Below are positions 1-64,000 of a stretch of DNA of 64,000 nt, in pieces. This DNA comes from Spinactinospora alkalitolerans (lineage in GTDB: Bacteria > Actinomycetota > Actinomycetes > Streptosporangiales > Streptosporangiaceae): assembly GCF_013408795.1 (NCBI RefSeq), contig NZ_JACCCC010000001.1, positions 5,456,001 to 5,520,000 on the forward strand. Reading direction: 5' to 3'. The translations under genes and the position numbers were made by a program. Below the pieces are notes generated by a model that was given only the letters and a program-made list of their open reading frames with translations, searched no databases and had not been told where the DNA came from. Within the stretch, counting starts at the first letter, position 1. Each line of letters starts with the position of its first letter.

Positions 1-865
1 ATCCGGCCGCCTCCTCGCTGACCGGGTCGGCGGCCTGCGCCGTGTCCCCTTCCTCCGCCGCCTCCTCCGCGACGTCCTCGACCTCGGCCAACCGCTCGAT
101 GGCGGTGCGGACCAGCCGCCCGCGCCGCGCGAGGTAGCGCCGGGTGATGAAGTCGCGTTCCGGATGGTCCTTGAGCCAGCCCGCCCGTCGCCCACCACCG
201 CCCTCAATCGAGGCGCTCCGCGCCGCGGTTTCTCCTGCCGCTCGCAGCAGCTTGTCGACCTCCTCGCCGCTGACCCAGTAGTGCTTGGCGCCGTCGAGGA
301 CGGGCAGCAGCACGTACAGGTGGCTGAGCGCGTCGGCCAGCCGCTGCTCACCGGTGAGGGTGAGGGCGACGTAGCGGGAGTCGCCCCAGTCGGGCAGGCC
401 CGGGTCGAGCGGCACGGGTTCGGCCTCGACCTCCCAGCCCAGCGGCTCGAACATCCGCCGCGCCCGTTCGGCTCCGCCCCGGCACGGCACTGCGGGCAGC
501 TTCAGGACCAGCGGCAGGGCCGTCCCCGGCAGCTCGGGCCGCGCCGCGCACCTGCCCTTGAGCGCGGAGCGGAACACGTCGCCCAGCGCGACGGCGAACA
601 GCGATGACGCGGCGAACGGGCGGTCGTTGACGTACTGGGCGAGCGCGAAGTCGGGGCTGTTCGCCCCGCGCCGCGCCCGCAGCAGCGCCTGCGGGTCGAC
701 CTCCAGCAGCAGCGCGGCGGTGCACGCGTCCGGCCCCGCCTCGGGGTAGAACACGTGCGCGGTCCCGTAGGACTGCTCGAACCGCTGCACCCGGTCGGGA
801 TGCTTGTGCAGCAGGAACCCGAGGTCCGTCGCCGGCCGGTGCGTGGTGGAGATCGTCAGTAGCAC
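1..865 (-). CDS. hen1: 3'-terminal RNA ribose 2'-O-methyltransferase Hen1 (cut by window edge)
   Basis: The minus strand from a GTG at 865 translates without a stop to the window edge (288 codons). It opens VLLTISTTHRPATDLGFLLH, followed by a HVFYPEA segment, which I recognise as the N-terminal half of bacterial Hen1. That protein 2'-O-methylates the 3' end of cleaved RNA and works with the kinase-phosphatase-ligase Pnkp to repair ribotoxin-damaged RNA (family knowledge). The visible part is the N-terminal ligase-activating region plus the hinge; around residue 220 it reads GWLKDHPERDFITRRYL, where the methyltransferase half should begin. That domain and any pnkp gene lie outside the window. 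A palindrome AACCGG-AGA-CCGGTT at 881-895 lies 16 bp upstream of the start. The GTG is chosen because the Hen1 N-terminus aligns from there. Confidence 0.85.
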   Translation of the reverse strand, partial: MLLTISTTHRPATDLGFLLHKHPDRVQRFEQSYGTAHVFYPEAGPDACTAALLLEVDPQALLRARRGANSPDFALAQYVNDRPFAASSLFAVALGDVFRSALKGRCAARPELPGTALPLVLKLPAVPCRGGAERARRMFEPLGWEVEAEPVPLDPGLPDWGDSRYVALTLTGEQRLADALSHLYVLLPVLDGAKHYWVSGEEVDKLLRAAGETAARSASIEGGGGRRAGWLKDHPERDFITRRYLARRGRLVRTAIERLAEVEDVAEEAAEEGDTAQAADPVSEEAAG

Positions 866-880
866 GGCTCAAGTCTGACG

Positions 881-895
881 AACCGGAGACCGGTT
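881..895. promoter_or_regulatory. Operator-like palindrome upstream of hen1
   Basis: AACCGG-AGA-CCGGTT is a perfect inverted repeat with 6-bp arms. It lies 16-30 bp upstream of the hen1 start and next to a GATAAC stretch on the minus strand that could be part of a -10 region. Its position suits a repressor site. No cognate regulator is identified. Confidence 0.35.
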
Positions 896-1040
896 ATCGA
901 CCGATTTTCCCGCCCTGTGGACGACCGCGCCCAATCGCCCGCGCCCGCACAGAAGAGCGGTGCCTTACGAAGGCGACGAGCTTCGTCCGCGAACCGAACG
1001 GCGCCTGAGCTGGAGAGGTGGTCCAGGACCCGGTCGATGG

Positions 1041-1361
1041 TCACGGCTCGCTGTCGACGCCTTCTCCTCCGGGGGCAGGCATGCCGTGGATGCCTGCCTC
1101 AACGGCATCGGCCGTCATCTCGTCTAGCCGCGTCCTGCGCTTGTGGCTGCGGCGCCGCTTGTACGCCACGACCTCGTGCAGCGGTATCCGCCGACTCGAA
1201 CCGGGGCGGGAGGAGCCGATCTCCCCGTCGTCCAGCAGCTTGATCAGCGCCGACCGGGACACACCGAGCAGTCCAGCGGCTTCGCGGGTGGTCAGCTCCT
1301 GGTCGACCGGAACGACGGCAACGCGCAGAAGACAGGGCACCGCATTCTCACTTTCATGCAC
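1041..1361 (-). CDS. Excisionase/MerR-type helix-turn-helix protein, antitoxin-like
   Basis: A 106-residue protein with a single HTH of the excisionase/MerR-like class. The segment LTTREAAGLLGVSRSALIKL is the helix-turn-helix, followed by a short wing (SSRRIPLHEVVAYKRR). In actinobacteria small proteins of this shape are commonly the DNA-binding antitoxin upstream of a PIN-domain toxin (family knowledge). No PIN gene follows here: the next 180 bp hold only a 62-codon frame with no recognisable domain, and then hen1 begins. The listed start is a GTG at 1361; a GTG at 1340 is also possible and would free the upstream direct repeat to act as an operator. It could equally be an orphan regulator of hen1, which is read in the same direction just downstream. 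Confidence 0.7.
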   Translation of the reverse strand: MHESENAVPCLLRVAVVPVDQELTTREAAGLLGVSRSALIKLLDDGEIGSSRPGSSRRIPLHEVVAYKRRRSHKRRTRLDEMTADAVEAGIHGMPAPGGEGVDSEP

Positions 1362-1382
1362 GCTGCATTCTTGCTTTCATGC
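1342..1382. promoter_or_regulatory. Pair of 18-bp direct repeats at the HTH gene start
   Basis: The sequences at 1342-1359 and 1365-1382 match at 16 of 18 positions and begin 23 bp apart, about two helical turns. Each is also partly palindromic (GCAT ... ATGC). Their location over the start of the HTH gene suggests an autoregulatory operator, as is usual for antitoxin-type HTH proteins. This is an inference from position and symmetry. Confidence 0.5.
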
Positions 1383-1442
1383 CGGGACGATCGGATCCAC
1401 CCCCGTTACTTGCCGGAGGGCGGACCCGATGGTGCGTGGCCG

Positions 1443-2240
1443 CTATCCGACGACGCCCGGGAGCCGGGCGAGGAGGGCGATGCCGGAGACGACGGCGGCG
1501 TAGGGATCGTGGTTGACCGCTCCGTAGTCGGAGCCTCCTCCGGGGGAGGATGAGCAGCTCCCGGAGGGGTAGTAGGAGGCGTAGTAGTACGGGGAGTAGT
1601 TGTACCTTCCGTTGCCGGCGCGCATCTCGGCGAGGTTTCTGCCCTGGCGGGTCCACATCGCCTCTTGTTTGATCTGGGTGATGTCGTTGACCCCGCGCGG
1701 CGGGTCGGGCTTTTTGGTGTAGCCGCCCGGCAGCAGCAGGCCCGAGGGGTCGCTCCAGGTCGCCGGGTTGCCGTTGGCGTAGCCGTGCATCTGCTGCGGA
1801 TCGTCCAGGTTCATCACCGGGTCAACCGAGACGAACCGGCCGATCGTCGTGTCGTAGGCGCGGGCGCCCAGCCGGGTCAGGCCGGTCGAGCCGTCGACCG
1901 TGCCGCCGACGTAGCCCTTGTCACTGGGCCACTCTCCCGTGGACCCCCGATCGGCGCCGAACACCGTGAAGCGGCGCCGCACCGTCTCGCCGGTGTGGGC
2001 GTCGACGGCCATCTGGCCGGTGCCGCCGCCCTCTTCGGCCTCGCCGCCGGCGTCCTGGGTCATCGTCACGCCCTCGGTCCCCAGCGCCAGCTCCAGCTCG
2101 GCCAGATCAGGATTCTGCGCGGCCTCGGGCGTATGCACCACCAGCACCTGGGCGAAGCCGTCGACTCCGGCGGTGAGCACCAGGTCCACGTCGGAACGCG
2201 GATAAAGGCAGCGGAGAACACACAGCGGCGATAGTGGCAC
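1443..2240 (-). CDS. RHS repeat-associated core, C-terminal fragment
   Basis: A 265-codon frame carries the conserved RHS core end: GLTRLGARAYDTTIGRFVSV, then DP, then HGYANGNPATWSDPSG at about residues 128-167. RHS proteins are long YD-repeat shells that enclose a C-terminal toxin. Here the repeat shell is missing: an in-frame stop lies just upstream of a GTG at 2240, and the first 100 residues do not look like YD repeats. The variable tail after DPSG is about 100 residues, with a Tyr/Ser/Gly-rich stretch (NYSPYYYASYYPSG) and no toxin domain I can name. I read it as the 3' remnant of a deleted polymorphic-toxin gene. No immunity gene is evident next to it. Confidence 0.7.
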   Translation of the reverse strand: MPLSPLCVLRCLYPRSDVDLVLTAGVDGFAQVLVVHTPEAAQNPDLAELELALGTEGVTMTQDAGGEAEEGGGTGQMAVDAHTGETVRRRFTVFGADRGSTGEWPSDKGYVGGTVDGSTGLTRLGARAYDTTIGRFVSVDPVMNLDDPQQMHGYANGNPATWSDPSGLLLPGGYTKKPDPPRGVNDITQIKQEAMWTRQGRNLAEMRAGNGRYNYSPYYYASYYPSGSCSSSPGGGSDYGAVNHDPYAAVVSGIALLARLPGVVG

Positions 2241-2509
2241 AGATCACTTTGGAAACGTGAGCGGAAACCGAAAGGTTTCCTTCATGTGGTCTCACTTGGG
2301 AACATGAGAACTTCCTGAAAGTTCCATATCAGGTGGAAAACGACTTTTGGCCGACTGTGGGCCGTTCTCTCCTTTATCGGTGGTCGCGGTGCGCTGACCA
2401 GCGTGCATCGTGACGTAAAGTCACCCTCGACCGTTGGAACGCCACGGAGGGGCGGCGTGCGGGCACGAGTGGTCGGTGCCGACGCGCGCCCGCGAAAGGT
2501 GAGGGTTCG
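2241..2509. other. AT-richer spacer with short hairpins upstream of the 2510 gene
   Basis: This spacer is visibly richer in A and T than the flanking genes. It holds two short perfect hairpins: GGAAACC-GAAA-GGTTTCC at 2263-2280, and GAACTT-CCTGA-AAGTTC near 2310. A GTGAGGG stretch 4 nt before the ATG at 2510 is the likely ribosome-binding site. Promoters of the rightward pair probably lie here, but I could not assign -35 and -10 boxes with confidence. Confidence 0.4.
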
Positions 2510-3367
2510 ATGCGGGTTGACGTCAGTCGTGTCGTCGCCGGGGACGTACTGGAGCTGGAGTTGCTCGACCCGTCTGACGGGGACGCCCGGGTGGTCCTGC
2601 TCCCGACCGGTAAGAACAAGGACGCCTGCGAACCGGTGTCGCTGCCGGTCAGCGTGGCGGGGACACGGGCGCGGGCCGAGCTCGGCCCGGTCGGCGTCGC
2701 CGCGGGGACGTGGGCGGTGCGCTGGGTCGGCGCCGACGGCGCGCAGCGGCCGGTCCTGACCGCCGACCCCTGCTACGACGCCGCCGAGCGGCGCGCGCAG
2801 GCCGCTCGCCCGGCCGAGCGGGAGTTCCTGGCCGTGCGGACGGCGACGGGCCGACTGCGGATCCGCGTGCGCTCCGTGAAGCCCTACGCCCAGGTCGACC
2901 GGGTCGACACCGCATCGGAGCAGGTGACGCTGTCGGGTCGCCTCGCCCGCACGGCGGCACCGGACGGGGCGGGCGGCGCGGAGCTGGTGGCCCGGCAGCG
3001 CGACCTGGACGGCGAACTCGTCGTTCCGGTGACGTTGAGCGACGGCGAGTTCCTGTGCACGATCCCGCTGGCCCCGCTGTCACGGGCCCACGACCACGGG
3101 CGCCACCACAACGAGTGGGACCTGTGGCTGCGGCTGCCCGGGCAGGACCGCGAACTGCGGCTGGGCTCCCACAGCGACGACATCGTCGGCAAGAAGGGCC
3201 GGATCGGCTACCCCGGGGTGCTGGTGCAGACCCCGGACGCACCCCTGCGCTTCCGGCCCTACTACACCGACAAGGACAACCTCACCGTCCTCGCCGTCCG
3301 CGAATCCGACGGGACGACCGACGACGGTGCCGACCAGGCCGACGAGTCGGACTTCGAGGTGGCCTGA
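2510..3367 (+). CDS. Unrecognised protein paired with a glycosyltransferase
   Basis: A 285-residue soluble protein with no signal peptide or membrane segment. It is predicted mostly beta by its alternating hydrophobic pattern, with two similar halves in style (ELELLDPSDGDARVVLLP early, GRLRIRVRSVKPYAQVDRVD in the middle). It ends in a short acidic tail. A GTGAGGG ribosome-binding site precedes the ATG. Its stop is 3 nt before the GTG of the downstream GT4 glycosyltransferase, so the two are almost certainly co-translated. Similar companions occur next to cell-surface polymer glycosyltransferases in actinomycetes, so a role in wall glycopolymer synthesis is a guess from context. I do not recognise a catalytic motif. 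Confidence 0.8.
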   Translation: MRVDVSRVVAGDVLELELLDPSDGDARVVLLPTGKNKDACEPVSLPVSVAGTRARAELGPVGVAAGTWAVRWVGADGAQRPVLTADPCYDAAERRAQAARPAEREFLAVRTATGRLRIRVRSVKPYAQVDRVDTASEQVTLSGRLARTAAPDGAGGAELVARQRDLDGELVVPVTLSDGEFLCTIPLAPLSRAHDHGRHHNEWDLWLRLPGQDRELRLGSHSDDIVGKKGRIGYPGVLVQTPDAPLRFRPYYTDKDNLTVLAVRESDGTTDDGADQADESDFEVA

Positions 3368-3370
3368 CCC

Positions 3371-4570
3371 GTGAAGATCACCTTCCTCATCGGCAACGTC
3401 TACGGCATGGGCGGCACGATCCGCACCACCACGAATCTGGCCAATAATCTGGTCAAACGGCACGACGTCGAGATCGTCAGCATGGCGCAGAACGCCCATG
3501 AGCCCTTCTTCCAGATCAGCCCCGAGGTCCGGCTGCGCTCCCTGGCCCACAACCGGAGCTGGGCCGACCGCCCCGACCCCGGCCCCCGAGCCCGCGAGCT
3601 CGAACTCCAGCCGTCCGGCAACGTCCCGGCCAGCGAGAACAACCTGCACTCGTTCTTCAACGCCCACAGCGACGCCGTTCTCCGCGATTACCTCTCCAAG
3701 CTCGACAGCGACGTCGTCATCGCCACGCGGCCCGGGCTGAACTCCCTGCTCGCCCAGTGGGGGCCGAAGAAGGCCGTATGCATCGGCCAGGAGCACCTCA
3801 ACCTCGGCCAGCAGCCCGACGACGTCAAGGAGCACATCCGCGCCCACCACACCCGGCTCGACGGCCTCACCGTGCTGACCGACTCCGACCGGCGGGACTA
3901 CACCGACTTCCTGGGCAAGGACGGCGGCTGGGTCACCACCATGCCCAACCCGCTGCCCGACGGCTTCCACGCCCGATCCCGGCTGACCAACCCGATCATC
4001 GCCACGGCCGGGCGGCTGATCTGGGTCAAGCAGTACCCCAAGCTGGTCGAGGCGTTCGCCTCCGTGGCCGACAAGCACCCGGAATGGCAGTTGCGCATCT
4101 ACGGGCGCGGCATCGAGCGCGCCGGCATCCGCGCGGCCGTCGACCGCCTTGGCCTGAACAACAACGTCGTCCTCATGGGGCGCAACCCCGACATCACCTC
4201 GGAGTTCGCCAAGGCGTCCGTCGTCGCGGTGAGTTCGCGGCAGGAGGGCTTCGGGATGACCATCCTGGAGTCCTTCGCCGCCAGCGTCCCGGTCGTCAGC
4301 TTCGACTGCCCCTACGGCCCCCGAGAACTCATCACGCACGGGCACGACGGGCTGCTGGTGGCCGACCAGGACGTCGACGCCCTCGCCGCCGGGCTGCTGC
4401 GCCTGGTCGAGGACGCCGACGAGCGGCGCCGTCTGGGCGGCAACGCCCGGGACAAGGCCGCCGCGTTCCACATCGACTCCGTCACCGAACGCTGGGAGGC
4501 CTACCTCTCCCGGCTGGTGGCCGAGAAGCGCAGGGCAGGCGGTCTGCGCCGGTTCCTGCCCTGGTCCTGA
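3371..4570 (+). CDS. Glycosyltransferase family 4 (GT-B fold)
   Basis: 399 residues from a GTG three bases after the upstream stop. The N-terminal Rossmann half starts MKITFLIGNVYGMGGTIRTT with the glycine-rich acceptor loop. The C-terminal half contains AGRLIWVKQYPKLVEAF and the EX7E nucleotide-sugar signature in QEGFGMTILESFAASVPVVS, about residues 285-305. These are hallmarks of retaining GT4 enzymes such as those making teichoic-acid-like or other surface glycans. Donor and acceptor cannot be read from sequence. No membrane segment is present, so it should act at the cytoplasmic face. The stop is followed after 5 bp by a family A intergenic repeat that runs to the convergent glpD gene. 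Confidence 0.9.
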   Translation: MKITFLIGNVYGMGGTIRTTTNLANNLVKRHDVEIVSMAQNAHEPFFQISPEVRLRSLAHNRSWADRPDPGPRARELELQPSGNVPASENNLHSFFNAHSDAVLRDYLSKLDSDVVIATRPGLNSLLAQWGPKKAVCIGQEHLNLGQQPDDVKEHIRAHHTRLDGLTVLTDSDRRDYTDFLGKDGGWVTTMPNPLPDGFHARSRLTNPIIATAGRLIWVKQYPKLVEAFASVADKHPEWQLRIYGRGIERAGIRAAVDRLGLNNNVVLMGRNPDITSEFAKASVVAVSSRQEGFGMTILESFAASVPVVSFDCPYGPRELITHGHDGLLVADQDVDALAAGLLRLVEDADERRRLGGNARDKAAAFHIDSVTERWEAYLSRLVAEKRRAGGLRRFLPWS

Positions 4571-4575
4571 CCTCG

Positions 4576-4961
4576 CCGATCTTGATCTTGGGTTTCAACC
4601 TCGGCCCCGGGATGAAGTAGGCGCGCGGGTGGGTCCCCTCCACCTCGACCCCAGGGGACCGTGAAGGTCGGCCCCAGGAGTGAGGGCGCGCGGGTGGGCG
4701 ATTCTCTCGCGTGGCCGAAGGCCCCATAGACGGAAAATCGCCCTCCCACGCGCGAAGCGCACGCCGACACCCTGGGCACAGACCGACACCCCGGTTTCGG
4801 CCCGGCGCCCAAGCAGGCGGCGTGGGCTGCGCGGCGCCGGGGCGATCCCTGTAGGGGGCCTACGGCCACACGAGAGGATCGCCCGGTCACCGCGGATCCC
4901 TCCTGTGGTTGAGGCTTCAAAACCCCCAGTGGTCGAGGTTGAAACTCACGGTCAAGATCGG
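4576..4961 (-). repeat. Intergenic repeat family A, copy 1 (full length, with terminal inverted repeats)
   Basis: A 386-bp block between the stops of the glycosyltransferase (4570) and glpD (4968). Its outer 31 bp at 4576-4606 and 4931-4961 are inverted copies matching at 27 positions. Inside are two stem-loop modules. One has arms near 4693-4703 and 4736-4749 around GGCCGAAGGCC (4713-4723). The other has arms GGGCGATCC (4840-4848) and GGATCGCCC (4876-4884) around GGCCTACGGCC (4857-4867). Its reverse complement aligns closely with copy 4 (43738-44330) and partly with copies 2 and 3. It has no coding frame resembling a protein. No clear target duplication is seen. Confidence 0.8.
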
Positions 4962-4967
4962 CGCCGG

Positions 4968-6692
4968 TCAGCTCACCCTCATGCTGCGGGTCTCGGGGAC
5001 GATGTCGGGGGCGCCGTGCTGGACGGCGTCGGCCTCGTGGTCGCTGTCCTGCTCCTGGGCGGCGCGCTCGGCCTCGATGCGTTTGCGGTAGTACTCGGCC
5101 TCGCGCTTGACCTGCTCGTCGTCCCAGCCCAGGGGCCCGGCCATCAGCCGGGCGGCCTCCTCGGCCACCGCGAGGCCGCGGTCCCAGGTCTCGATCGAGA
5201 CGTGCGTGCGGCGCGACAGCACGTCGTCGAGGTGGCGCGCGCCCTCGTGGAGGACCGCGTAGACGACATCGGCGCGCAGGTAGTCGTCGGCGCCGGTCAG
5301 CGGCTCCTTCAGGTCGGGGCGCTCGGCGATGAGCGCGAGGACCTCGTGGACCATCGACCCGTAGCGGCGCAGCAGGTGCTGGACCCGTGACACGTGCACG
5401 CCGGACTCGCGGGCGAGCTTCCTGCGCTGGTTCCACAGCGCCGCGAAGCCGTCGGCCCCGGCCAGCGGCACCCTGTCGGTGACCGACTCCGGAACGCCGC
5501 CGCCGAGCCCGTGCGCGACCGCGTCGACGGCGTCCTTGGCCATGACCCGGTAGGTGGTGTACTTGCCGCCGGCGATCAGCACCAGGCCCGGAACGGGGTG
5601 GGCGACGGTGTGCTCCCGCGACAGCTTGGAGGTCTCGTCGGACTCCCCCGACAGCAGCGGGCGCAGCCCCGCGTACACGCCCTCAACGTCGTCCCTGGTC
5701 AACGGCACCCGCAGCACCTGGTTGACGTGGTCGAGGACGTAGTCGATGTCGGTGCGGCTGGCCGCGGGGTGCGCCTTGTCCAGGTCCCAGGAGGTGTCGG
5801 TGGTGCCGATGATCCAGTGCCGCCCCCACGGGATGACGAACAGCACGCTCTTCTCGGTGCGCAGGATCAGACCCGACGACGCCTGGACCCGGTCGCGCGG
5901 CACGACGAGATGGATCCCCTTGGACGCGCTGACGTGGATCTGGCCGCGCCCGCCGACCATCTCCTGGATGTCGTCGGTCCACACGCCGGCGGCGTTGACC
6001 ACCTGCTTGGCCCGGATCTCGAACTCCTCGCCGGACTCCAGGTCCTGCGCCTTCGCCCCGGTGACGTGCTCGCCCTCGCGCAGGAACCCGACCGCCTGCA
6101 CGCGCGAGGCGATGCGCGCCCCGAAGGAGGCGGCCGTGCGCAGCAGGGTCACGACGTAGCGGGCGTCGTCGACCTGGGCGTCCCAGTACTGCACCGCCCC
6201 GACGAACGCGTCGCGGCGCAGCGCCGGGAAGATCCGCATGGCTCCCCCGCGCGTGAGGTGCCGGTGGTGCGGCAGGCCGCGGGAGGTACCCATGGTCATG
6301 GACAGCGTGTCGTAGAGCGCGACCCCGGCGCCGATGTAGGGGCGCTCCCAGTGCTTGGTGAACGGGAACAGGAACGGAACCGGCCGCACCAGGTGCGGGG
6401 CCAGGCGCTGCAGCAGCAGCCCGCGCTCCGTCAGCGCCTCGCGGACCAGCTCGAAGTCCAACTGCTCCAGGTAGCGCAGGCCGCCGTGGATCAGCTTGCT
6501 GGACCTGCTGGAGGTGCCCGCGGCGAAGTCGCGGGCCTCGATCAGCCCCACGGACAGCCCGCGCGACACGGCGTCCAGCGCAACGCCGGCGCCGACGACG
6601 CCGCCGCCCACCACCAGGACGTCGAGCTCGTTCTCCGCCATGTGCGCGAGCGCGCCGGCGCGCTCTTCGGGCCCCATACGCGCTGCCGTCAT
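4968..6692 (-). CDS. glpD: Aerobic glycerol-3-phosphate dehydrogenase (FAD)
   Basis: 574 residues. An N-terminal FAD-binding dinucleotide fold (VVGGGVVGAGVALDAVSRG, residues 27-45) is followed by the family motif SSRSSKLIHGGLRYLEQLDF. A later GGKYTTYRVMAKDAVD segment and a C-terminal helical cap complete the GlpD/GlpA architecture. The enzyme oxidises sn-glycerol 3-phosphate to dihydroxyacetone phosphate and passes electrons to quinones at the membrane. There is no glpF or glpK beside it. The start ATG at 6692 has GGAAGG about 10 nt upstream. The gene converges on the glycosyltransferase, and its stop sits 7 bp from repeat family A copy 1. The upstream spacer (6693-6837) contains a TATACC stretch that could be a -10 box. 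Confidence 0.95.
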   Translation of the reverse strand: MTAARMGPEERAGALAHMAENELDVLVVGGGVVGAGVALDAVSRGLSVGLIEARDFAAGTSSRSSKLIHGGLRYLEQLDFELVREALTERGLLLQRLAPHLVRPVPFLFPFTKHWERPYIGAGVALYDTLSMTMGTSRGLPHHRHLTRGGAMRIFPALRRDAFVGAVQYWDAQVDDARYVVTLLRTAASFGARIASRVQAVGFLREGEHVTGAKAQDLESGEEFEIRAKQVVNAAGVWTDDIQEMVGGRGQIHVSASKGIHLVVPRDRVQASSGLILRTEKSVLFVIPWGRHWIIGTTDTSWDLDKAHPAASRTDIDYVLDHVNQVLRVPLTRDDVEGVYAGLRPLLSGESDETSKLSREHTVAHPVPGLVLIAGGKYTTYRVMAKDAVDAVAHGLGGGVPESVTDRVPLAGADGFAALWNQRRKLARESGVHVSRVQHLLRRYGSMVHEVLALIAERPDLKEPLTGADDYLRADVVYAVLHEGARHLDDVLSRRTHVSIETWDRGLAVAEEAARLMAGPLGWDDEQVKREAEYYRKRIEAERAAQEQDSDHEADAVQHGAPDIVPETRSMRVS

Positions 6693-6837
6693 CTCATGCC
6701 CTTCCGAGACGGGTACCTACCCAGCCGATTACCCAATTTCGTGCGGATCCATCAGGGTATATCGCGGAGTGACGAGTACCTCACGCATCGGCGGCGCGTC
6801 GGGGAGACCGTCCGGTGCCGCGGCGGTCGGCGCTGGG

Positions 6838-7725
6838 TCAGCCCGCCTCGTAGGCGTAGTCCTTGGCGATGCCCAGGACCTCCTCGGCGTAGTCCTCGGA
6901 CTCGTTGTAGGACAGGATCGCCGACCACCAGCCGTCGGAGGTGGTGAGGTCGCGCCCCTCGGCGCACAGGTAGCGGGCCGCGCTCAGCGAGGCGTCGTCG
7001 ATGTTGTGCGGGTCGGCCGTGCCGTCCCCGTTGGCGTCGGCCGCCCAGATGTCCCAGGTCGTCGGGATGAACTGCATCGGGCCGACCGCCCTGTCCCACT
7101 CGGTGTCGCCGTCGAGCTCGCCGCCGTCGGTGTCGCGGATGGCGACGGTGTTGTTGGAGCCGTCGAGGGGGATGCCGATGACCTCGACGCTGGTGCGCCC
7201 GTCGGAGCCGAGCTCGCCGCCGGCGTAGGTGCCGTGGTGCGACTCCACCGAACCGACCGCGGCCAGCGTGGGCCAGGAGATCCGGCAGTCCGGCTGCTCG
7301 GCCATCAGGTGCAGTTGCGCTTCGGCGTAGCCCTGGAGCCCGCGGCGCGGGATCCCGGTCGCCGCCGAGACCCGGTCCAGCCACTCCGGGTCGGGCTCGG
7401 TGAGGTAGGCGGTCCCGTCCGGTGACGGGCGGGTGTCGCCCCGGCCGCCGGCCCGGTCCCCTGCCGCCTCGGAGGCTTCCTCCGTGGAGCCGGGCACCGT
7501 GTCGATCAGCCCGCCCTTCTCCCGCGGGCCGGGCGGCAGGGCCTGGGGGGCCGCCGGATCCGCCACGCCGGCGACCGCGCCAAGGATTCCGCCCGTCACG
7601 CCGACCGTGGCCAGCACCGCTGCGCCCGCCATGACCACGGGTCGCCAGGGGGCGGAGGGGATCTTGTCATCCGGAGCGCTTCCGGGGCCTCGCTCCATGT
7701 CGTCGGCAGGGGGAGAGACGGTCAC
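6838..7725 (-). CDS. Membrane-anchored lytic murein transglycosylase
   Basis: 295 residues from a GTG at 7725, chosen because GAGG lies 5 nt upstream; a longer open frame upstream only reads through a noncoding repeat. Residues 30-53 form one membrane segment, then a low-complexity linker leads to a lysozyme-like SLT/MltB-type domain. The segment AAVGSVESHHGTYAG contains the likely catalytic Glu at about 161, and RAVGPMQFIPTTWDIW and NIDDASLSAARYLC are the usual conserved substrate-cleft segments. Such enzymes cleave the MurNAc-GlcNAc bond of peptidoglycan with 1,6-anhydro formation. The topology puts the catalytic domain outside the cell. The gene stands alone between glpD and guaB3. Confidence 0.88.
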   Translation of the reverse strand: MTVSPPADDMERGPGSAPDDKIPSAPWRPVVMAGAAVLATVGVTGGILGAVAGVADPAAPQALPPGPREKGGLIDTVPGSTEEASEAAGDRAGGRGDTRPSPDGTAYLTEPDPEWLDRVSAATGIPRRGLQGYAEAQLHLMAEQPDCRISWPTLAAVGSVESHHGTYAGGELGSDGRTSVEVIGIPLDGSNNTVAIRDTDGGELDGDTEWDRAVGPMQFIPTTWDIWAADANGDGTADPHNIDDASLSAARYLCAEGRDLTTSDGWWSAILSYNESEDYAEEVLGIAKDYAYEAG

Positions 7726-7849
7726 GGACACCTCAACTCGTGACGGGGGCACTCGGCGCGGAGAGGGCGGACACGGTCGACCGGGGAACAACCTACTGGA
7801 CGGGGCCGGGCCGGCACAGACCCGTGCGCCGTCGCGTTCTTCGCGGATC

Positions 7850-8147
7850 TCGGATTCGGGCCTTGGCCTCAGGGGGTTGCGACCCCGGCCCCGGGAAGGA
7901 ATCGCGGCCCCCTCGTGTGGCCGAAGGCCCATCGAGTGAACCACGCATCCGTGCGTGAAGCAGACCTGTCGCCTTGGGCACACACCGAAACCACGGTTTC
8001 GGCCTGGACCGCAAAACATCCGATGTGCTTCGCGCGGAGCCGGACACCCCGCCGAAACGGGCCTACGGCCACACGGCGGGACCGCCCGTTCACCGCGGGC
8101 CCATGGTCGAGGCCCGAACCCCCTGCGGTCAAGGACGGCAGAAGAGG
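7850..8147 (-). repeat. Intergenic repeat family A, copy 2
   Basis: About 300 bp between the lytic transglycosylase start and the guaB3 stop. It contains two of the family cores, GGCCGAAGGCC (7919-7929) and GGCCTACGGCC (8060-8070). A segment beside the second core aligns, reverse-complemented, with the gcggtgaccgggcg-type flank of copies 1 and 4. Its ends are only imperfectly inverted. This is the one copy that lies 5' of a gene rather than between convergent stops; it is also immediately 3' of guaB3. Boundaries are approximate. Confidence 0.6.
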
Positions 8148-9260
8148 CTAGTGCGGTGCGACGACGACCTCGACCCGCTGGAACTCCTTGAGGTCGGAGT
8201 AGCCGGAGGTCGCCATGGTGCGGCGCAGCGCGCCCATCAGGTTCATCGAGCCGTCGCTGGTGGAGGCCGGGCCGTGCAGGATCGACGACAGGGTGCCGAT
8301 CGTGCCGACGTTGAGGCGCTCCCCGCGCGGAAGCTCATGGTGGTGCGCCTCGCTGCCCCAGTGGTGGCCGCGGCCCGGGGCCTCCTCGGCGCGGGCCAGC
8401 GGGGAACCGACCATGACGGCGTCGGCGCCGCAGGCCAGGGCCTTGGCGATGTCGCCGCTGTGGGTCATGCCGCCGTCGGCGATGACGTGCACGTAGCGGC
8501 CGCCGGACTCGTCGAGGTAGTCGCGCCTGGCCGCGGCGACGTCACCGATGGCGCTGGCCATGGGCACGGCGACGCCCAGCACACTGCGGGTGGTGTGGCC
8601 GGAGCCGCCGCCGAAGCCGACCAGCACTCCGGCCGCGCCGGTGCGCATCAGGTGCAGGGCCGCGGTGTAGGTGGCGCAGCCGCCGACGACGACCGGGACG
8701 TCGAGGTCGTAGATGAACTGCTTGAGGTTGAGCGGCTCGGCGCGGCCGGAGACGTGCTCGGCCGAGACGGTGGTGCCGCGGATGACGAAGATGTCCACAC
8801 CGGCGTCGATGACTGCCTTGTGGTACTGCGCGGTGCGCTGCGGCGACAGCCGCGCGGCGGTGACCACGCCGGCCCGCCGGATCTCCTCGATGCGCCGGCC
8901 GATCAGCTCCTCCTGGATCGGAGCGGCGTAGATCTCCTGCAGCCGCAGGGTGGCCGCGGCGTCATCGAGCTCGTTGATCTCGGCCAGCAGCGACTCGGGA
9001 TCCTCGTAGCGGGTCCACAGCCCCTCCAGGTCGAGCACGCCCAGGCCGCCCAGCTCGCCGATCGCGACGGCGGTCTTCGGCGAGACCACGCTGTCCATCG
9101 GGCTGACGACCAGCGGCGTCTCGAACCGGTAGGCGTCGATCTGCCACGTGATGGACACCTCTTCGGGGTCGCGCGTGCGGCGGGCGGGCACGATCCCGAT
9201 CTCGTCGAGCTCATAGGCCCGCCGCCCGTTCTTGCCCAGCCCGATCTCAACCTGAGCCAA
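8148..9260 (-). CDS. guaB3: GuaB3 family IMP-dehydrogenase-related protein
   Basis: 370 residues with the IMPDH TIM-barrel fold but no CBS domains. The barrel segments are easy to follow (PLVVSPMDSVVSPKTAVAIG near residue 50; VIADGGMTHSGDIAKALACG near 265). Where true IMP dehydrogenases have a catalytic Cys loop (GSICTTR), this protein has GGGSGHTTRSVLGV, so the nucleophile is absent. That is the defining feature of the actinobacterial GuaB3 paralogue, whose activity is reported to differ from classical IMPDH. It follows guaB in the same direction with a 110-bp gap, the conserved actinobacterial arrangement. Confidence 0.92.
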   Translation of the reverse strand: MAQVEIGLGKNGRRAYELDEIGIVPARRTRDPEEVSITWQIDAYRFETPLVVSPMDSVVSPKTAVAIGELGGLGVLDLEGLWTRYEDPESLLAEINELDDAAATLRLQEIYAAPIQEELIGRRIEEIRRAGVVTAARLSPQRTAQYHKAVIDAGVDIFVIRGTTVSAEHVSGRAEPLNLKQFIYDLDVPVVVGGCATYTAALHLMRTGAAGVLVGFGGGSGHTTRSVLGVAVPMASAIGDVAAARRDYLDESGGRYVHVIADGGMTHSGDIAKALACGADAVMVGSPLARAEEAPGRGHHWGSEAHHHELPRGERLNVGTIGTLSSILHGPASTSDGSMNLMGALRRTMATSGYSDLKEFQRVEVVVAPH

Positions 9261-9370
9261 CGCTTCGATCCCCTCTCGTGCTTGCCACCGGCGCGTACCG
9301 CCGCCGCGAGTTTACCCCTGAGCAGCGCCCCCGCTCACCGAAGGTGCGGGCGGGACTGCGGGGAGGGCCG

Positions 9371-10894
<1,524 letters not shown>

Positions 10895-11083
10895 TCATCC
10901 TAGGACCCCTCACGGCACCCGCGCGGCCACGATCCGAAGTCCGGGCCGGTCAGGCCCCCTTCGGTGGGCAGCGTCACAGCACGGCCGCGCGCCGGGCGGG
11001 GGAACGCCCGCGCGGACGTGCGGACGCGGATGCCGTGGCAACACGTGCGGAAGGAGACCCGTGGCCGAATGGACGAGTGGACG

Positions 11084-11126
11084 CCGTGGCCGCCGCCGCG
11101 GTGTTCCGCCGCGGCGGCGGCCACGG
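11084..11126 (-). terminator. Hairpin terminator after the sugar dehydrogenase gene
   Basis: Perfect 18-bp inverted repeat, arms 11084-11101 and 11109-11126, loop 7 nt, all G/C-rich. It begins about 68 nt downstream of the sugar dehydrogenase stop on the minus strand. No U-tract follows, as is usual in high-GC actinobacteria. The rest of 10865-11193 holds only the guaB upstream region and no gene I can support. Confidence 0.75.
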
Positions 11127-11193
11127 TCTCCTTCCGCTCCGCTCGCCGCTCAGCCCGGACACATGACCGGAATCAGCGGAGGCGGTGTCCGGC

Positions 11194-12771
11194 TCAGCCC
11201 TCGCAGACCGAGCCGTTCAGCGTGAACTCATCCGGCGCCGCGTTGTCGCCGGTGAAGCTCGCGTGGAAACCGAAGCTCCGGGAGTCGCCCGGTCTGATCA
11301 CGTTGTTCCATTCGAGGTTGGCCGCGGAAACGGCGGAACCCTCCTGGGCGACCTCCGCCTGCCACTGGTTCGTCACCTGCTGGTCGCCGGCGAAGTCCCA
11401 CTCCAGCTCCCAGCCGTCGATGGGCTCGTCCCCGGTGTTGGTGACCACGACCGTGGCGGTGAACCCGCTGCCCCAGTCGCTGTCCACCGTGTAGTCCACC
11501 GCGCAGTTGACGGGAGGGGGCAGCGCCTCGAAGGAGACCCGGTAGAACTGGCCGGGCAGGTCGTTGACGACGTAGAACTCGCCCGATGCGTCGGCGCCGA
11601 AGGTCGTGACCTGGATGGGCAGGGTTCCGATGTGCCCGGTGGCGTAGGTCCCGTCGCCCTTCGGTCGAATGCCCCATGTGTTGCCGGTGCAGTAGTCGGC
11701 CATGATGTAGGTGCCGCCGGCCAGGTCGGCGAACTCCTCGCCGCGGTAGACCAGGCCACCGGTCACCGAGCAGTCTCTGCCTTCATGCGTGTAGGAGAAG
11801 ACCGGGTCGACGTAGTCGCCGCCGGCATCGCAGCGCTCCTCGTCGTAGGCATCGGGGCCCTCGCGGCAGGGCCAGCCGAAGTTCGCGCCGCCTTCACCGG
11901 CCGACAGGTGGTTGACCTCCTCATGGATGCCCTGGCCGACGTCGGCGATCCACATCGAGCCGTTCTCCGGGTCGAACGAGAACCTCCAGGGGTTGCGCAG
12001 GCCGTAGACCCAGATCTCCGGCCTCGCGTCGGGGACGGAGACGAAGGGGTTGTCCTCGGGGACGCAGTAGGCGAGATCGCCGCACTCTCGACCGACGTCG
12101 ATGCGCACGATCGTGCCCAGCAGCGTGCTGAGGTTCTGGCCGTTGTTCAGGATGTCGCCCGCGTTGCCTCCATCGCCGAGGCTCCAGTAGAGATACCCGT
12201 CAGGCCCGAACTGGACGTCGCCGCCATTGTGGTTGGTGTATTCGGCGTGTTCCTCGGTCAGCAGGACCTCTTCGCTGTCCGCGGGAACGACCGCCTGGTC
12301 AGGACGGTCCATCGGGAAACGCGACAGTGTGAGTGTGCCTTCGTCGGCACTGGTGTAGGCGACATAGATTTCGGGATTCTCCGCGAAATCCGGTGAGGGG
12401 GCGATTCCAAGAAGCCCCTGCTCATTGCCTCCGCTGGTGATCCGGTCACCGATATCGAGAAGAGGATCGGCGGAGAATCCGTCATCGGGATGGTAAACGC
12501 GGACCGTGCCCGTCTCCTTCTGCGTGATGAACAGCCGCCCGCTGCCGTCGTCCGGTGCGGCGATCGCTGTGGGGCGGTCCAGACGGTCCGCGCCGACGTT
12601 CGTGCTCGCGACCTGCAGGCGGTCCAAGGGGAGTTGCGCTTCCGAAGCGGCCGGCGGCGCGTCCGAAGAATCTGCTTCCGCGGCGGACACGGGACTGACC
12701 TGGGTCAATAATCCGAAAACGGCGGCCACTGCGGCGGCGGATGACCGCCACGCCCATCGGTGGTGGGACAT
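11194..12771 (-). CDS. Secreted PQQ-type sugar dehydrogenase with C-terminal CBM2
   Basis: 525 residues. The ATG at 12771 is preceded by AGGAGAGAGA. Residues 1-31 are a Sec signal peptide (basic start, Ala-rich core, cleavage near PVSA-AEA). Residues about 45-415 form a glucose/sorbosone-dehydrogenase-type beta-propeller with NEQGLLGIAPSPDFAEN, NGGDVQFGPDGYLYWSLGDG and GLRNPWRFSFDPENGSMWI, the family signature segments. Residues about 420-525 are a CBM2 domain (TNTGDEPIDGWELEWDF; LEWNNVIRPGDSRSFGFH) closed by two Cys. The design suggests extracellular oxidation of a sugar on cellulose or chitin surfaces, perhaps feeding electrons to oxidative polysaccharide enzymes. PQQ use is inferred from family. 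The gene sits alone between guaB and an IS element, which is not a usual location. Confidence 0.9.
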   Translation of the reverse strand: MSHHRWAWRSSAAAVAAVFGLLTQVSPVSAAEADSSDAPPAASEAQLPLDRLQVASTNVGADRLDRPTAIAAPDDGSGRLFITQKETGTVRVYHPDDGFSADPLLDIGDRITSGGNEQGLLGIAPSPDFAENPEIYVAYTSADEGTLTLSRFPMDRPDQAVVPADSEEVLLTEEHAEYTNHNGGDVQFGPDGYLYWSLGDGGNAGDILNNGQNLSTLLGTIVRIDVGRECGDLAYCVPEDNPFVSVPDARPEIWVYGLRNPWRFSFDPENGSMWIADVGQGIHEEVNHLSAGEGGANFGWPCREGPDAYDEERCDAGGDYVDPVFSYTHEGRDCSVTGGLVYRGEEFADLAGGTYIMADYCTGNTWGIRPKGDGTYATGHIGTLPIQVTTFGADASGEFYVVNDLPGQFYRVSFEALPPPVNCAVDYTVDSDWGSGFTATVVVTNTGDEPIDGWELEWDFAGDQQVTNQWQAEVAQEGSAVSAANLEWNNVIRPGDSRSFGFHASFTGDNAAPDEFTLNGSVCEG

Positions 12772-13162
12772 TCTCTCTCCTGAGAATACGGATTGCACTC
12801 ACTCGACACGCGAATCCCCCGATGTACCACTCGTGTTGAGAGTGAACTCTGGCGTCTAGAGGGTAAACCGTTGGCTGTGACGGCCGCCAGGGCGGTTTTT
12901 TCACGACCGTGGCGTTATGGATTCGCGGTGGCGGGCACAGTGGATACCGCATTCCGCCTTTACCGCGGTTCCTCGGCCTCGGTCTCGCATGGCGACCCGC
13001 CGGTGGACTGACTGGGCGTTTTGCGTTGAAGCAGCGTCGGAAAGACCGGTCGGGCCATGGCGAAAGCCGATGCGCTTGGGCGGGCGCCGGGGTCCACGGT
13101 CTCCCGTTCACCACAGCAGGGCCTGGAAACAGCGCCGGCCCTCTCCCATCACCGTCTAGACC
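12772..13162. other. Spacer between sugar dehydrogenase gene and IS element; no gene seen
   Basis: About 390 bp with no supportable coding frame. Just upstream of the dehydrogenase start is an imperfect inverted repeat (CACTCACTCGACACG against CGTGTTGAGAGTG, roughly 12797-12850) that could be a regulator site. The last 10 bp (CGTCTAGACC, 13153-13162) are the left target duplication of the IS. The remainder is featureless G/C-rich sequence. Confidence 0.5.
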
Positions 13163-13228
13163 CAATGCCGTTCAGTTAGGGGCTGATGTGCCTTGTCAAC
13201 CCCGGCCCCTGCCCCCTGGAGCATGAAG

Positions 13229-13286
13229 AAGGGGTTCCCTGGTAGAACAGTCATCTCTCACAACGCCTGTCACCAGGGAACCCCTT
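13229..13286 (+). promoter_or_regulatory. Stem-loop covering the transposase start
   Basis: AAGGGGTTCCCTGGT at 13229-13243 is the exact complement of 13272-13286 (15 bp, 28-nt loop). The right arm contains the AGGGA ribosome-binding site and the first two bases of the TTG start of the transposase. A transcript entering from flanking DNA would fold and hide the start. Sequestration of the transposase start in outside transcripts is known for IS10, IS50 and IS231A, so a similar protective role is inferred here. Confidence 0.6.
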
Positions 13287-14622
13287 GCCCGACCATTGTG
13301 CCACGACCCGCGAAGTCCGCTCCGCCCCCAGCGTCTTCGCCCCCGGCCACCTGGGAGAACTCACCCAGATCGTGCCCTTCGAGATGGTCGACGCCGTGCT
13401 CGCCGAGCGCGGCAGACACCACCAGCGACTCCGTCTCCTGCCCGCCCGCGTCGTGGTGTACCTGCTCCTGGCAGGTGGACTGTTCGCCCCCTTGGGCTGG
13501 ACCGCGATCTGGCGCAAACTCACCAGCGGCCTGAACCTGACCCCCCGCCCCACCGCCTCGGCGCTGTTCTACGCCCGCAAACGCCTGGGCCCCGCACCCC
13601 TCAAAGCCCTGTTCACCCTCCTGGCCGACCCCACCCACACCGCCCACCGGTTCAAAGGGCTGCTGGTGTGCGCCATCGACGGCACCCTGCTGGACGTGCC
13701 CGCCTCAGCAGCCAACCGGAGTGTGCACCGCTCCCAGGGAGCGACCCGCTGGGCCGGGGCGGGCTACCCCCAGCTACGGCTGCTGGCCCTGGTAGCGACC
13801 GGCTCGCGCGCACTCCTGGCAGCCACGTTCGGCCCCGTCCGCCACGGCGAGACGGCCTACGCGCCCGCCCTGTGCCAGGCGATGGGCCCAGGCCGGCTGG
13901 TCCTGGCCGACCGCGGCTTTGACGCCGCCACCGTGCTGGAAGAGTTCACCGCGACCGGAGCCGAGATACTCGTGCGCATGAGCGCCGGCAGCAACCCCCG
14001 ACGGCTACGCCGACTCAAGGACGGGACCTGGCTGGTCATGCGCGGCAAGCGGCGGCTACGGCTGATCGAGGCACAGATCACCATCGCCACCGGCCAGGGC
14101 CAAAGCACCGGCCGCTACCGGTTGGCCACCACCCTGGTCGACGTCGACCGCTACCCGGCTACCGACCTGGTGGCCCTGTACCACCAGCGGTGGGAGATCG
14201 AGACCGCCTACGGTGAGCTGAAGTCCTCCCTGCTCGGCCGCCGGGTGCTGCGGGCCAAGGACCCCGAAGGGCTGGAGCAGGAGGTGTGGGCGCTGCTGGC
14301 GACCTACCAGGTGGTGCGGTACGCGATCGCTGACGCGGTGACCGCCACCGGCCACAGCCCGCTCCAAGCGAGTTTCACCGTGGCGGTCGAGGCCGCCCGG
14401 GACTGCTTGGTCCGGGCCGAGAACACCATCGCCGGCGAGCGGGTCGACCTGCGGGGGGTGATCGGGCAGCAGGTGTTGGCGAACCTGCTGCCCCAGCGGC
14501 GTCTGCGGACGGCGCCGCGGGTGGTCAAACGCGCGATCTCGAAGTACCACGCCCGCTCCAACGGGGTAGACCGCACTACCTACAAAGCCACCGTGGACAT
14601 CACGGTGTTGACAGAGCCCTGA
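13285..14622 (+). CDS. IS4-family DDE transposase
   Basis: 445 residues beginning at a TTG preceded by AGGGA. The N-terminal 120 residues resemble the IS4 transposase N-terminal domain (VFAPGHLGELTQIVPFEMVD). The DDE catalytic core follows: first Asp in CAIDGTLLDVP (about residue 132), second Asp in RLVLADRGFD (about 210), and the C1 region YHQRWEIETAYGELK near residue 300. The last matches the Y-2-R-3-E-6-K signature of IS4 exactly and contains the catalytic Glu. No frameshift or stop is present, so it should be functional. Translation probably depends on opening the stem-loop over its start. Confidence 0.95.
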   Translation: MPDHCATTREVRSAPSVFAPGHLGELTQIVPFEMVDAVLAERGRHHQRLRLLPARVVVYLLLAGGLFAPLGWTAIWRKLTSGLNLTPRPTASALFYARKRLGPAPLKALFTLLADPTHTAHRFKGLLVCAIDGTLLDVPASAANRSVHRSQGATRWAGAGYPQLRLLALVATGSRALLAATFGPVRHGETAYAPALCQAMGPGRLVLADRGFDAATVLEEFTATGAEILVRMSAGSNPRRLRRLKDGTWLVMRGKRRLRLIEAQITIATGQGQSTGRYRLATTLVDVDRYPATDLVALYHQRWEIETAYGELKSSLLGRRVLRAKDPEGLEQEVWALLATYQVVRYAIADAVTATGHSPLQASFTVAVEAARDCLVRAENTIAGERVDLRGVIGQQVLANLLPQRRLRTAPRVVKRAISKYHARSNGVDRTTYKATVDITVLTEP

Positions 14623-14762
14623 CTTCCTTAACTGAACGGCATTGCGTCTAGACCCGGCGGCCCCTGGGCCAGTGGGGCACCGCACAGTAGGGGCCCGGGC
14701 GCACGCGCGAGGGGCAGCGGCGGCCGCGGGGACCAGGGAACGTCGGGGCGTGGCGGGCGCGG

Positions 14763-15404
14763 CTAGAAGAGGCGGTTCGCCACGGCCACCTCCCGAAGCC
14801 GAGCCAGAGCTCGGTGCTGGGCAACCCGTACCGCCCCGGCCGACATTCCCAGTACATGTCCCGTCTCATCAGCAGATAGACCCGCAATCACGCGCATGAC
14901 GAGCAGCCGCCTCTGCTGCTCGGGAAGTTCACTCAGCAGCGCCCTGGCCCGCTCGGCCTCCGCGGTGCGCACCGCGGCCTCCTCCGGCCCGGGCCCGTCG
15001 TCGGGGCGGTCCGGAACGGAGTCGGTGGGCACGTCGACGCGCCTGGAGACCCTGAGGGCGTCGGCGACCTTGTGCGCGGCGATCCCGAAGACGAAGGAGA
15101 CGAAGGGCCGTCCCATGTCCCGGTAGCGCGGCAGCGCCGCCAGGAGGGCGATGCAGACCTCCTGCGCGACGTCGTCGGAGGTGTGCGCGTAGCCGGAGAC
15201 GCGGGCCAGGCGGGCCCTGCAGTAGCGGACCACCATGGGGTGGACCTCTCTGATGAGCGAGTCCACCGCACCGTCGTCCCCCTGGATGGCCAGCGAGGTC
15301 AGGTGGTTCAGCTCCGTGTCATCCGTTCTCGGCCGGGCACTTGGTCGTTCCGCGAGCACGCCCCCCGCGACGCGTGGATCCGTCACGTATCGAATGATGC
15401 CCAC
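14763..15404 (-). CDS. shbA: ECF-like RNA polymerase sigma factor, ShbA/SigD type
   Basis: About 213 residues. Region 2 is [20 protein letters not shown] with [20 protein letters not shown]. Region 4 is [20 protein letters not shown], then an HTH around [17 protein letters not shown]. This pattern and the position beside groEL and guaB match Streptomyces ShbA and Mycobacterium SigD; ShbA is known to transcribe the principal sigma gene hrdB. The start is uncertain. A longer frame reaches 15476, but its first residues read through an AT-rich, promoter-like stretch (15421-15460), so I place the start at the GTG at 15404; GTGs at 15386 and 15359 are alternatives. No anti-sigma gene follows. Confidence 0.85.
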
Positions 15405-15474
15405 ACGTACACACTTACACGTCACGATTAACGGCAACAGAATGATCACATTTAGGGCGTTTGTCCCCAAAAGC

Positions 15475-15508
15475 ATGCGTGCCCCGGAGTGTGATCCGGG
15501 GCACGCAT
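15475..15508 (-). terminator. Terminator of the groES-groEL operon
   Basis: Perfect 13-bp stem (ATGCGTGCCCCGG at 15475-15487 and its complement at 15496-15508) with an 8-nt loop. It lies 66 nt after the groEL stop on the minus strand and just before the sigma-factor promoter region. No U-tract. Confidence 0.8.
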
Positions 15509-15573
15509 GATAGTGCGCACAACCGCCGCGGATGCGGACCGGCCGCGCCGGCCGGCCGCGCCCGCGGTCTTCG

Positions 15574-17205
<1,632 letters not shown>

Positions 17206-17282
17206 TCAAGTACGAAAGAACAGATCCGCCCCGCCCGGCGAAGAGCCGGCCGGGGCGGGGGACGACAAGAGGCGTGGAAGGC

Positions 17283-17600
17283 CTACTTCTCGACGACCGC
17301 GAGCAGGTCGCGGGCGGAGAGGACGAGGTAGTCCTCGTTGTTGTACTTGACCTCGGTGCCGCCGTACTTGCTGTACAGCACGACGTCGCCGACCTTGACG
17401 TCCAGCGGGATGCGGTTCTCGCCCTCGTCGTCCCAGCGGCCCGGGCCCACAGCGAGGACCTCGCCCTCCTGCGGCTTCTCCTTGGCGGTGTCCGGGATGA
17501 CCAGGCCGGAGGCGGTGGTCTGCTCGGCCTCGAGCTGCTTGACGACGACGCGGTCCTCAAGCGGCTTCAGCACGGTCTTGCTCTCGGTGGCGGTCGACAC
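17283..17600 (-). CDS. groES: 10-kDa co-chaperonin GroES
   Basis: 105 residues from a GTG at 17600 with GGAGG 7 nt upstream; longer readings would run through the CIRCE operator. It shows the GroES beta-barrel ([20 protein letters not shown]), the mobile loop around [20 protein letters not shown], and [17 protein letters not shown] near the end. It caps GroEL during folding. groEL follows 95 bp downstream in the same operon. Confidence 0.97.
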
Positions 17601-17704
17601 GGTGTGACCTCCCCCTTCAGGCTCGATGATTTCAAAACGGCATGCTGGTAAAGGGGCGACCACGGCGGCCTGTCGTCGCGGGTGCCAGACCGGCCTCGTC
17701 GCGA

Positions 17705-17731
17705 TTAGCACTCTACCTCTGAGAGTGCCAG
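17705..17731 (-). promoter_or_regulatory. CIRCE operator (HrcA site)
   Basis: TTAGCACTC-N9-GAGTGCCAG at 17705-17731. One arm is the perfect CIRCE consensus and the other matches it at 6 of 9 positions, with the canonical 9-bp spacer. It lies just downstream of the -10 box, where HrcA repression of groESL occurs. hrcA itself is not in the window. Confidence 0.9.
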
Positions 17732-17737
17732 GATGGA

Positions 17738-17766
17738 ACATTAGCCGGGCACATCGGGCTCGTCAA
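17738..17766 (-). promoter_or_regulatory. groES promoter
   Basis: On the minus strand TTGACG (17766-17761) and TAATGT (17743-17738) are separated by 17 bp, a close match to the housekeeping sigma consensus. CIRCE begins 7 bp after the -10, so the start of transcription falls inside or at the edge of the operator. Confidence 0.8.
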
Positions 17767-17792
17767 ACAACAGGTCACGGGGGAACACGAGG

Positions 17793-19103
17793 GTGACTAC
17801 CGGGCAAATCGCGGCCTTCCGCGCACTGCTCACGCCGGCCGGCCGGCGACTGCTCGACGGATTGGACGCGGCCGAGATCGACGCCGACCCCCTCAAGGCC
17901 GCCACCCGGCTGCGCCACGACCTCGCATCACGCTGTGATGACGACTTCTCCGGACTCGGCATACCCATTCCGGACCTGGTCAATGCGGCCCTGACCCAGG
18001 CGCGTCTGCGCGGCCGGGCGCGGGAGAAGTTCGACGCCCTGGCCGAACGCCTCTACTTCACCCCCAACGGGCTGGAGCAGGCCACGCGCCTCCCGGTCGC
18101 CCGCTACCGCGCCCGCCGCCTCGCCGCGGGAGTCCGCGCCGACGTCTCCGCACCAGTGGGCGACCTGGGTTGCGGCATCGGCGCGGACCTCGCCGCCATG
18201 GCCGGGGAGGGCCTGACCGTGGAGGGCGTGGACCTCGACCCCCTCACCGTCGCGGTCGCCGGGGCCAACATCGAGTCGCTGGGGCTGACCGCCCTGGCCG
18301 GTGTGCGCCTGGGCGACGCGACGCAGGCCTCGCCGGGCGACTACGCGGCGGTGTTCTGCGACCCGGCCCGCAGGGGGCGGCGGGGACGGGTGTTCAACCC
18401 GGACGCCTACACGCCGACCTGGACGGCGGTCATGGAACTGGCTCAGGGGGCGCCGGCCGCGTGCGTCAAGGCCGCGCCCGGCATCCCCCACGAGCTGGTC
18501 CCCGACGAAGCGGTCGCCGAGTGGATCTCGGTGGACGGGGAGGTGAAGGAGGCCGCGCTGTGGTTCGGGGCGCCGGCGGAGGCCCCGCTCCCCTCGGACC
18601 CGCCCGAGATCCCGGGCCGGCCCGCACGCCGCGCCACCCTGCTGCGGACCGGGGGCGCGCAGGCCGATCCGGAGCGGACCACCGTGGTCGCCGATCCCGG
18701 CCTGGGCGATCCCCCCGTCGCGGCGCCGGGGCGCTACCTCTACGAGCCCGACGGCGCGGTGATCCGCGCGCACCTGGTGGCCGAGGCCGCCGCGGCCGTG
18801 GACGGGGCGCTGCTCGACCCCAACATCGCCTACATCACCGGCGACCGGCTGGTGCCGACCCCGCTGTGCCGGGCCTACGAGGTCACCGACGTCATGCCCT
18901 TCTCCCTGAAGCGGCTGCGGGCGGTCCTGCGCGAACGGCGCGTCGGCAACGTAACGATTAAGAAACGCGGATCGGCCGTGGACGTGCAGAAACTCCGCCG
19001 GGATCTGCGGCTCTCCGGGCCCGGCTCGGCCGTTCTGGTGCTCACGCGCATCGGGGAGCGCCCCGTCTGCCTGCTATGTGCCGAGGTCAGCGCCCCGCAC
19101 TGA
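17793..19103 (+). CDS. Class I SAM-dependent methyltransferase with THUMP-like domain
   Basis: 436 residues from a GTG. The SAM-binding motif VGDLGCGIGADLAAMAGEGL lies at about residues 123-142, followed by an acidic strand end (VEGVDLDPLTVAVA). The motif VFCDPARRGRRGRVFNPDAY at about 187-206 is typical of this family and occupies the catalytic motif IV position. The C-terminal 100 residues form the THUMP-like domain (AYEVTDVMPFSLKRLRAVLR; VGNVTIKKRGSAVD). An RNA substrate is likely from the domain, but the target is not known to me. It is divergent from groES, and this pairing is conserved in actinomycetes. Confidence 0.85.
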   Translation: MTTGQIAAFRALLTPAGRRLLDGLDAAEIDADPLKAATRLRHDLASRCDDDFSGLGIPIPDLVNAALTQARLRGRAREKFDALAERLYFTPNGLEQATRLPVARYRARRLAAGVRADVSAPVGDLGCGIGADLAAMAGEGLTVEGVDLDPLTVAVAGANIESLGLTALAGVRLGDATQASPGDYAAVFCDPARRGRRGRVFNPDAYTPTWTAVMELAQGAPAACVKAAPGIPHELVPDEAVAEWISVDGEVKEAALWFGAPAEAPLPSDPPEIPGRPARRATLLRTGGAQADPERTTVVADPGLGDPPVAAPGRYLYEPDGAVIRAHLVAEAAAAVDGALLDPNIAYITGDRLVPTPLCRAYEVTDVMPFSLKRLRAVLRERRVGNVTIKKRGSAVDVQKLRRDLRLSGPGSAVLVLTRIGERPVCLLCAEVSAPH

Positions 19104-19513
19104 CCGAAGCGGGCCGGACCCTCCGAACGCGCCCTGCGCGGCCGCGCTCTCGGGAGACCGCGGTTTCAGACGCCCGCGGCGGTTCTCGGCGGTTCGCAGA
19201 AAACCCCGCATCTTCGGCCCTCTCTTGGGGCATCCGGGGAGCGTGTCGTTAAACTGGGCCGCGCTGGATTCTTCCCCCCATCTCGTGGATCCGTCTGGCG
19301 GCTCTTCGGGTCCGGCCGGTGCGACACCAACCGCGCGGGGCCTTCTCATGGCCAATCCACCTACAGCCGGTAGGCACGGCATCGCCACACGTGGCGCCGA
19401 AGTGGATGTAGCTCACCTTTCCTCCGGCCGCGCACCTTGCCAGACTTCTTCGAGAACACCGCCCATCCGAGGTCGAACAGGATGGGAGGCGCCATATCAA
19501 AAGGAGCACCTCG
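19104..19513. other. 410-bp spacer upstream of the coiled-coil gene; no gene seen
   Basis: No supportable coding frame. The region contains scattered short inverted repeats and a GTCGTTAAACTGGG stretch near 19245 that might include a promoter. A strong ribosome-binding site, AAAAGGAG, lies at its end, 8 nt before the GTG at 19514. The long leader suggests some 5' control, but I recognise no riboswitch. Confidence 0.4.
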
Positions 19514-21742
19514 GTGGAACAGACCAACCACAACTTCCTCAACGCGGGAGGTCAGACCGGGATCTCCGACCGAATGCGGGAGCTGCTCTCCCGGGCCGCG
19601 CAGGACCACATCTCCGAGCAGAAATCGCAGGGTGCGGTTACCGAGGAGATGCGCCAGCGCCTCGAGGGCATGGAATGGCTGCTGCGCGAGTTCCGGGAGC
19701 GCGAGTTCGCCACGCTGGCCGAGGCCGTCACCGCGGTCCAGTCCCGCGTCGACGAGCTGTCCGCCCGGCCGCCGGAGTGGGCCGAGACACTCGCCGAGCA
19801 CATCGAACAGGTCGGAGAGCGGGTCAAGCCGCTCGCGGAGATGCCCGCGCTGCGCGCGGACGTCAAGGGCGTCGCCGGCAACCTCGAAACCGCGATGAAC
19901 AGGCTGCAGAGCGTCGCCGAGACGGCCCTGCGCACCGCGGGCCAGATCGACGACCTCAGCGAGCGGGTGGAGGCGCTCACCGCGGGCGTGGACGCCCGCT
20001 TCGACCGCATCGACGAGGCCCTTGAGTCGCTGAGCACCCGCGCGGCCACGATGGAGAGCGCGGTGAACACCGTCGCCGAGCGCCTCGAACAGCAGCACGA
20101 GGCGGCCCGCGAACTGGCCGGCGAGCACCACGAGGCGCTCACGGCCGCGGTCACCGAGGGGCGCGAGACCCTGGAGCGCGCCGTCACCGAGGGCCGGGAG
20201 TCGCTGGACCGGGCGATCACCGAGCGGCACGCCGCGCTGGAGTCCCGGATGCGCGAGCAGCACGAGGCGGCGCTGGGCAAGGCCGACGAACAGCACGAGG
20301 CCCTGAGCGGCAGGCTCGACGACCAGCGGACCGCCATCGCCGCCAAGGTGGACGAGGGCGTCCAGACCCTCACCGGCAAGGCCGACGAGCAGCAGACGGC
20401 CGTCACCGCCAAGCTGGACGAGAGCGTCCAGACCCTCACCGGCAAGGCCGACGAGCAGCAGGCCGCCGTCACCGCCAAGCTGGACGAGGGCGTCCAGACC
20501 CTCACCGGCAAGGCCGACGAACAGCACGAGGCCCTGAGCGGCAGGCTCACCCAGGGGATGGAGCTGCTCACCACCCAGGCCGAGGAGAACCACGCCGAGG
20601 CCACCGCCGCCGTCGCCGACGCCAACAGCGCCATCGTCAAGCTGGCCAACTCGACCGAGGGACAGCTCAGCGAGGTGCGTTCGCAACTGCGCAAGCACCA
20701 GTCCGAACTGCACGAACGGTTGGAGGCCCAGTACGCGGAGCTGCGCGAGCGCGACGACCAGCAGCACGAGGTCCTCACGGGCAGGCTGACCGAGACGGCC
20801 GAGAACCTGCGGGCCGCGGCCGAGGAGCGGCACGCGGCGACCGGCGCGGCCATCGCCGAGGTCACCGGGGCCGTCGCCGAGGCCAACAACGCCGTCTCCG
20901 GCCTGGCGGAGAAGAGCGACGCGCAGATCAGCGAGCTGCGGGCAAGCGTGGACGAGAGCGCCCGGTCGCTGACGGCCAAGACCGACGAGCAGCACACCGC
21001 GCTCGTCGAGCTGTTCGAGGAACACCGCGAGTCCGTCGAGGGCCGTGTGGAGCAGCAGGGCCGGGAGCTGTCCGGCAAGGTCGACGCGCACCTGAACTCC
21101 CTCACCGACAAGGTCGACGGCCAGCACGACGCGCTCACCGGCAAGTTCGAGCACGGTCTTGGCCGGCTCAGCGACCGGTTCGACACCTTCGAGGGGCACT
21201 TCGAGGGCAGCTTCGAAGGGGTCGAGGGCAAGATCGACGGTGTCGACGGACGCCTGGACGGCCTCAACGGCCGACTGGACGGCCTCGACGGCCGGGTCAA
21301 CGGCGTCGAGGGCAAGTTCGAGGGCGTGCACGGCCAGTTCGACGGCGTCGACGGGCGGCTGGAGGCCATCGACGACCGGCTGGAGGCGCTCAACCAGCGC
21401 CTCGGCCAGTTGCCGGCCTCCATGGAGGTCAGCGAGGTGCACCGCCGCCTCAGCGAGCTGGTGGACCGCCCGCTCGTCGACCACTCCGACCGGTTCGACT
21501 CGATCGACAGGAAGCTCGGCGATTCACTCGACCCGCTGATGGGCGAGCTGCGGAGCCGTCCCGACCGGCACGAGTTCGAGGAGACCATCAGCGAGGCCGT
21601 GGAGACGTCGCACGACGACATCACCAAGCGCCTGGCCGCGCTGGAGGAGACCATGCTCGCCCTCGCCGAGGCGCTGCTGCGCCCCGGCCGCGACGGCAAG
21701 AAGAAGCGCCGCCTCATCGAGGACGACGAGGACGACGAGTAA
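19514..21742 (+). CDS. Long repetitive coiled-coil protein of unknown function
   Basis: 742 residues from a GTG with AAAAGGAG 8 nt upstream. There is no signal peptide or membrane segment. Almost the whole chain is charged, Ala/Glu/Leu-rich and heptad-patterned. Residues about 275-345 hold three 22-residue tandem repeats of the form QTLTGKADEQ-x-AVTAKLDE. Residues about 570-630 are a run of seven-residue units (DGVDGRL, DGLNGRL, DGLDGRV, EGKFEGV) like a trimeric or dimeric fibre. The C-terminus is a basic patch (GKKKRRL) and then acidic (IEDDEDDE). It could be a cytoskeletal or chromosome-organising filament, or an apolipoprotein-like rod; I do not recognise a family. It is monocistronic and followed by a clear terminator. 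Confidence 0.8.
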   Translation: MEQTNHNFLNAGGQTGISDRMRELLSRAAQDHISEQKSQGAVTEEMRQRLEGMEWLLREFREREFATLAEAVTAVQSRVDELSARPPEWAETLAEHIEQVGERVKPLAEMPALRADVKGVAGNLETAMNRLQSVAETALRTAGQIDDLSERVEALTAGVDARFDRIDEALESLSTRAATMESAVNTVAERLEQQHEAARELAGEHHEALTAAVTEGRETLERAVTEGRESLDRAITERHAALESRMREQHEAALGKADEQHEALSGRLDDQRTAIAAKVDEGVQTLTGKADEQQTAVTAKLDESVQTLTGKADEQQAAVTAKLDEGVQTLTGKADEQHEALSGRLTQGMELLTTQAEENHAEATAAVADANSAIVKLANSTEGQLSEVRSQLRKHQSELHERLEAQYAELRERDDQQHEVLTGRLTETAENLRAAAEERHAATGAAIAEVTGAVAEANNAVSGLAEKSDAQISELRASVDESARSLTAKTDEQHTALVELFEEHRESVEGRVEQQGRELSGKVDAHLNSLTDKVDGQHDALTGKFEHGLGRLSDRFDTFEGHFEGSFEGVEGKIDGVDGRLDGLNGRLDGLDGRVNGVEGKFEGVHGQFDGVDGRLEAIDDRLEALNQRLGQLPASMEVSEVHRRLSELVDRPLVDHSDRFDSIDRKLGDSLDPLMGELRSRPDRHEFEETISEAVETSHDDITKRLAALEETMLALAEALLRPGRDGKKKRRLIEDDEDDE

Positions 21743-21766
21743 CCCCACCCGTCGCCTTCCGAGAGA

Positions 21767-21798
21767 GGGGGCCGGCCCGCGGAAGCGGACCGGCCCCC
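21767..21798 (+). terminator. Terminator of the coiled-coil gene
   Basis: 14-bp stem (GGGGGCCGGCCCGC at 21767-21780 and GCGGACCGGCCCCC at 21785-21798, one mismatch) with a 4-nt loop, 25 nt after the stop and followed by TGCTGGTTT. Confidence 0.8.
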
Positions 21799-21836
21799 TG
21801 CTGGTTTATCGGGTTTCTGGAAGTGATCCTGCTCCT

Positions 21837-22085
21837 GCGGTCGGGGTCGGCCCGGCGGTTTCCGGTGGTGGTCGCAGCGGGGTGGGCGATGGTTGCCCTC
21901 CAGGCCCTTCAGGCCCTTCAGGCTCTGCTGAGCCGCTGCGGGCCTGGTGGGGGCTGTTGTCAGGCGCGAAGCGTCCGCCGGCGCGCTGACGGCGGCCCTC
22001 CAGGTCACCGTTGGTGCACGGAAAGCCCGCGGCCACGGTCTCCGACACCACGCAGCCGTTGCGACACCCCTTGAAACCACCGAGC
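21837..22085 (-). repeat. Intergenic repeat family B, copy 1
   Basis: Two blocks of this region, read on the minus strand, match the plus strand at 33297-33395. One block (about 21861-21915) matches at roughly 50 of 54 positions. The other (about 22050-22080, GGTGGTTTCAAGGG and the following CAACGGCTG-like stretch) matches at most positions. About 110 bp of intervening sequence in this copy is missing from the other. It lies between the convergent coiled-coil and trans-sulfuration genes. The rest of the 21799-22290 spacer shows no gene. Confidence 0.65.
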
Positions 22086-22290
22086 CCGACATGACCATGG
22101 GAGCAGGATCACCGCCGGGGGAGGCGCGGCGGGATGGCATCCGCGCCGTCCCGCCCCCTCTGCCGCCGTTGACGCCGCTTCCCCCTCAAGGCCACCCACC
22201 GCCCGACCGCCCGGACGGCGGCGAGGCCGCACAGCAGACCTGGTCCGCACGTTCACCGCCGCTCCCCCAGGCCCGCCGACTCCGCGAACC

Positions 22291-23510
22291 TCAGTGGTGC
22301 CTCTCGGCCGCTTTCAGGGCCTGCTCGATGTCGGCCCAGAGGTCCTCGACGTCCTCGATGCCGACGCTGACCCGGATCAGCCCTTCGGCGATGCCGGCCT
22401 GCGCCAGCCGTTCGGCGCTCAACTGCCGGTGCGACGTGCTGGCCGGGTGCATGACCAGGGTCTTGACGTCACCGAGTGACGGCGCCAGCGAGGCGAGCCG
22501 TACCGCGCCGACGAACGCCCGGCCCGCACGCAGTCCCCCGGCCAGCTCGAAGGAGAGCACCCCGCCGAATCCGCCGGACAGCAGCCTGCGCGCGTCGCCG
22601 TGCCCGGGGTGGTCGGGCAGGCCCGGGTAGTGCACCGCCGCGACCGCGGAGTGCCCGGCCAGCCGCTCGGCCAGTACCTGGGCACTGGCGCACTGGCGCG
22701 GCACGCGCACCCCCAGCGTCTGGAGCCCGCGCACGATCAGCCAGGCGGCGAAGGGGTCGAGCACCGCGCCGAACTCCGCCGTCCGCTCCTGCACCGCCAG
22801 GCGGGTCGCCGCGTCGGCGAACACCATGAGACCGCCGATGACGTCGGAGTGCCCGCCCAGGTACTTCGTCGCCGAATGGACGACGACGTCGGCCCCGTGC
22901 TCGATCGGGCGGCACAGCAGCGGCGTCGCGAACGTGTTGTCGACGACCGTGGTGACCCCCGCCTCCCGCGCCATCGCCGCGAGCCGCGGGAGGTCCACCA
23001 CCTCACCGGTCGGGTTGACGATGGTCTCCAGGAACAGCACGCGGGTGTTCGGCCTGATGGCCGCGCGCACCTGCTCCGGGTCGCCGGCCGCGACCGGCGT
23101 CACATCGACGCCCCAGCGCTCCCGCAGATCGCCGAGGACCCCCTGGGTCCCGCCGTAGAGGCAGTTCTGCGCCACGACGTGGTCGCCCGGCCGCAGCAGC
23201 GCCCACAGGGTGGAGGTGATCGCGCCCATTCCGGACCCGACGGCCAGCGCCCCGGCGCCTCCCTCCAGGTCGGCGACCGCGTTCTCCAAAGCGCGCACGG
23301 TCGGGTTCCCGTACCGGGCGTAGACGAAGGGGCCGTCCGGCCCCTCGAAGGCCGATGCCATGGCGTCGGCGTCGGTGAAGGAGAACGTGTGGGCCTGGTA
23401 CAGCGGGACGCCGAGCGGACTGCTGCCCTCGACCGGGGGATGCGCGTGTGGACGGTCCTGGAGGTCGGGTGGAGTCCGCTGGCGGGGGTCCGCGCGTCGT
23501 TCGATGTCAT
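22291..23510 (-). CDS. PLP-dependent trans-sulfuration enzyme (cystathionine gamma-synthase/lyase type), apparent frameshift
   Basis: From an ATG at 23361 an open frame gives 356 residues of a Cys/Met-metabolism PLP enzyme. It shows YARYGNPTVRALE, the cofactor lysine in VVHSATKYLGGHSDVIGG and the C-terminal LIRVSVGIEDVEDLW. Family members are about 380-400 residues and start some 50 residues earlier. That missing part is present but split: the same frame continues upstream (SSPLGVPLYQAHTFSFTDAD) with no start codon, while the expected N-terminus sits in another frame from the ATG at 23510 (NDARTPASGLHPTSRTVHTR). One extra G in the run of five G at 23435-23439 (plus strand) would restore one reading frame. 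It is either a recent inactivating mutation or a sequence error. Substrate within the family cannot be assigned. Confidence 0.8.
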
Positions 23511-23603
23511 GTCTTCATGATCGTTCCCTCGCTCGCCCCGGGGCAGAGCCAATACATCGGGCATTGGACCCACACCGGCTCCGGTCACCGATCACCGCGG
23601 ACC

Positions 23604-23630
23604 GGCTCGCCGGCTCCCCCACCGCGAGCC
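23604..23630 (-). terminator. Hairpin downstream of tsaD
   Basis: GGCTCGC (23604-23610) and GCGAGCC (23624-23630) form a perfect 7-bp stem, 23 nt after the tsaD stop on the minus strand. It probably ends the alr-tsaE-tsaB-rimI-tsaD transcript. The stem is short, so the call is tentative. Confidence 0.5.
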
Positions 23631-23652
23631 CGGCCAGGCGGTCGGAGCGCGT

Positions 23653-24693
23653 TCAGACAGCCAGGGGGCTGGTCACCGGGAGGGAGGTGTCGGTGGCGAG
23701 GTTCAGGGAGGAGGGCGGGAGGCCGGCGGCGACGACCTCGGCGCCCAGCGCCGCGATCATCGCACCGTTGTCGGTGCACAGGCGCGGCCGGGGGACCCGC
23801 AGTTCGATGCCCGCCGCCGCACAGCGCTCCTCGGCCAGGGCCCGCAGCCTGGAGTTCGCGGCGACGCCCCCGCTGATCACCAGGTGCCGCACGCCGTGGT
23901 CGAGGCAGGCGTCCACGGCCTTGCGGGTCAGCACGTCGACGACCGACTCCTGGAATCCGGCGGCGATGTCGGACACCGACAGCGGCAGGCCGCGGCGCTC
24001 GGCGTCCTCCACCCAGCGCGCGACCGCGGTCTTCAGCCCCGAGAAGGAGAAGTCGTAGCTGCCGTCGCCCCACTTGCCGCGCGGAAAGCGGATGGCCTCG
24101 GGGTCGCCCTCGCGGGCGGCGCGGTCGATCGGCGGGCCGCCGGGGTAGGGCAGATCAAGCAGCCGCGCCACCTTGTCGTAGGCCTCGCCCGCGGCGTCGT
24201 CGACGGTGTCGCCGAGCGCCTGGACGTCGGTCGCCAGGTCGCGGACCAGCAGCAGCGACGTGTGCCCGCCCGACACCAGCAGCGCCACCGCCGGCTTGGG
24301 CAGCGGGCCGTGCTCCAACTGGTCCACCGCAACGTGGCCGACCAGGTGGTTCACGCCGTACAGCGGCTTGTCCAGCGCCAGCGCGTAGGCCTTGGCCGCC
24401 GACACGCCCACCAGCAGCGCGCCCGCGAGCCCGGGACCGGCCGTCACGGCGATGGCGTCCACGTCGGAGAGCTTGACCCCGGCGCGGTCCAGCGCCCGCC
24501 GCACGGTCGGCGTCATCGCCTCCAGGTGGGCCCGGCTGGCGACCTCGGGCACCACGCCGCCGAAGCGCGCATGCGCCTCGACGCTGGAGGCCACCTCGTC
24601 GGACAGCAGTTCGCACCCGCGGACCAGGCCGACGCCGGTCTCGTCGCAGGAGCTCTCGATCCCCATGATCAGGGGGAGTCCGTTGTCACTCAT
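23653..24693 (-). CDS. tsaD: tRNA t6A37 threonylcarbamoyltransferase subunit TsaD
   Basis: 346 residues of the ASKHA-fold TsaD/Kae1 family. [18 protein letters not shown] is near the N-terminus. The metal-binding HLVGH is at about 118-122, [15 protein letters not shown] follows, and [13 protein letters not shown] lies near 275. With TsaB and TsaE it transfers threonylcarbamoyl from TC-AMP to A37 of ANN-reading tRNAs. The start ATG overlaps the rimI stop by 4 nt (ATGA), so the two are translationally coupled. Last gene of the tsaE-tsaB-rimI-tsaD cluster. Confidence 0.97.
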
Positions 24694-25241
24694 CGCGTCT
24701 TCTTCTCCGGGTCCTCGTCCACGCCTTCCGAGCCCTCCGCCGCGCCGGAGCCGGCGGGATGGGACCGCCGCATCACGATCGCGTCGGCGTCCTTGTAGTA
24801 CCCGCGCCGCACGCCGATCTCGACGAACCCGAACCGGCGGTACAGCTCCCGGGCGCGCGGATTGTCCGAGCGCACCTCCAGGAACACGTCGGTGACCTCG
24901 CGGCGCGCGGCCTCGGCGAGCAGTTCGGTCAGCAGCGCGGTGCCGACCCCGCTCCCCCAGGCGGAGCGCGCGACCGCGATGGTCTGCACGTCGCCTTCGG
25001 GCGGGACCGCGCGCAGCCCCGCGTAGCCGATGATCGGCGCGGCGGCCGCCCCGTCGGGCTCCTCCGCCCGCGCCGTCCCCTCGGGCGGCACCGCCTCGGC
25101 GACCAGGTAGTGCCGGCTGGACCGGGACATCTCGTCGCGCAGCATCGCCTCGCTCCAGGCGTCCTCGGCGAACAGCGCGCGCTCCAGCGCCATGACGGGG
25201 TCGACGTCGATCCGCCGCATCGGGCGCAGCCGGTGGTTCAC
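24690..25241 (-). CDS. rimI: Ribosomal-protein-alanine N-acetyltransferase RimI-like
   Basis: 183 residues, GNAT fold. [20 protein letters not shown] and [12 protein letters not shown] form the N-terminal RimI signature. The acetyl-CoA loop is [19 protein letters not shown] at about 92-110, and [20 protein letters not shown] is the C-terminal motif. A longer frame starts at 25250, but the GTG at 25241 overlaps the tsaB stop as GTGA, the usual coupling here. An insert of about 20 residues ([14 protein letters not shown]) and a charged C-terminal tail are larger than in E. coli RimI. It may acetylate other N-termini besides S18. Confidence 0.92.
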
Positions 25242-25912
25242 ACCTGCCACTGGCGCACCTTCTTCGGCGCGCCCGGGACCTGGGCGTCGGGGCGGCGCAG
25301 GTAGAGGGGCCTGGGCTCGGGCAGTTCCGCGCCGGCCAGCAGCCGGCGCACGGCGAGCTCACCGAGCGCGGCGGCCGAGGGGTACAGCGGTTCGGCCGCG
25401 GCCTCCTCCTGGCCGAACGCCTCGGCGTACATCCTGGCGCCGTGGCCGATCACGGGCAGCCCGCCGGTGTCGACCTCGGCGGGCCGGTCCACCGCGATCT
25501 CCCCGACCCGGGTGACGGCGTCGTCGTAGCGGGCCCAGAAGACCTCCTTGCGGCGGGCGTCGCTGGCCGCGATGAACGGGCCCGAGCGCCCTGAGGCGAA
25601 CGCGATCGCGTCGAGCGTGGCGACGCCGTGGCAGGCGACGCCGAGCGCCTCGGCGAGCGCGTGGGCGGTGGCCAGACCGACCCGCAGGCCGGTGTAGGGG
25701 CCGGGTCCGATGCCGACGGCCACGTGGGTGAGGTCGGCGAACGTCGCCCCCGCGCGTTCCAGCACGCCCTGGATGCCGGGGGTCAGCAGTTCACCGTGGC
25801 GGCGGGCGTCCACGGAGGACGCGCTCGCGCGCACCCGCACGTCGGCGCCGTCGGGTTCGCAGACCGCGGCGGTGACCGCGGGGGTCGCGGTGTCGAAAGC
25901 CAGAAGCAGCAC
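25238..25912 (-). CDS. tsaB: tRNA t6A37 synthesis protein TsaB
   Basis: 224 residues from a GTG at 25912, 11 nt after the tsaE stop. [17 protein letters not shown] and the paralogue-of-TsaD motif [20 protein letters not shown] (about residues 60-80) identify it. TsaB dimerises with TsaD and is needed for its activity. Codon coupling to rimI downstream (GTGA) and the conserved cluster order support the call. Confidence 0.95.
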
Positions 25913-25923
25913 GGTCAACCAGC

Positions 25924-26409
25924 CTATTGCGCGTTCGGCACCGCATCGGACCAGCGCGGCCCCACGCCGGTCAGGCGGACGGTGCGGGTGTCGTCGGGCA
26001 GCCGGTCGATGGTGATCTCCAGGCGCGTCTCGGAGAGCTCCTCGGCGACGCCCTCGCCCCACTCCACGATGGTCACGGAGTCGTCGAGGCCTGCGTCGAG
26101 GTCGAGGTCGTCGAGCTCGGCCGCGCCGCCGAGCCGGTAGGCGTCGACGTGCACCAGGGCCGGACCGCCGCCGAGCGAGGGGTGCACGCGCGAGATCACG
26201 AAGGTGGGCGAGGTGACGGGGCCGCGCACGTTCAGCCCCTCGCCCAGGCCCTGGGTGAGCGTGGTCTTGCCCGCCCCCAGCGGGCCGGACAGGATCAGCA
26301 GGTCGCCGGGGCGCACCTCGGCGGCGATCCGGCGGCCCAGGGCGCGCATCTCGGCGTCGGTGGCCGCGGTGACGGTCGTTGTGGTGAGGGTGTCGGTGGA
26401 TTCGGTCAT
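25924..26409 (-). CDS. tsaE: tRNA t6A37 synthesis ATPase TsaE
   Basis: 161 residues from the ATG at 26409; an ATG at 26424 is an alternative with no better ribosome-binding site. The P-loop LSGPLGAGKTTLTQGLGEGL lies at about 40-59, then SPTFVISRVHPS, the conserved HVDAYRLGGAAELDDL, and VEWGEGVAEEL. TsaE binds the TsaBD complex and hydrolyses ATP to reset it. It heads the intact part of the t6A cluster. Immediately upstream is a decayed hydrolase gene. Confidence 0.95.
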   Translation of the reverse strand: MTESTDTLTTTTVTAATDAEMRALGRRIAAEVRPGDLLILSGPLGAGKTTLTQGLGEGLNVRGPVTSPTFVISRVHPSLGGGPALVHVDAYRLGGAAELDDLDLDAGLDDSVTIVEWGEGVAEELSETRLEITIDRLPDDTRTVRLTGVGPRWSDAVPNAQ

Positions 26410-26448
26410 GGCTCGCAGCATCATCTCGGTGGAGGGGCGCTTCGGCGA

Positions 26449-26889
26449 TCAGGCCGCGTCGTCGCGCGCTCCCGGGACGCCCGCACGTTCCAGCAGCGTC
26501 CGCAGCGCGCCGTTGACGGCGTCGGGGCGCTCCATGGTCACGAGGTGCCCTGCGCCCGGAACGCGGACGAAGTCGGCGTCGGGCAGCGCCTCGGTGATGT
26601 TCTCGCCGTGCTCGATGGGCGTCATGCGGTCCCGGTCACCGCACAACACCAGGGTAGGCACATCCCGGAGCACCTTGCGCCCCTCGGACCCGTCGTGGGC
26701 GTCGAGCGCCGGCCGGAACTCGGTGGCGACGACGGCGGAGGCCTGCCGGATCACCGTGCCGAGCTGGTCGGCGACGGCGGGGCGACCCCGCCGGTGCCGA
26801 ACCCGAGCACCCGCGAGAGCAGGAACGACAGCTCGCGAACGACCCGGCGGCCGTGGTCGGCGAGGCCGCGGCGCTCCCGGGGAGCCTGC
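26449..26889 (-). pseudogene. Decayed alpha/beta hydrolase (C-terminal remnant with frameshift)
   Basis: The last 100 codons (GTG near 26754 to the stop at 26449) encode the C-terminus of an alpha/beta hydrolase. It includes VPTLVLCGDRDRMTPIEHGE with the acid residue and VPGAGHLVTMERPDAV with the catalytic His. Upstream, the preceding segment of the same family (RRGLADHGRRVVRELSFLLS) is found in a different frame that ends in a stop near 26766. The two frames meet near 26790 in a C/G-rich run. The N-terminal half with the nucleophile elbow is missing: the alr stop lies right at the break. In relatives an intact hydrolase occupies this exact place between alr and tsaE. I read this as a deletion plus a frameshift. 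Confidence 0.75.
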
Positions 26890-28065
26890 TCACGCACCCG
26901 CCCCTTCCACGAGCGCGGTCCCCTCCCCCGCGTCCGGGTCGGCGGCCTGCGCCCCCAGGTAGGTGCGCGGCACCCGCTGGCCCACGCACGTGACGATCTC
27001 GTAGGAGATGGTGCCCAGGACGTCGGCCCAGTCCTGCGCGGTCGGCTCGCCGTCGTCGCCCGGACCGAACAGCACGGCGGGCTCGCCCGGTTCGACCGCG
27101 TCGTCGCCGACGTCCACGACGAACTGGTCCATGCAGACGGTGCCGGAGACCGTCCGCCGCCTGCCCCCGACGAACACCGGGCCGACGTTGGTGGCCGCCC
27201 TGGGCACCCCGTCGCCGTACCCCAGCGGCACGAGCGCCAGCGTGGTGGGCCGGTCGGTGACGTAGCGGTGCCCGTAGGACACGCCGCTGCCCTCGGGCAC
27301 CCGCTTGACGACCGCGATCCCCGCGCTGAGCGTCATGGCCGGGCGCAGCCCGGTGCCGGGGAGGCCGGGGATCGGGCTGAATCCGTAGCTCGCGATGCCG
27401 GGGCGGACCAGGTCGAAGTGGGCTTCGGGCAGGGTGAGGGTGGCCGCGGAGTTGGCCAGGTGGCGCACCTCGGGGCGCAGTCCGGCCTTGTCCGCGTGCT
27501 CCAACGCCTCATGGAAGGCGCCCAACTGCGCCGCGATGGAGGGGTGACCGGGCTCATCGGCGCAGGCGAAGTGCGAGAACAGACCGGTGACCCGCAGCAG
27601 TCCCGCTGCTTCGGCGCGGGCTGCGGCCTCCACGACCGCGGGCCACTCGCCCGCGGTGATCCCGCCCCGGTTCAGGCCGGTGTCGGCCTTGAGGTGTACG
27701 CGGGCCGGCCGACCCGCCTCCTCGGCCGCGGTGACCAGCTCGTCGACGACCCACCGGGAGCTGACGCCGATGTCGATGTCCGCGGCGATCGCCGCGGCCA
27801 GGGGCGCGCCCGGCGGGATGATCCAGGCGAGGACGGGCACCCGGATGCCGGCTCTGCGCAGCACGAGGGCCTCCTCGACGAACGCCGTGCCCAGCCAGGT
27901 GGCGCCTCCGGCCAGCGCGGCCCGCGCGGCCGGCAGGATGCCGTGCCCGTAGCCGTCGGCCTTGACGACGCCCATGACGTGGGAACCGGGCGCCCGCTCG
28001 CGCAACGCGGCCACGTTCGCGCTGATCACGTCCAGGTCGACCCTGGCTTCGGCGAAAGGGGACAT
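26890..28065 (-). CDS. alr: Alanine racemase
   Basis: 391 residues, chosen start ATG at 28065 (MSPFAEARVDLDVISANVAA). The PLP-lysine motif VMGVVKADGYGHGILPAARA is at about residues 30-49, the TIM barrel follows, and the C-terminal beta domain includes SGVSYGHRYVTDRPTTLALV with the catalytic Tyr. It makes D-alanine for peptidoglycan. Its C-terminal tail beyond VPRTYLGAQAA is a nonconserved acidic extension. The hydrolase remnant begins directly after its stop, so the deletion that truncated that gene ended here. Confidence 0.96.
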   Translation of the reverse strand: MSPFAEARVDLDVISANVAALRERAPGSHVMGVVKADGYGHGILPAARAALAGGATWLGTAFVEEALVLRRAGIRVPVLAWIIPPGAPLAAAIAADIDIGVSSRWVVDELVTAAEEAGRPARVHLKADTGLNRGGITAGEWPAVVEAAARAEAAGLLRVTGLFSHFACADEPGHPSIAAQLGAFHEALEHADKAGLRPEVRHLANSAATLTLPEAHFDLVRPGIASYGFSPIPGLPGTGLRPAMTLSAGIAVVKRVPEGSGVSYGHRYVTDRPTTLALVPLGYGDGVPRAATNVGPVFVGGRRRTVSGTVCMDQFVVDVGDDAVEPGEPAVLFGPGDDGEPTAQDWADVLGTISYEIVTCVGQRVPRTYLGAQAADPDAGEGTALVEGAGA

Positions 28066-28185
28066 GGCTTCAAGTCTGGCACGCGCGCAGGAGCGGCCCG
28101 AGTCACACGCCGAGCGGAGTCCCTCCGATTCGCCGACCTGTCCGAACAACACATCCGGGACCGCGGGCGGTCCGGGCCCGCAAAG

Positions 28186-30387
28186 TCACGACCGGCCGGG
28201 CTTCAGCAGTCGGTCGATGCTCTTGGGCAGGGCCAGGCCGGCCAGGCCGACGACGGCGTAGGGAATCTGGCCGGGGGCGAGCGCGCCGAGGAAACCGGCG
28301 ACGGTGCCGCGCGGGTCGCGCAGGAAGTGCCGGAGGCTCGGATGCGCCCGTGGCAGGCCCCAGCCGCTGACCAGCAGACTCGTCAACGCCACCGCGCCGG
28401 CCCAGACCCACGGCCGGGTGTCGGCCGGCAGCGCGCCGAACCAGTCGGTGAGGGCGCGCACGCTCATCGCCGCGTAGGCCCCGCCGGTGTGCGGCGCCGC
28501 CCCCGTGATCAGCGGATGCGCGGCCATCGACGCGACCGGCACCGCCACCGGCGCCACCGCCATGGCCGCGGCGGCCTTCGGGCCGACGCCCAGCGCGGTG
28601 GCGAGCCGGTTCTCCGTCTCGCTCAGGACGCCGCGCGAGGGCACCCGGCGCCACGGACGGCCCTCGGCCCTGGCCGCGCCCATCGCGAACTCCCGGCGCC
28701 GACGCAGGAAGCGCCACGTGCGGCACAGCGTCGCGGGCCCTCGGCTGGCGGCCACGGCCGCCACCGCGAACTCGTGCAGGATCGTCGCCGCCGTCTCGGC
28801 CAGGGTCGCCGGGATGCGCGCCCACGCCAGGGCGAAGCGGCGGAACACCGGGGCGATGTCTCCGGGCACTCGGACCCGGACCCGCACGGCGCGGCCGTGC
28901 GCCCAGCGGGTCAGTCCGGCCAGCGAGGCGCGGCCGGGCAGCCGCGGCGTGAGGCCCGCGGCGAGGCGGGCCAGGCGGTAGTCCATGATCACGGCGAGCA
29001 CGAGCAGCAGGAGCAGCAGCCAGCGCGTCGCGACGCCGCTGCCGTAGAGGGTGAACACGAACGCGGTGAGGGGGGTGGGGTCGAGGCCGACCAGCGCGGC
29101 GTTGAAACTGAGGTGCTCCAGGGCCGCGGCCCCCAGCGCGAGCGGGGGCAGGATCCACAGCCACGCGCCGTACTGCCGACGGCCCACCACGGCCAGGCCG
29201 ATCGCCCCGCCGACCAGGCCCGTGGTGACGGCGTGTCCGGAGAAGCGGACGGCCGCGCTCGGCACGTCGATCCAGCCGGGCAGCAGCGTGAGCAGGCCGA
29301 TCTGCGGGGCCAGGACGTCGGTGACGTCGGCGAGGACCACCGCCCGGACGGCCTGCTCGGCCAGGTGGAAGCCGGCCCCGGACGCGGCGGCGAGCAGCAG
29401 GTGGTCCACCGCGGCGAACCGCTTGAAGCGGCGGCGGGCCACGAGCCAGAACAGCAGCAGCGGGGCGAGCTTGCCGATCTCCTCCACCGGGACCGCGACG
29501 TAGGCGTAGGCGTAGAGGCCGTCGGCCGGCAGCCCGACCGCACCGGCGATCGCCAGTTCGGCCAGCGCGATCGGCCAGGCCGCCAGCGCGCCGAGGGCGA
29601 GCATCCGCACCAGCGTCGCGTAGCTCAGCGTCCGGGAGCGGGCCAGCCACGCGAGCTGGGCGAGCAGCCACAGCATGGCGAGGACGACCGGCGCGGCGCC
29701 GGGCACCCCCGGCACGAACACCATGGCCAGGATGAGCACCAGGACCATGGCCCAGCCCCACGCGCCGCGCAGCGCCCGCAGCGCCGCGACCGCGCGCGGG
29801 CTGCCGGTCCGGGCGGACTCGGCCCGGGCGGTGACGCGCTCGGCCAGGTCCGGTCCCGGTCCGCGCGCTCCGCGGGCGTGCTTGCCGCCCTGCTCCAGGC
29901 AGCCGTAGCGGTGCGCGGCGCGCACCAGGTCGGCGTCGCGCTCGTCGCGGGCCTCGTCGGCGAAGTCGGCGCGGGCCCGCGCGATGTCGGCGCCCACGAA
30001 CTCGCGCACGAAGTCGTCGGGGCCGGCCGCGACGGTGAGCTCGCCGGCGGTCACCAGCACCGCGGCGGAGAGGTCCTCGACGGCCACGAGGAAATCGGTC
30101 GGCTCGTTGCCCCAGCCCCGGATCACGCCCACGAGGGACCCGACATCGGCCGGTACTTCGGTCACCGGCTCGTAGGCGTGCTCGGCCCTGGTCCGGCAGA
30201 TCAGCAGCCGGTCCACGCCCAGCGCACGGCCCCCGGCGATGATCGCGTCGATCAGGGCGGTGTCGCGCGACGCCGTGAAGGGGGCGACGACCTTGCGGTC
30301 CGCGTCGATCCAGCCCTGGTCGAGCTCCGTGGCATTGGCGCACAGGCGCAATACGAGATCGCGCGTGAGCATGGCCTGTTCGTCCAT
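28186..30387 (-). CDS. PrsW-family intramembrane metalloprotease with extra N- and C-terminal domains
   Basis: 733 residues from an ATG at 30387 preceded by CGAGGG. Residues 1-160 are a soluble domain I do not recognise (DLVLRLCANATELDQGWIDA; GVIRGWGNEPTDFLVAVEDL). Residues about 205-470 contain multiple membrane helices and the PrsW motifs: EEIGK near residue 302, FHLAEQ near 338, and SGHAVTTG near 375. PrsW proteases cut membrane substrates such as anti-sigma factors. The C-terminal 260 residues hold a charged cytoplasmic stretch and at least two more hydrophobic segments (AMAVAPVAVPVASMAA; ALTSLLVSGW). The gene stands alone between alr and the NUDIX gene. The N-terminal domain might sense a ligand or nucleic acid, but this is a guess. 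Confidence 0.8.
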   Translation of the reverse strand: MDEQAMLTRDLVLRLCANATELDQGWIDADRKVVAPFTASRDTALIDAIIAGGRALGVDRLLICRTRAEHAYEPVTEVPADVGSLVGVIRGWGNEPTDFLVAVEDLSAAVLVTAGELTVAAGPDDFVREFVGADIARARADFADEARDERDADLVRAAHRYGCLEQGGKHARGARGPGPDLAERVTARAESARTGSPRAVAALRALRGAWGWAMVLVLILAMVFVPGVPGAAPVVLAMLWLLAQLAWLARSRTLSYATLVRMLALGALAAWPIALAELAIAGAVGLPADGLYAYAYVAVPVEEIGKLAPLLLFWLVARRRFKRFAAVDHLLLAAASGAGFHLAEQAVRAVVLADVTDVLAPQIGLLTLLPGWIDVPSAAVRFSGHAVTTGLVGGAIGLAVVGRRQYGAWLWILPPLALGAAALEHLSFNAALVGLDPTPLTAFVFTLYGSGVATRWLLLLLLVLAVIMDYRLARLAAGLTPRLPGRASLAGLTRWAHGRAVRVRVRVPGDIAPVFRRFALAWARIPATLAETAATILHEFAVAAVAASRGPATLCRTWRFLRRRREFAMGAARAEGRPWRRVPSRGVLSETENRLATALGVGPKAAAAMAVAPVAVPVASMAAHPLITGAAPHTGGAYAAMSVRALTDWFGALPADTRPWVWAGAVALTSLLVSGWGLPRAHPSLRHFLRDPRGTVAGFLGALAPGQIPYAVVGLAGLALPKSIDRLLKPGRS

Positions 30388-30676
30388 GACCCTCGTTTTC
30401 TCGTGTCCGCTATCGGTGAATTCCCTGGTCGCCCTGGCCGCTCGCGTCCGCTTTTCGAGCGGACCGGTCATGTCCGGGGGAATGCCTACGCTATCGCGGC
30501 GATTCGGCCGGAAATAAGCCGCTCGGCCCCTTCGCCTCGCCTCTGCGCCGTTCCCCCGCGTTCTGCCTGCTCTTCCGAGTGCCGCCCGGTGATTTATCCA
30601 CCGGTCCCGAAGCCGCGCAACCCGAATCGGCGGTTTTGGAGCGCACAACTCCCAGATCGGCGGGGTTTCCCGGGAA
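30388..30676. other. Spacer upstream of the PrsW-like gene; no gene seen
   Basis: No supportable frame. The leftmost 100 bp should hold the leftward promoter of the PrsW-like gene; AT-rich pieces occur near 30590-30640 (GTGATTTATCCACCGG, GGCGGTTTTGGAGC). I could not assign boxes. Confidence 0.35.
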
Positions 30677-30811
30677 TCAGGCCGCGGGGAGCCGCAGTTC
30701 GGCGGACACGGCCCTGTGATCGGTGCCGGGAATGTCGTGGACGGCGGTACCGGCGACGGCCGCGCGGGCGTCCAGAACCCCTTGCGGAGTAGTGTGGCGG
30801 ATCGACGGACC
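30677..30811 (-). pseudogene. C-terminal remnant of an endonuclease/exonuclease/phosphatase-family gene
   Basis: About 45 codons before a TGA at 30677 read GVLDARAAVAGTAVHDIPGT, then DHRAVSAELRLP. The GTDHRAVSAEL segment is the terminal catalytic motif of the EEP (DNase I-like) fold. Nothing of the preceding 200 residues is present; the NUDIX gene occupies that DNA on the other strand. I interpret it as the tail of a deleted gene. The match rests on one short motif. Confidence 0.45.
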
Positions 30812-30874
30812 ACGGCGCCCGGCAGGGCTGCGCCGTGGAGTTGGCGTCGCGAGCCGCGAGGGGAGTGGACCGGC

Positions 30875-31378
30875 ATGGCCGCGGAGGTGCGCGTCGGCAC
30901 CGGAATCGAGATCCCGCCGGTCGACGAGGGCAGGCGCTGGGTCGTGGGAGCCGTGATCACCGACGGCCGGGGCCGGGCCTTCGCGCAGCGCCGCGCGCCG
31001 CACCGGCGGATCTTCCCCGATTCCTGGGACATCGTCGGCGGGCACGTCGAGGCCGGCGAGACCGTCCTGGAGGCGCTGGGCCGCGAGATCGCCGAGGAGA
31101 CCGGCTGGGCGCTCACCGAGGTCGTCGCCGACCTCGGCAGCCTGGTGTGGACGCCGGACGACGGGATCGAGCGCTTCGAGGTCGACTACCTGGTCCGGGT
31201 CGAGGGCGACCTGGACGCTCCCGCCCTGGAATGGGACAGGCACACCGAGTTCGCCTGGGTCGGCGACGACCAGCTCGACCTGCTCGCCGACCGTAACGAC
31301 CCCACCCATACATTCGTCGCCGACATCGTGGCGCTGGGTTTGACCTTGAGTTCTGACCTCGGCCATCGGGGGTCGTGA
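30875..31378 (+). CDS. NUDIX hydrolase
   Basis: 167 residues. The ATG at 30875 has GGGGAG 9 nt upstream. The NUDIX box GGHVEAGETVLEALGREIAE, continuing ETGWAL, spans about residues 54-79 and matches the G-x5-E-x7-RE-x2-EE-x-G pattern. It should cleave a nucleoside diphosphate linked to another moiety; substrate unknown. The last ten or so codons (TLSSDLGHRGS) lie inside repeat family A copy 3, so the present C-terminus appears to be supplied by the repeat. It converges on nnr. Confidence 0.88.
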   Translation: MAAEVRVGTGIEIPPVDEGRRWVVGAVITDGRGRAFAQRRAPHRRIFPDSWDIVGGHVEAGETVLEALGREIAEETGWALTEVVADLGSLVWTPDDGIERFEVDYLVRVEGDLDAPALEWDRHTEFAWVGDDQLDLLADRNDPTHTFVADIVALGLTLSSDLGHRGS

Positions 31379-31583
31379 AACCCCAGCCCAAGGACGCAAG
31401 CCCGCGGTGACCGGGCGACGGTGCACGCCGCCCCCGCCCTCAGGGGGTCGAAGTGGAGGGGGCCCACCCGCGCGCCCTCCCTCCTGGGGTCGGCCTTCAC
31501 GACCCCCTGGAGTCAAGGTGGAGGGGCCCACTCGCGCGCCCACTCCGTCCCGGGGCCGAGGTTGAAACCCAAGTTGAAGCGGG
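31337..31583 (+). repeat. Intergenic repeat family A, copy 3 (short form)
   Basis: About 247 bp. The left end (31340-31364) matches one terminus of copy 1 at about 20 of 25 positions. The right end (about 31554-31579) carries the GAGGTTGAAACCCAAG terminus shared with copy 1. The inner block with CTCCTGGGGTCGGCCTTCACG aligns with copies 1 and 4. The GGCC-N3-GGCC hairpin cores are absent, so this is a shortened version. It begins inside the 3' end of the NUDIX gene and runs almost to the convergent nnr stop. Confidence 0.7.
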
Positions 31584-31619
31584 CACGCGAACTCGGGAAC
31601 CGGCCGAGGGGCGGGGCTT

Positions 31620-33110
31620 TCAGCCGAGCACCGCGCGCAGTGCGGCGGGGACGGCGTCGACGAGGTCGGAGGCCGAGATGGCCGCGCCTCCGTGGGCGAG
31701 GCGGGCGGCGAGGCCGTGCACGTAGGCCCCGCACGTGGCGGCGTCCCTCGGGGGCAGGCCGGCGGCCAGCAGGGCGCCGATGAAACCCGCCAGCACGTCG
31801 CCGGTCCCGGCCGTGGCCAGCAGCGGAGTGCCGGTGGGGTTGACGACCGCCGGCCGGCCCGGCTCGGCGATGACCGTGGTGGAACCCTTCAGCAGGACCG
31901 TGCAGCCGTAGGCGTCGGCGGCGCGGGCGGCGTGGTCGAGGCGGCGGGCCTCGATGTCGGCGCGCTCGGTGCCGGGCAGCAGCCGGGCCAGCTCACCCGC
32001 GTGCGGGGTCAGCAGAGTGGGCGCCGCCCGCTCACTGACCAGGTGGGGGCGCTTGGCGAGCAGGGTGATGGCGTCGGCGTCGAGCAGCACCGGCAGATCG
32101 GCGCCGAGGACGGTCTCCAGTTCCACGACGGCGGCCGGGTGCAGTCCGCGGCCGGGGCCGACCACCCACGCCGCCACGCGACGGGGCAGGCTGCCCGCAG
32201 GATCGGTCGGGTCGAGGACCGAGACGACGGCCTCGGGCCAGCGGTTCAGCACCTCGGCCGCCGCCACCTCCTGGCCGACGTAGCGGACCATCCCGACGCC
32301 GCCGCGCAGCGCCCCCCCGACGCAGAGCACGGCGGCACCCCGGTAGCGGTCGCTGCCGGAGGCCACGGCGAGGACGCCGCGGCGGTACTTGTCGGACTCG
32401 GCCCCCGGGCGGGGCAGCAGCGCGGCGATGTCGTCGGCCTGCGGGGACTGCGCCCGGGGCTCCGGCAGTTCCGGGGCCAGCCCGATGTCGACGAACTCCA
32501 CCACGCCGGCGCGCTCGGCGCCGGGGGCGGCGAACAGACCGGGCTTGTGGGTGCCGAAGGTGACGGTGATGTCGGCGCGCACGGCGGGACCGTCGACGGC
32601 CCCGGTGTCGGCGTCGATGCCGCTGGGCAGGTCGACGGCGACGACCGTCGCGCCGGCCGCTCCGGCGCGGTCCGCGAGCGCGGCGTGCGGTTCGCGCAGG
32701 CCGCCGGTACCGCCGATGCCCACGAGCCCGTCGATGATGAGGTCGGCCGCCGCGATCTCGGCCCCGGCCGCGTCGGCGGCGGCCGCGTCGGCGCCGGACA
32801 CCTCCTGGGCCCGGCCGCCGGCCGCCCGCAGCGCCGCCAGCCCGCCCTCGTGCACGCGGGACCCGGCCAGGAGCGCCCGCACCCCCGCGCCCCGGCGCGC
32901 GAGCGCGGCCCCGGCGTACAGCGCGTCGCCGCCGTTGTCCCCGCTGCCGACGAGCAGCACCACGCGCGATCCGTACACCCCGGGCAGCACCCGCGCGCAC
33001 ACCGTGGCCAGCCCCGCGGCGGCCCTGCGCATGAGCGCGCCGTCCGGCAGCCGCGCCATGAGCGCGCCCTCGGCCTCGCGAACGGTGCCCACCGTGTGTG
33101 CGTAACGCAT
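31620..33110 (-). CDS. nnr: Bifunctional NAD(P)H-hydrate repair enzyme (epimerase + ADP-dependent dehydratase)
   Basis: 496 residues; the ATG at 33110 has GAGGAG 5 nt upstream. The N-terminal YjeF_N epimerase domain covers about residues 1-210, with VVLLVGSGDNGGDALYAGAA and VVAVDLPSGIDADTG. The C-terminal carbohydrate-kinase-like dehydratase domain carries LLTPHAGELARLL and LATAGTGDVLAGFIGALLAA. Together they epimerise and dehydrate damaged NAD(P)HX. This is a housekeeping metabolite-repair enzyme, usually next to alr in actinomycetes; here the PrsW-like and NUDIX genes intervene. Confidence 0.95.
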   Translation of the reverse strand: MRYAHTVGTVREAEGALMARLPDGALMRRAAAGLATVCARVLPGVYGSRVVLLVGSGDNGGDALYAGAALARRGAGVRALLAGSRVHEGGLAALRAAGGRAQEVSGADAAAADAAGAEIAAADLIIDGLVGIGGTGGLREPHAALADRAGAAGATVVAVDLPSGIDADTGAVDGPAVRADITVTFGTHKPGLFAAPGAERAGVVEFVDIGLAPELPEPRAQSPQADDIAALLPRPGAESDKYRRGVLAVASGSDRYRGAAVLCVGGALRGGVGMVRYVGQEVAAAEVLNRWPEAVVSVLDPTDPAGSLPRRVAAWVVGPGRGLHPAAVVELETVLGADLPVLLDADAITLLAKRPHLVSERAAPTLLTPHAGELARLLPGTERADIEARRLDHAARAADAYGCTVLLKGSTTVIAEPGRPAVVNPTGTPLLATAGTGDVLAGFIGALLAAGLPPRDAATCGAYVHGLAARLAHGGAAISASDLVDAVPAALRAVLG

Positions 33111-33296
33111 GCGGTCTCCTCGCCACTCCGCCGTGCCGTGCTTCGCTGCCGCGTCAATGCTTACACCAGTCCACTGGCGGCAACGAGGACCATGCCACCG
33201 CGGGCGGGGCCGTCTGCCTTCGGAGTTACCGAGGTCCGCTGTGCGGCCTTGTGGACCAGGCTTCGCCGATCTCGACCTTGCGGGTCCTGAGAACGT

Positions 33297-33395
33297 TGGT
33301 GGTTTCAAGGGTTGCCGCAGCGGCTCGGCAGGGGCTGGAGGGCAGCCATCGACCACCCCGCCGCAACCACCACCGGAAACCACCGGGCGGCTCGG
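33297..33395 (+). repeat. Intergenic repeat family B, copy 2
   Basis: The segment 33336-33391 matches the complement of 21861-21915 at about 50 of 54 positions. Upstream GGTGGTTTCAAGGG and GCAGCGGCTCGGCAG align with further blocks of copy 1. It lies in the 294-bp gap between the nnr start and the VOC stop. No coding frame spans it. Confidence 0.65.
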
Positions 33396-33404
33396 CCGCT
33401 CCCG

Positions 33405-33776
33405 CTACTCTCCCGGCCTGATGCACACGCAGAACGGGTGGCCGGCCGGGTCGAGCAGGACCCGCCACCGGTCGCCCCCGGGCTGGAAGGCGGGCCTGGT
33501 GGCGCCGAGTGCGACGCACCTCTCCTCGGCCGCGTCCAGGTCGTCCACGTGCATGTCCAGGTGGAACCGCTTGGCGGCCGAGGTGTCCGGCCACTCCGGC
33601 GGCCGGTAGCCCTCGATCCGGCCGAACCCGATCGAGGTCCCCTCCCCCGAGACCATCGCGTACTCCTCCTCGCTGTGGACCACCTTCCAGTCCAGGACCG
33701 CGCCGTAGAACCCGGCGAGCGCGCTCGGGTCCGCGCAGTCGAGGTTGAGCATGGCGAGGGTTGCGGTGGCGGTCAT
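33405..33776 (-). CDS. VOC-superfamily (glyoxalase/bleomycin-resistance-like) protein
   Basis: 123 residues from an ATG at 33776 with AAAGGCAG upstream. It shows the paired beta-alpha-beta-beta-beta VOC fold: LAMLNLDCADPSALAGFYGA starts module one, and FHLDMHVDDLDAAEERCVAL and WRVLLDPAGHPFCVCI form module two. Candidate metal ligands are His and Glu at the usual strand ends, but function within this large superfamily cannot be assigned. A palindrome 86 bp upstream may regulate it. Confidence 0.85.
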   Translation of the reverse strand: MTATATLAMLNLDCADPSALAGFYGAVLDWKVVHSEEEYAMVSGEGTSIGFGRIEGYRPPEWPDTSAAKRFHLDMHVDDLDAAEERCVALGATRPAFQPGGDRWRVLLDPAGHPFCVCIRPGE

Positions 33777-33861
33777 GGTGACACTGCCTTTCGGTCGGAT
33801 CGTGCGCATCGTCGGCGCCCGCCGCCCATCCGGCGGGCGCCACCCATGCTCCGCATCCCAC

Positions 33862-33878
33862 CTGACAACCGATGTCAG
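33862..33878. promoter_or_regulatory. Operator-like palindrome between VOC and DUF4913 genes
   Basis: CTGACA-ACCGA-TGTCAG, perfect 6-bp arms, in the divergent spacer 86 bp upstream of the VOC gene and 199 bp upstream of the DUF4913 gene. It resembles TetR-family half-site patterns. No regulator gene is adjacent. Confidence 0.4.
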
Positions 33879-34076
33879 TCGACCTGGCCGAACCCCCGGC
33901 GACCGCCGAGGCGCGGGCGGCACAGCGCCGCTCCACGCGAACGTCGCGTACGGTCGGGGAAAGTCCGTTTCTCCTTTCCCGCCGCGTCGAATTCCGGCGC
34001 CCCTCCGGCCCTGATTTACTTTCTCCGTCCCAAAAACCAGATTTCAGGCATCGAACAGCAGCACGGGAACCTCCCC

Positions 34077-34586
34077 ATGACCTACACCGACGACCGCATC
34101 GCGGCCGATGCCGGCCTCACCGACCGGGTCTCGCTCCTCCAGAACGCCATGCACAAGCTCGGCGCGGACGTCATCAGGCTGCAGACGCAGCTCACCGACC
34201 TCGCCGCCGGCACGCAGCAGGAGCAGGAGGAGTCCGGGGCCGCGACGCCGTTCATCTTCAACATGTCCAGGGACGCCTACCGCAGCGAACTGGCCGCGCT
34301 GGTCGCCTGGGTGGACGACTTCCTCGTGCCGGTCTACATCGGCCCCGACTCCGACTGGTGCCCGGTCTGGTGGGAGCACCACGAGGCCGTCGGCCGACTG
34401 CACGCGCTGCGCCTGGCCTACGCCGAACTCACCGACACCGCTGAAGCCGGCCCCTCCGGTCCCGGGCTGTGGCACCGCGACCACCTGGACCCCGCGCTGG
34501 AGCGCCTCCGCTCCGCCACCGGTCCCTTCGCCAAGTGCCTGACGCCGGCCGGCCACGTGGAGCGGCGCCGCTCCCGGCCGGCCTGA
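34077..34586 (+). CDS. DUF4913 domain protein
   Basis: 169 residues. The region ELAALVAWVDDFLVPVYIGP, then DWCPVWWEHHEAVGRLHALR and GPGLWHRDHLDPALERL is the DUF4913 signature (Trp- and His-rich). The N-terminal 45 residues look like a short coiled coil (LLQNAMHKLGADVIRLQTQL). No membrane segment. DUF4913 proteins are common in actinomycetes, often near mobile or conjugative genes; the function is unknown. Here it stands alone between the VOC gene and coaA, with GGGAA upstream of its ATG. Confidence 0.85.
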   Translation: MTYTDDRIAADAGLTDRVSLLQNAMHKLGADVIRLQTQLTDLAAGTQQEQEESGAATPFIFNMSRDAYRSELAALVAWVDDFLVPVYIGPDSDWCPVWWEHHEAVGRLHALRLAYAELTDTAEAGPSGPGLWHRDHLDPALERLRSATGPFAKCLTPAGHVERRRSRPA

Positions 34587-34623
34587 CCCCCGCGGGGCGC
34601 TCCGCCGACCGGAGCGGCCCCGG

Positions 34624-35568
34624 TCAGGTCTTGCGCAGCCGCACGCGACGCACCTGGTGGTCCTCGCCCTTGTGCAGCACGAGCGTGGCCCTGGGCCGGG
34701 TCGGCACGATGTTCTCGACCAGGTTGACCTCGTTGATGGTGCGCCACGTGTTCATGGCGAACGCGCGGGCCTGCTCCTCGTCGACGCTCGTGGCCATCGA
34801 GTGGAAGTAGGAGCGCGGATCCTCGAACGCGGTCCGGCGCAGCTCCAGGAACCGGTCCAGGTACCACGAGCGGATGTGTTCGACCTTGGCGTCGACGTAG
34901 ATGGAGAAGTCGAAGAAGTCGGCCACGGCGAGCCGGCCGACGGGCGGCGGCTGGAGCACGTTGATGCCCTCGACGATGAGGATGTCGGGCCGGTGGACGG
35001 TCTGCACGGCGCCGGGCACGATGTCGTAGGCGAGGTGGGAGTAGATCGGGATGTCGTAGCGCGCGGTGCCGGCCTTCATCTCCGAGACGAACCGCACCAG
35101 CGCCCGCCGGTCGTAGCTCTCGGGGAAGCCCTTGCGGTTCATGATCCCCCGGGCCTCCAGCAGCGCGTTGGGCTGCAGGAAGTTGTCGGTGCTCACCAGC
35201 TCGACGTTGGGATGGTCCGGCCACTGGGCGAGCAGCGTGCGCAGCAGCCGGGCGGTGGTGGACTTGCCGACCGCGACACTGCCGGCCACGCCGATGACGA
35301 AGGGCATGGGCCGCTCGGTGTCGCCGAGGAAGCTGCGGACGGCGCCGTGCCGCTGCCGCGTCGCCTTGACGTAGAGGTTCAGCAGCCGGGACAGCGGCAG
35401 GTAGATGTCGCGGACGTCGTCCAGCGACGTGGGGTCGGCTCTCCCGCGCAGGATCTCCAGCTCCGCCTCTGTCAGCGACAGCGGCGTCGCTGCGCGCAGC
35501 GCCGCCCAGGCCGGGCGGTCGAGCTCCACGTACGGCGTCGAGAAGCCGTTCTTCGTCGGATGTGACAC
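34624..35568 (-). CDS. coaA: Type I pantothenate kinase
   Basis: 314 residues from a GTG at 35568 ([20 protein letters not shown]); a GTG at 35580 is also possible. The P-loop [20 protein letters not shown] is at about residues 95-115. Further family segments are [32 protein letters not shown] and [16 protein letters not shown]. It phosphorylates pantothenate, the first step of CoA synthesis, and the bacterial type I enzyme is inhibited by CoA. It diverges from glmS with a 283-bp spacer. Confidence 0.96.
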
Positions 35569-35762
35569 GGTTGCCCACACTAGACGAGGGCCGGAAGTGG
35601 CCGACCAACCGCCCTCCGCGGTGGCCGTGGCGGCGTCGTCGCCGCCTCTGCGGCCCCGGCCGGCCCGGCGAGGATTTTTTTCGGCGGACACGCCCGAACC
35701 CCCGGGGACCTCTCGACGGCCCCCCGTGTCCGTGACGTGCGGGAGCAGACCGCTCTTTACCA

Positions 35763-35778
35763 TCTGGTCTATACCGCT
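35763..35778. promoter_or_regulatory. DasR-like (dre) operator upstream of glmS
   Basis: TCTGGTCTATACCGCT matches the Streptomyces DasR-responsive element ACTGGTCTAGACCACT at 13 of 16 positions, including the TGGTCTA core. It lies 74 bp upstream of the glmS ATG. DasR is a GntR regulator sensing GlcN-6-P and controlling amino-sugar metabolism, so this site would link glmS to GlcNAc supply. The regulator gene is not in the window. Confidence 0.6.
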
Positions 35779-35851
35779 ACCTGCGAAAATCCTGAATGGA
35801 CCAGTCTCGGGACGGTCGGGGAACCCCCATTCATTGGTTACGCTGACGCTC

Positions 35852-37705
35852 ATGTGCGGAATCGTTGGCTACGTCGGGCCGAAACCGGCGCTGGAGGTCG
35901 TCGTCGACGGCCTCGCGAGGCTTGAGTACCGCGGATACGACTCCGCGGGCGTCGCCGTTCTGAACGGCGGCAGGCTCGAGACCGAGAAGCGGGCCGGCAA
36001 GCTCGCCAATCTCCGTGCGGCGCTGGAGCACACCCCGCGCTCCGCCGACGGCATCGGCATCGGGCACACCCGTTGGGCCACGCACGGTGCCCCCACCGAC
36101 ATCAACGCCCACCCCCACGTCGACAACGACAACCGGGTGGCGGTCATCCACAACGGCATCATCGAGAACTTCGCCGCACTCCGCCTGGAACTGGAGGAGC
36201 TCGGCTGCAAGTTCGGCTCCGAGACCGACACCGAGGTCACGGCGCACCTGCTGAGCAGCGAGCTCAAGAACCGGGGCGACCACGACCTCGCCGCGGCGAT
36301 GCGGTCGGTCTGCACCCGCCTGGAGGGCGCGTTCACCCTGGTCGCCATGTCGGTGGACAACCCCGACCTGGTCGTCGCGGCCCGCCGCAACTCGCCGCTG
36401 GTCGTCGGCCGGGGGAAGGGCGAGAACTTCCTCGCCAGCGACGTCGCCGCGTTCATCGCCCACACCCGCGACGCCGTCGAGCTCGGCCAGGACCAGGTCG
36501 TCGAACTGCGCCGCGACTCGGTGACCGTCACCGACTACGACGGCAACACCGTGCCGGTGCGCGAGTACCACGTCGACTGGGACGCCTCGGCCGCCGAGAA
36601 GGGCGGCTACGACTACTTCATGCTCAAGGAGATCGTCGAGCAGCCGCGCGCGGTGGCCGACACGCTCCTGGGCCGCCTCGGCGTCGACGGCACCCTCACC
36701 CTGGACGAGATGCGCCTGGCACCGTCCGACCTGCGCGACATCGAGAAGATCGTGCTCATCGCGTGCGGCACCTCCTACCACGCGGGGCTGATCGCCAAGT
36801 ACTCGATCGAGCACTGGTGCCGCATCCCGTGCGAGGCCGAGGTCGCCAGCGAGTTCCGCTACCGCGACCCGATCCTGAACCGCCAGACGCTGGTCATCGC
36901 GATCTCGCAGTCCGGTGAGAGCATGGACACCCTGATGGCCGTGCGCTACGCCCGCGAGCAGCGCGCCAGGGTGCTGGCCATCTGCAACGTCAACGGCTCC
37001 ACGATCCCGCGCGAGTCCGACGGCGTGCTCTACACCCACGCCGGCCCCGAGGTCGGCGTCGCGGCCACCAAGACGTTCCTGACCCAACTGGTCGCCTGCT
37101 ACCTGATCGGCCTGTACCTGGCGCAGGTGCGCAGCCTGAAGTTCGGTGACGAGATCAACGCGATCATCGAGCAGTTGGCGCGCATGCCGGAGCAGGTGGA
37201 GAAGGTGCTCGACACGGTCGAGTCGGTGCGCGGCCTCGCCCGCTCCCTCAAGGACGCCGAGACGGTGCTGTTCCTCGGCCGGCACGTGGGCTACCCGGTG
37301 GCCATGGAGGGCGCGCTCAAGCTCAAGGAGCTCGCCTACATGCACGCCGAGGCGTTCGCCGCCGGCGAGCTCAAGCACGGCCCGATCGCGCTGATCGAGG
37401 ACGGCCTGCCGGTCGTGGTCGTGGTGCCGTCCCGCGAGGGCCGCGGCGTGCTGCACGACAAGATCGTCTCCAACATCCAGGAGATCCGCGCCCGGGGCGC
37501 CCGCACCATCGTGATCGCCGAGGAGGGCGACGACGCCGTGCGGCCGTTCGCCGACGAACTGGTCGAGCTGCCCGCGGTGCCGACGCTGCTGCAGCCGATC
37601 GTGGCGACCGTGCCGCTGCAGGTCTTCGCCTGCGAGCTGGCGCTGGCCAAGGGCAACGACGTGGACCAGCCGCGCAACCTCGCCAAGAGCGTCACAGTGG
37701 AGTAG
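35852..37705 (+). CDS. glmS: Glutamine-fructose-6-phosphate aminotransferase (isomerising)
   Basis: 617 residues. The N-terminal Ntn-type glutaminase begins MCGIVGYVG, whose Cys2 is the nucleophile. [19 protein letters not shown] follows. Two SIS sugar-isomerase domains occupy about residues 285-600 ([59 protein letters not shown]). It makes glucosamine 6-phosphate, the first step to UDP-GlcNAc. There is no Shine-Dalgarno sequence before the ATG, and a TACGCT at 35839-35844 would place transcription start close to the ATG, so the mRNA may be leaderless. A DasR-like site lies upstream. It converges on glmM. Confidence 0.97.
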
Positions 37706-37716
37706 TCGCGACCGAT

Positions 37717-37760
37717 GTGAGGAGGGGGCCGGGTCCGCGCGGACCCGGCCCCCTCCTCAC
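37717..37760. terminator. Bidirectional terminator between glmS and glmM
   Basis: A perfect 44-bp palindrome (22-bp arms, 37717-37738 and 37739-37760), very G/C-rich. It starts 11 bp after the glmS stop and ends 39 bp before the glmM stop. It can terminate both convergent genes. Confidence 0.9.
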
Positions 37761-37799
37761 GTCACGGGCGGCGGAGGCCGCTCGGAGCCGTCGGCCCGG

Positions 37800-39143
37800 C
37801 TACCCCAGCGCGCTCTTCACCACGGCGGCCAGGCGATCGGCGACCTCACTGGCGTGGGCCTCCGCGGTCGCCTCCACCATGACGCGCACCATCGGCTCGG
37901 TGCCGCTCGGCCGGATCAGCACCCGGCCGGAGTCGCCCAGGTCCGCCTCCGCCGCGGATACCGCCTCGGCGATCTCGACGGAGGTCTTCGCGCGGCTCTT
38001 GTCCACTCCGCGCACGTTCACCAGGACCTGCGGCAGCCGCGTCATGGTCTTGGCCAGCTCGGACAGCGCCAGACCGCGCCGGCTCACCGCCGCGAGCAGG
38101 TGCAGGCCGGTCAGCAGGCCGTCGCCGGTGCTCGCGTGCTCCAGCAGCACCACGTGCCCGGACTGCTCGCCGCCCAGCGAGTAGGAGCCGGCGCGCATCG
38201 CCTCCAGCACGTAGCGGTCGCCCACCGGGGTCTCGACGACCTTGATGCCGGCCTGCTTCATGGCCAGTTTCAGGCCCAGGTTGGACATCACGGTCACGAC
38301 CAGCGTGTCGTCGGCGAGGTGGCCCGACTCCTGCAGCTCCAGGGCCAGGACGGAGAGGATCTGGTCGCCGTCGACGACGCTGCCGTCGGCGGCCACGGCG
38401 AGGCAGCGGTCGGCGTCGCCGTCGTGGGCGAGGCCGGCGTCGGCGCCGTGCTCGCGCACGGCGTCCCGCAGCGCGTCCAGGTGGGTGGAGCCGCACCCCT
38501 CGTTGATGTTGAGGCCGTTGGGCTGGTCCCCGATCGCGACGACCTCGGCGCCGGCGCGGCGCAGCGCCTCGGGGGCCACCTCGTGGGCCGCGCCGTTGGC
38601 GCAGTCCACGACGACCTTGAGGCCGTCCAGGCGCTGCGGCAGCGACGCCACCACGTGCCGGACGTAGCGCTCGGCTCCGTCGGTCGCCTCGCTCACGCGG
38701 CCGACGTCGGCGCCCACGGCGTGCGCGGTGGGCTGGCCGAGCCGCGACTCGATCTCGTCCTCCACCGCGTCGGGCAGCTTGTGCCCGCCCCTGGCGAAGA
38801 ACTTGATGCCGTTGTCCGGCGCCGGGTTGTGGCTGGCCGAGAGCATCACGCCGAAGTCCGCGCCCATTTCGTCGGTGAGGTGGGCGACGGCCGGGGTGGG
38901 CAGCACCCCGAGCCGGACCGCGTCGACACCGGCGCTGGCCAGACCCGCGACCACGGCGGCCTCCAGGAATTCGCCGGACGCACGCGGATCGCGGCCGACG
39001 ACCGCCAGCGGGCGCGGGCCGACGCGCTCGTCGTCGTCGGCCAGCACCTGCGCCGCTGCGATGGAGAGGTCCAGTGCCAGTGAGGCGGTGAGGTCGCGCC
39101 CGGCGACCCCCCGGACTCCGTCAGTACCAAACAGCCGAGCCAC
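37800..39143 (-). CDS. glmM: Phosphoglucosamine mutase
   Basis: 447 residues from a GTG. The N-terminal [20 protein letters not shown], the phosphoserine loop [18 protein letters not shown] (Ser near residue 101), the metal loop [15 protein letters not shown], and the C-terminal [17 protein letters not shown] are the four conserved loops of the family. It converts GlcN-6-P to GlcN-1-P for UDP-GlcNAc synthesis, the step after GlmS. It is transcribed after rplM-rpsI in the same direction but separated from rpsI by 291 bp with a strong hairpin. Confidence 0.97.
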
Positions 39144-39328
39144 GAATCAATCGCCCCTTTGAGTTTCAGCGGAAAACCGGCCAAGCCCAACAGCAGCGGC
39201 CAGGGAGACAGCAACAACGGGACCGCAACGGCCGGGCACGGGACCAGGCGGTGCGGAACCGACGCGGATGTGCCCGGAAGACGAGTACACCCCGGGAAAG
39301 CGGTGCGGTCAGCACCGAAAACAGCGAT

Positions 39329-39375
39329 GGCCCGCACTGGCCACCCGTTCGGGTCGAACGGGTGGCCGGCGGGCC
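39329..39375 (-). terminator. Terminator of the rplM-rpsI operon
   Basis: A perfect 13-bp stem (39339-39351 with 39355-39367, loop GGT) is extended by GGCCCGC (39329-39335) pairing with GCGGGCC (39369-39375). It is 60 nt downstream of the rpsI stop. A second small palindrome, GGCCGATGCGCATCGGCC, lies at 39385-39402. Confidence 0.85.
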
Positions 39376-39434
39376 GTAGCCGCGGGCCGATGCGCATCGG
39401 CCGGCGAAGCCAGGCGGTGGAGCGGACGCTCCGC

Positions 39435-39950
39435 TTACCGCTTGGAGTACTGCGGGGCCTTGCGGGCCTTCTTGAGACCGGCCTTCTTCCGCTCGACCTC
39501 GCGGTCGTCACGGGTGAGGTAGCCGGCCTTCTTCAGGGTCGGACGGTTGTTCTCGACGTCCAGGCCGGCCAGCGCGCGGGCCAGGCCGTGGCGCAGCGCA
39601 CCGGCCTGGCCGCTGGGGCCGCCGCCGTGCAGACGCGCGAAGACGTCGTAGGCCTCCTCGAAACCCAGGGCGACCAGCGGCTCCTTGATCAGCTGCTGGT
39701 GGACCTTGTCCGGGAAGTAGTCCTCGAGCGGCTTGCCGTTGATCTTCCACTCACCGGCACCAGGGGTGATCCGGACACGGGCGATGGCCTTCTTGCGGCG
39801 GCCGGTGCCCGCACCGGGGCCGGCGGCAGTGGGGACGTACCCTCCGCCGGGCGCGTCCGGCGTCTCGCTGGTGTACTCAGCCGGGAACTCTTCGGGATTG
39901 TCCTCGAAGTCCTGGGTGGCGACGTCTTCGATACCGGTGGGCTCGACCAC
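39435..39950 (-). CDS. rpsI: 30S ribosomal protein S9
   Basis: 171 residues from a GTG at 39950 with GAGGAG 4 nt upstream. The core ([39 protein letters not shown]) is standard. The basic tail ending in SKR reaches the P-site tRNA in the 30S subunit. An acidic N-terminal extension of about 45 residues ([16 protein letters not shown]) is typical of actinobacteria. It is co-transcribed with rplM, 35 nt upstream. Confidence 0.98.
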
Positions 39951-39985
39951 GGTTCTCCTCGTACTTCCTTCAGTCTCGCGAACGC

Positions 39986-40435
39986 CTAGGCCGGCTGCTC
40001 GATCTTGGTGATTTCGAACGGCACCGGCTGCTGGGCCTGGTGCGGGTGCTCCGGGCCGGCGTACACCTTGAGCTTCTTGGCCATCTGGCGGCCAAGGGAG
40101 TTCTTCGGCAGCATGCCCTTCACGGCCTTCTCGATGGCCCGCTCGGGGTTCTTGGCGATCAACTCGCTGTAGGCGACGGAACGCAGACCGCCGGGGTAAC
40201 CGGAGTGCCGGTAGGCCCGCTTCTGCTCCAGCTTCTTGCCGGTCAGCGCCACCTTGTCGGCATTCACGACGATCACGAAGTCGCCGGTGTCGATGTGGGG
40301 CGCGTAGTACGGCTTGTTCTTGCCTCGGAGCAGCGTGGCGACGTGGCTGGCCAGCCGCCCGAGGACGACATCGCTGGCGTCGATGACGTGCCACTGACGC
40401 TGGACATCGCTGGGCTTAGGGCTGAATGTGCGCAC
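39986..40435 (-). CDS. rplM: 50S ribosomal protein L13
   Basis: 149 residues from a [23 protein letters not shown] at the start, [18 protein letters not shown] in the middle and [17 protein letters not shown] near the end are characteristic. L13 is an early assembly protein of the 50S subunit. First gene of the rplM-rpsI operon, expressed from a clear promoter 190 bp upstream. Confidence 0.98.
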
Positions 40436-40624
40436 GATCGTAAGCCTTCGTCTCAGTCGGCGGGGTCCATCCCCGCGGACGGAGATGGGGAACTCGTATT
40501 ACTGGACCGGGCCGCCCGTTGCGTGGGCTCGCCCGGTGGTTGGGTGCGCAGACGGTGATGCGTGGTCGGCACCCAATGAGAAGATATGGGAGCCCACGGC
40601 AAACTCAACGCACAACGACGGAGA

Positions 40625-40654
40625 ATCATATCGACCGAATGCGCCACAGGTCAA
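40625..40654 (-). promoter_or_regulatory. rplM-rpsI promoter
   Basis: On the minus strand TTGACC (40654-40649) and TATGAT (40630-40625) with an 18-bp spacer, a strong housekeeping-type promoter. It leaves a leader of about 180 nt before rplM. An 8-bp inverted repeat (GGCCCATG/CATGGGCC, 40658-40690) lies immediately upstream of the -35. Confidence 0.8.
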
Positions 40655-40942
40655 AACGGCCCATGATCATACTGCTCGGCGCCATGGGCCGACCGGCGGT
40701 CGCACCGCGATCCGTGATTACTCCACTCTCATTATGCCTTGTCGTGCGAGTGCTTCGGCCATATCACCGATACGGCCCGGAGACGACGGCGCGGGCCGGA
40801 CCTGCATCGCCGCCGCGGTAAGGGATCACCGGGCCCGGAGGTGAGAGATCAGGAGATTGCCCTCACACCCTCCCGATCACGGCGAACCGGACGCTAGAGT
40901 CGCAAAGGGTTCACCGCACCCGGAAGGGAGGAGATCGGCGTC

Positions 40943-40993
40943 ATGCCTCCCACTTTCGGCAAGCCGGGCGCTAGAGTCCGACTGGAAGCATAG
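40943..40993 (+). CDS. Possible 16-residue leader peptide
   Basis: ATG at 40943 to TAG at 40993 encodes MPPTFGKPGARVRLEA. A GGGAGGAG ribosome-binding site ends about 10 nt upstream. It ends 101 nt before the main gene at 41095. The second GCTAGAGT repeat lies inside it, so the ribosome-binding site may be fortuitous. It has no regulatory codon run that I can recognise. Very tentative. Confidence 0.25.
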   Translation: MPPTFGKPGARVRLEA

Positions 40994-41094
40994 CGCGTGT
41001 TCATCGCCGTGCCACGCGGGCCGGGTGGTCCGGGCCGGCGGTCCGGTGAGCCCCTTTCGGGTCTCGTCCGGCACGACGACGTCGAGGAAGCACC

Positions 41095-43650
41095 GTGACC
41101 CGTGACGTGGAAGACTTCGACGGCGCCGACTGGCCGCTGTTCACGCTGCCACCGCCGCCGTACGCGGTCGGAGCCCGCGTGCCGGGGCAAGCGGTCCCGC
41201 CGCCGCCCGAGCACGAGGACGGCGCACCCCCGGAGCCCGGCGACCCCCCACGGAGTCGGCACCGGGACAACGGTCCCGAGCGCCCCCCACGGAGGCAACG
41301 GACCGAAGGACGATCGCGGGGAACCAGGGCAGCGCCCGATCGATCGCCTTCTCCCCCGTCCCCGGCCTCCCCGGACGACCTGCCGCCCTCTCCCAGGGGC
41401 GCGGACCGGTTCTTCCCGGAACCGGCGGACCGCCCCGGCCGGAGGGGACTCGCAGGAGAATCGCAACTGCCGCCCAAGGACAGCCTCCGGAGTTCTCCCA
41501 TCGCACCGCATCCGAACGAGCCACACGACGGCGGCCCCGGCCAGACCGGGCAGCCGCAGCAGCCTCCAGCGCCCGCGAACCAGGAGTCGGCGGAGGAGAC
41601 CGCGCGGGCTCCGCGGCCGACTCCTCAGCAGCAGGGCGTCCCTCCCTGGGGCGATGTGCTCCAGCCCGATTCCCCGCCCCCCGCGCCGTCGGGTCCCCGG
41701 CAGGGCGGCGGCGGGTGGAACGCCCCTTCGGGCGCGCAGCGCCCTCCGCAGGGCCCGCCCCCCGGCTCCGCCCCGGGTCCGCAGCAGCCACCGCAGCCGG
41801 GACCACAGGGTCAACCGGGCCCCCGCGGACCGCAGGGCCCCGCCCCCCAGCAGCGACCCCGGCAGGGGCCGCCCACGGGCGCGCAGCAGCCTCCGCAAGG
41901 ACCACCGCAGGGGCCACCCCCCGGCGCCAACCCGCCCACCGGCGGACAGCACCCCATGCCAGGCCCCCAATCCGGCCCGCAGCAACCCGGCCCCCAATCC
42001 GGCCCCCAGCAACCCGGCCCCCAGCAGCCGGGCCCGCAGCAACCCCAGCAGCGCCCCGCCTGGCACGGCCGAGCACCCGGGCAACCGCCGCAGCAGGGCT
42101 TCCCGGAACAGCAGGGACCGCAGGCCCCCGGCGCGCCGCGTCCGCCGCAGGGGCCGCCCACGGGCGCGCAGCAGCCCCATCCGGGTACGGGCGCCCCGAT
42201 GGGAGGCCCCGGCGCCTCCGGCCCGCAGAGGCCGCCTCAGCCGCCACAGGGGGCACCTCGACCGCCGCAGGGCCCGCAGCAGCCCGGCCGTCCGCCCGGC
42301 GCCGGACTCCCGGCCCTCGCCGGCCCCGGACCGGCCTCGGGCCCGCAGCAGCCACCGCAGCCGGGACCACAGGGTCAACCGGGCCCCCGCGGACCGCAGG
42401 GCCCCGCCCCCCAGCAGCGACCCCGGCAGGGGCCGCCCACGGGCGCGCAGCAGCCTCCGCAAGGACCACCGCAGGGGCCACCCCCCGGCGCCAACCCGCC
42501 CACCGGCGGACAGCACCCCATGCCAGGCCCCCAATCCGGCCCGCAGCAACCCGGCCCCCAATCCGGCCCCCAGCAACCCGGCCCCCAGCAGCCGGGCCCG
42601 CAGCAACCCCAGCAGCGCCCCGCCTGGCACGGCCAGGCACCCGGGCACCCCCCGCTGCAGGGCAGGCTCATCCCCCCGAACGGCGGCGCGCCCGAGGCGC
42701 CGGGGGCCGAGCCGGCGTTCCCCTCGGACGCCGCGGAATCCACCCAGCACATCAACGCGGTGCCCGATGACGGCGCGACGCAGGCCATCCCGCCCGTGGG
42801 CGGCGAACCGGTCGGCGCCACCCAGGCGGTCCCGCCCGTGGCGGACGTCTTCGGCGGCCGCCCGATGTTCCGGGACGAGGCACCGCGCGGTGGTGGCGGC
42901 GGTGGCGGCGGTGGCGGCGGCGGCGGTGACAACAGCACCGCGGAGATCGACCTGTCGGGCTACGACGACTACGACGATCGTCCCCGCCGGAGCGGCCGCA
43001 CCAGGACGCTGCTGCTGGCGGCGGGCTTCGCGGTCCTGCTGCTCCTCGGTGGCGGCGGCGCGTTCTTCTTCGCGACGGGCTCCGGCCCCGACGCGGGCCT
43101 GGCGGCCTCCGAGTACGACGTCGCGAAGGTCTCCGACGAGTCCACCGACTCCGAGCCCCTGGGGATCGACGAACTGTTCTCCGTGCAGAGCATCGAGGTG
43201 GCCGGGGAGACGTTCACCCAGGTCCAGACCGACGACACCGACAAGTGCGAGACCGCCGCGCACGGCGACTACGGCCAGGTGCTCAACGACAACGGGTGCC
43301 GCCAGATCGTGCGGGCGTCCTACGTCAACGAGGACGGTTCCCGCGCGGTGACCGTCGGCGTGGCGGCGATGGCCGACGCCGACCAGGCCGGGGCCGCCCA
43401 GGAGGGGCAGGACCTCGCGGCCACGCAGTGGTTCGCCGGCCTGCCCGGCAAGGAGGACAGCGGCGCCGAGCGCCTCGACATCGCCGGGGGGCACGCCACC
43501 GGGGCGTCCTGGGGGCGCTACCTCGTCTTCACCCTCGCCGCCAACAGCGACGGCCGCCTACCGGAGGGCGAGACCCCGGAGCTGGCCGCCATCAGCGAGG
43601 AGTTCGTCAACGTGCCACTCGTCCCCCTGGGCGAACGCGCGACCGGCTGA
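41095..43650 (+). CDS. Pro/Gln/Gly-rich single-pass membrane protein with extracytoplasmic domain
   Basis: 851 residues from a GTG with GAGGAAG 6 nt upstream. Residues about 150-535 are Pro-Gln-Gly low complexity built from PQGPP-, GPQQPG-type units. A glycine run lies near 600-612. One membrane helix follows at about 637-662 (TLLLAAGFAVLLLLGGGGAF). The C-terminal 190 residues would be outside the cell and carry two Cys, in KCETAAHG and DNGCRQIVRASY, probably a disulfide. The disordered N-terminal part would be cytoplasmic. The coding region includes an exact 292-bp direct repeat. This layout is shared by many actinobacterial wall- or signalling-related proteins, but I do not recognise a named family. 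Monocistronic, with a terminator after it. Confidence 0.85.
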   Translation: MTRDVEDFDGADWPLFTLPPPPYAVGARVPGQAVPPPPEHEDGAPPEPGDPPRSRHRDNGPERPPRRQRTEGRSRGTRAAPDRSPSPPSPASPDDLPPSPRGADRFFPEPADRPGRRGLAGESQLPPKDSLRSSPIAPHPNEPHDGGPGQTGQPQQPPAPANQESAEETARAPRPTPQQQGVPPWGDVLQPDSPPPAPSGPRQGGGGWNAPSGAQRPPQGPPPGSAPGPQQPPQPGPQGQPGPRGPQGPAPQQRPRQGPPTGAQQPPQGPPQGPPPGANPPTGGQHPMPGPQSGPQQPGPQSGPQQPGPQQPGPQQPQQRPAWHGRAPGQPPQQGFPEQQGPQAPGAPRPPQGPPTGAQQPHPGTGAPMGGPGASGPQRPPQPPQGAPRPPQGPQQPGRPPGAGLPALAGPGPASGPQQPPQPGPQGQPGPRGPQGPAPQQRPRQGPPTGAQQPPQGPPQGPPPGANPPTGGQHPMPGPQSGPQQPGPQSGPQQPGPQQPGPQQPQQRPAWHGQAPGHPPLQGRLIPPNGGAPEAPGAEPAFPSDAAESTQHINAVPDDGATQAIPPVGGEPVGATQAVPPVADVFGGRPMFRDEAPRGGGGGGGGGGGGGDNSTAEIDLSGYDDYDDRPRRSGRTRTLLLAAGFAVLLLLGGGGAFFFATGSGPDAGLAASEYDVAKVSDESTDSEPLGIDELFSVQSIEVAGETFTQVQTDDTDKCETAAHGDYGQVLNDNGCRQIVRASYVNEDGSRAVTVGVAAMADADQAGAAQEGQDLAATQWFAGLPGKEDSGAERLDIAGGHATGASWGRYLVFTLAANSDGRLPEGETPELAAISEEFVNVPLVPLGERATG
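41779..42070 (+). repeat. 292-bp direct repeat, copy 1 (inside the Pro/Gln-rich gene)
   Basis: Identical base for base to 42343-42634, at a constant offset of 564 bp (compared line by line). Since 564 is a multiple of 3 the two copies are in the same frame and encode the same 97 residues. Each copy also contains shorter internal repeats (CCCAATCCGGCCC-type units). Identity at synonymous positions indicates a recent duplication or gene conversion. Confidence 0.95.
42343..42634 (+). repeat. 292-bp direct repeat, copy 2
   Basis: Second copy of the exact repeat described at 41779-42070. The 272 bp between the copies encode a related but non-identical Pro/Gln-rich stretch. Recombination between the copies would delete 564 bp in frame, so length variation of this protein between isolates is expected. 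Confidence 0.95.
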
Positions 43651-43659
43651 CCCCGCGGC

Positions 43660-43706
43660 GGACACGCCGCCCCGGTACCGAAAGGCACCGGGGCGGCGCC
43701 GTGTCC
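43660..43706 (+). terminator. Terminator of the Pro/Gln-rich protein gene
   Basis: GCCGCCCCGGT (43666-43676) pairs perfectly with ACCGGGGCGGC (43687-43697), extended by GGACAC/GTGTCC at the base. It starts 10 bp after the stop. A second short hairpin (GCCTCCC/GGGAGGC) follows at 43719-43740. Confidence 0.85.
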
Positions 43707-43737
43707 GGGCGGTCCTGAGCCTCCCCGGCCACAGGGA

Positions 43738-44330
43738 GGCTTGATGCGATCCCGGCCGCAACTGGGACCCGCGGTGACCGGACGACAGTACGCGCCGCCC
43801 CCGGCCCCAGGGGGTCGTGAAGCCCCAGCCCAAGGAGGGATCCGCGGTGACCGGGCGATCCTCTCGCGCGGCCGAAGGCCCATCAAGGGATCGCCCCGGC
43901 GCCGCGCCGCCCACGCCGCCACCGTGGGCGCCAGGACGCGACCGCGGTTTCGGCGCGCGGTGAAGAAACGGGCCGCCGTGCCCGCTCGCCTCGGCCACCG
44001 AGGGCGTGAGACACCGGCCACAGGAGTTTGAACCCCCACCCAAAGACTGAACGCACACCGCCACTCTGTGCGCCGGGTCGAAACCGCGGTGTCGGCCTGT
44101 ACCCATGGTGTCGGCGTGCGCTTCGCGCGCGGGTGGGCGATTTTGCGTCCACGGGCCTTCGGCCACGCGAGAGCATCGCCCACCCGCACGCCATCCCTCC
44201 TGGGGCCGGCCTTCACGACCCCCTGGAGCGGGCCTTCACGACCCTCTGGGGCGGGCGCACCTCCTGGGGTGGGCGCGCCACTTGGAATGGGCGCCGCTTG
44301 AGGCGGGCACGCCGCTCCGAGCGAGGACCA
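43738..44330 (+). repeat. Intergenic repeat family A, copy 4 (longest)
   Basis: About 590 bp between the terminator region after the Pro/Gln-rich gene and the truA stop. The first hairpin module has arms GGGCGATCC (43853-43861) and GGATCGCCC (43888-43896) around GGCCGAAGGCC (43870-43880). The second has arms GTGGGCGAT (44133-44141) and ATCGCCCAC (44175-44183) around GGCCTTCGGCC (44154-44164). The first module with flanks matches the complement of copy 1 at roughly nine of ten positions over 80 bp. The second, with the CTCCTGGGGCCGGCCTTCACG block, does so over about 130 bp. The CTTGAGGCGGGCACGC end resembles the outer side of copy 3. Its ends are not sharply defined. Confidence 0.75.
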
Positions 44331-44375
44331 GGCCTTACAACCCGCCGGGGCCAGACCAGGCATGAACCCGACCGG

Positions 44376-45206
44376 TCACGTGCCCGGGAGGGTGCGGACT
44401 CTTCGAGTGGAGCGGGCGCGTTCGGCCAGTTCGGCGTCGGGAGGGTAGCGGATCTCCTCCAGGCTCAGGCCGTGGGGCGGGACCACGTGGACCGCGGAGT
44501 CGCGCACCCCCGCGAAGAGGACCTCGCGCGGCCAGTCCGGGCCGCGGCGGCCGTCACCGACCGCGAGCAGGGCCCCGACCAGGGCGCGGACCATGTTGTG
44601 GCAGAACGCGTCGGCCTGCACGGTGCCGGCGTAGAGGTGCTCGCCCTCCCTGATCCACTCCAGGCGCAGCAGCTCCCGGATCGTGGTCGCCCCCTCGCGC
44701 CTGCGGCAGAACGCCGCGAAGTCGTGCTCGCCGACCAGCCTGGCCGCCGCGGCGTTCATCCGGTCCGGGTCGAGCTCCCGCCGGTGCCAGAGCACGTCGC
44801 GGCGGCGCAGCGGCTCGACCCCGCCGGGCGCGTCGCTCACCCGGTAGACGTAGCGGCGGAACAGCGGGGAGAAGCGCGCGTCGAAGCCTTCGGGGGCCGG
44901 GCGCACCGCGCGCACCCGGACGTCGGGGGGCAGCACTCCGGCGAGCCTGCGCAGCAGCCGCTCCCCCTCGGCCGCCCACAGCCCCTCCTCGACGTCCAGG
45001 TGCGCCACCTGGCCCCTGGCGTGCACGCCGGCGTCCGTCCGGCCGGCCACGGTCAGCCGGGCCTCTGACAGCCGCAGCACGCGCGCCAGCGCGGCCTGGA
45101 GCTCGCCCTGCACCGTGCGCCGCCCCGGCTGCTCGGCCCAGCCGGAGAAGTCCGTGCCGTCGTAGGAGACGTCCAGTCGCAGCCGGACCAGCCCCTCGTC
45201 GCTCAT
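44376..45206 (-). CDS. truA: tRNA pseudouridine(38-40) synthase
   Basis: 276 residues. [20 protein letters not shown] is the N-terminal signature. The catalytic Asp is in [19 protein letters not shown] at about residue 57. [19 protein letters not shown] and [19 protein letters not shown] are later family segments. It isomerises uridines 38-40 in the tRNA anticodon arm. It follows rplQ, the usual actinobacterial order, with a hairpin between the two genes. Confidence 0.96.
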
Positions 45207-45258
45207 CTGCTCCTCGATCCCTCGATCCCCCGGTATCCCGGCCCCCGATCATGACGAA

Positions 45259-45286
45259 TGCCCGGCTCCCTTGCGGGAACCGGGCA
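45259..45286 (-). terminator. Hairpin after rplQ
   Basis: TGCCCGGCTCCC (45259-45270) pairs with GGGAACCGGGCA (45275-45286), 12 bp with one mismatch and a 4-nt loop, 33 nt after the rplQ stop on the minus strand. Probable end of the alpha operon, upstream of truA. Confidence 0.75.
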
Positions 45287-45318
45287 GCCGATGTTCGAGG
45301 GGCAAGGACGCGCGGTCC

Positions 45319-45903
45319 TTACTTCTCCTCGGTCTTGTCCTCGGTCTTGTCCTCGGACGCGGGCTCACCCTCGGCCTGCGAGGTCTCATCCGACTGAGCC
45401 GTCTGCTCGGAGGTGCTGCCCTCCGCCGGCTGCTTGCCGGCCTCGGCCGCGGCCGGAGTCTCCTCGGCGCCCTGGTCGCCGGACGCGGCGGCGGCCGGGG
45501 CCGTCTCCGCGGGGGCGGCCTTGCGGGTGCTCGCCGCGCCGGTCGGCAGCGCCTCGACCAGCTCGATCACGGCCATGGGCGCGTTGTCGCCCTTGCGCGG
45601 ACCGATCTTGGTGATGCGGAGGTAGCCGCCGTTGCGGTTCTCGTAGCGCGGGCCGATCTCCGTGAAGAGCTCGTGGACGACGCTCTTGTCGGCGATCTTG
45701 CTCAGCACCAGCCGACGCGCGTGCAGGTCGCCGCGCTTGCCCAGCGTGATGAGCTTCTCCGCGTACGGACGCAGGCGCTTGGCCTTGGCCTCCGTGGTCT
45801 TGATGCGACCGTGCTGGAACAGCGAGGTCGCCAGGTTCGCCAGCATGAGCCGCTCATGAGCCGGGCCGGAACCCAGGCGAGGCCCCTTCGTTGGCGTGGG
45901 CAT
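45319..45903 (-). CDS. rplQ: 50S ribosomal protein L17
   Basis: 194 residues. The conserved core ([40 protein letters not shown]) covers the first 120. The remaining 75 residues are an Ala/Glu/Thr-rich acidic tail ending [11 protein letters not shown], an extension common in high-GC actinobacteria and absent in E. coli. It is a 50S component near the tunnel exit. Last gene of the alpha operon; a hairpin lies between it and rpoA. Confidence 0.97.
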
Positions 45904-45975
45904 GGTGTCGTTCTCCTAGTGGTGCGGGTCCTCGGTCCTCACTCGGCCGTGGACCTGGGGCGATCGTGAGAGGGG

Positions 45976-46012
45976 GCGCGGGCCGGTCGTTCGACCCGTT
46001 TCCGGCCCGCGC
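45976..46012 (-). terminator. Intercistronic hairpin between rpoA and rplQ
   Basis: GCGCGGGCCGG (45976-45986) and CCGGCCCGCGC (46002-46012) form a perfect 11-bp stem with a 15-nt loop, starting 7 nt after the rpoA stop. No U-tract. It may attenuate or process the message so that rplQ is made at a different level from rpoA. Confidence 0.6.
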
Positions 46013-46018
46013 CGCCTC

Positions 46019-47038
46019 TTAGTACTGCTCGGTCTCGACGTAGGACTGGTCGTCCTCGTCGGAACCGTAGGAGTCGGCCGCGCTGGTGGGGTCGAATCCG
46101 GGCGGGGAGTCCTTCAGCGACAGCCCCATGTCGATCAGCTTCTGCTTGACCTCTTCGATGGACTTCGCGCCGAAATTCCTTATATCGAGGAGGTCCTGCT
46201 CGGAGCGGGCGACGAGTTCACCCACGCTGTGGATGCCCTCGCGCTTGAGGCAGTTGTAGGAACGGACCGTGAGGTTCAGGTCCTCGATCGGCAGGGCCAG
46301 GTCCGCGGCCAGGGCGGCGTCCGTCGGGGACGGGCCCATGTCGATGCCCTCGGCGTCGACGTTGAGCTCGCGGGCCAGACCGAACAGCTCGACCAGGGTC
46401 TTGCCGGCGCTCGCCACCGCGTCGCGCGCGCGGATGGAGGGCTTGGTCTCGACGTCCAGGATGAGCCGGTCGAAGTCGGTCCGCTGCTCGACACGGGTCG
46501 CCTCGACCTTGTAGGTGACCCGCAGCACCGGCGAGTAGATCGAGTCGATCGGGATGCGCCCGATCTCCTGCCCCGGCTGCTTGTTCTGCGTCGCCGAGAC
46601 GTAACCGCGACCGCGCTCGACCGTCAGCTCCATCTCCAGCTTGCCCTTGCTGTTCAGGGTCGCGATGTGCAGGTCGGGGTTGTGCACCTCGACACCGGCC
46701 GGCGGAGCGATGTCGGCCGCCGTGACGACCCCCGGGCCCTGCTTGCGCAGGTACATCAGAACCGGCTCGTCGTGCTCGGAGCTGACGACGAGGCCCTTGA
46801 GGTTCAGGATGATCTCGGTGACGTCCTCCTTGACCCCGGGCACGGTGGTGAACTCGTGCTCGACGCCCTCGATGCGGATGCTGGTGACAGCGGCACCGGG
46901 GATGGAGGACAGCAGGGTTCGGCGCAGCGAGTTGCCGATCGTGTAACCGAAGCCCGGCTCCAGCGGTTCGATGACGAACTTGGACCGGAACTCGGAGATC
47001 GACTCCTCGGTCAGAGTTGGACGCTGAGCGATCAGCAT
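46019..47038 (-). CDS. rpoA: RNA polymerase alpha subunit
   Basis: 339 residues from the ATG at 47038 ([17 protein letters not shown]). The N-terminal dimerisation domain contains [20 protein letters not shown] and [20 protein letters not shown]. The C-terminal domain that binds UP elements and activators lies at about residues 250-320 ([20 protein letters not shown]). It ends in an acidic tail closing VETEQY. Located after rpsK in the alpha operon, with hairpins on both sides. Confidence 0.98.
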
Positions 47039-47120
47039 GATCCGTGTTTCCTTTCCCACGACCGCCCGCTATTTGACGGTCACTGGACGGCCCCGCGGTC
47101 GCGGGGCCCCTTACCCGCTC

Positions 47121-47154
47121 CCCGCGGGCCGGGCCGTCGGGACCGGCCCGCGGG
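47121..47154 (-). terminator. Intercistronic hairpins between rpsK and rpoA
   Basis: CCCGCGGGCCGG (47121-47132) with CCGGCCCGCGGG (47143-47154), a perfect 12-bp stem with a 10-nt loop. A second hairpin GGCCCCGC-GGT-CGCGGGGCC-like sits next to it near 47089-47108. Both lie in the 155-bp gap downstream of rpsK. Probable attenuator or RNA-processing site. Confidence 0.55.
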
Positions 47155-47193
47155 AGCAGTGCTGCGAAGAGTCAGATGGGTATGTACCCGGAC

Positions 47194-47598
<405 letters not shown>

Positions 47599-47666
47599 TC
47601 CTGAAAACTCCCAAGATCATCGGTCCGTTGACTTCTGCCGGACACGAGCGGTTGCGTCCGGACGGA

Positions 47667-48047
47667 CTACTTCTTGCCGACCTTCTTCTTGCCGGCCACG
47701 GTCTTCTTCTTGCCCTTGCGGGTGCGCGCGTTGGTCTGCGTGCGCTGACCGTGCACGGGAAGGCCCCGGCGGTGCCGGATGCCCTGGTAGCTGCCGATCT
47801 CCATCTTGCGGCGGATGTCGGCGGCCACCTCGCGGCGGAGGTCGCCCTCGACCCGGTAGTTGGCGTCGATCCAGTCGCGGAGCTTGACCAGGTCGTCGTC
47901 GCTCAACTGGTGGACGCGGGTGTCGGGGCTGACCCCGGTGTTCTGGAGGGTCTCGACGGCGCGGGTGCGGCCGATCCCGAAAACGTAGGTGAGAGCGATC
48001 TCCACCCGCTTCTCGCGGGGGAGGTCGACGCCGGCGAGGCGTGCCAT
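47667..48047 (-). CDS. rpsM: 30S ribosomal protein S13
   Basis: 126 residues. [20 protein letters not shown] and the helix-two-turn-helix segment are followed by [20 protein letters not shown] and a very Lys-rich tail ([15 protein letters not shown]). It sits at the 30S head and contacts P-site tRNA and the 50S subunit. First S-protein gene of the alpha operon after rpmJ. Confidence 0.98.
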
Positions 48048-48244
48048 CTGGGCGATCTCCTTCGTACTTGTGCGGAGGTCTGTCCCGTCGCCTTCCTCTC
48101 GTCGCCCAATCGACGAGGCCCCGGCCTCCGACCGGGGGTTCTCCCCTCGGCTGTCGCGCCCAGGGAATCGGAACGGGATTGAAAACGAATGCCGCGCGGG
48201 CCCGCGGGAGCGGCCGCGCGACGGGCAACCGTCAAGAAGCTGGA

Positions 48245-48358
48245 CTAGCCCTGACGCTGCTTGTGCCGCGGGTCAGAGCAGATGACCATGATCCGGCCGT
48301 TGCGGCGGATCACTCGGCACTTCGCGCAGATCTTCTTGACGCTCGGCTTGACCTTCAT
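48245..48358 (-). CDS. rpmJ: 50S ribosomal protein L36
   Basis: 37 codons from ATG 48358 to TAG at 48245, starting [14 protein letters not shown] and ending DPRHKQRQG. The zinc ligands CxxC, C and H ([12 protein letters not shown]) are intact, so this is the zinc-binding form. It lies between infA and rpsM, its usual place. Confidence 0.97.
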
Positions 48359-48418
48359 GGTGGCTCCGGACTCATGGCACCACCGGACCGTCCCGAGGGC
48401 CGGCCGCGAGTGGTGGGG

Positions 48419-48640
48419 CTACTTGTAGCGATAAACGATGCGCCCGCGCGTGAGGTCGTACGGGCTCAGCTCCACGACGACGCGGTCGTCGGGAAGGATG
48501 CGGATGTAGTGCATGCGCATCTTGCCGCTGATGTGGGCAAGGACCTTATGCCCGTTGTCGAGCTCCACTCGGAACATAGCGTTGGGTAGGGACTCGATAA
48601 CGGAGCCCTCGATCTCGATGGCGCCGTCTTTCTTTGCCAT
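48419..48640 (-). CDS. infA: Translation initiation factor IF-1
   Basis: 73 residues from the ATG at 48640 ([20 protein letters not shown]). The OB-fold ends with [20 protein letters not shown], the IF-1 signature. It occupies the A site during initiation. GGAGG precedes the ATG closely; a GTG at 48649 would give a better-spaced start with three extra residues. A small hairpin (CCCCGCGC/GCGCGGGG, about 48663-48680) and an AT-rich promoter-like stretch with TTGACC (minus strand, 48755-48750) lie upstream. Confidence 0.97.
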
Positions 48641-48892
48641 GTCCTCCACGCTTCTGAATCACCCCCGCGCGTGCGCGGGGAACACGGGAGACGGATCCTT
48701 CCGAGTGGAAAACCGCTCCCGGTTGCGAAATCAAACACTGAAAAGTTCAGGTCAACTGCATTAGCATACGCGAACGCGACGAACAGGCGCGAATAGAGGC
48801 AGTGTGACCGTGATCGACCCAACAGCCCTCGTGTGGGCTTCTCAAGTCTACCGTCTCCGGACGAGTGCTGTTGACGCCGCGCCGCTCGAGAG

Positions 48893-49351
48893 CTACGCCC
48901 GCGAGTCGCCGCGCCTGATCGCGACGACCCCGATCGTGATGAAGAGCAGCACGATCCCCCAGGGGCCGGCCACCCACAGGAACCACGGGTAGGAGGTGCC
49001 GCCGCCGCTGAGGAAGAGGACCAGCCAGATGGCCAGGCAGAGGGTGTTGGCGCAGCCCCAGACCAGCCACGGGATCAACAACGCGGGGTCGCTCAGCATT
49101 CCCCCGCTCCCCCCGCGCTCCGGCCGCCGGGCGGCCGGGCGGGGCAGGTCGGCGAGATCGCGTTCGGGGAGGTCCTCGGTGAGGCGGGACAGCTCCGCCA
49201 GCGTCCGGGCGTGGTAGGCGGTTTCGAGCCGGCCGTTGAACTCGTCGCTGTCGAGACGCCCGTGGGCGAAGTGGTCCTGAAGGAGCTTGGCGACGCGGTC
49301 GCGGTCGGCGTCGGAGGCCCTGACCTCAGGGGAGAACTCGGACACGGTCAC
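48893..49351 (-). CDS. DUF1707 domain membrane protein
   Basis: 152 residues from a GTG. Residues about 10-60 are the DUF1707 domain (VRASDADRDRVAKLLQDHFA; RLDSDEFNGRLETAYHARTL), which resembles SHOCT-type small helical domains. Two hydrophobic segments follow at about 90-140 (ALLIPWLVWGCANTLCLAIW; GPWGIVLLFITIGVVAI). Topology suggests the DUF1707 part is cytoplasmic. The function is unknown. It interrupts the otherwise strict map-infA order of the operon and probably has its own promoter between it and map. Confidence 0.85.
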   Translation of the reverse strand: MTVSEFSPEVRASDADRDRVAKLLQDHFAHGRLDSDEFNGRLETAYHARTLAELSRLTEDLPERDLADLPRPAARRPERGGSGGMLSDPALLIPWLVWGCANTLCLAIWLVLFLSGGGTSYPWFLWVAGPWGIVLLFITIGVVAIRRGDSRA

Positions 49352-49439
49352 ACACCACCCTCATCGAGCGCCCGTCGAAGGACAGCTTAGTGGCGATGGA
49401 CTCCTCGAAAGCCCCCGTGGGAACGCGTCCCGACCGGCG

Positions 49440-50267
49440 CTACTCGAAGCCCGGGTCGGGGAAGCCCAGGTCGGCGAGCCTGCTCCGGTTCTCCTCGCGG
49501 GCGGTGAGCACCAGCGGGCCGTCGGCCGTGATCGCGACCGAGTGCTCGAAGTGCGTCGACCGCCTGGCGTCGCGGGTGACGACGGTCCAGCCGTCGTCCA
49601 ACTGGACCACGCGCCGGGTGCCGAGGTTGACCATCGGCTCGATGGCCAGGCACATGCCCTCGACCAGCTTCATGCCCTCTCCGGGCCTGCCGTAGTTGAG
49701 GACGTGCGGGTCCATGTGCATCTCGGTGCCGATGCCGTGGCCGCCGTACTCCTGCACGTTGCCGTAGCGGCCGCGGGAGTCGATGTAGCCGCCGATGGCG
49801 TGCCCGATGTCGCCGAGGTGGTTGCCCGGGCGCATCGCGGCGACGCCCCGCCACATCGCCTCCTCGCACACCTCCATCGCGGTGCGCTCGGCCTCGGAGA
49901 CCTCGCCGACCGCGACCGTGATCGCGGAGTCGCCGTGCCAGCCGTCGAGGATGGCGCCGCAGTCGATGGAGATCAGGTCGCCCTCGCCCAGCACCTTGGT
50001 GTCGCGCGGGATCCCGTGCACGACCTCCTCGTTCACCGAGGCGCAGATCGACCCGGGAAAGCCGTGGTAGCCCTTGAAGGAGGGCACGGCCCCGGCGTCG
50101 CGGATGCTGCGCTCGGCGATGGCGTCGAGGTCCAGCGTCGTCACGCCGGGGCGCACCGCCGCGCGCAGGGAGTCGAGGGTGCGGGCCACGATCCGGCCCG
50201 CCTCCCTCATCTTCGCGATCTCGGCCGCCGTCTTGAGCTGCACCGTGCTCCGCCTCTTACGAAACAT
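49440..50267 (-). CDS. map: Methionine aminopeptidase type I
   Basis: 275 residues. The pita-bread fold with all five metal ligands is visible: the two Asp in SIDCGAILDGWHGDSAITVA, His in GGHGIGTEMHMDP, Glu in LAIEPMVNLG, and Glu in THFEHSVAITADGP. It removes the N-terminal Met from nascent proteins. The start ATG overlaps the adk stop by one base (TGATG). The secY-adk-map order is conserved in bacteria. Confidence 0.97.
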   Translation of the reverse strand: MFRKRRSTVQLKTAAEIAKMREAGRIVARTLDSLRAAVRPGVTTLDLDAIAERSIRDAGAVPSFKGYHGFPGSICASVNEEVVHGIPRDTKVLGEGDLISIDCGAILDGWHGDSAITVAVGEVSEAERTAMEVCEEAMWRGVAAMRPGNHLGDIGHAIGGYIDSRGRYGNVQEYGGHGIGTEMHMDPHVLNYGRPGEGMKLVEGMCLAIEPMVNLGTRRVVQLDDGWTVVTRDARRSTHFEHSVAITADGPLVLTAREENRSRLADLGFPDPGFE

Positions 50268-50914
50268 CAGTCGGCTCGGAGGGCGGCCAGCGCCCGCTCC
50301 GTGACTTCCTCGACCGAACCGGTGGCCTCGATCGTCACGAGGCGGCCCTCGTCGGCGTAGAACGACACCAGCGGAGCGGTCTGCTCCCGGTAGACGTCCA
50401 GGCGGTGCCGGATCGTCTCCTCCCGGTCGTCGTCACGCTGGAACAGCTCGCCGCCGCAGACGTCGCAGACGCCCTCGGTCTTGGGCGGGTCGAACACCAC
50501 GTGCTGGACGTGGCCGCAGTTGCGGCAGGTCCGGCGGCCCGAGAGCCGCTTCACGACCTCTTCCTCATCGACCTTGAGCTCCAGCACCACGTCGAGGCGC
50601 CGGCCCATGTCGTCGAGCATCTTGTTGAGGGTCTCGGCCTGCGCGACGTTGCGCGGGAAGCCGTCGAGCAGGAAACCGCCCTGCGCGTCGTCCTCCGCCA
50701 GGCGGTCCCGGACCATCGCGTTGGTGACCTCGTCGGGGACGAGGTCACCGCGGTCCATGTAGGCCTTGGCCCGCTTACCCAGCTCTGTGCCACCGCTGAC
50801 GTTGGCACGGAAGATGTCACCGGTGGACACCTTCGGAATCGACAACTCTGACGCCAAGATTTGGGCCTGGGTGCCTTTACCGGCCCCCGGGGGTCCCACC
50901 AATACGGCACGCAC
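50267..50914 (-). CDS. adk: Adenylate kinase
   Basis: 215 residues from a GTG that shares one base with the secY stop (TAGTG). The P-loop [18 protein letters not shown] is at residues 5-22, and [15 protein letters not shown] is the AMP-binding segment. The LID at about 125-160 has four Cys (CRNCGHVQH and GVCDVCGGE), which indicates a structural zinc. It interconverts AMP + ATP with 2 ADP. Confidence 0.97.
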
Positions 50915-52230
50915 TATCGCAGAAAACCTTCGTAGTTCCTCTGCTGGAGGTGACTCTCGATCTGCTTCACCGTGTCCAGCCCGACACCGACCATGATCAG
51001 GATGCTCGTCCCGCCGAACGGGAAGTTCTGCGACGCACCGGAGGCTCCGAGCGCCAGCATCGGCAGTAGAGCGATCACACCCAGGTAGAGCGCGCCGGGG
51101 GTCGTCAGCCGAGTCAGCACGTAGTCGAGGTACTCGGCGGTCGGACGCCCCGGACGGATGCCCGGGATGAAACCACCGTACTTCTTCATGTTGTCGGCGA
51201 CTTCAGTGGGGTTGAAGGTGATGGCCACGTAGAAGAAGGCGAACCCGACGATGAGGGCGAAGAACGTGGCCATGTAGACCGGGTGCGTACCCGTGGGGTT
51301 GAAGTAGGTGGAGAGGAAGCTCACCACCGGGTTGCCGGAGTCCTGGCCCAGCAGGCCGATCGCCAACTGCGGCAGGTACAGCAGCGAGGAGGCGAAGATG
51401 ACCGGGATGACACCGGCCTGGTTGACCTTCAGCGGGATGTAGGTGGAGCTGCCCCCGTACATCCGCCGGCCCACCATGCGCTTGGCGTACTGCACCGGGA
51501 TGCGGCGCTGGGCCTGCTCGACGAAGACCACGCCGGCGATGAGCACCAGGCCGGCCACGCAGATGATCGAGAAGATCCAGGGGCCCTGCTCCTCCCAGAT
51601 GCGCATCATGGAGGACGGGAACATCGCGATGATCTGGGTGAAGATCAGCAGCGACATGCCGTTGCCGACGCCGCGCTCGGTGATGAGCTCGCCGAACCAC
51701 ATGATGACGCAGGTGCCGGCGGTCATCACGAAGACGATCGTGACGAGGGTCAGCAGGTCCTGGTTGGGCATGTAGGACGAGACCGGGATCGCGCCCTGGA
51801 ACAGCTGCCCGGTGCGCGCCATGGCGATGATGCTGGTCGACTGGAGGACCGCGAGGGCGACCGTCAGGTAGCGCGTGTACTGCGTGATCTTGGTCTGCCC
51901 CGCCTGGCCCTCCTTCTTCAGCGCCTCGAGCCGCGGGATGACCACCGTGAGCAGGTTCAGGATGATGCTCGCGGTGATGTAGGGCATGACGCCCAGCGCG
52001 AACACGGCGAGCTGCAGCAGTGCGCCGCCGCTGAACAGGTTGACGAGCGCGTACACACCGGACGTGTCGGCGGCCTGGACCGCCTCCATCTGGTCCTTGA
52101 TGGCCGCGGAGTTGATGCCCGGAGCCGGGATCACCGACCCGAGCCGGAAAATGGTCAGGATGAACAGCGTAAACAGCAGCTTGTTACGCAGGTCAGGCGT
52201 GCGGAACGCACGGACGAACGCACCTAGCAC
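50914..52230 (-). CDS. secY: Preprotein translocase subunit SecY
   Basis: 438 residues, ten membrane helices. [17 protein letters not shown]-type N-terminus, the plug region, [20 protein letters not shown] and [20 protein letters not shown] are the family landmarks. It forms the Sec channel with SecE and SecG. The GTG at 52230 has AGGAGGAG upstream. A 301-bp spacer separates it from rplO, so a separate promoter or attenuator is likely. Confidence 0.98.
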
Positions 52231-52456
52231 GTCTCCTCCTGCGAGGCTTCGGCGGCGGAACCGATTCGAGACATCGCGGCCGATCCTGGATCGTCGTGAG
52301 CGTCAGCCCAGAGCCGGTCGGGCCCTGGACCCGGAAGTCGGGTTGAGCGGTTAAGCAGATGGCACTTTAACAGCCATCGGTCGGGTGGTGCGTGACCGAG
52401 GGCACACAATCTGTGCGGCCTCCGGCCGGATCGCACCCCACCCAGTAAAGCGCACA

Positions 52457-52506
52457 GGGGCGCCCGCTGGTTCCCCAATCTCGTGGGTGTTCCCAGCAGA
52501 CGCCCC
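52457..52506 (-). terminator. Hairpin between rplO and secY
   Basis: GGGGCGCCCGCTGG (52457-52470) pairs with CCAGCAGACGCCCC (52493-52506): 11 bp with a 3-nt internal loop. It starts 26 nt after the rplO stop. It may end or attenuate the spc message before secY. The rest of the 301-bp spacer has no gene; a TTAAAGT stretch (minus strand, near 52360) could be part of a secY promoter. Confidence 0.55.
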
Positions 52507-52531
52507 GTGAACACAGCGAATAGGAGTGTTC

Positions 52532-52996
52532 CTACAGCTCGGTCGTGCTGCCACCGGCCGCTGCGATCTTCTCCTTGGCCGAGGTGGAGAACGCGTTCGC
52601 GCTCACCTGGACGGCCACCGAGATCTCGCCGGTGCCGAGCACCTTCACGAGCTGGTTCTTGCGAACCGCGCCCTTGGCGACCAGGCCCTCAACGGTGACC
52701 TCGCCGCCCTCGGGGTAGAGCTCGCCGAGCTTGTCCAGGTTGACGACCTGGTAGGTCGTCTTGAACCTGGCGTTGCTGAAGCCCTTGAGCTTCGGGACCC
52801 GGCGGATGAGGGGCATCTGGCCACCCTCGAAGCCGACGGGAACGGTGGAACGAGCCTTCGTGCCCTTGGTACCACGACCGGCGGTCTTGCCCTTGGACGC
52901 CTCGCCGCGACCCTTGCGGATCTTGGCCTTGTTGGAGCCGGGGGCCGGACGCAGGTGGTGGAGCTTGAGCAGCTCGTCGGGGGAGTAGTCGTTCAT
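52532..52996 (-). CDS. rplO: 50S ribosomal protein L15
   Basis: 154 residues. [20 protein letters not shown], the Gly/Lys-rich RNA-binding segment [20 protein letters not shown], and [19 protein letters not shown] identify it. It is a 50S protein contacting many 23S rRNA domains. It overlaps the rpmD stop by 4 nt (ATGA). Confidence 0.98.
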
Positions 52997-53178
52997 TCGC
53001 CGACCTCCTCGACAGTGACGAGGTGCGCAACGATGTTGATCTGGCCGCGAACCTCGGGACGGTCTGCACGGACAACGGACTTGCCGATCCGTCCAAGACC
53101 CAGCGCCTGCAGGCTGTCACGCTGCTTCTGCTTGCCGCCGATCTTGGAGCGGACCTGCGTGATCTTCAGATTCGCCAT
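52993..53178 (-). CDS. rpmD: 50S ribosomal protein L30
   Basis: 61 residues from the ATG at 53178 ([20 protein letters not shown]). Residues [20 protein letters not shown] form the conserved L30 motif. The start lies 5 nt after the rpsE stop, and the stop overlaps rplO. Confidence 0.97.
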
Positions 53179-53182
53179 GGTC

Positions 53183-53785
53183 TCAGGCCCCCGCCTTCGC
53201 TTCCGCGCGGGCACGCAGCATGGCGGCCGGAGCGACGTCCTCGATCGGCAGGCCGCGGCGGGCCGCGATCTCTTCCGGACGGCTCAGGCCCTTGAGGGCC
53301 GCGACCGTCGCGTGCACGATGTTGATCGGGTTGGCCGATCCGAGCGACTTGCTGAGGACGTCGTGGATGCCGGCGCACTCCAGCACGGCGCGCACCGGGC
53401 CACCGGCGATGACACCGGTACCGGGGGCGGCCGGACGCAGGAGGACGACGCCGGCGGCGTCCTCGCCCTGGACCTGGTGCACGATGGTGCCCTGGACCCG
53501 GGGGACCTTGAAGAAGTTCTTCTTGGCCTCTTCGACACCCTTGGCGATCGCCGCGGGGACTTCCTTGGCCTTGCCGTAGCCGACACCGACCATGCCGTTG
53601 CCGTCGCCGACGACGACCAGGGCGGTGAAGCTGAAGCGCCGGCCGCCCTTGACGACCTTGGCCACGCGGTTGATCTTCACCACGCGCTCGATGTAGGAGA
53701 CACCCTTGTCTGCGGCGCCGCCGCGGCGATCGTCACGGCGGTCACGCCGCTCGCCACCGGCGCCGCGCCGCGGAGCTGCAGCCAT
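53183..53785 (-). CDS. rpsE: 30S ribosomal protein S5
   Basis: 200 residues. An Arg/Asp/Gly-rich N-terminal extension of 25 residues precedes the double-stranded-RNA-binding-like domain ([20 protein letters not shown]). [20 protein letters not shown] follows, then [21 protein letters not shown]5 shapes the mRNA entry channel and decoding fidelity. Confidence 0.98.
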
Positions 53786-53836
53786 CAGTGGTTCCTCTTC
53801 CCGTCGATGAAAATGCTCTTGGCAGGAGTCATGATC

Positions 53837-54223
53837 TTAGAACTCCAGCCCGCCGGCACGCGCGCCGTCGGCCAGCGCTGCGATGCGGCCGTGGTACCGG
53901 TAGCCGCCGCGGTCGAAGACGACGGCCGTGATGCCGGCGTCCTTGGCGCGCTGCGCGAGCAGCTCGCCCGCCTTCTGCGACTTCTCGGTCTTCTTGCCCT
54001 CGCCGCCACGGATGCTCGCGTCCATCGTGGAGGCCGACACCAGGGTCATGCCCTTGGTGTCGTCCACGATCTGGGCGACCATGTGCTTGGAGGAGCGGGT
54101 GACGACCAGGCGCGGACGCACGGAGGTACCCGAGATCTTCTTGCGGACCCGCAGGTGCCGCCGCGCACGGGAAGCCGCGCGCGAAGCCGTGCCCCTGCGG
54201 ACCAGCGTCGTGCTCTTCGCCAT
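53837..54223 (-). CDS. rplR: 50S ribosomal protein L18
   Basis: 128 residues with a basic N-terminus ([20 protein letters not shown]) and the 5S-rRNA-binding core ([20 protein letters not shown]), ending [25 protein letters not shown]. It binds 5S rRNA in the central protuberance. Two nucleotides after the rplF stop. Confidence 0.98.
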
Positions 54224-54225
54224 GC

Positions 54226-54762
54226 CTACTTACCAGCCTTTCCGGCCTTGCGGCGGATGTACTCACCCTGGTAGCGCACGCCCTTGGCCTTGTACGGGTC
54301 GGGCTTGCGCAGGCCCCGGATGTTGGCGGCCACCTGGCCCACGAGCTGCTTGTCGATGCCCTCGACGACGAGCTGGGTCGGCTTCTCCACCCGGAAGCTG
54401 ATGCCCTCCGGCGGCTCGACGACGACGGGGTGGCTGTAGCCCAGGGAGAACTCCAGGTTGGAGCCCCTGGCCTGGACCCTGTAGCCCACGCCGTGGATCT
54501 CGAGGGTCTTGCTGTAGCCGTTGGAGACGCCCTCGATCAGGTTCGCGATCAGCGCACGGGTCAGGCCGTGCAGCGAGCGGTTCTCGGGCTTGTCGTCCGG
54601 ACGCGCCACCTTGATCTGGCCGTCCTCCTGCGCGATGGTGATCGGCTCGGCGACGGTGTGGCTCAGTTCGCCCTTCGGCCCCGTGACTTTGACGTCTTGC
54701 CCGTCAATCGAGACTTCGACGCCCTTCGGGACCGAGATCGGCAGTCGGCCAATACGCGACAT
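54226..54762 (-). CDS. rplF: 50S ribosomal protein L6
   Basis: 178 residues; two repeated L6 domains. [20 protein letters not shown] starts the first; [20 protein letters not shown] and [20 protein letters not shown] mark the second. It lies near the factor-binding stalk base of the 50S. Confidence 0.98.
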
Positions 54763-54778
54763 GCTGAAATCTCTCCCT

Positions 54779-55177
54779 CTACCAGACGTAGGCGAGGACT
54801 TCGCCGCCCACGCCGTTCTTCTTGGCCTGCTTGTCCGTCATCAGGCCGCCGGACGTCGAAATGATGGCCACGCCGAGGCCGCCCAGGACGCGCGGAAGGT
54901 TGTCCTTCCTCGCGTAGACCCGCAGGCCCGGCTTTGAGACGCGGCGGATGCCGGCGATGGAGCGCTCACGCGTGGGCCCGTACTTCAGGTCCACCACGAG
55001 GCTCTGGCCGACGGTGGCGTCCTCAGAGCGCCAGCCCTGGACGTAGCCCTCCTGCTGGAGGATCTCGGCGATGTGCGCCTTGATCTTGGAATACGGCATG
55101 GTCACGGTGTCGTGATACGCCGAATTCGCGTTGCGCAGACGCGTGAGCATGTCTGCGATCGGGTCGGTCATCGTCAT
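54779..55177 (-). CDS. rpsH: 30S ribosomal protein S8
   Basis: 132 residues: [20 protein letters not shown] at the start and [27 protein letters not shown] at the end. S8 is a primary 16S rRNA-binding protein and, in E. coli, the translational repressor of the spc operon. It is separated from rpsN by a 350-bp spacer, much longer than usual. Confidence 0.98.
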
Positions 55178-55527
55178 GGCCGATTGGCCCTTCCTCGCCG
55201 GGGTTTCCCCAAGGACAGACTTTCCCTTTGAGCCTGTTCCCCCGCTGAAGCGGAGGTTCCTCTAGGACCTGCGGCGTGGTCATGGGCACCGCGCCGGATC
55301 GCTCCGGCCGCCGTGCCCCGTCGGTTGGTTGTCGCATGCGCGGACGACGGTGCCCCGCCGTCCGCTTCGAGCAGCCCGCCGCGTCGCCACGGCGGGGCAG
55401 CCTGTCAGAGAAGCCCCGATTCCGGAGTCACGGATGAGGGGGTGCGGCTATGGCTCAGGTGTGAGCGTGCCGCCGGCGCTACCGCACTGCGGCAGCCGAC
55501 CCCCTCGGCCTCCGTGCTCGAGACTCT
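55178..55527 (-). other. Structured 350-bp spacer between rpsN and rpsH
   Basis: No coding frame is supported. Three strong hairpins occur. The first (in reading direction) has arms 55494-55506 and 55436-55449 (AGCCGACCCCCTC with GAGGGGGTGCGGCT, one bulge), 22 nt after the rpsN stop. The second is a perfect 10-bp stem (TGCCCCGCCG 55351-55360 with CGGCGGGGCA 55390-55399). The third is at about 55284-55319 with GGGCAC/GTGCCC and GCCGGA/TCCGGC pairs. In most bacteria rpsN and rpsH are tens of bases apart. It may be an attenuator plus internal promoter. Confidence 0.6.
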
Positions 55528-55713
55528 CTACCAGCTGGACTTGGTGATGCCCGGGAGCTCGCCCCGGTGCGCCATCTCGCGGAAGCAGATGCGGCACAGG
55601 CCGAACTTCCGGAAGACGGCGCGCGGGCGGCCGCACCGCGAGCAACGAGTATACGCGCGAACCTCGAACTTCTGCTTCCGGTTCGCCTTCGCGATCAGTG
55701 CCTTCTTAGCCAT
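55528..55713 (-). CDS. rpsN: 30S ribosomal protein S14, zinc-binding type (type Z)
   Basis: 61 residues. The short form with four Cys, in [18 protein letters not shown] followed by [13 protein letters not shown], is the zinc-binding C+ version. The longer zinc-free paralogue, if present, is elsewhere. It sits at the 30S head. rplE lies 12 nt upstream. Confidence 0.98.
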
Positions 55714-55725
55714 CCGTCGTCACCC

Positions 55726-56295
55726 CTAGGCTTCCTTGAACGGGAAGCCGAGCCGCTTGAGCAGGCTACGGCCTTCGTCGTCGTTGGTCGCCGTGGTGAC
55801 GACCGTGATGTCCATGCCGCGCTGGCGGTCGACCTTGTCCGGGTCGACCTCGTGGAACATGACCTGCTCGGTCAGACCGAAGGTGTAGTTGCCACGGCCG
55901 TCGAACTGCTTCGGGGAGAGCCCGCGGAAGTCGCGGATGCGGGGCAGCGCCAGGGAGAGCAGGCGGTCGAGGAACTCCCACATCCGGTCGCCGCGCAGCG
56001 TGACGCTGGCGCCGATCGGCTGGCCCTCGCGCAGCTTGAACTGCGCGATGGAGTTCTTCGCCCGGTTCACCTTGGGCTTCTGGCCCGTGATCGCCGACAG
56101 GTCTGCGATCGCGCCCTGGATCAGCTTCGCGTCGCGCGCGGCCTCACCGACACCCATGTTGACCACGATCTTGGTCAGGCCGGGGACCTGCATGATGTTC
56201 TTGATGTCGAACTCGTCGCGCAGACCCTGGATGATCTCGGAGCGGTACTTCTCCTTGAGGCGCGGCAGCGCGGGGGCTTCAGTCGTAACCGTCAT
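55726..56295 (-). CDS. rplE: 50S ribosomal protein L5
   Basis: 189 residues. [40 protein letters not shown] and [20 protein letters not shown] are conserved L5 blocks. It binds 5S rRNA and contacts P-site tRNA. Start overlaps the rplX stop by one base (TGATG). Confidence 0.98.
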
Positions 56296-56600
56296 CAGAT
56301 GTCCTTACCGGTGCGGCGGGAGATCCGAACCTTGGTTCCGTCTTCCTCGAAGCGGTAACCGACGCGCGTGGCCTTGCCGTCCTCGACGATCGCCACGTTG
56401 CTCACGTGGATCGCAGCCTCCTGGGTGACGACCTCACCCTGCTGGCCGCCCGCCTGATTGGCCTTCTTGTGCTTCTTGATGAGGTTGACGCCCTCGACGA
56501 CGACACGCTGCTCCCGGGGAAGGGCCCTGAGGACCTTCCCGGTGGCACCCCTGTCCTTGCCGGCGATGACGATGACCTCGTCGCCTGATTTGATCTTCAT
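56295..56600 (-). CDS. rplX: 50S ribosomal protein L24
   Basis: 101 residues with the KOW motif at the N-terminus ([27 protein letters not shown]) and [20 protein letters not shown]. It initiates 50S assembly. Three nucleotides after the rplN stop. Confidence 0.98.
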
Positions 56601-56603
56601 CGC

Positions 56604-56972
56604 CTAGAGCACCTCCGGCGCTAGCGAGATGATGCGCATGAACTTCTTGTCCCGCAGCTCACGGCCGACCGGGCCGAAGATGCGGGTGCCTCGCGGGTCC
56701 CCACCGTCCTTGATGAGCACGGCGGCGTTCTCATCGAAGCGGATGTAGGAGCCGTCGGGCCGGCGGCGCTCCTTGGTGGTGCGCACGATAACGGCCTTGA
56801 CGACATCGCCCTTCTTCACGCCGGCGTTGGGAAGAGCGTCCTTCACCGTCGCCACGATGGTGTCGCCGATGCCCGCGTAGCGCCGACCCGAGCCGCCGAG
56901 AACGCGGATGGTCAAGATCTCCTTGGCACCCGTGTTGTCGGCGATCTTGAGTCGCGACTCCTGCTGAATCAC
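56604..56972 (-). CDS. rplN: 50S ribosomal protein L14
   Basis: 122 residues from a [23 protein letters not shown], then [20 protein letters not shown] and [20 protein letters not shown]. It forms part of the intersubunit bridge. Separated from rpsQ by 99 nt, the largest gap in this part of the operon apart from rpsN-rpsH. Confidence 0.98.
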
Positions 56973-57071
56973 GTCTGCTCCTGATATATGCGCGCGAGTT
57001 CACTTCCCGCGCTTGCTAGGTGGTCTCACCCCTCGGCGGCCGATCTCCACGAATCGGCCGCCGGACGGGGG

Positions 57072-57356
57072 TTACTTAGCCTTCTCCAGGATCTCCACGA
57101 CGCGCCAGCGCTTGGTCGCGGACAGCGGGCGGGTCTCCATCAGGCGGACCCGGTCCCCGATGCCGGCGGAGTTCGCCTCGTCGTGGGCCTTGTACTTCGT
57201 GGTACGGCGGATGACCTTGCCGTAGAGCGCGTGCTTGACGCGGTCCTCCACCTCGACAACGACGGTCTTGTCCATCTTGTCGCTGACGACGTAGCCCTCG
57301 CGCACCTTGCGGTAGTTGCGCTCGTGGTCGCGGGTCACGGCCTTCTCTTCGCTCAT
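57072..57356 (-). CDS. rpsQ: 30S ribosomal protein S17
   Basis: 94 residues. An OB-fold protein: [20 protein letters not shown], then [29 protein letters not shown]. Primary 16S rRNA-binding protein. Overlaps the rpmC stop by 4 nt (ATGA). Confidence 0.98.
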
Positions 57357-57607
57357 TCGGCTGCTTCCTTCGTCTTCTCAGCCGACTCGCCGGCCAACGG
57401 CATGATGCCGAGTTCGTGCTCCCGCATGACCGTGTAGATCCGAGCGATCTCACGCTTGACGGTGCGCAGCCGACTGCTGTTGTCCAGCTGCCCGGTGGCG
57501 GCCTGGAAGCGGAGGTTGAACAGCTCTTCCTTGGCCTCCTTGAGCTTGCCGACCAGGTCCTCCAGGGACTGGTCGCGCAGCTCCTGGGCGGTCAGGGACT
57601 TCGCCAT
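57353..57607 (-). CDS. rpmC: 50S ribosomal protein L29
   Basis: 84 residues from the ATG at 57607: [20 protein letters not shown], then [20 protein letters not shown], with a short Ala/Glu tail. It lies at the tunnel exit and helps dock SRP and trigger factor. The start shares one base with the rplP stop (TAATG). Confidence 0.97.
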
Positions 57608-58023
57608 TACTCCCACACCTCCCGCTTCACGAACTTGCACTTCATCGGGAGCTTGTGCATCGCGCGGCGCAAGGCCTCCTTCGCGATGGGCTCCGGAACC
57701 CCGGACAGCTCGAACATCACGCGTCCGGGCTTGACCGGGGCGACCCACCATTCCGGGGAGCCCTTGCCGGAGCCCATGCGGGTCTCGGCGGGCTTCTTGG
57801 TCAGCGGGCGGTCCGGGAAGATGTTGATCCAGACCTTGCCGCCGCGGCGGATGTGCCGGGTCATCGCGATACGCGCCGACTCGATCTGCCGGTTGGTGAC
57901 GTAGGCGGGCTCCAGGGCCTGGATGCCGTACTCACCGAAGTTGATCTTCGTACCACCCTTGGCGCGACCGGAGAGGTCCGGGTGGTGCTGCTTGCGGTAC
58001 TTGACCTTGCGGGGAATGAGCAT
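57607..58023 (-). CDS. rplP: 50S ribosomal protein L16
   Basis: 138 residues. [20 protein letters not shown], then [20 protein letters not shown] and [20 protein letters not shown] are diagnostic. It contacts A-site tRNA near the peptidyl-transferase centre. Three nt after the rpsC stop. Confidence 0.98.
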
Positions 58024-58026
58024 CGG

Positions 58027-58880
<854 letters not shown>

Positions 58881-58881
<1 letters not shown>

Positions 58882-59261
58882 TATCGGGTCCTTCCCTTCG
58901 TCTTGGACGAGGTGCCCGCGGCCGCGGTCTCGCGCGGCTCGACGACCACCGTGATGTGGCTCGTCCGCTTGGTGACCCGGAAGGCGCGGCCGAAGCCCCG
59001 CGGCCGGATCCGCTTCAGGGTCGGACCCTCGTCCACCCACGCGCGGCTGACCACCAGCGTCTCGCGATCCAATTTGTTGTTGTGCTCGGCATTGGCGATG
59101 GCGCTCGCGAGCACCTTGCCCACTGGTTCGCTCGCCGCCTGGGGAGCGAACCTCAACACCGCCTGTGCCTCGCCAGCGGGCAGCCCGCGAATAAGGTCCA
59201 CCACTCGGCGGGCCTTTCGGGGCGTAACACGGGTGTACCGTGCTTGAGCCCTCGTTTCCAT
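58881..59261 (-). CDS. rplV: 50S ribosomal protein L22
   Basis: 126 residues from the ATG at 59261, with GAGGG 7 nt upstream ([20 protein letters not shown]); a frame extends further but the extra residues are not conserved. The tunnel-loop region is in [20 protein letters not shown]. It lines the exit tunnel, where mutations give macrolide resistance. Confidence 0.97.
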
Positions 59262-59329
59262 CGCTTTTCCCTCGCTCACGGAAATCACCCCCACGCACCG
59301 TGGGGAAACGGCTTAACTAGTTGCAACCG

Positions 59330-59608
59330 CTAGCGGCGGCTACGGCGGTCTTCCTTGACGTGGCTGCGGAAAGTGCGCGTGGGAGCGAACTCACCGAGCT
59401 TGTGACCGACCATGGACTCCGACACGAACACGGGAACGTGCTTGCGCCCGTCGTGCACGGCGATCGTGTGCCCGATCATCTCGGGAACGATCATGGAGCG
59501 GCGCGACCACGTCTTGATGACGTTCTTGCTGCCCTTCTCGTTCTGGTCCTCCACCTTCTTGAGCAGGTGGTGGTCGATGAAGGGACCCTTCTTAAGGCTA
59601 CGTGGCAT
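59330..59608 (-). CDS. rpsS: 30S ribosomal protein S19
   Basis: 92 residues: [20 protein letters not shown], then [20 protein letters not shown] and [20 protein letters not shown]. It pairs with S13 in the 30S head. 12 nt after the rplB stop. Confidence 0.98.
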
Positions 59609-59620
59609 CAGACGTGCTCC

Positions 59621-60454
59621 TTACCGCTTCTTCTTGCTACGCCGACGCACGATGAGCCGGTCGCTGCCCTTGTTCGGCTTACGGGTGCGGCCCTCGGGCT
59701 TGCCCCACGGGCTGACCGGGTGGCGACCGCCCGAGCTCTTGCCCTCACCACCGCCGAGCGGGTGGTCGACCGGGTTCATGGCGACGCCGCGGACGGTCGG
59801 GCGCTTGCCCTTCCACCGCATGCGGCCGGCCTTGCCCCAGTTGATGTTGGACTGCTCGGCGTTGCCGACCTGCCCGACCGTGGCGCGGCAGGTGATCTCG
59901 ACCTGGCGCATCTCACCGGAGGGCATCCGCAGCGTGGCGTAGGCGCCCTCCTTGGCGAGCAGCTGGATCTGCGAACCCGCGGAACGGCCCAGCTTGGCGC
60001 CACCGCCCGGCTTCAGCTCGACCGCGTGCACGAACGTACCCGTGGGGATGTGGCGCAGCGGGAGGCAGTTGCCCGGCTTGATGTCGGCCTGGGAGCCGTT
60101 CTCGACGCGGTCGCCCTGCTTGAGGCCGGCGGGCGCCAGGATGTAGCGCTTCTCGCCGTCCACGTAGTGCAGCAGCGCGATGCGCGCGGTGCGGTTCGGG
60201 TCGTACTCGATGTGCGCGACCTTCGCGGGGACGCCGTCCTTGTCGTGGCGACGGAAGTCGATGACGCGGTAGGCCCGCTTGTGTCCGCCGCCCTGGTGGC
60301 GGGCGGTGACGCGGCCGTGGCCGTTCCGCCCGCCCTTGGAGTGCAGCGGACGCACCAGGGACTTCTCCGGGGTCGAACGCGTGACCTCGACGAAGTCGCT
60401 CACGCTGGAACCGCGGCGACCCGGTGTCGTCGGCTTGTACTTACGAATGCCCAT
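59621..60454 (-). CDS. rplB: 50S ribosomal protein L2
   Basis: 277 residues. [20 protein letters not shown], the central RNA-binding fold, and the highly conserved [20 protein letters not shown] with the peptidyl-transferase-proximal His. The basic C-terminus ends RRRSKKKR. Core component for peptidyl-transferase activity and subunit association. Confidence 0.98.
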
Positions 60455-60509
60455 CTTCTTCGCGCATTCCTTTACGTGTTGCTTGAGTTGAAGCGGTCGA
60501 GCGAGTGGA

Positions 60510-60800
60510 TCAGACGCCGAAGATGTCGATCCGGCTGCCCTCGCGCAGGCTCACGATCGCGCGCTTGGTGTCGGGGCGCTTGCCGTACCCGAACCGCGTG
60601 CGCTTGCGCTTGCCCTGACGGTTGACCGTGTTGACGTTGGCGACCTTCACGTCGAAGATCTGCTCCACCGCCATCTTGATCTGCGTCTTGTTGGCGTCGG
60701 GCCGAACGATGAACGTGTACTTGTTCTGGTCGATCAGGCCGTAGCTCTTCTCGGAAATCACCGGCTCGATGATGATGTCCCGAGGGTCGGGGATCCTCAC
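60510..60800 (-). CDS. rplW: 50S ribosomal protein L23
   Basis: 96 residues from a [23 protein letters not shown], then [20 protein letters not shown]. It is the docking site of trigger factor at the tunnel exit. Its GTG overlaps the rplD stop (GTGA). Confidence 0.98.
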
Positions 60801-61468
60801 TGCTCGCCCTCCTGAGACGCCGCGGCCCGCGGGGCGCCCTGGACGTGGGCCAGGAACTCCTCGTAGCCGGCCTCGGTGAACACGATGTCGTCCGCGTACA
60901 GGACGTCGTAGGTGTTGACCTGGTCGGCGTCGAGGATGTGCGCCTCGGGCAGGTTCCGCAGCGCGGTCCGGTTGTGCTCGTCCTCGTGCGCGAGGACCAC
61001 CAGCACCTTGTCGGAGTCGGTGACCTGGCGCAGCGCCTTCAGAGCGGTCTGGGTGCGCTTGGCGGTGACGTCCTCGGCGAGGAACTCGCTGATGACGTGC
61101 ACGCGACCGTGGTTGGCCCGGTCGGAGAGGGCCCCGCGCAGAGCGGCGGCCTTCATCTTCTTGGGCGTCCGCTGGCTGTAGTCGCGCGGCTTGGGGCCGT
61201 GCACCGTGCCGCCGCCGGTGAACTGCGGGGCGCGGATGGAGCCCTGCCGGGCGCGACCGGTGCCCTTCTGGCGGTACGGCTTGCGACCGCCGCCGCGCAC
61301 CTCGCCGCGGGTCTTGGTGGAGTGCGTGCCCTGGCGGGCCGCGGCCTCCTGCGCGACAACGACCTGGTGGATCAGTGGGATGTTGACCTGCTGGCCAAAG
61401 ATCTCACCCGGGAGCTCGACGCTCCGGCCGGCCGCGCCGTCGGGGTTCTTGACCTCGATCGTCGCCAT
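60797..61468 (-). CDS. rplD: 50S ribosomal protein L4
   Basis: 223 residues. [20 protein letters not shown] starts the core. The tunnel loop is [20 protein letters not shown], and [20 protein letters not shown] follows. In E. coli L4 also represses the S10 operon; no such leader is recognised here. Three nt after rplC. Confidence 0.98.
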
Positions 61469-61471
61469 GAC

Positions 61472-62122
61472 TTACTTGTCCCCCTTCGCGGCGGTGCGGA
61501 CGAGCACCAGCCCGCCGTTGGGGCCGGGAACCGCACCCTTGACCAGAATGAGGCCCTTCTCGGCGTCCACCGAGTGCACGGTGAGGTTCTGGATGGTCTT
61601 GCGCACGTTGCCCATGCGACCGGCCATCCGGACGCCCTTGAACACGCGCCCGGGCGTGGCGCAGCCGCCGATGGAACCCGGCGAACGGTGCTTGCGCTGG
61701 GTGCCGTGCGAAGCGCTGAGGCCGTGGAAGCCGTGGCGCTTCATGACACCGGCGAAGCCCTTGCCCTTGCTCTTGCCGGTGACGTCGACCAGCTGGCCGA
61801 TCTCGAACGCCTCGGCGGTCAGCTCCTGGCCCAGCGTGTACTCGCTGGCGTCGGTGGTGCGGACCTCGACGTAGTGCCGGCGCGGGGTGAGCTCGTGCTT
61901 GCGGAGGTAGTCACCCAGCGGCTTGTTGACCTTGCGCGGGTTGATCTGCCCGTAGCCGAGCTGGACGGCGGAGTAGCCGTCGGTCTCCGGAGTGCGGACG
62001 CGAGTCACGACGCACGGACCGGCCTTCAGGACCGTCACGGGCACGATCTTGCCCGCGTCGTCGAAGACCTGGGTCATGCCGAGCTTCTCGCCCAGAACTC
62101 CCTTGATCTGCTTGGTGGCCAT
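61472..62122 (-). CDS. rplC: 50S ribosomal protein L3
   Basis: 216 residues from the ATG at 62122 ([20 protein letters not shown]). [20 protein letters not shown] and [20 protein letters not shown] are conserved; the loop near the latter reaches the peptidyl-transferase centre. 13 nt after rpsJ. Confidence 0.98.
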
Positions 62123-62135
62123 GTCTGTGCGTCCC

Positions 62136-62444
62136 TTAAAGCTTGATCTCGATGTCGACACCGGCCGGCAGGTCGAGACGCATCAGCGAGTCGACGGTCT
62201 TCGGCGTCGGGTCGATGATGTCGATCAGCCGCTTGTGTGTGCGCATCTCGAAGTGCTCGCGCGAGTCCTTGTACTTGTGCGGCGAACGGATGACGCAGTA
62301 AACGTTCTTTTCCGTCGGCAACGGCACCGGGCCAGCGACCTGCGCGCCGGTCCGCGTCACAGTTTCGACGATCTTCTTCGCCGAGCTGTCGATGACCTCG
62401 TGGTCATAGGCCTTGAGCCGAATGCGGATCTTCTGTCCCGCCAT
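62136..62444 (-). CDS. rpsJ: 30S ribosomal protein S10 (NusE)
   Basis: 102 residues: [20 protein letters not shown], then [20 protein letters not shown] and [20 protein letters not shown]. Besides its place in the 30S head it acts as NusE in antitermination and transcription-translation coupling. First gene of the S10 operon; AAGG lies just upstream of the ATG. I could not define its promoter boxes in the 174 bp between it and the tuf terminator. Confidence 0.98.
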
Positions 62445-62618
62445 GGTGGCCTTATCGTCCTTCGCTTCAGTGTCCGTAGAGGCACGGTGCCGTGATCCGG
62501 CCCTGTGCCCTTCCGGGGCTGCCCTTTTCGCTTGAGGCTCTATTCACCTGAGAAACTGCTACAGGGCTGTCCCCTGAAGGTGCATCACCGCTACAGAGCC
62601 CGATGACGTCGTTCATGG

Positions 62619-62655
62619 TGTGGGCGGCCGAGCCGCGGGGGCTCGACCGCCCACA
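62619..62655 (-). terminator. tuf terminator
   Basis: TGTGGGCGGCCGAGCC (62619-62634) pairs with GGCTCGACCGCCCACA (62640-62655), 16 bp with one mismatch and a 5-nt loop, 10 nt after the tuf stop. It separates the str-type operon from S10. Confidence 0.88.
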
Positions 62656-62665
62656 TACGGTCGTG

Positions 62666-63859
62666 CTACTTGGTGACCTTGGTGACGCGGCCCGCGCCGA
62701 CGGTCCGGCCACCCTCGCGGATGGCGAACTGCAGGCCCTCCTCCATGGCGACCGGCTGGATCAGCTGGACGCTCATCTCGGTGTTGTCGCCCGGCATGAC
62801 CATCTCGGTGCCCTCGGGCAGCGTGACGACGCCGGTGACGTCCGTGGTGCGGAAGTAGAACTGCGGCCGGTAGTTGTTGAAGAACGGCGTGTGGCGGCCA
62901 CCCTCGTCCTTGGACAGGATGACGACCTGCGCCTCGAACTCGGTGTGCGGGGTGGTCGTGCCCGGCTTGATGATGACCTGGCCGCGCTCGACGTCCTCGC
63001 GCTTGGTGCCGCGCAGGAGCAGACCGACGTTGTCGCCGGCCTGGCCCTGGTCGAGCAGCTTGCGGAACATCTCGACACCGGTGACCGTGGTGGTCTGCTT
63101 CTCTTCCTTGATGCCGACGATGTCAACGGTCTCGTTGACGTTGATGACACCGCGCTCGATGCGGCCGGTGACGACCGTGCCGCGACCGGTGATCGAGAAG
63201 ACGTCCTCGATCGGCATCAGGAACGGCTTGTCGATGTCACGCTGCGGGTTCGGGATGTTCTCGTCGACGCTCTTCATGAGCTCGAGAACGGCGTTGCCCC
63301 ACTCCGCGTCGCCCTCAAGGGCCTTGAGCGCGGAGACCTTGGTGACCGGAACGTCGTCACCGGGGAACTCGTACTCGCTGAGGAGCTCGCGCACCTCAAG
63401 CTCGACGAGCTCGAAGATCTCCTCGTCGTCCACCATGTCGGCCTTGTTCAGGGCGACGCAGATGTAGGGGACGCCGACCTGGCGGGCCAGGAGGACGTGC
63501 TCCTTGGTCTGCGGCATCGGGCCGTCGGTGGCCGCGACCACCAGGATCGCGCCGTCCATCTGGGCGGCACCGGTGATCATGTTCTTCACGTAGTCCGCGT
63601 GACCCGGGCAGTCGACGTGGGCGTAGTGACGGGCCTCGGTCTGGTACTCGACGTGCGCGATCGAGATGGTGATGCCGCGCTCGCGCTCCTCGGGGGCCTT
63701 GTCGATGTCCTCGAAGGGCGTGTACGGGTTCAGTTCCGGGTACGCGTCGTGCAGCACCTTGGTGATCGCCGCGGTGAGCGTGGTCTTGCCGTGGTCAATG
63801 TGACCGATGGTGCCGATGTTTACGTGCGGCTTGGTCCGCTCGAACTTGGCCTTCGCCAC
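62666..63859 (-). CDS. tuf: Elongation factor Tu
   Basis: 397 residues. The G1 loop [14 protein letters not shown], switch [13 protein letters not shown], and G4 [12 protein letters not shown] are intact, followed by the two beta-barrel domains ([40 protein letters not shown]). It carries aminoacyl-tRNA to the ribosome. It follows fusA by 48 nt, probably co-transcribed, although actinobacterial tuf often has an extra promoter of its own. Confidence 0.98.
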
Positions 63860-63907
63860 TGGATTTCTCCTAGACGTACGAGTTTGCTAGCTGAACTGGT
63901 TACGCGG

Positions 63908-64000
63908 TTATTCGCCGCGGGCCTTCGCCACGATCTCCTGGGAGACGTTGGACGGGACCTCCGCGTAGGAGTCGAACACCATCGTGTACTGCGCTCGACC
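63908..64000 (-). CDS. fusA: Elongation factor G, C-terminal end (cut by window edge)
   Basis: The last 30 codons read [20 protein letters not shown], then [10 protein letters not shown] and a TAA at 63908-63910. This is the conserved C-terminus of EF-G domain V. The remaining gene lies beyond the window. Its position upstream of tuf is the standard str-operon order. Confidence 0.93.

Follow-up and report, generated by a model that had tools for sequence, protein, structure and literature searches.

Anatomy of the block between two converging genes

What is the DNA that fills the gap between two converging genes of Spinactinospora alkalitolerans, and how did it come to lie there? The stretch analyzed here (the window, 64,000 nucleotides) has a G+C content of 70.7% and corresponds to positions 5456001 to 5520000 of a 6,684,050-bp single-contig genome. 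According to the gene calls at 3371 to 4570 (+) and 4968 to 6677 (−), a glycosyltransferase gene whose stop codon ends at 4570 converges on a gene for a GlpD-like FAD oxidoreductase, whose stop codon has its low end at 4968; Pfam assigned the two neighbors to the glycosyltransferase and DAO/DAO_C families. The intergenic gap at 4571 to 4967 contains no called gene, in agreement with the initial annotation, which had described a block without coding capacity filling a convergent gap. We put the probability at about 0.72 that this block is a copy of a MITE-like, non-autonomous element (X) that is nested between the arms of a REP-like palindrome, was moved in trans, and makes 5-bp duplications.

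The composite block occupies 4574 to 4963 and consists of a 364-bp element X (4587 to 4950, +) between two 13-bp arms of a separate 64-bp palindrome. The inverted ends and two GGCC-NNN-GGCC cores noticed initially are real. The outer inverted arms (4574 to 4611 and 4926 to 4963) are 38 nt long, 84% complementary, and 314 nt apart, the inner inverted pair (4696 to 4734 and 4846 to 4884) is 39 nt long at 85%, and the cores lie at 4713 to 4723 (GGCC-GAA-GGCC) and 4857 to 4867 (GGCC-TAC-GGCC). What had been read as a 31-bp terminal inverted repeat is indeed inverted, but it is not a single terminus, being a 13-bp palindrome arm joined to an X end of about 20 bp. Because this apparent terminus is two repeats joined, the limits of the element are unreadable from one copy.

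On the left, the arm CGCCGATCTTGAT (4574 to 4586, +) is followed by an A-type inverted end of X, CTTGGGTTTCAACCTCGGCC (4587 to 4606, +). On the right, a B-type inverted end, CGTGAGTTTCAACCTCGACC (4931 to 4950, −), precedes an arm at 4951 to 4963 (−) that reads GTCAAGATCGGCG on the plus strand; both arms are common to the 64-bp palindrome family. Inverted repeats and copies elsewhere delimit a core A hairpin at 4686 to 4753 (+; apex GGCCGAAGGCC at 4713 to 4723) and, with approximate limits, a core B hairpin at 4833 to 4886 (−; apex GGCCTACGGCC at 4857 to 4867). Mapping of the ends and alignment of long forms to the window sequence identified this X as a shortened form, in which the centre between the cores (approximately 4754 to 4832) is partly deleted.

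Three repeat modules, found alone or combined, make up such composites. The 64-bp REP-like palindrome begins CGCCGATC and has the structure CGCCGATCTTGACCTTG...CAAGGTCAAGATCGGCG (full form, CGCCGATCTTGACCTTGTCGGGGTTATCGCAACGTTTTCAGGCCCCACAAGGTCAAGATCGGCG). Element X starts CTTGAG or CGTGAG and has ends of about 20 bp with the pattern C(T/G)TGAGTTTCAACCTCGRCC, also given as C(T/G)TGAGTTTCAACCTCG; X-type ends occur 131 times genome-wide, versus 4 occurrences of a control pattern. In its interior, hairpin cores A and B lie in inverted orientation on either side of the centre; their counterparts in a diverged subtype are C1 and C2. The 68-bp outer module, which ends in ...GGTGGTTCTCT, adjoins the palindrome in some copies and could represent a third unit that moves or recombines.

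The further copies reported within the window were confirmed at 43799 to 44226, 31330 to 31636, and 7912 to 8134 (best E about 1e-47). The first is a long-form copy of X (−), with limits set by alignment to the window block. At the second lies a 229-bp X (31345 to 31573, −) that has no full palindrome and is flanked by TTGAC (31340 to 31344) and TTGAA (31574 to 31578), and at the third a diverged C-type copy (7848 to 8134, +). The outer termini, which by the initial account should be shared, are not common to all copies. At 31340 to 31378, an X copy supplies the stop codon and roughly the dozen codons before it in the called NUDIX gene.

Among the 27 copies with both ends mapped, X measured 90 to 585 bp between ends, mostly about 500 to 585, 290 to 365, 220 to 250, or 90 to 185 bp. 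Some copies have a chimeric single core that joins the left half of A to the right half of B, or the reverse, as would be expected if deletion ran between the two inverted palindromic cores; internal deletions of this sort could have produced the smaller size classes. Long copies are about 82 to 92% identical to each other, and since they differ by roughly 8 to 18%, the family looks old rather than young.

Probable insertion of X at a preferred site

In 14 of the 27 copies with both ends mapped, X lies beside the palindrome loop, within one arm. Deleting X together with exactly 5 bp best restored the palindrome at 13 of these 14 sites, and no other length did so (mean restoration score, 44.7 at n = 5 versus at most 39.6 at other n); at the remaining site, 3168559 to 3168724, the score does not discriminate between values of n. 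This restoration argues that X transposed into a preferred site, TTGAC/GTCAA, and duplicated 5 bp of the target; the site is present in both arms of the 64-bp palindrome. Sister palindromes within this genome show, base by base, what the empty target looks like. In the right arm, X was found with either its B end or its A end next to the loop, and in the left arm with its A end there, leaving out a few arm-side assignments that rested on weak loop scores; these three combinations of arm and orientation imply at least three separate insertions at the same base. The 14 palindrome sites do not represent 14 independent events, because composites may partly be copied as units.

Flanking repeats also occur at nonpalindromic sites. 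TTGAA is present on each side, exactly, at 1795410 to 1795989, and four of five bases match at 5487345 to 5487573 (window 31345 to 31573; TTGAC/TTGAA) and at 1466282 to 1466514 (TCTTC/TCTTT), with flanks matching poorly at the remaining nonpalindromic X sites. About six copies, including the one in the window, have arms on both sides, no loop, and 5-bp flanks that are inverted (e.g., TTGAT...GTCAA) rather than direct, so that the present form of the window copy and about five others is not that of a simple insertion. The two-arm form seen in the window may derive from recombination of a left-arm insertion with a right-arm insertion, or from loss of the palindrome loop.

Two-arm forms, the mosaic of modules, chimeric cores, and the finding of no mobility gene would all be accommodated if the palindromes and X amplified by recombination, hairpin-templated repair, or gene conversion, with no transposase at all. 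We consider this quite improbable, because exact 5-bp duplications at both fixed and unique sites are the mark of a transposase. If X is instead a nested MITE-like element, as we prefer, it would have been mobilized by a transposase that acted in trans, was lost or is unrecognized, and prefers TTGAC/GTCAA in 64-bp palindromes just downstream of stop codons.

Genome-wide copy number and position relative to genes

Copies elsewhere in the genome, anticipated by the initial annotation, were found in abundance. A sample of 2.06 Mb (31% of the genome), made up of the window and 100 stretches of 20 kb at even spacing, was searched iteratively with profiles built from the cores, the ends, and the palindrome; in it, X and/or the palindrome formed 90 clusters in 79 intergenic gaps. 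By extrapolation, there are about 250 loci per genome. BLAST of the block against the whole genome gave at least 94 matches at E<1e-5 (40 of 268 candidates scored), and GGCCGWAGGCC occurred 179 times, versus 56 for its reversed control.

Among gaps of at least 15 bp, an element was present in 40 of 239 between convergent genes, 33 of 804 between tandem genes, and 6 of 265 between divergent genes, an enrichment of convergent gaps (Fisher p about 1e-11) and a depletion of divergent ones. Within tandem gaps the element was nearer the upstream stop codon in 29 of 33 cases, and 3 of the 90 clusters lay mostly inside called genes, the individual boundaries of which are approximate because the calls come from a home-made hexamer model.

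Such a strong bias toward 3' ends and convergent gaps would suit elements that are kept for a function, either as bidirectional hairpin terminators or as 3'-end mRNA stabilizers, with their spread a by-product. This alternative is compatible with transposition of X. However, REP elements generally are reported to have the same convergent and tandem 3'-end bias (PMC3733652), so the bias by itself is no proof of function and fits tolerance alone; many convergent gaps also lack an element. X might survive mainly after stop codons if insertion there is least harmful.

Folding of the block and a possible role at transcript ends

RNA from the block folds 10 to 11 standard deviations below dinucleotide shuffles on both strands, in line with retention for function, but any near-palindrome must fold this strongly. 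Other observations also favor retention for function. In convergent gaps that contain an element, hairpins in the remaining DNA are weaker than those in element-free gaps of comparable length (11 cases only). A simple hairpin occupies the orthologous gap in several relatives, as read from their sequences. For core subtypes A, C1, and C2, the two sides of a stem pair better when both come from one copy than when they are combined across different copies of that subtype. Core B stems show no such difference, and palindrome arms show no within-copy covariation, both of which count against function. RNAalifold on an automatic alignment returned no compensatory pair, a null result attributable to right halves that align badly, and stem energies were therefore used instead.

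The bidirectional terminator role suggested initially found no direct support. At 4500 to 5050, no T-tract terminator was found, nor the combination of GC hairpin and T-run that marks an intrinsic terminator. Weighing both sides, we regard retention for function as an unlikely explanation of the elements. Their co-option as a hairpin barrier is possible, and under the preferred reading of a MITE-like element nested in palindromes, hairpins that end or protect transcripts could aid the survival of X.

A conserved core of 54 positions, together with the strong folding, might also be expected of a structured non-coding RNA gene family. This is the least probable reading considered here: the copy at 4574 to 4963 had no match in Rfam, no promoter-like site was found in the block, its inverted halves are near-symmetric, copies are mosaic and truncated, and among the genome sets searched the family occurs in a single genome.

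Mobility genes and comparison to known systems

A transposase-carrying element with the same ends, which would have completed the picture drawn initially, was not found. No autonomous element with X ends occurred in the sampled 38% of the genome, and no transposase lay between X ends among 100 listed of the 131 ends genome-wide (read by eye); a partner may have been lost or have diverged. An IS4-family insertion sequence in the window was considered as a partner of X and rejected, as its ends differ. This insertion sequence (13153 to 14651) is 99.9% identical to a copy at genome positions 1395238 to 1396736 that has an X cluster 30 bp away.

Palindromic, mosaic, high-copy, extragenic repeats at gene 3' ends could belong to a REPIN/BIME system driven by a RAYT (Y1 transposase). 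We judge this very improbable: the RAYT domain (PF01797, Y1_Tnp) had no match in the own genome but matched in 5 of 14 control genomes, the ends carry neither GTAG nor CGTC, and X has 5-bp duplications, which are unlike IS200/IS605-type transposition.

Tn3-derived TIMEs share with X the non-autonomous state, long inverted ends, mosaic formation, and a 5-bp duplication. Duplications of 5 bp are typical of the Tn3 family, and its 38-bp ends begin GGGG, whereas X ends start C(T/G)TGAG. Like other bacterial MITEs, X is short, non-coding, intergenic, and high in copy number, with inverted ends and target duplications of a constant 5 bp (inverted flanks instead in the window copy); it differs in that no same-end insertion sequence was found, in its long, hairpin-rich interior, and in having a fixed target inside another repeat. 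The MITE-like or REP-like identity proposed initially thus survives with respect to copy number, non-coding nature, inverted ends, 5-bp duplications, and a tie to REP-like palindromes, but the block is a mosaic and not one element.

Insertion into extragenic palindromes near gene ends is shared with the REP-targeting insertion sequences IS1397, ISKpn1, IS621, ISPpu9, ISPpu10, and ISRm22 (PMC1525189), but X is non-coding and its target is a 64-bp lineage-specific palindrome rather than a described REP. The palindrome resembles BIMEs, REPs, and REPINs in being extragenic and mosaic, with a convergent and tandem bias downstream of genes (PMC2817692, PMC3116915, PMC3733652). In described REP superfamilies, the unit measures 20 to 40 bp and carries GTAG or CGTC at one terminus (PMC3733652); here the units are larger, lack this tag, are accompanied by no RAYT gene, and have 5-bp duplications around X. 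This kind of bacterial repeat is already known, and the X family itself appears to be undescribed, with no described match in the open-licence literature, in keeping with the initial failure to recognize it. It is a new, lineage-restricted, old-looking MITE-like family nested in REP-like palindromes and not a RAYT-driven REPIN. As a layered repeat outside the usual proteobacterial models, it offers a case in which gene-end palindromes are a site-specific target for a second non-coding element.

Distribution among relatives

The genus was represented by the own genome only, and the relatives compared belong to other genera. Block DNA had no match in 200 other family genomes, and the exact palindrome pattern had none in 342. 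A covariance-model search of the core, as the initial annotation had suggested, was positive in the own genome and negative in 150 other family genomes. Plasmid and phage collections contained no block match, and viral contigs contained no match to the core motif. In named genomes, the single exact match to the core motif was on a Bacteroidales MAG contig and was judged to be chance.

X is cleanly absent from two orthologous gaps in related genera. A convergent gap of 454 bp with X corresponds to 21, 52, 64, and 92 bp in four related genera, and a gap of 92 bp with an end fragment has counterparts of 22 and 77 bp in two genera. For a third gap, which measures 263 bp and contains X, the counterpart in genome G021 is 130 bp long and holds that genus's own palindrome, and in a fourth pair the own gap is 532 bp and those of relatives are 301 to 561 bp. 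The window's orthologous gap in genome G044 is without the element and is not a clean empty site, because it holds 644 bp of unrelated DNA.

With up to 3 mismatches allowed, the arm of the G021 palindrome (GTTGATCTCGGGGATATCG) matched 129 sites in forward and 128 in reverse orientation (control, 0); it was present in both sampled genomes of its genus and in 0 of 79 others searched. In genus g22, the palindrome copies retrieved have near-identical arms around copy-specific loops, a combination that simple copy-and-paste transposition does not explain. It is a rather unlikely idea that each of the family's genera has its own palindrome at gene 3' ends, especially convergent ones, in at least 100 copies and without a recognized mobility gene. 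If so, such palindromes would serve as hairpin barriers specific to each genus and would offer a MITE safe landing pads.

Other repeats

The G021 palindrome (loci L201 to L210 and L175; also in genome G076, L211) is about 62 bp long and consists of GTTGATCTCGGGGATATCGACCGAAT, about 10 variable bases, and the reverse complement; the copies retrieved have different loops, and some variants of the arm appear on both sides of a single copy. In the own genome, the 68-bp outer module was also matched away from any listed X or palindrome cluster, for example, at genome positions 6009759 to 6009811 and 2644158 to 2644208.

Single long hairpins (75 to 96% complementary) lie between or beside genes at window positions 37714 to 37763, 15456 to 15527, and 11084 to 11126. 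The first two had no other copy in the sampled DNA and the third had weak similarities; all three look like ordinary gene-end hairpins. An inverted 59-bp pair (21850 to 21908 and 33330 to 33388; 90% identical) lies outside called genes and had no other copy in the sampled DNA. The window also contains a 340-bp direct repeat, 97% identical between 41760 to 42099 and 42324 to 42663, with partial repeats between the two copies.

Follow-up and report, generated by a model that had tools for sequence, protein, structure and literature searches.

Between rplM-rpsI and truA-rplQ, the Spinactinospora alkalitolerans chromosome carries a gene for a single-pass membrane protein whose low-complexity arm contains an exact, in-frame 292-bp repeat. 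We analysed this gene within a stretch of 64,000 nucleotides (64 kb), hereafter the window, and in related genomes, where the gene order, similar repeats and conserved arm ends recur. On balance, we favour a joint reading in which a repeat within a tether, conserved candidate phospho-threonine sites and a proposed AUC start codon are all properties of one sensor-like membrane protein. The proposed coding sequence (41500–43650, + strand) comprises 716 amino acids and a stop, and lies in a frame that a mechanical list of open reading frames begins at GTG 41095.

The arm protein, as we call it here, consists of a Pro/Gln/Gly-rich arm, one transmembrane helix placed at the hydropathy maximum (43009–43068, +) and an outside domain (43120–43647, +), in line with the first-pass annotation, which had taken the gene to encode a Pro/Gln-rich membrane protein. 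The arm is probably cytoplasmic, because basic residues precede the helix and two invariant cysteines come after it. A Pfam search of the 851-residue frame at E 1 returned no family, and hence no Hanks-type kinase domain; a search of the whole frame against NCBIfam found no family either. A scan of contigs with the single protein found no relative, and a profile built from nine close relatives recovered 28 loci. Weak matches to FliL were set aside; for the window protein these span the transmembrane region. On the opposite strand, an 866-residue open frame runs across the whole gene (40894–43494, −), which we take to be a by-product of G+C-rich sequence.

The position of the gene is conserved. 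In 29 of 38 family loci, rpsI, rplM, truA and rplQ all lie around it within a 7.5-kb stretch; the other nine lack at least one of these genes within that distance, and in four of the nine genomes all four are present in a wider stretch (L078–L081). The flanking order is also kept in all four Streptosporangium loci and in one Microbispora locus, and among 15 Streptomyces loci both truA and rplM are found in ten, rplM only in four and neither in one. The transmembrane and outside part of the protein is matched somewhere in 194 of 200 family genomes, paralogs included. In mycobacteria, the truA-rplM interval is the site of ESX-4, a type VII secretion locus. In the distant locus L077, a second protein of the same type but with a short arm (L078; 27% to the query) and a CAP-domain protein are encoded between the gene and rplM (4659–6592 of L077), and the open reading frames of two further intervals looked, by eye, like other genes. 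The S. alkalitolerans genome itself contains two adjacent relatives with an arm, a transmembrane helix and an outside domain (L084, 6177–8554, −), which adjoin lgt-like and DsbA-like genes, the neighbours being named by eye. Between the arm-protein gene and truA, positions 44199–44256 of the window hold 2.5 copies of a 23-bp repeat.

The outside domain was modelled with AlphaFold2 from 37 sequences, and ten-residue blocks reached a mean pLDDT of 92–99 from about residue 61 onwards. The predicted domain superposes on the PknH sensor structure 4esq with a Z-score of 11.2 and an rmsd of 3.3 over 135 aligned residues. The predicted fold is also like those of the mycobacterial proteins TiME (Z 9.3 and 9.0) and an Rv0999 ortholog (Z 7.4), the structural alignments showing 12% and 9% identity; the remaining matches, including MucB (6.7) and RseB (6.5), had Z-scores below 7, and START-like entries also appeared. 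A Foldseek search with the same model gave no match below E 0.1, with 4esq at E 1.5. The Pfam family PknH_C (PF14032) scored 13.7 bits for the window protein against a cut-off of 27 bits, and was matched at E ≤0.1 by 9 of 37 members, the best at 8.3e-4. By prediction, the outside domain has the PknH sensor fold, but it is not filed in the PknH_C family. PknH of Mycobacterium tuberculosis is built as kinase, Pro-rich linker, transmembrane helix and sensor domain; the arm protein has the same order of Pro-rich linker, one transmembrane helix and outside sensor domain, but differs in having no kinase domain, a much longer low-complexity arm and a PknH_C score below the cut-off. According to PMC7785237, the Pro-rich linker of PknH differs in length among M. 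tuberculosis complex strains, giving PCR products of 442 or 352 bp, a 90-base difference that parallels the variable arm described here.

Both ends of the arm are conserved and its middle is not

Across loci, stop-to-stop frames contain 270–968 residues before the transmembrane helix and 176–217 after it (L067, which lies at a contig end, is omitted). This supports length variation of the arm between species, as had been expected of a low-complexity region. Comparison of relatives shows that it is the two ends of the arm that are conserved. At the N-terminus stands the peptide I(M)APHPNEP (41500–41523, +). At the membrane-proximal end, the window protein has the motifs ESTQHINAV, GATQAIPPV and GATQAVPPV (within 42736–42840, +), followed by a poly-glycine run (42887–42928, +) that precedes a conserved STAEIDLS motif.

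The three juxtamembrane motifs are candidate phospho-threonine sites. In 33 loci, a set that omits L067 and the distant loci L073–L077, we counted 40 occurrences of T-Q-x-[IVL] in 23 juxtamembrane stretches, where shuffled sequences gave a mean of 2.4 and a maximum of 8; the motif was missing from the remaining ten stretches. A frequent form is A-T-Q-x-[IV]-P-P-V. An acidic residue occupies position −3 in 26 of the 40, and the residue at +3 is itself part of the search pattern. In PMC7164672, the M. tuberculosis sites lost on PknA depletion are described as acidic at −1 and from −3 to −6, with Pro at −1 and +2, Leu or Val at +3 and basic residues at +4. The TQ motif fits this logo in part, being without the Pro at +2 and the basic residue at +4. 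The +3 residue is discussed in connection with FHA binding in a passage of PMC5549992. We suggest that A-T-Q-x-[IV]-P-P-V is a candidate phospho-threonine site and that the TQ threonines may be phosphorylated; a literature search for the peptides TQAIPP, TQAIPPV, DATQAIPPV and TQVIPPV did not find them. In L044 (Thermobifida cellulosilytica), four tandem ATQVVPPV motifs stand before the helix, and the arm contains a run of N.

Repeats recur in the arm. In 29 of 38 loci (L067 omitted, and with the N codons of L044 left out of its control), the longest exact repeat is longer than any found in 100 codon shuffles. Motifs of the type [AG]W[HNT] occur one to three times per arm in the eight nearest loci; the duplicated block of the window contains one, and the Trp of the first W motif (GGWNAPSGAQ) lies further upstream at 41716–41718 (+). 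Units around the W motif could be compared in seven genomes with two or more units each. Within a genome, a pair of units is 97% alike in the window, 99% in L041, 100% in L042 and 88% in L043, and units of different genomes are at most 73% alike; unit 1 of the window is 56–57% like the other two. Because units are so much more alike within than between genomes in four of the seven, recent duplication or homogenisation appears to have occurred separately in several lineages, not in all. The longest repeat of L042, at 315 bp, has an offset of 282, half of the 564 found in the window; a unit of some 94 residues would account for this relation, which may also be coincidence.

Much of this variability would also be expected if the arm were a tolerant disordered spacer drifting neutrally, its repeat and short motifs playing no part in what would otherwise be an ordinary sensor protein. 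The arms differ widely in length and composition, no significant repeat was found in nine of the 38 arms at 100 codon shuffles each, the AW/GW motif is mostly confined to the nearest relatives, and the units of L040, L045 and L046 are 58–70% alike within their genomes, no higher than between genomes. Neutral drift is, however, at odds with an arm that is conserved at both ends and not in the middle, and we regard it as unlikely, if well short of negligible. Elsewhere in the window, at 20146–20608, tandem repeats of period 33, 66 and 132 were seen, apparently in a coding stretch of KADEQQ type to judge from the consensus.

A proposed AUC start codon and its likeness to infC

Conservation of the reading frame begins only at IAPHPNEP, and GTG 41095 is probably not the true start. 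By comparison with infC as a positive control, we propose that translation begins at the AUC codon at 41500–41502 (+), with the Shine-Dalgarno core GGAG (41489–41492, +) 7 bases before it. The pattern GGAG-N6/7-ATC precedes the first conserved residues in 32 of 34 close loci; the exceptions are L067, at its contig end, and L069, which has another layout with a GTG adjoining its ATC. The spacer between GGAG and ATC has 7 bases in 18 loci and 6 in 14, a one-base difference that breaks the frame upstream. Between the upstream stop and the ATC, 12 of the 32 anchored loci have no in-frame ATG, GTG or TTG, among them L048, L051, L068, L045 and L066, where the stop falls 8–28 codons upstream (just 8 in L048). 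The first canonical codon downstream of the ATC has no constant position, its distance ranging from 8 to 264 codons, and in L070 the ATC frame meets a stop before any such codon. In L044 and L070 the ATC frame differs from that of the outside domain, and both arms contain N (a single one in L070).

Downstream of the ATC, the sequence varies as a coding sequence does: for codons 2–14, pairs of codons with a single difference are synonymous in 48% of cases, against 24% expected. Over bases 0 to +30, G+C content drops to 0.60–0.62. Because genomes rich in G+C usually encode Ile with ATC, the invariance of this codon alone is weak evidence. When 341 family genomes were scanned for the pattern, 59 matched it and 1 matched the reversed control; inspected by eye, 50 of the 61 places listed belong to this block and the other 11 do not. 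A scan of the S. alkalitolerans genome with GGAGN{3,4}CCCATC was unspecific, with 53 sites where the reversed pattern gave 35. When NTG was substituted for ATC, 50 of the 341 genomes matched; by eye, the listed places looked unlike the block, and none of those in G261, G250, G267, G337 and G027 lies at the best match to the outside domain. The distant loci L073–L077 have M-R-G-Q within the first 17 residues, so that an AUC start would be a derived state.

The closest parallel is infC, the gene for IF3. In all 22 family genomes examined (L113–L134, of which L129 is the S. alkalitolerans genome), its start reads GGAGGGGTC[CT]C-ATC-AGC, and this GGAG-N7-ATC layout resembles the start of the arm-protein gene. 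According to PMC5472188, Streptomyces infC starts with ATC, sigR starts with GTC and is repressed by IF3, and both starts have been mis-annotated. Like sigR of Streptomyces, whose start is described there as conserved across a genus, the arm-protein gene would be an actinomycete gene with a conserved non-canonical start; it differs from sigR in codon, gene and lineage, and its start rests on comparative evidence. The IF3 protein is unrelated to the arm protein. The comparison points to a conserved non-canonical start at Shine-Dalgarno distance, as in infC and sigR, and makes the arm-protein gene a candidate for a second IF3-discriminated gene, putatively under the control of IF3. Among the matches listed in a literature search for AUC or ATC start codons, titles mostly concerned mitochondrial genomes, the three prokaryotic ones being on Bacillus RNase Y, Neisseria type VI secretion and Staphylothermus.

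The GGAG-N6/7-ATC block might instead be an element with a regulatory role, in DNA or RNA, within a longer coding sequence whose start is a canonical codon upstream. In the window, the frame upstream of the ATC is open for 150 codons and has a GTG 107 codons before the ATC; a canonical codon lies somewhere upstream in frame in 20 of the 32 anchored loci, as with the ATG 8 codons before the ATC in L046. The GGAG is mostly paired in single-sequence folds, with a mean unpaired value of 0.23. In the stretch before it, the three frames are 18, 26 and 44% synonymous, the last close to the downstream 48%, though few sites vary. Against such an element stand the one-base spacer differences, which shift the upstream frame, and the five loci in which a nearby stop leaves no canonical start before the ATC. 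We consider the regulatory element improbable and retain AUC 41500 as the proposed start.

The exact repeat and its origin

The two copies of the repeat, R1 (41779–42070, +), which has PAWHG at its end, and R3 (42343–42634, +), agree at every one of their 292 bases, and the identity ends exactly at these boundaries. Their offset of 564 bases corresponds to 188 codons and is in frame, and the duplication thus stands as the first-pass annotation had described it. By the rule of three, no difference in 292 bases places the divergence between the copies below about 1%. The next-longest exact repeat in the window has 42 bases. Shuffling the codons of the coding stretch 100 times produced no exact repeat of more than 19 bases, so that low complexity does not explain the 292-bp repeat. 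The chromosome (G000; one contig of 6,684,050 bases) contains only two full-length matches to the unit.

Homology extends beyond the identical core: in the alignment, 13 of 18 bases agree just 5′ of it, and 24 of 29 just 3′ of it. Lower-identity homology of this kind would be expected to remain where older repeats have recombined or been homogenised. The 272 bases that separate R1 from R3 (R2; 42071–42342, +) align to the unit with a score of 169.9, against 122.9 ± 10.1 and a maximum of 160.3 in 500 codon shuffles, and probably represent a diverged relative of it. Because the flanks of the core retain similarity and the middle unit scores above the shuffles, the locus appears to consist of three related units, the outer pair having recently been made identical. 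The earlier proposal of recent duplication or ongoing conversion agrees with this identity and with that of the units within four of the seven genomes.

The first-pass annotation had also raised the possibility of phase variation, that is, of a contingency locus in which changes in copy number would switch expression, or the reading frame, among the cells of a population. Two long identical copies at a distance of 564 bp could in principle recombine. However, each of the 29 significant repeat offsets is divisible by three, and gain or loss of a unit would keep the frame, giving changes in length and not an on/off state; such divisibility is expected from coding constraint, yet it counts against phase switching, and we think such a switch very unlikely. 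That the second copy was created or misplaced by an assembler is scarcely credible, since, although the N in the arms of L044 and L070 suggest that assemblies struggle in this region, the chromosome is in one contig, the flanks of the copies differ with weaker homology running past the core, a 315-bp repeat occurs in L042, and significant repeats are present in 29 of 38 loci.

A possible tethered sensor and its proposed control

Our preferred reading is that a lineage-specific, in-frame duplication arose in a low-complexity arm and has been kept identical by its recency or by gene conversion. The protein bearing this arm would cross the membrane once, have a PknH-like outside domain and lack a kinase. 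Its arm would serve as a cytoplasmic tether, the middle of which is a freely resized spacer with a few W motifs, the resizing being brought about by recombination. We further infer signalling, docking and IF3 control. Hanks-type kinases may phosphorylate the conserved juxtamembrane T-Q-x-[IV] sites, and FHA-type partners may recognise them; in this way the outside domain would be connected to a complex for signalling or scaffolding. Initiation at AUC 41500, as for infC, would probably hold synthesis low through IF3, and synthesis would rise when IF3 is short relative to ribosomes.

More tentatively, and with somewhat less than even confidence, we speculate that these parts make up a receptor-like membrane scaffold conserved in actinomycetes of Nocardiopsaceae type, the product of a second IF3-gated gene, in which infC-like AUC initiation couples the IF3/ribosome ratio to a sensor with a phospho-threonine docking arm, and in-frame duplication retunes the length of that arm. 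If the AUC start is true, the annotated starts of this gene's relatives are likely to be wrong, and another conserved gene starting with AUC would allow control by IF3 outside infC and sigR to be tested directly in these actinomycetes. The repeat itself provides a clear case of a low-complexity tether resized by in-frame duplication while its ends are conserved.
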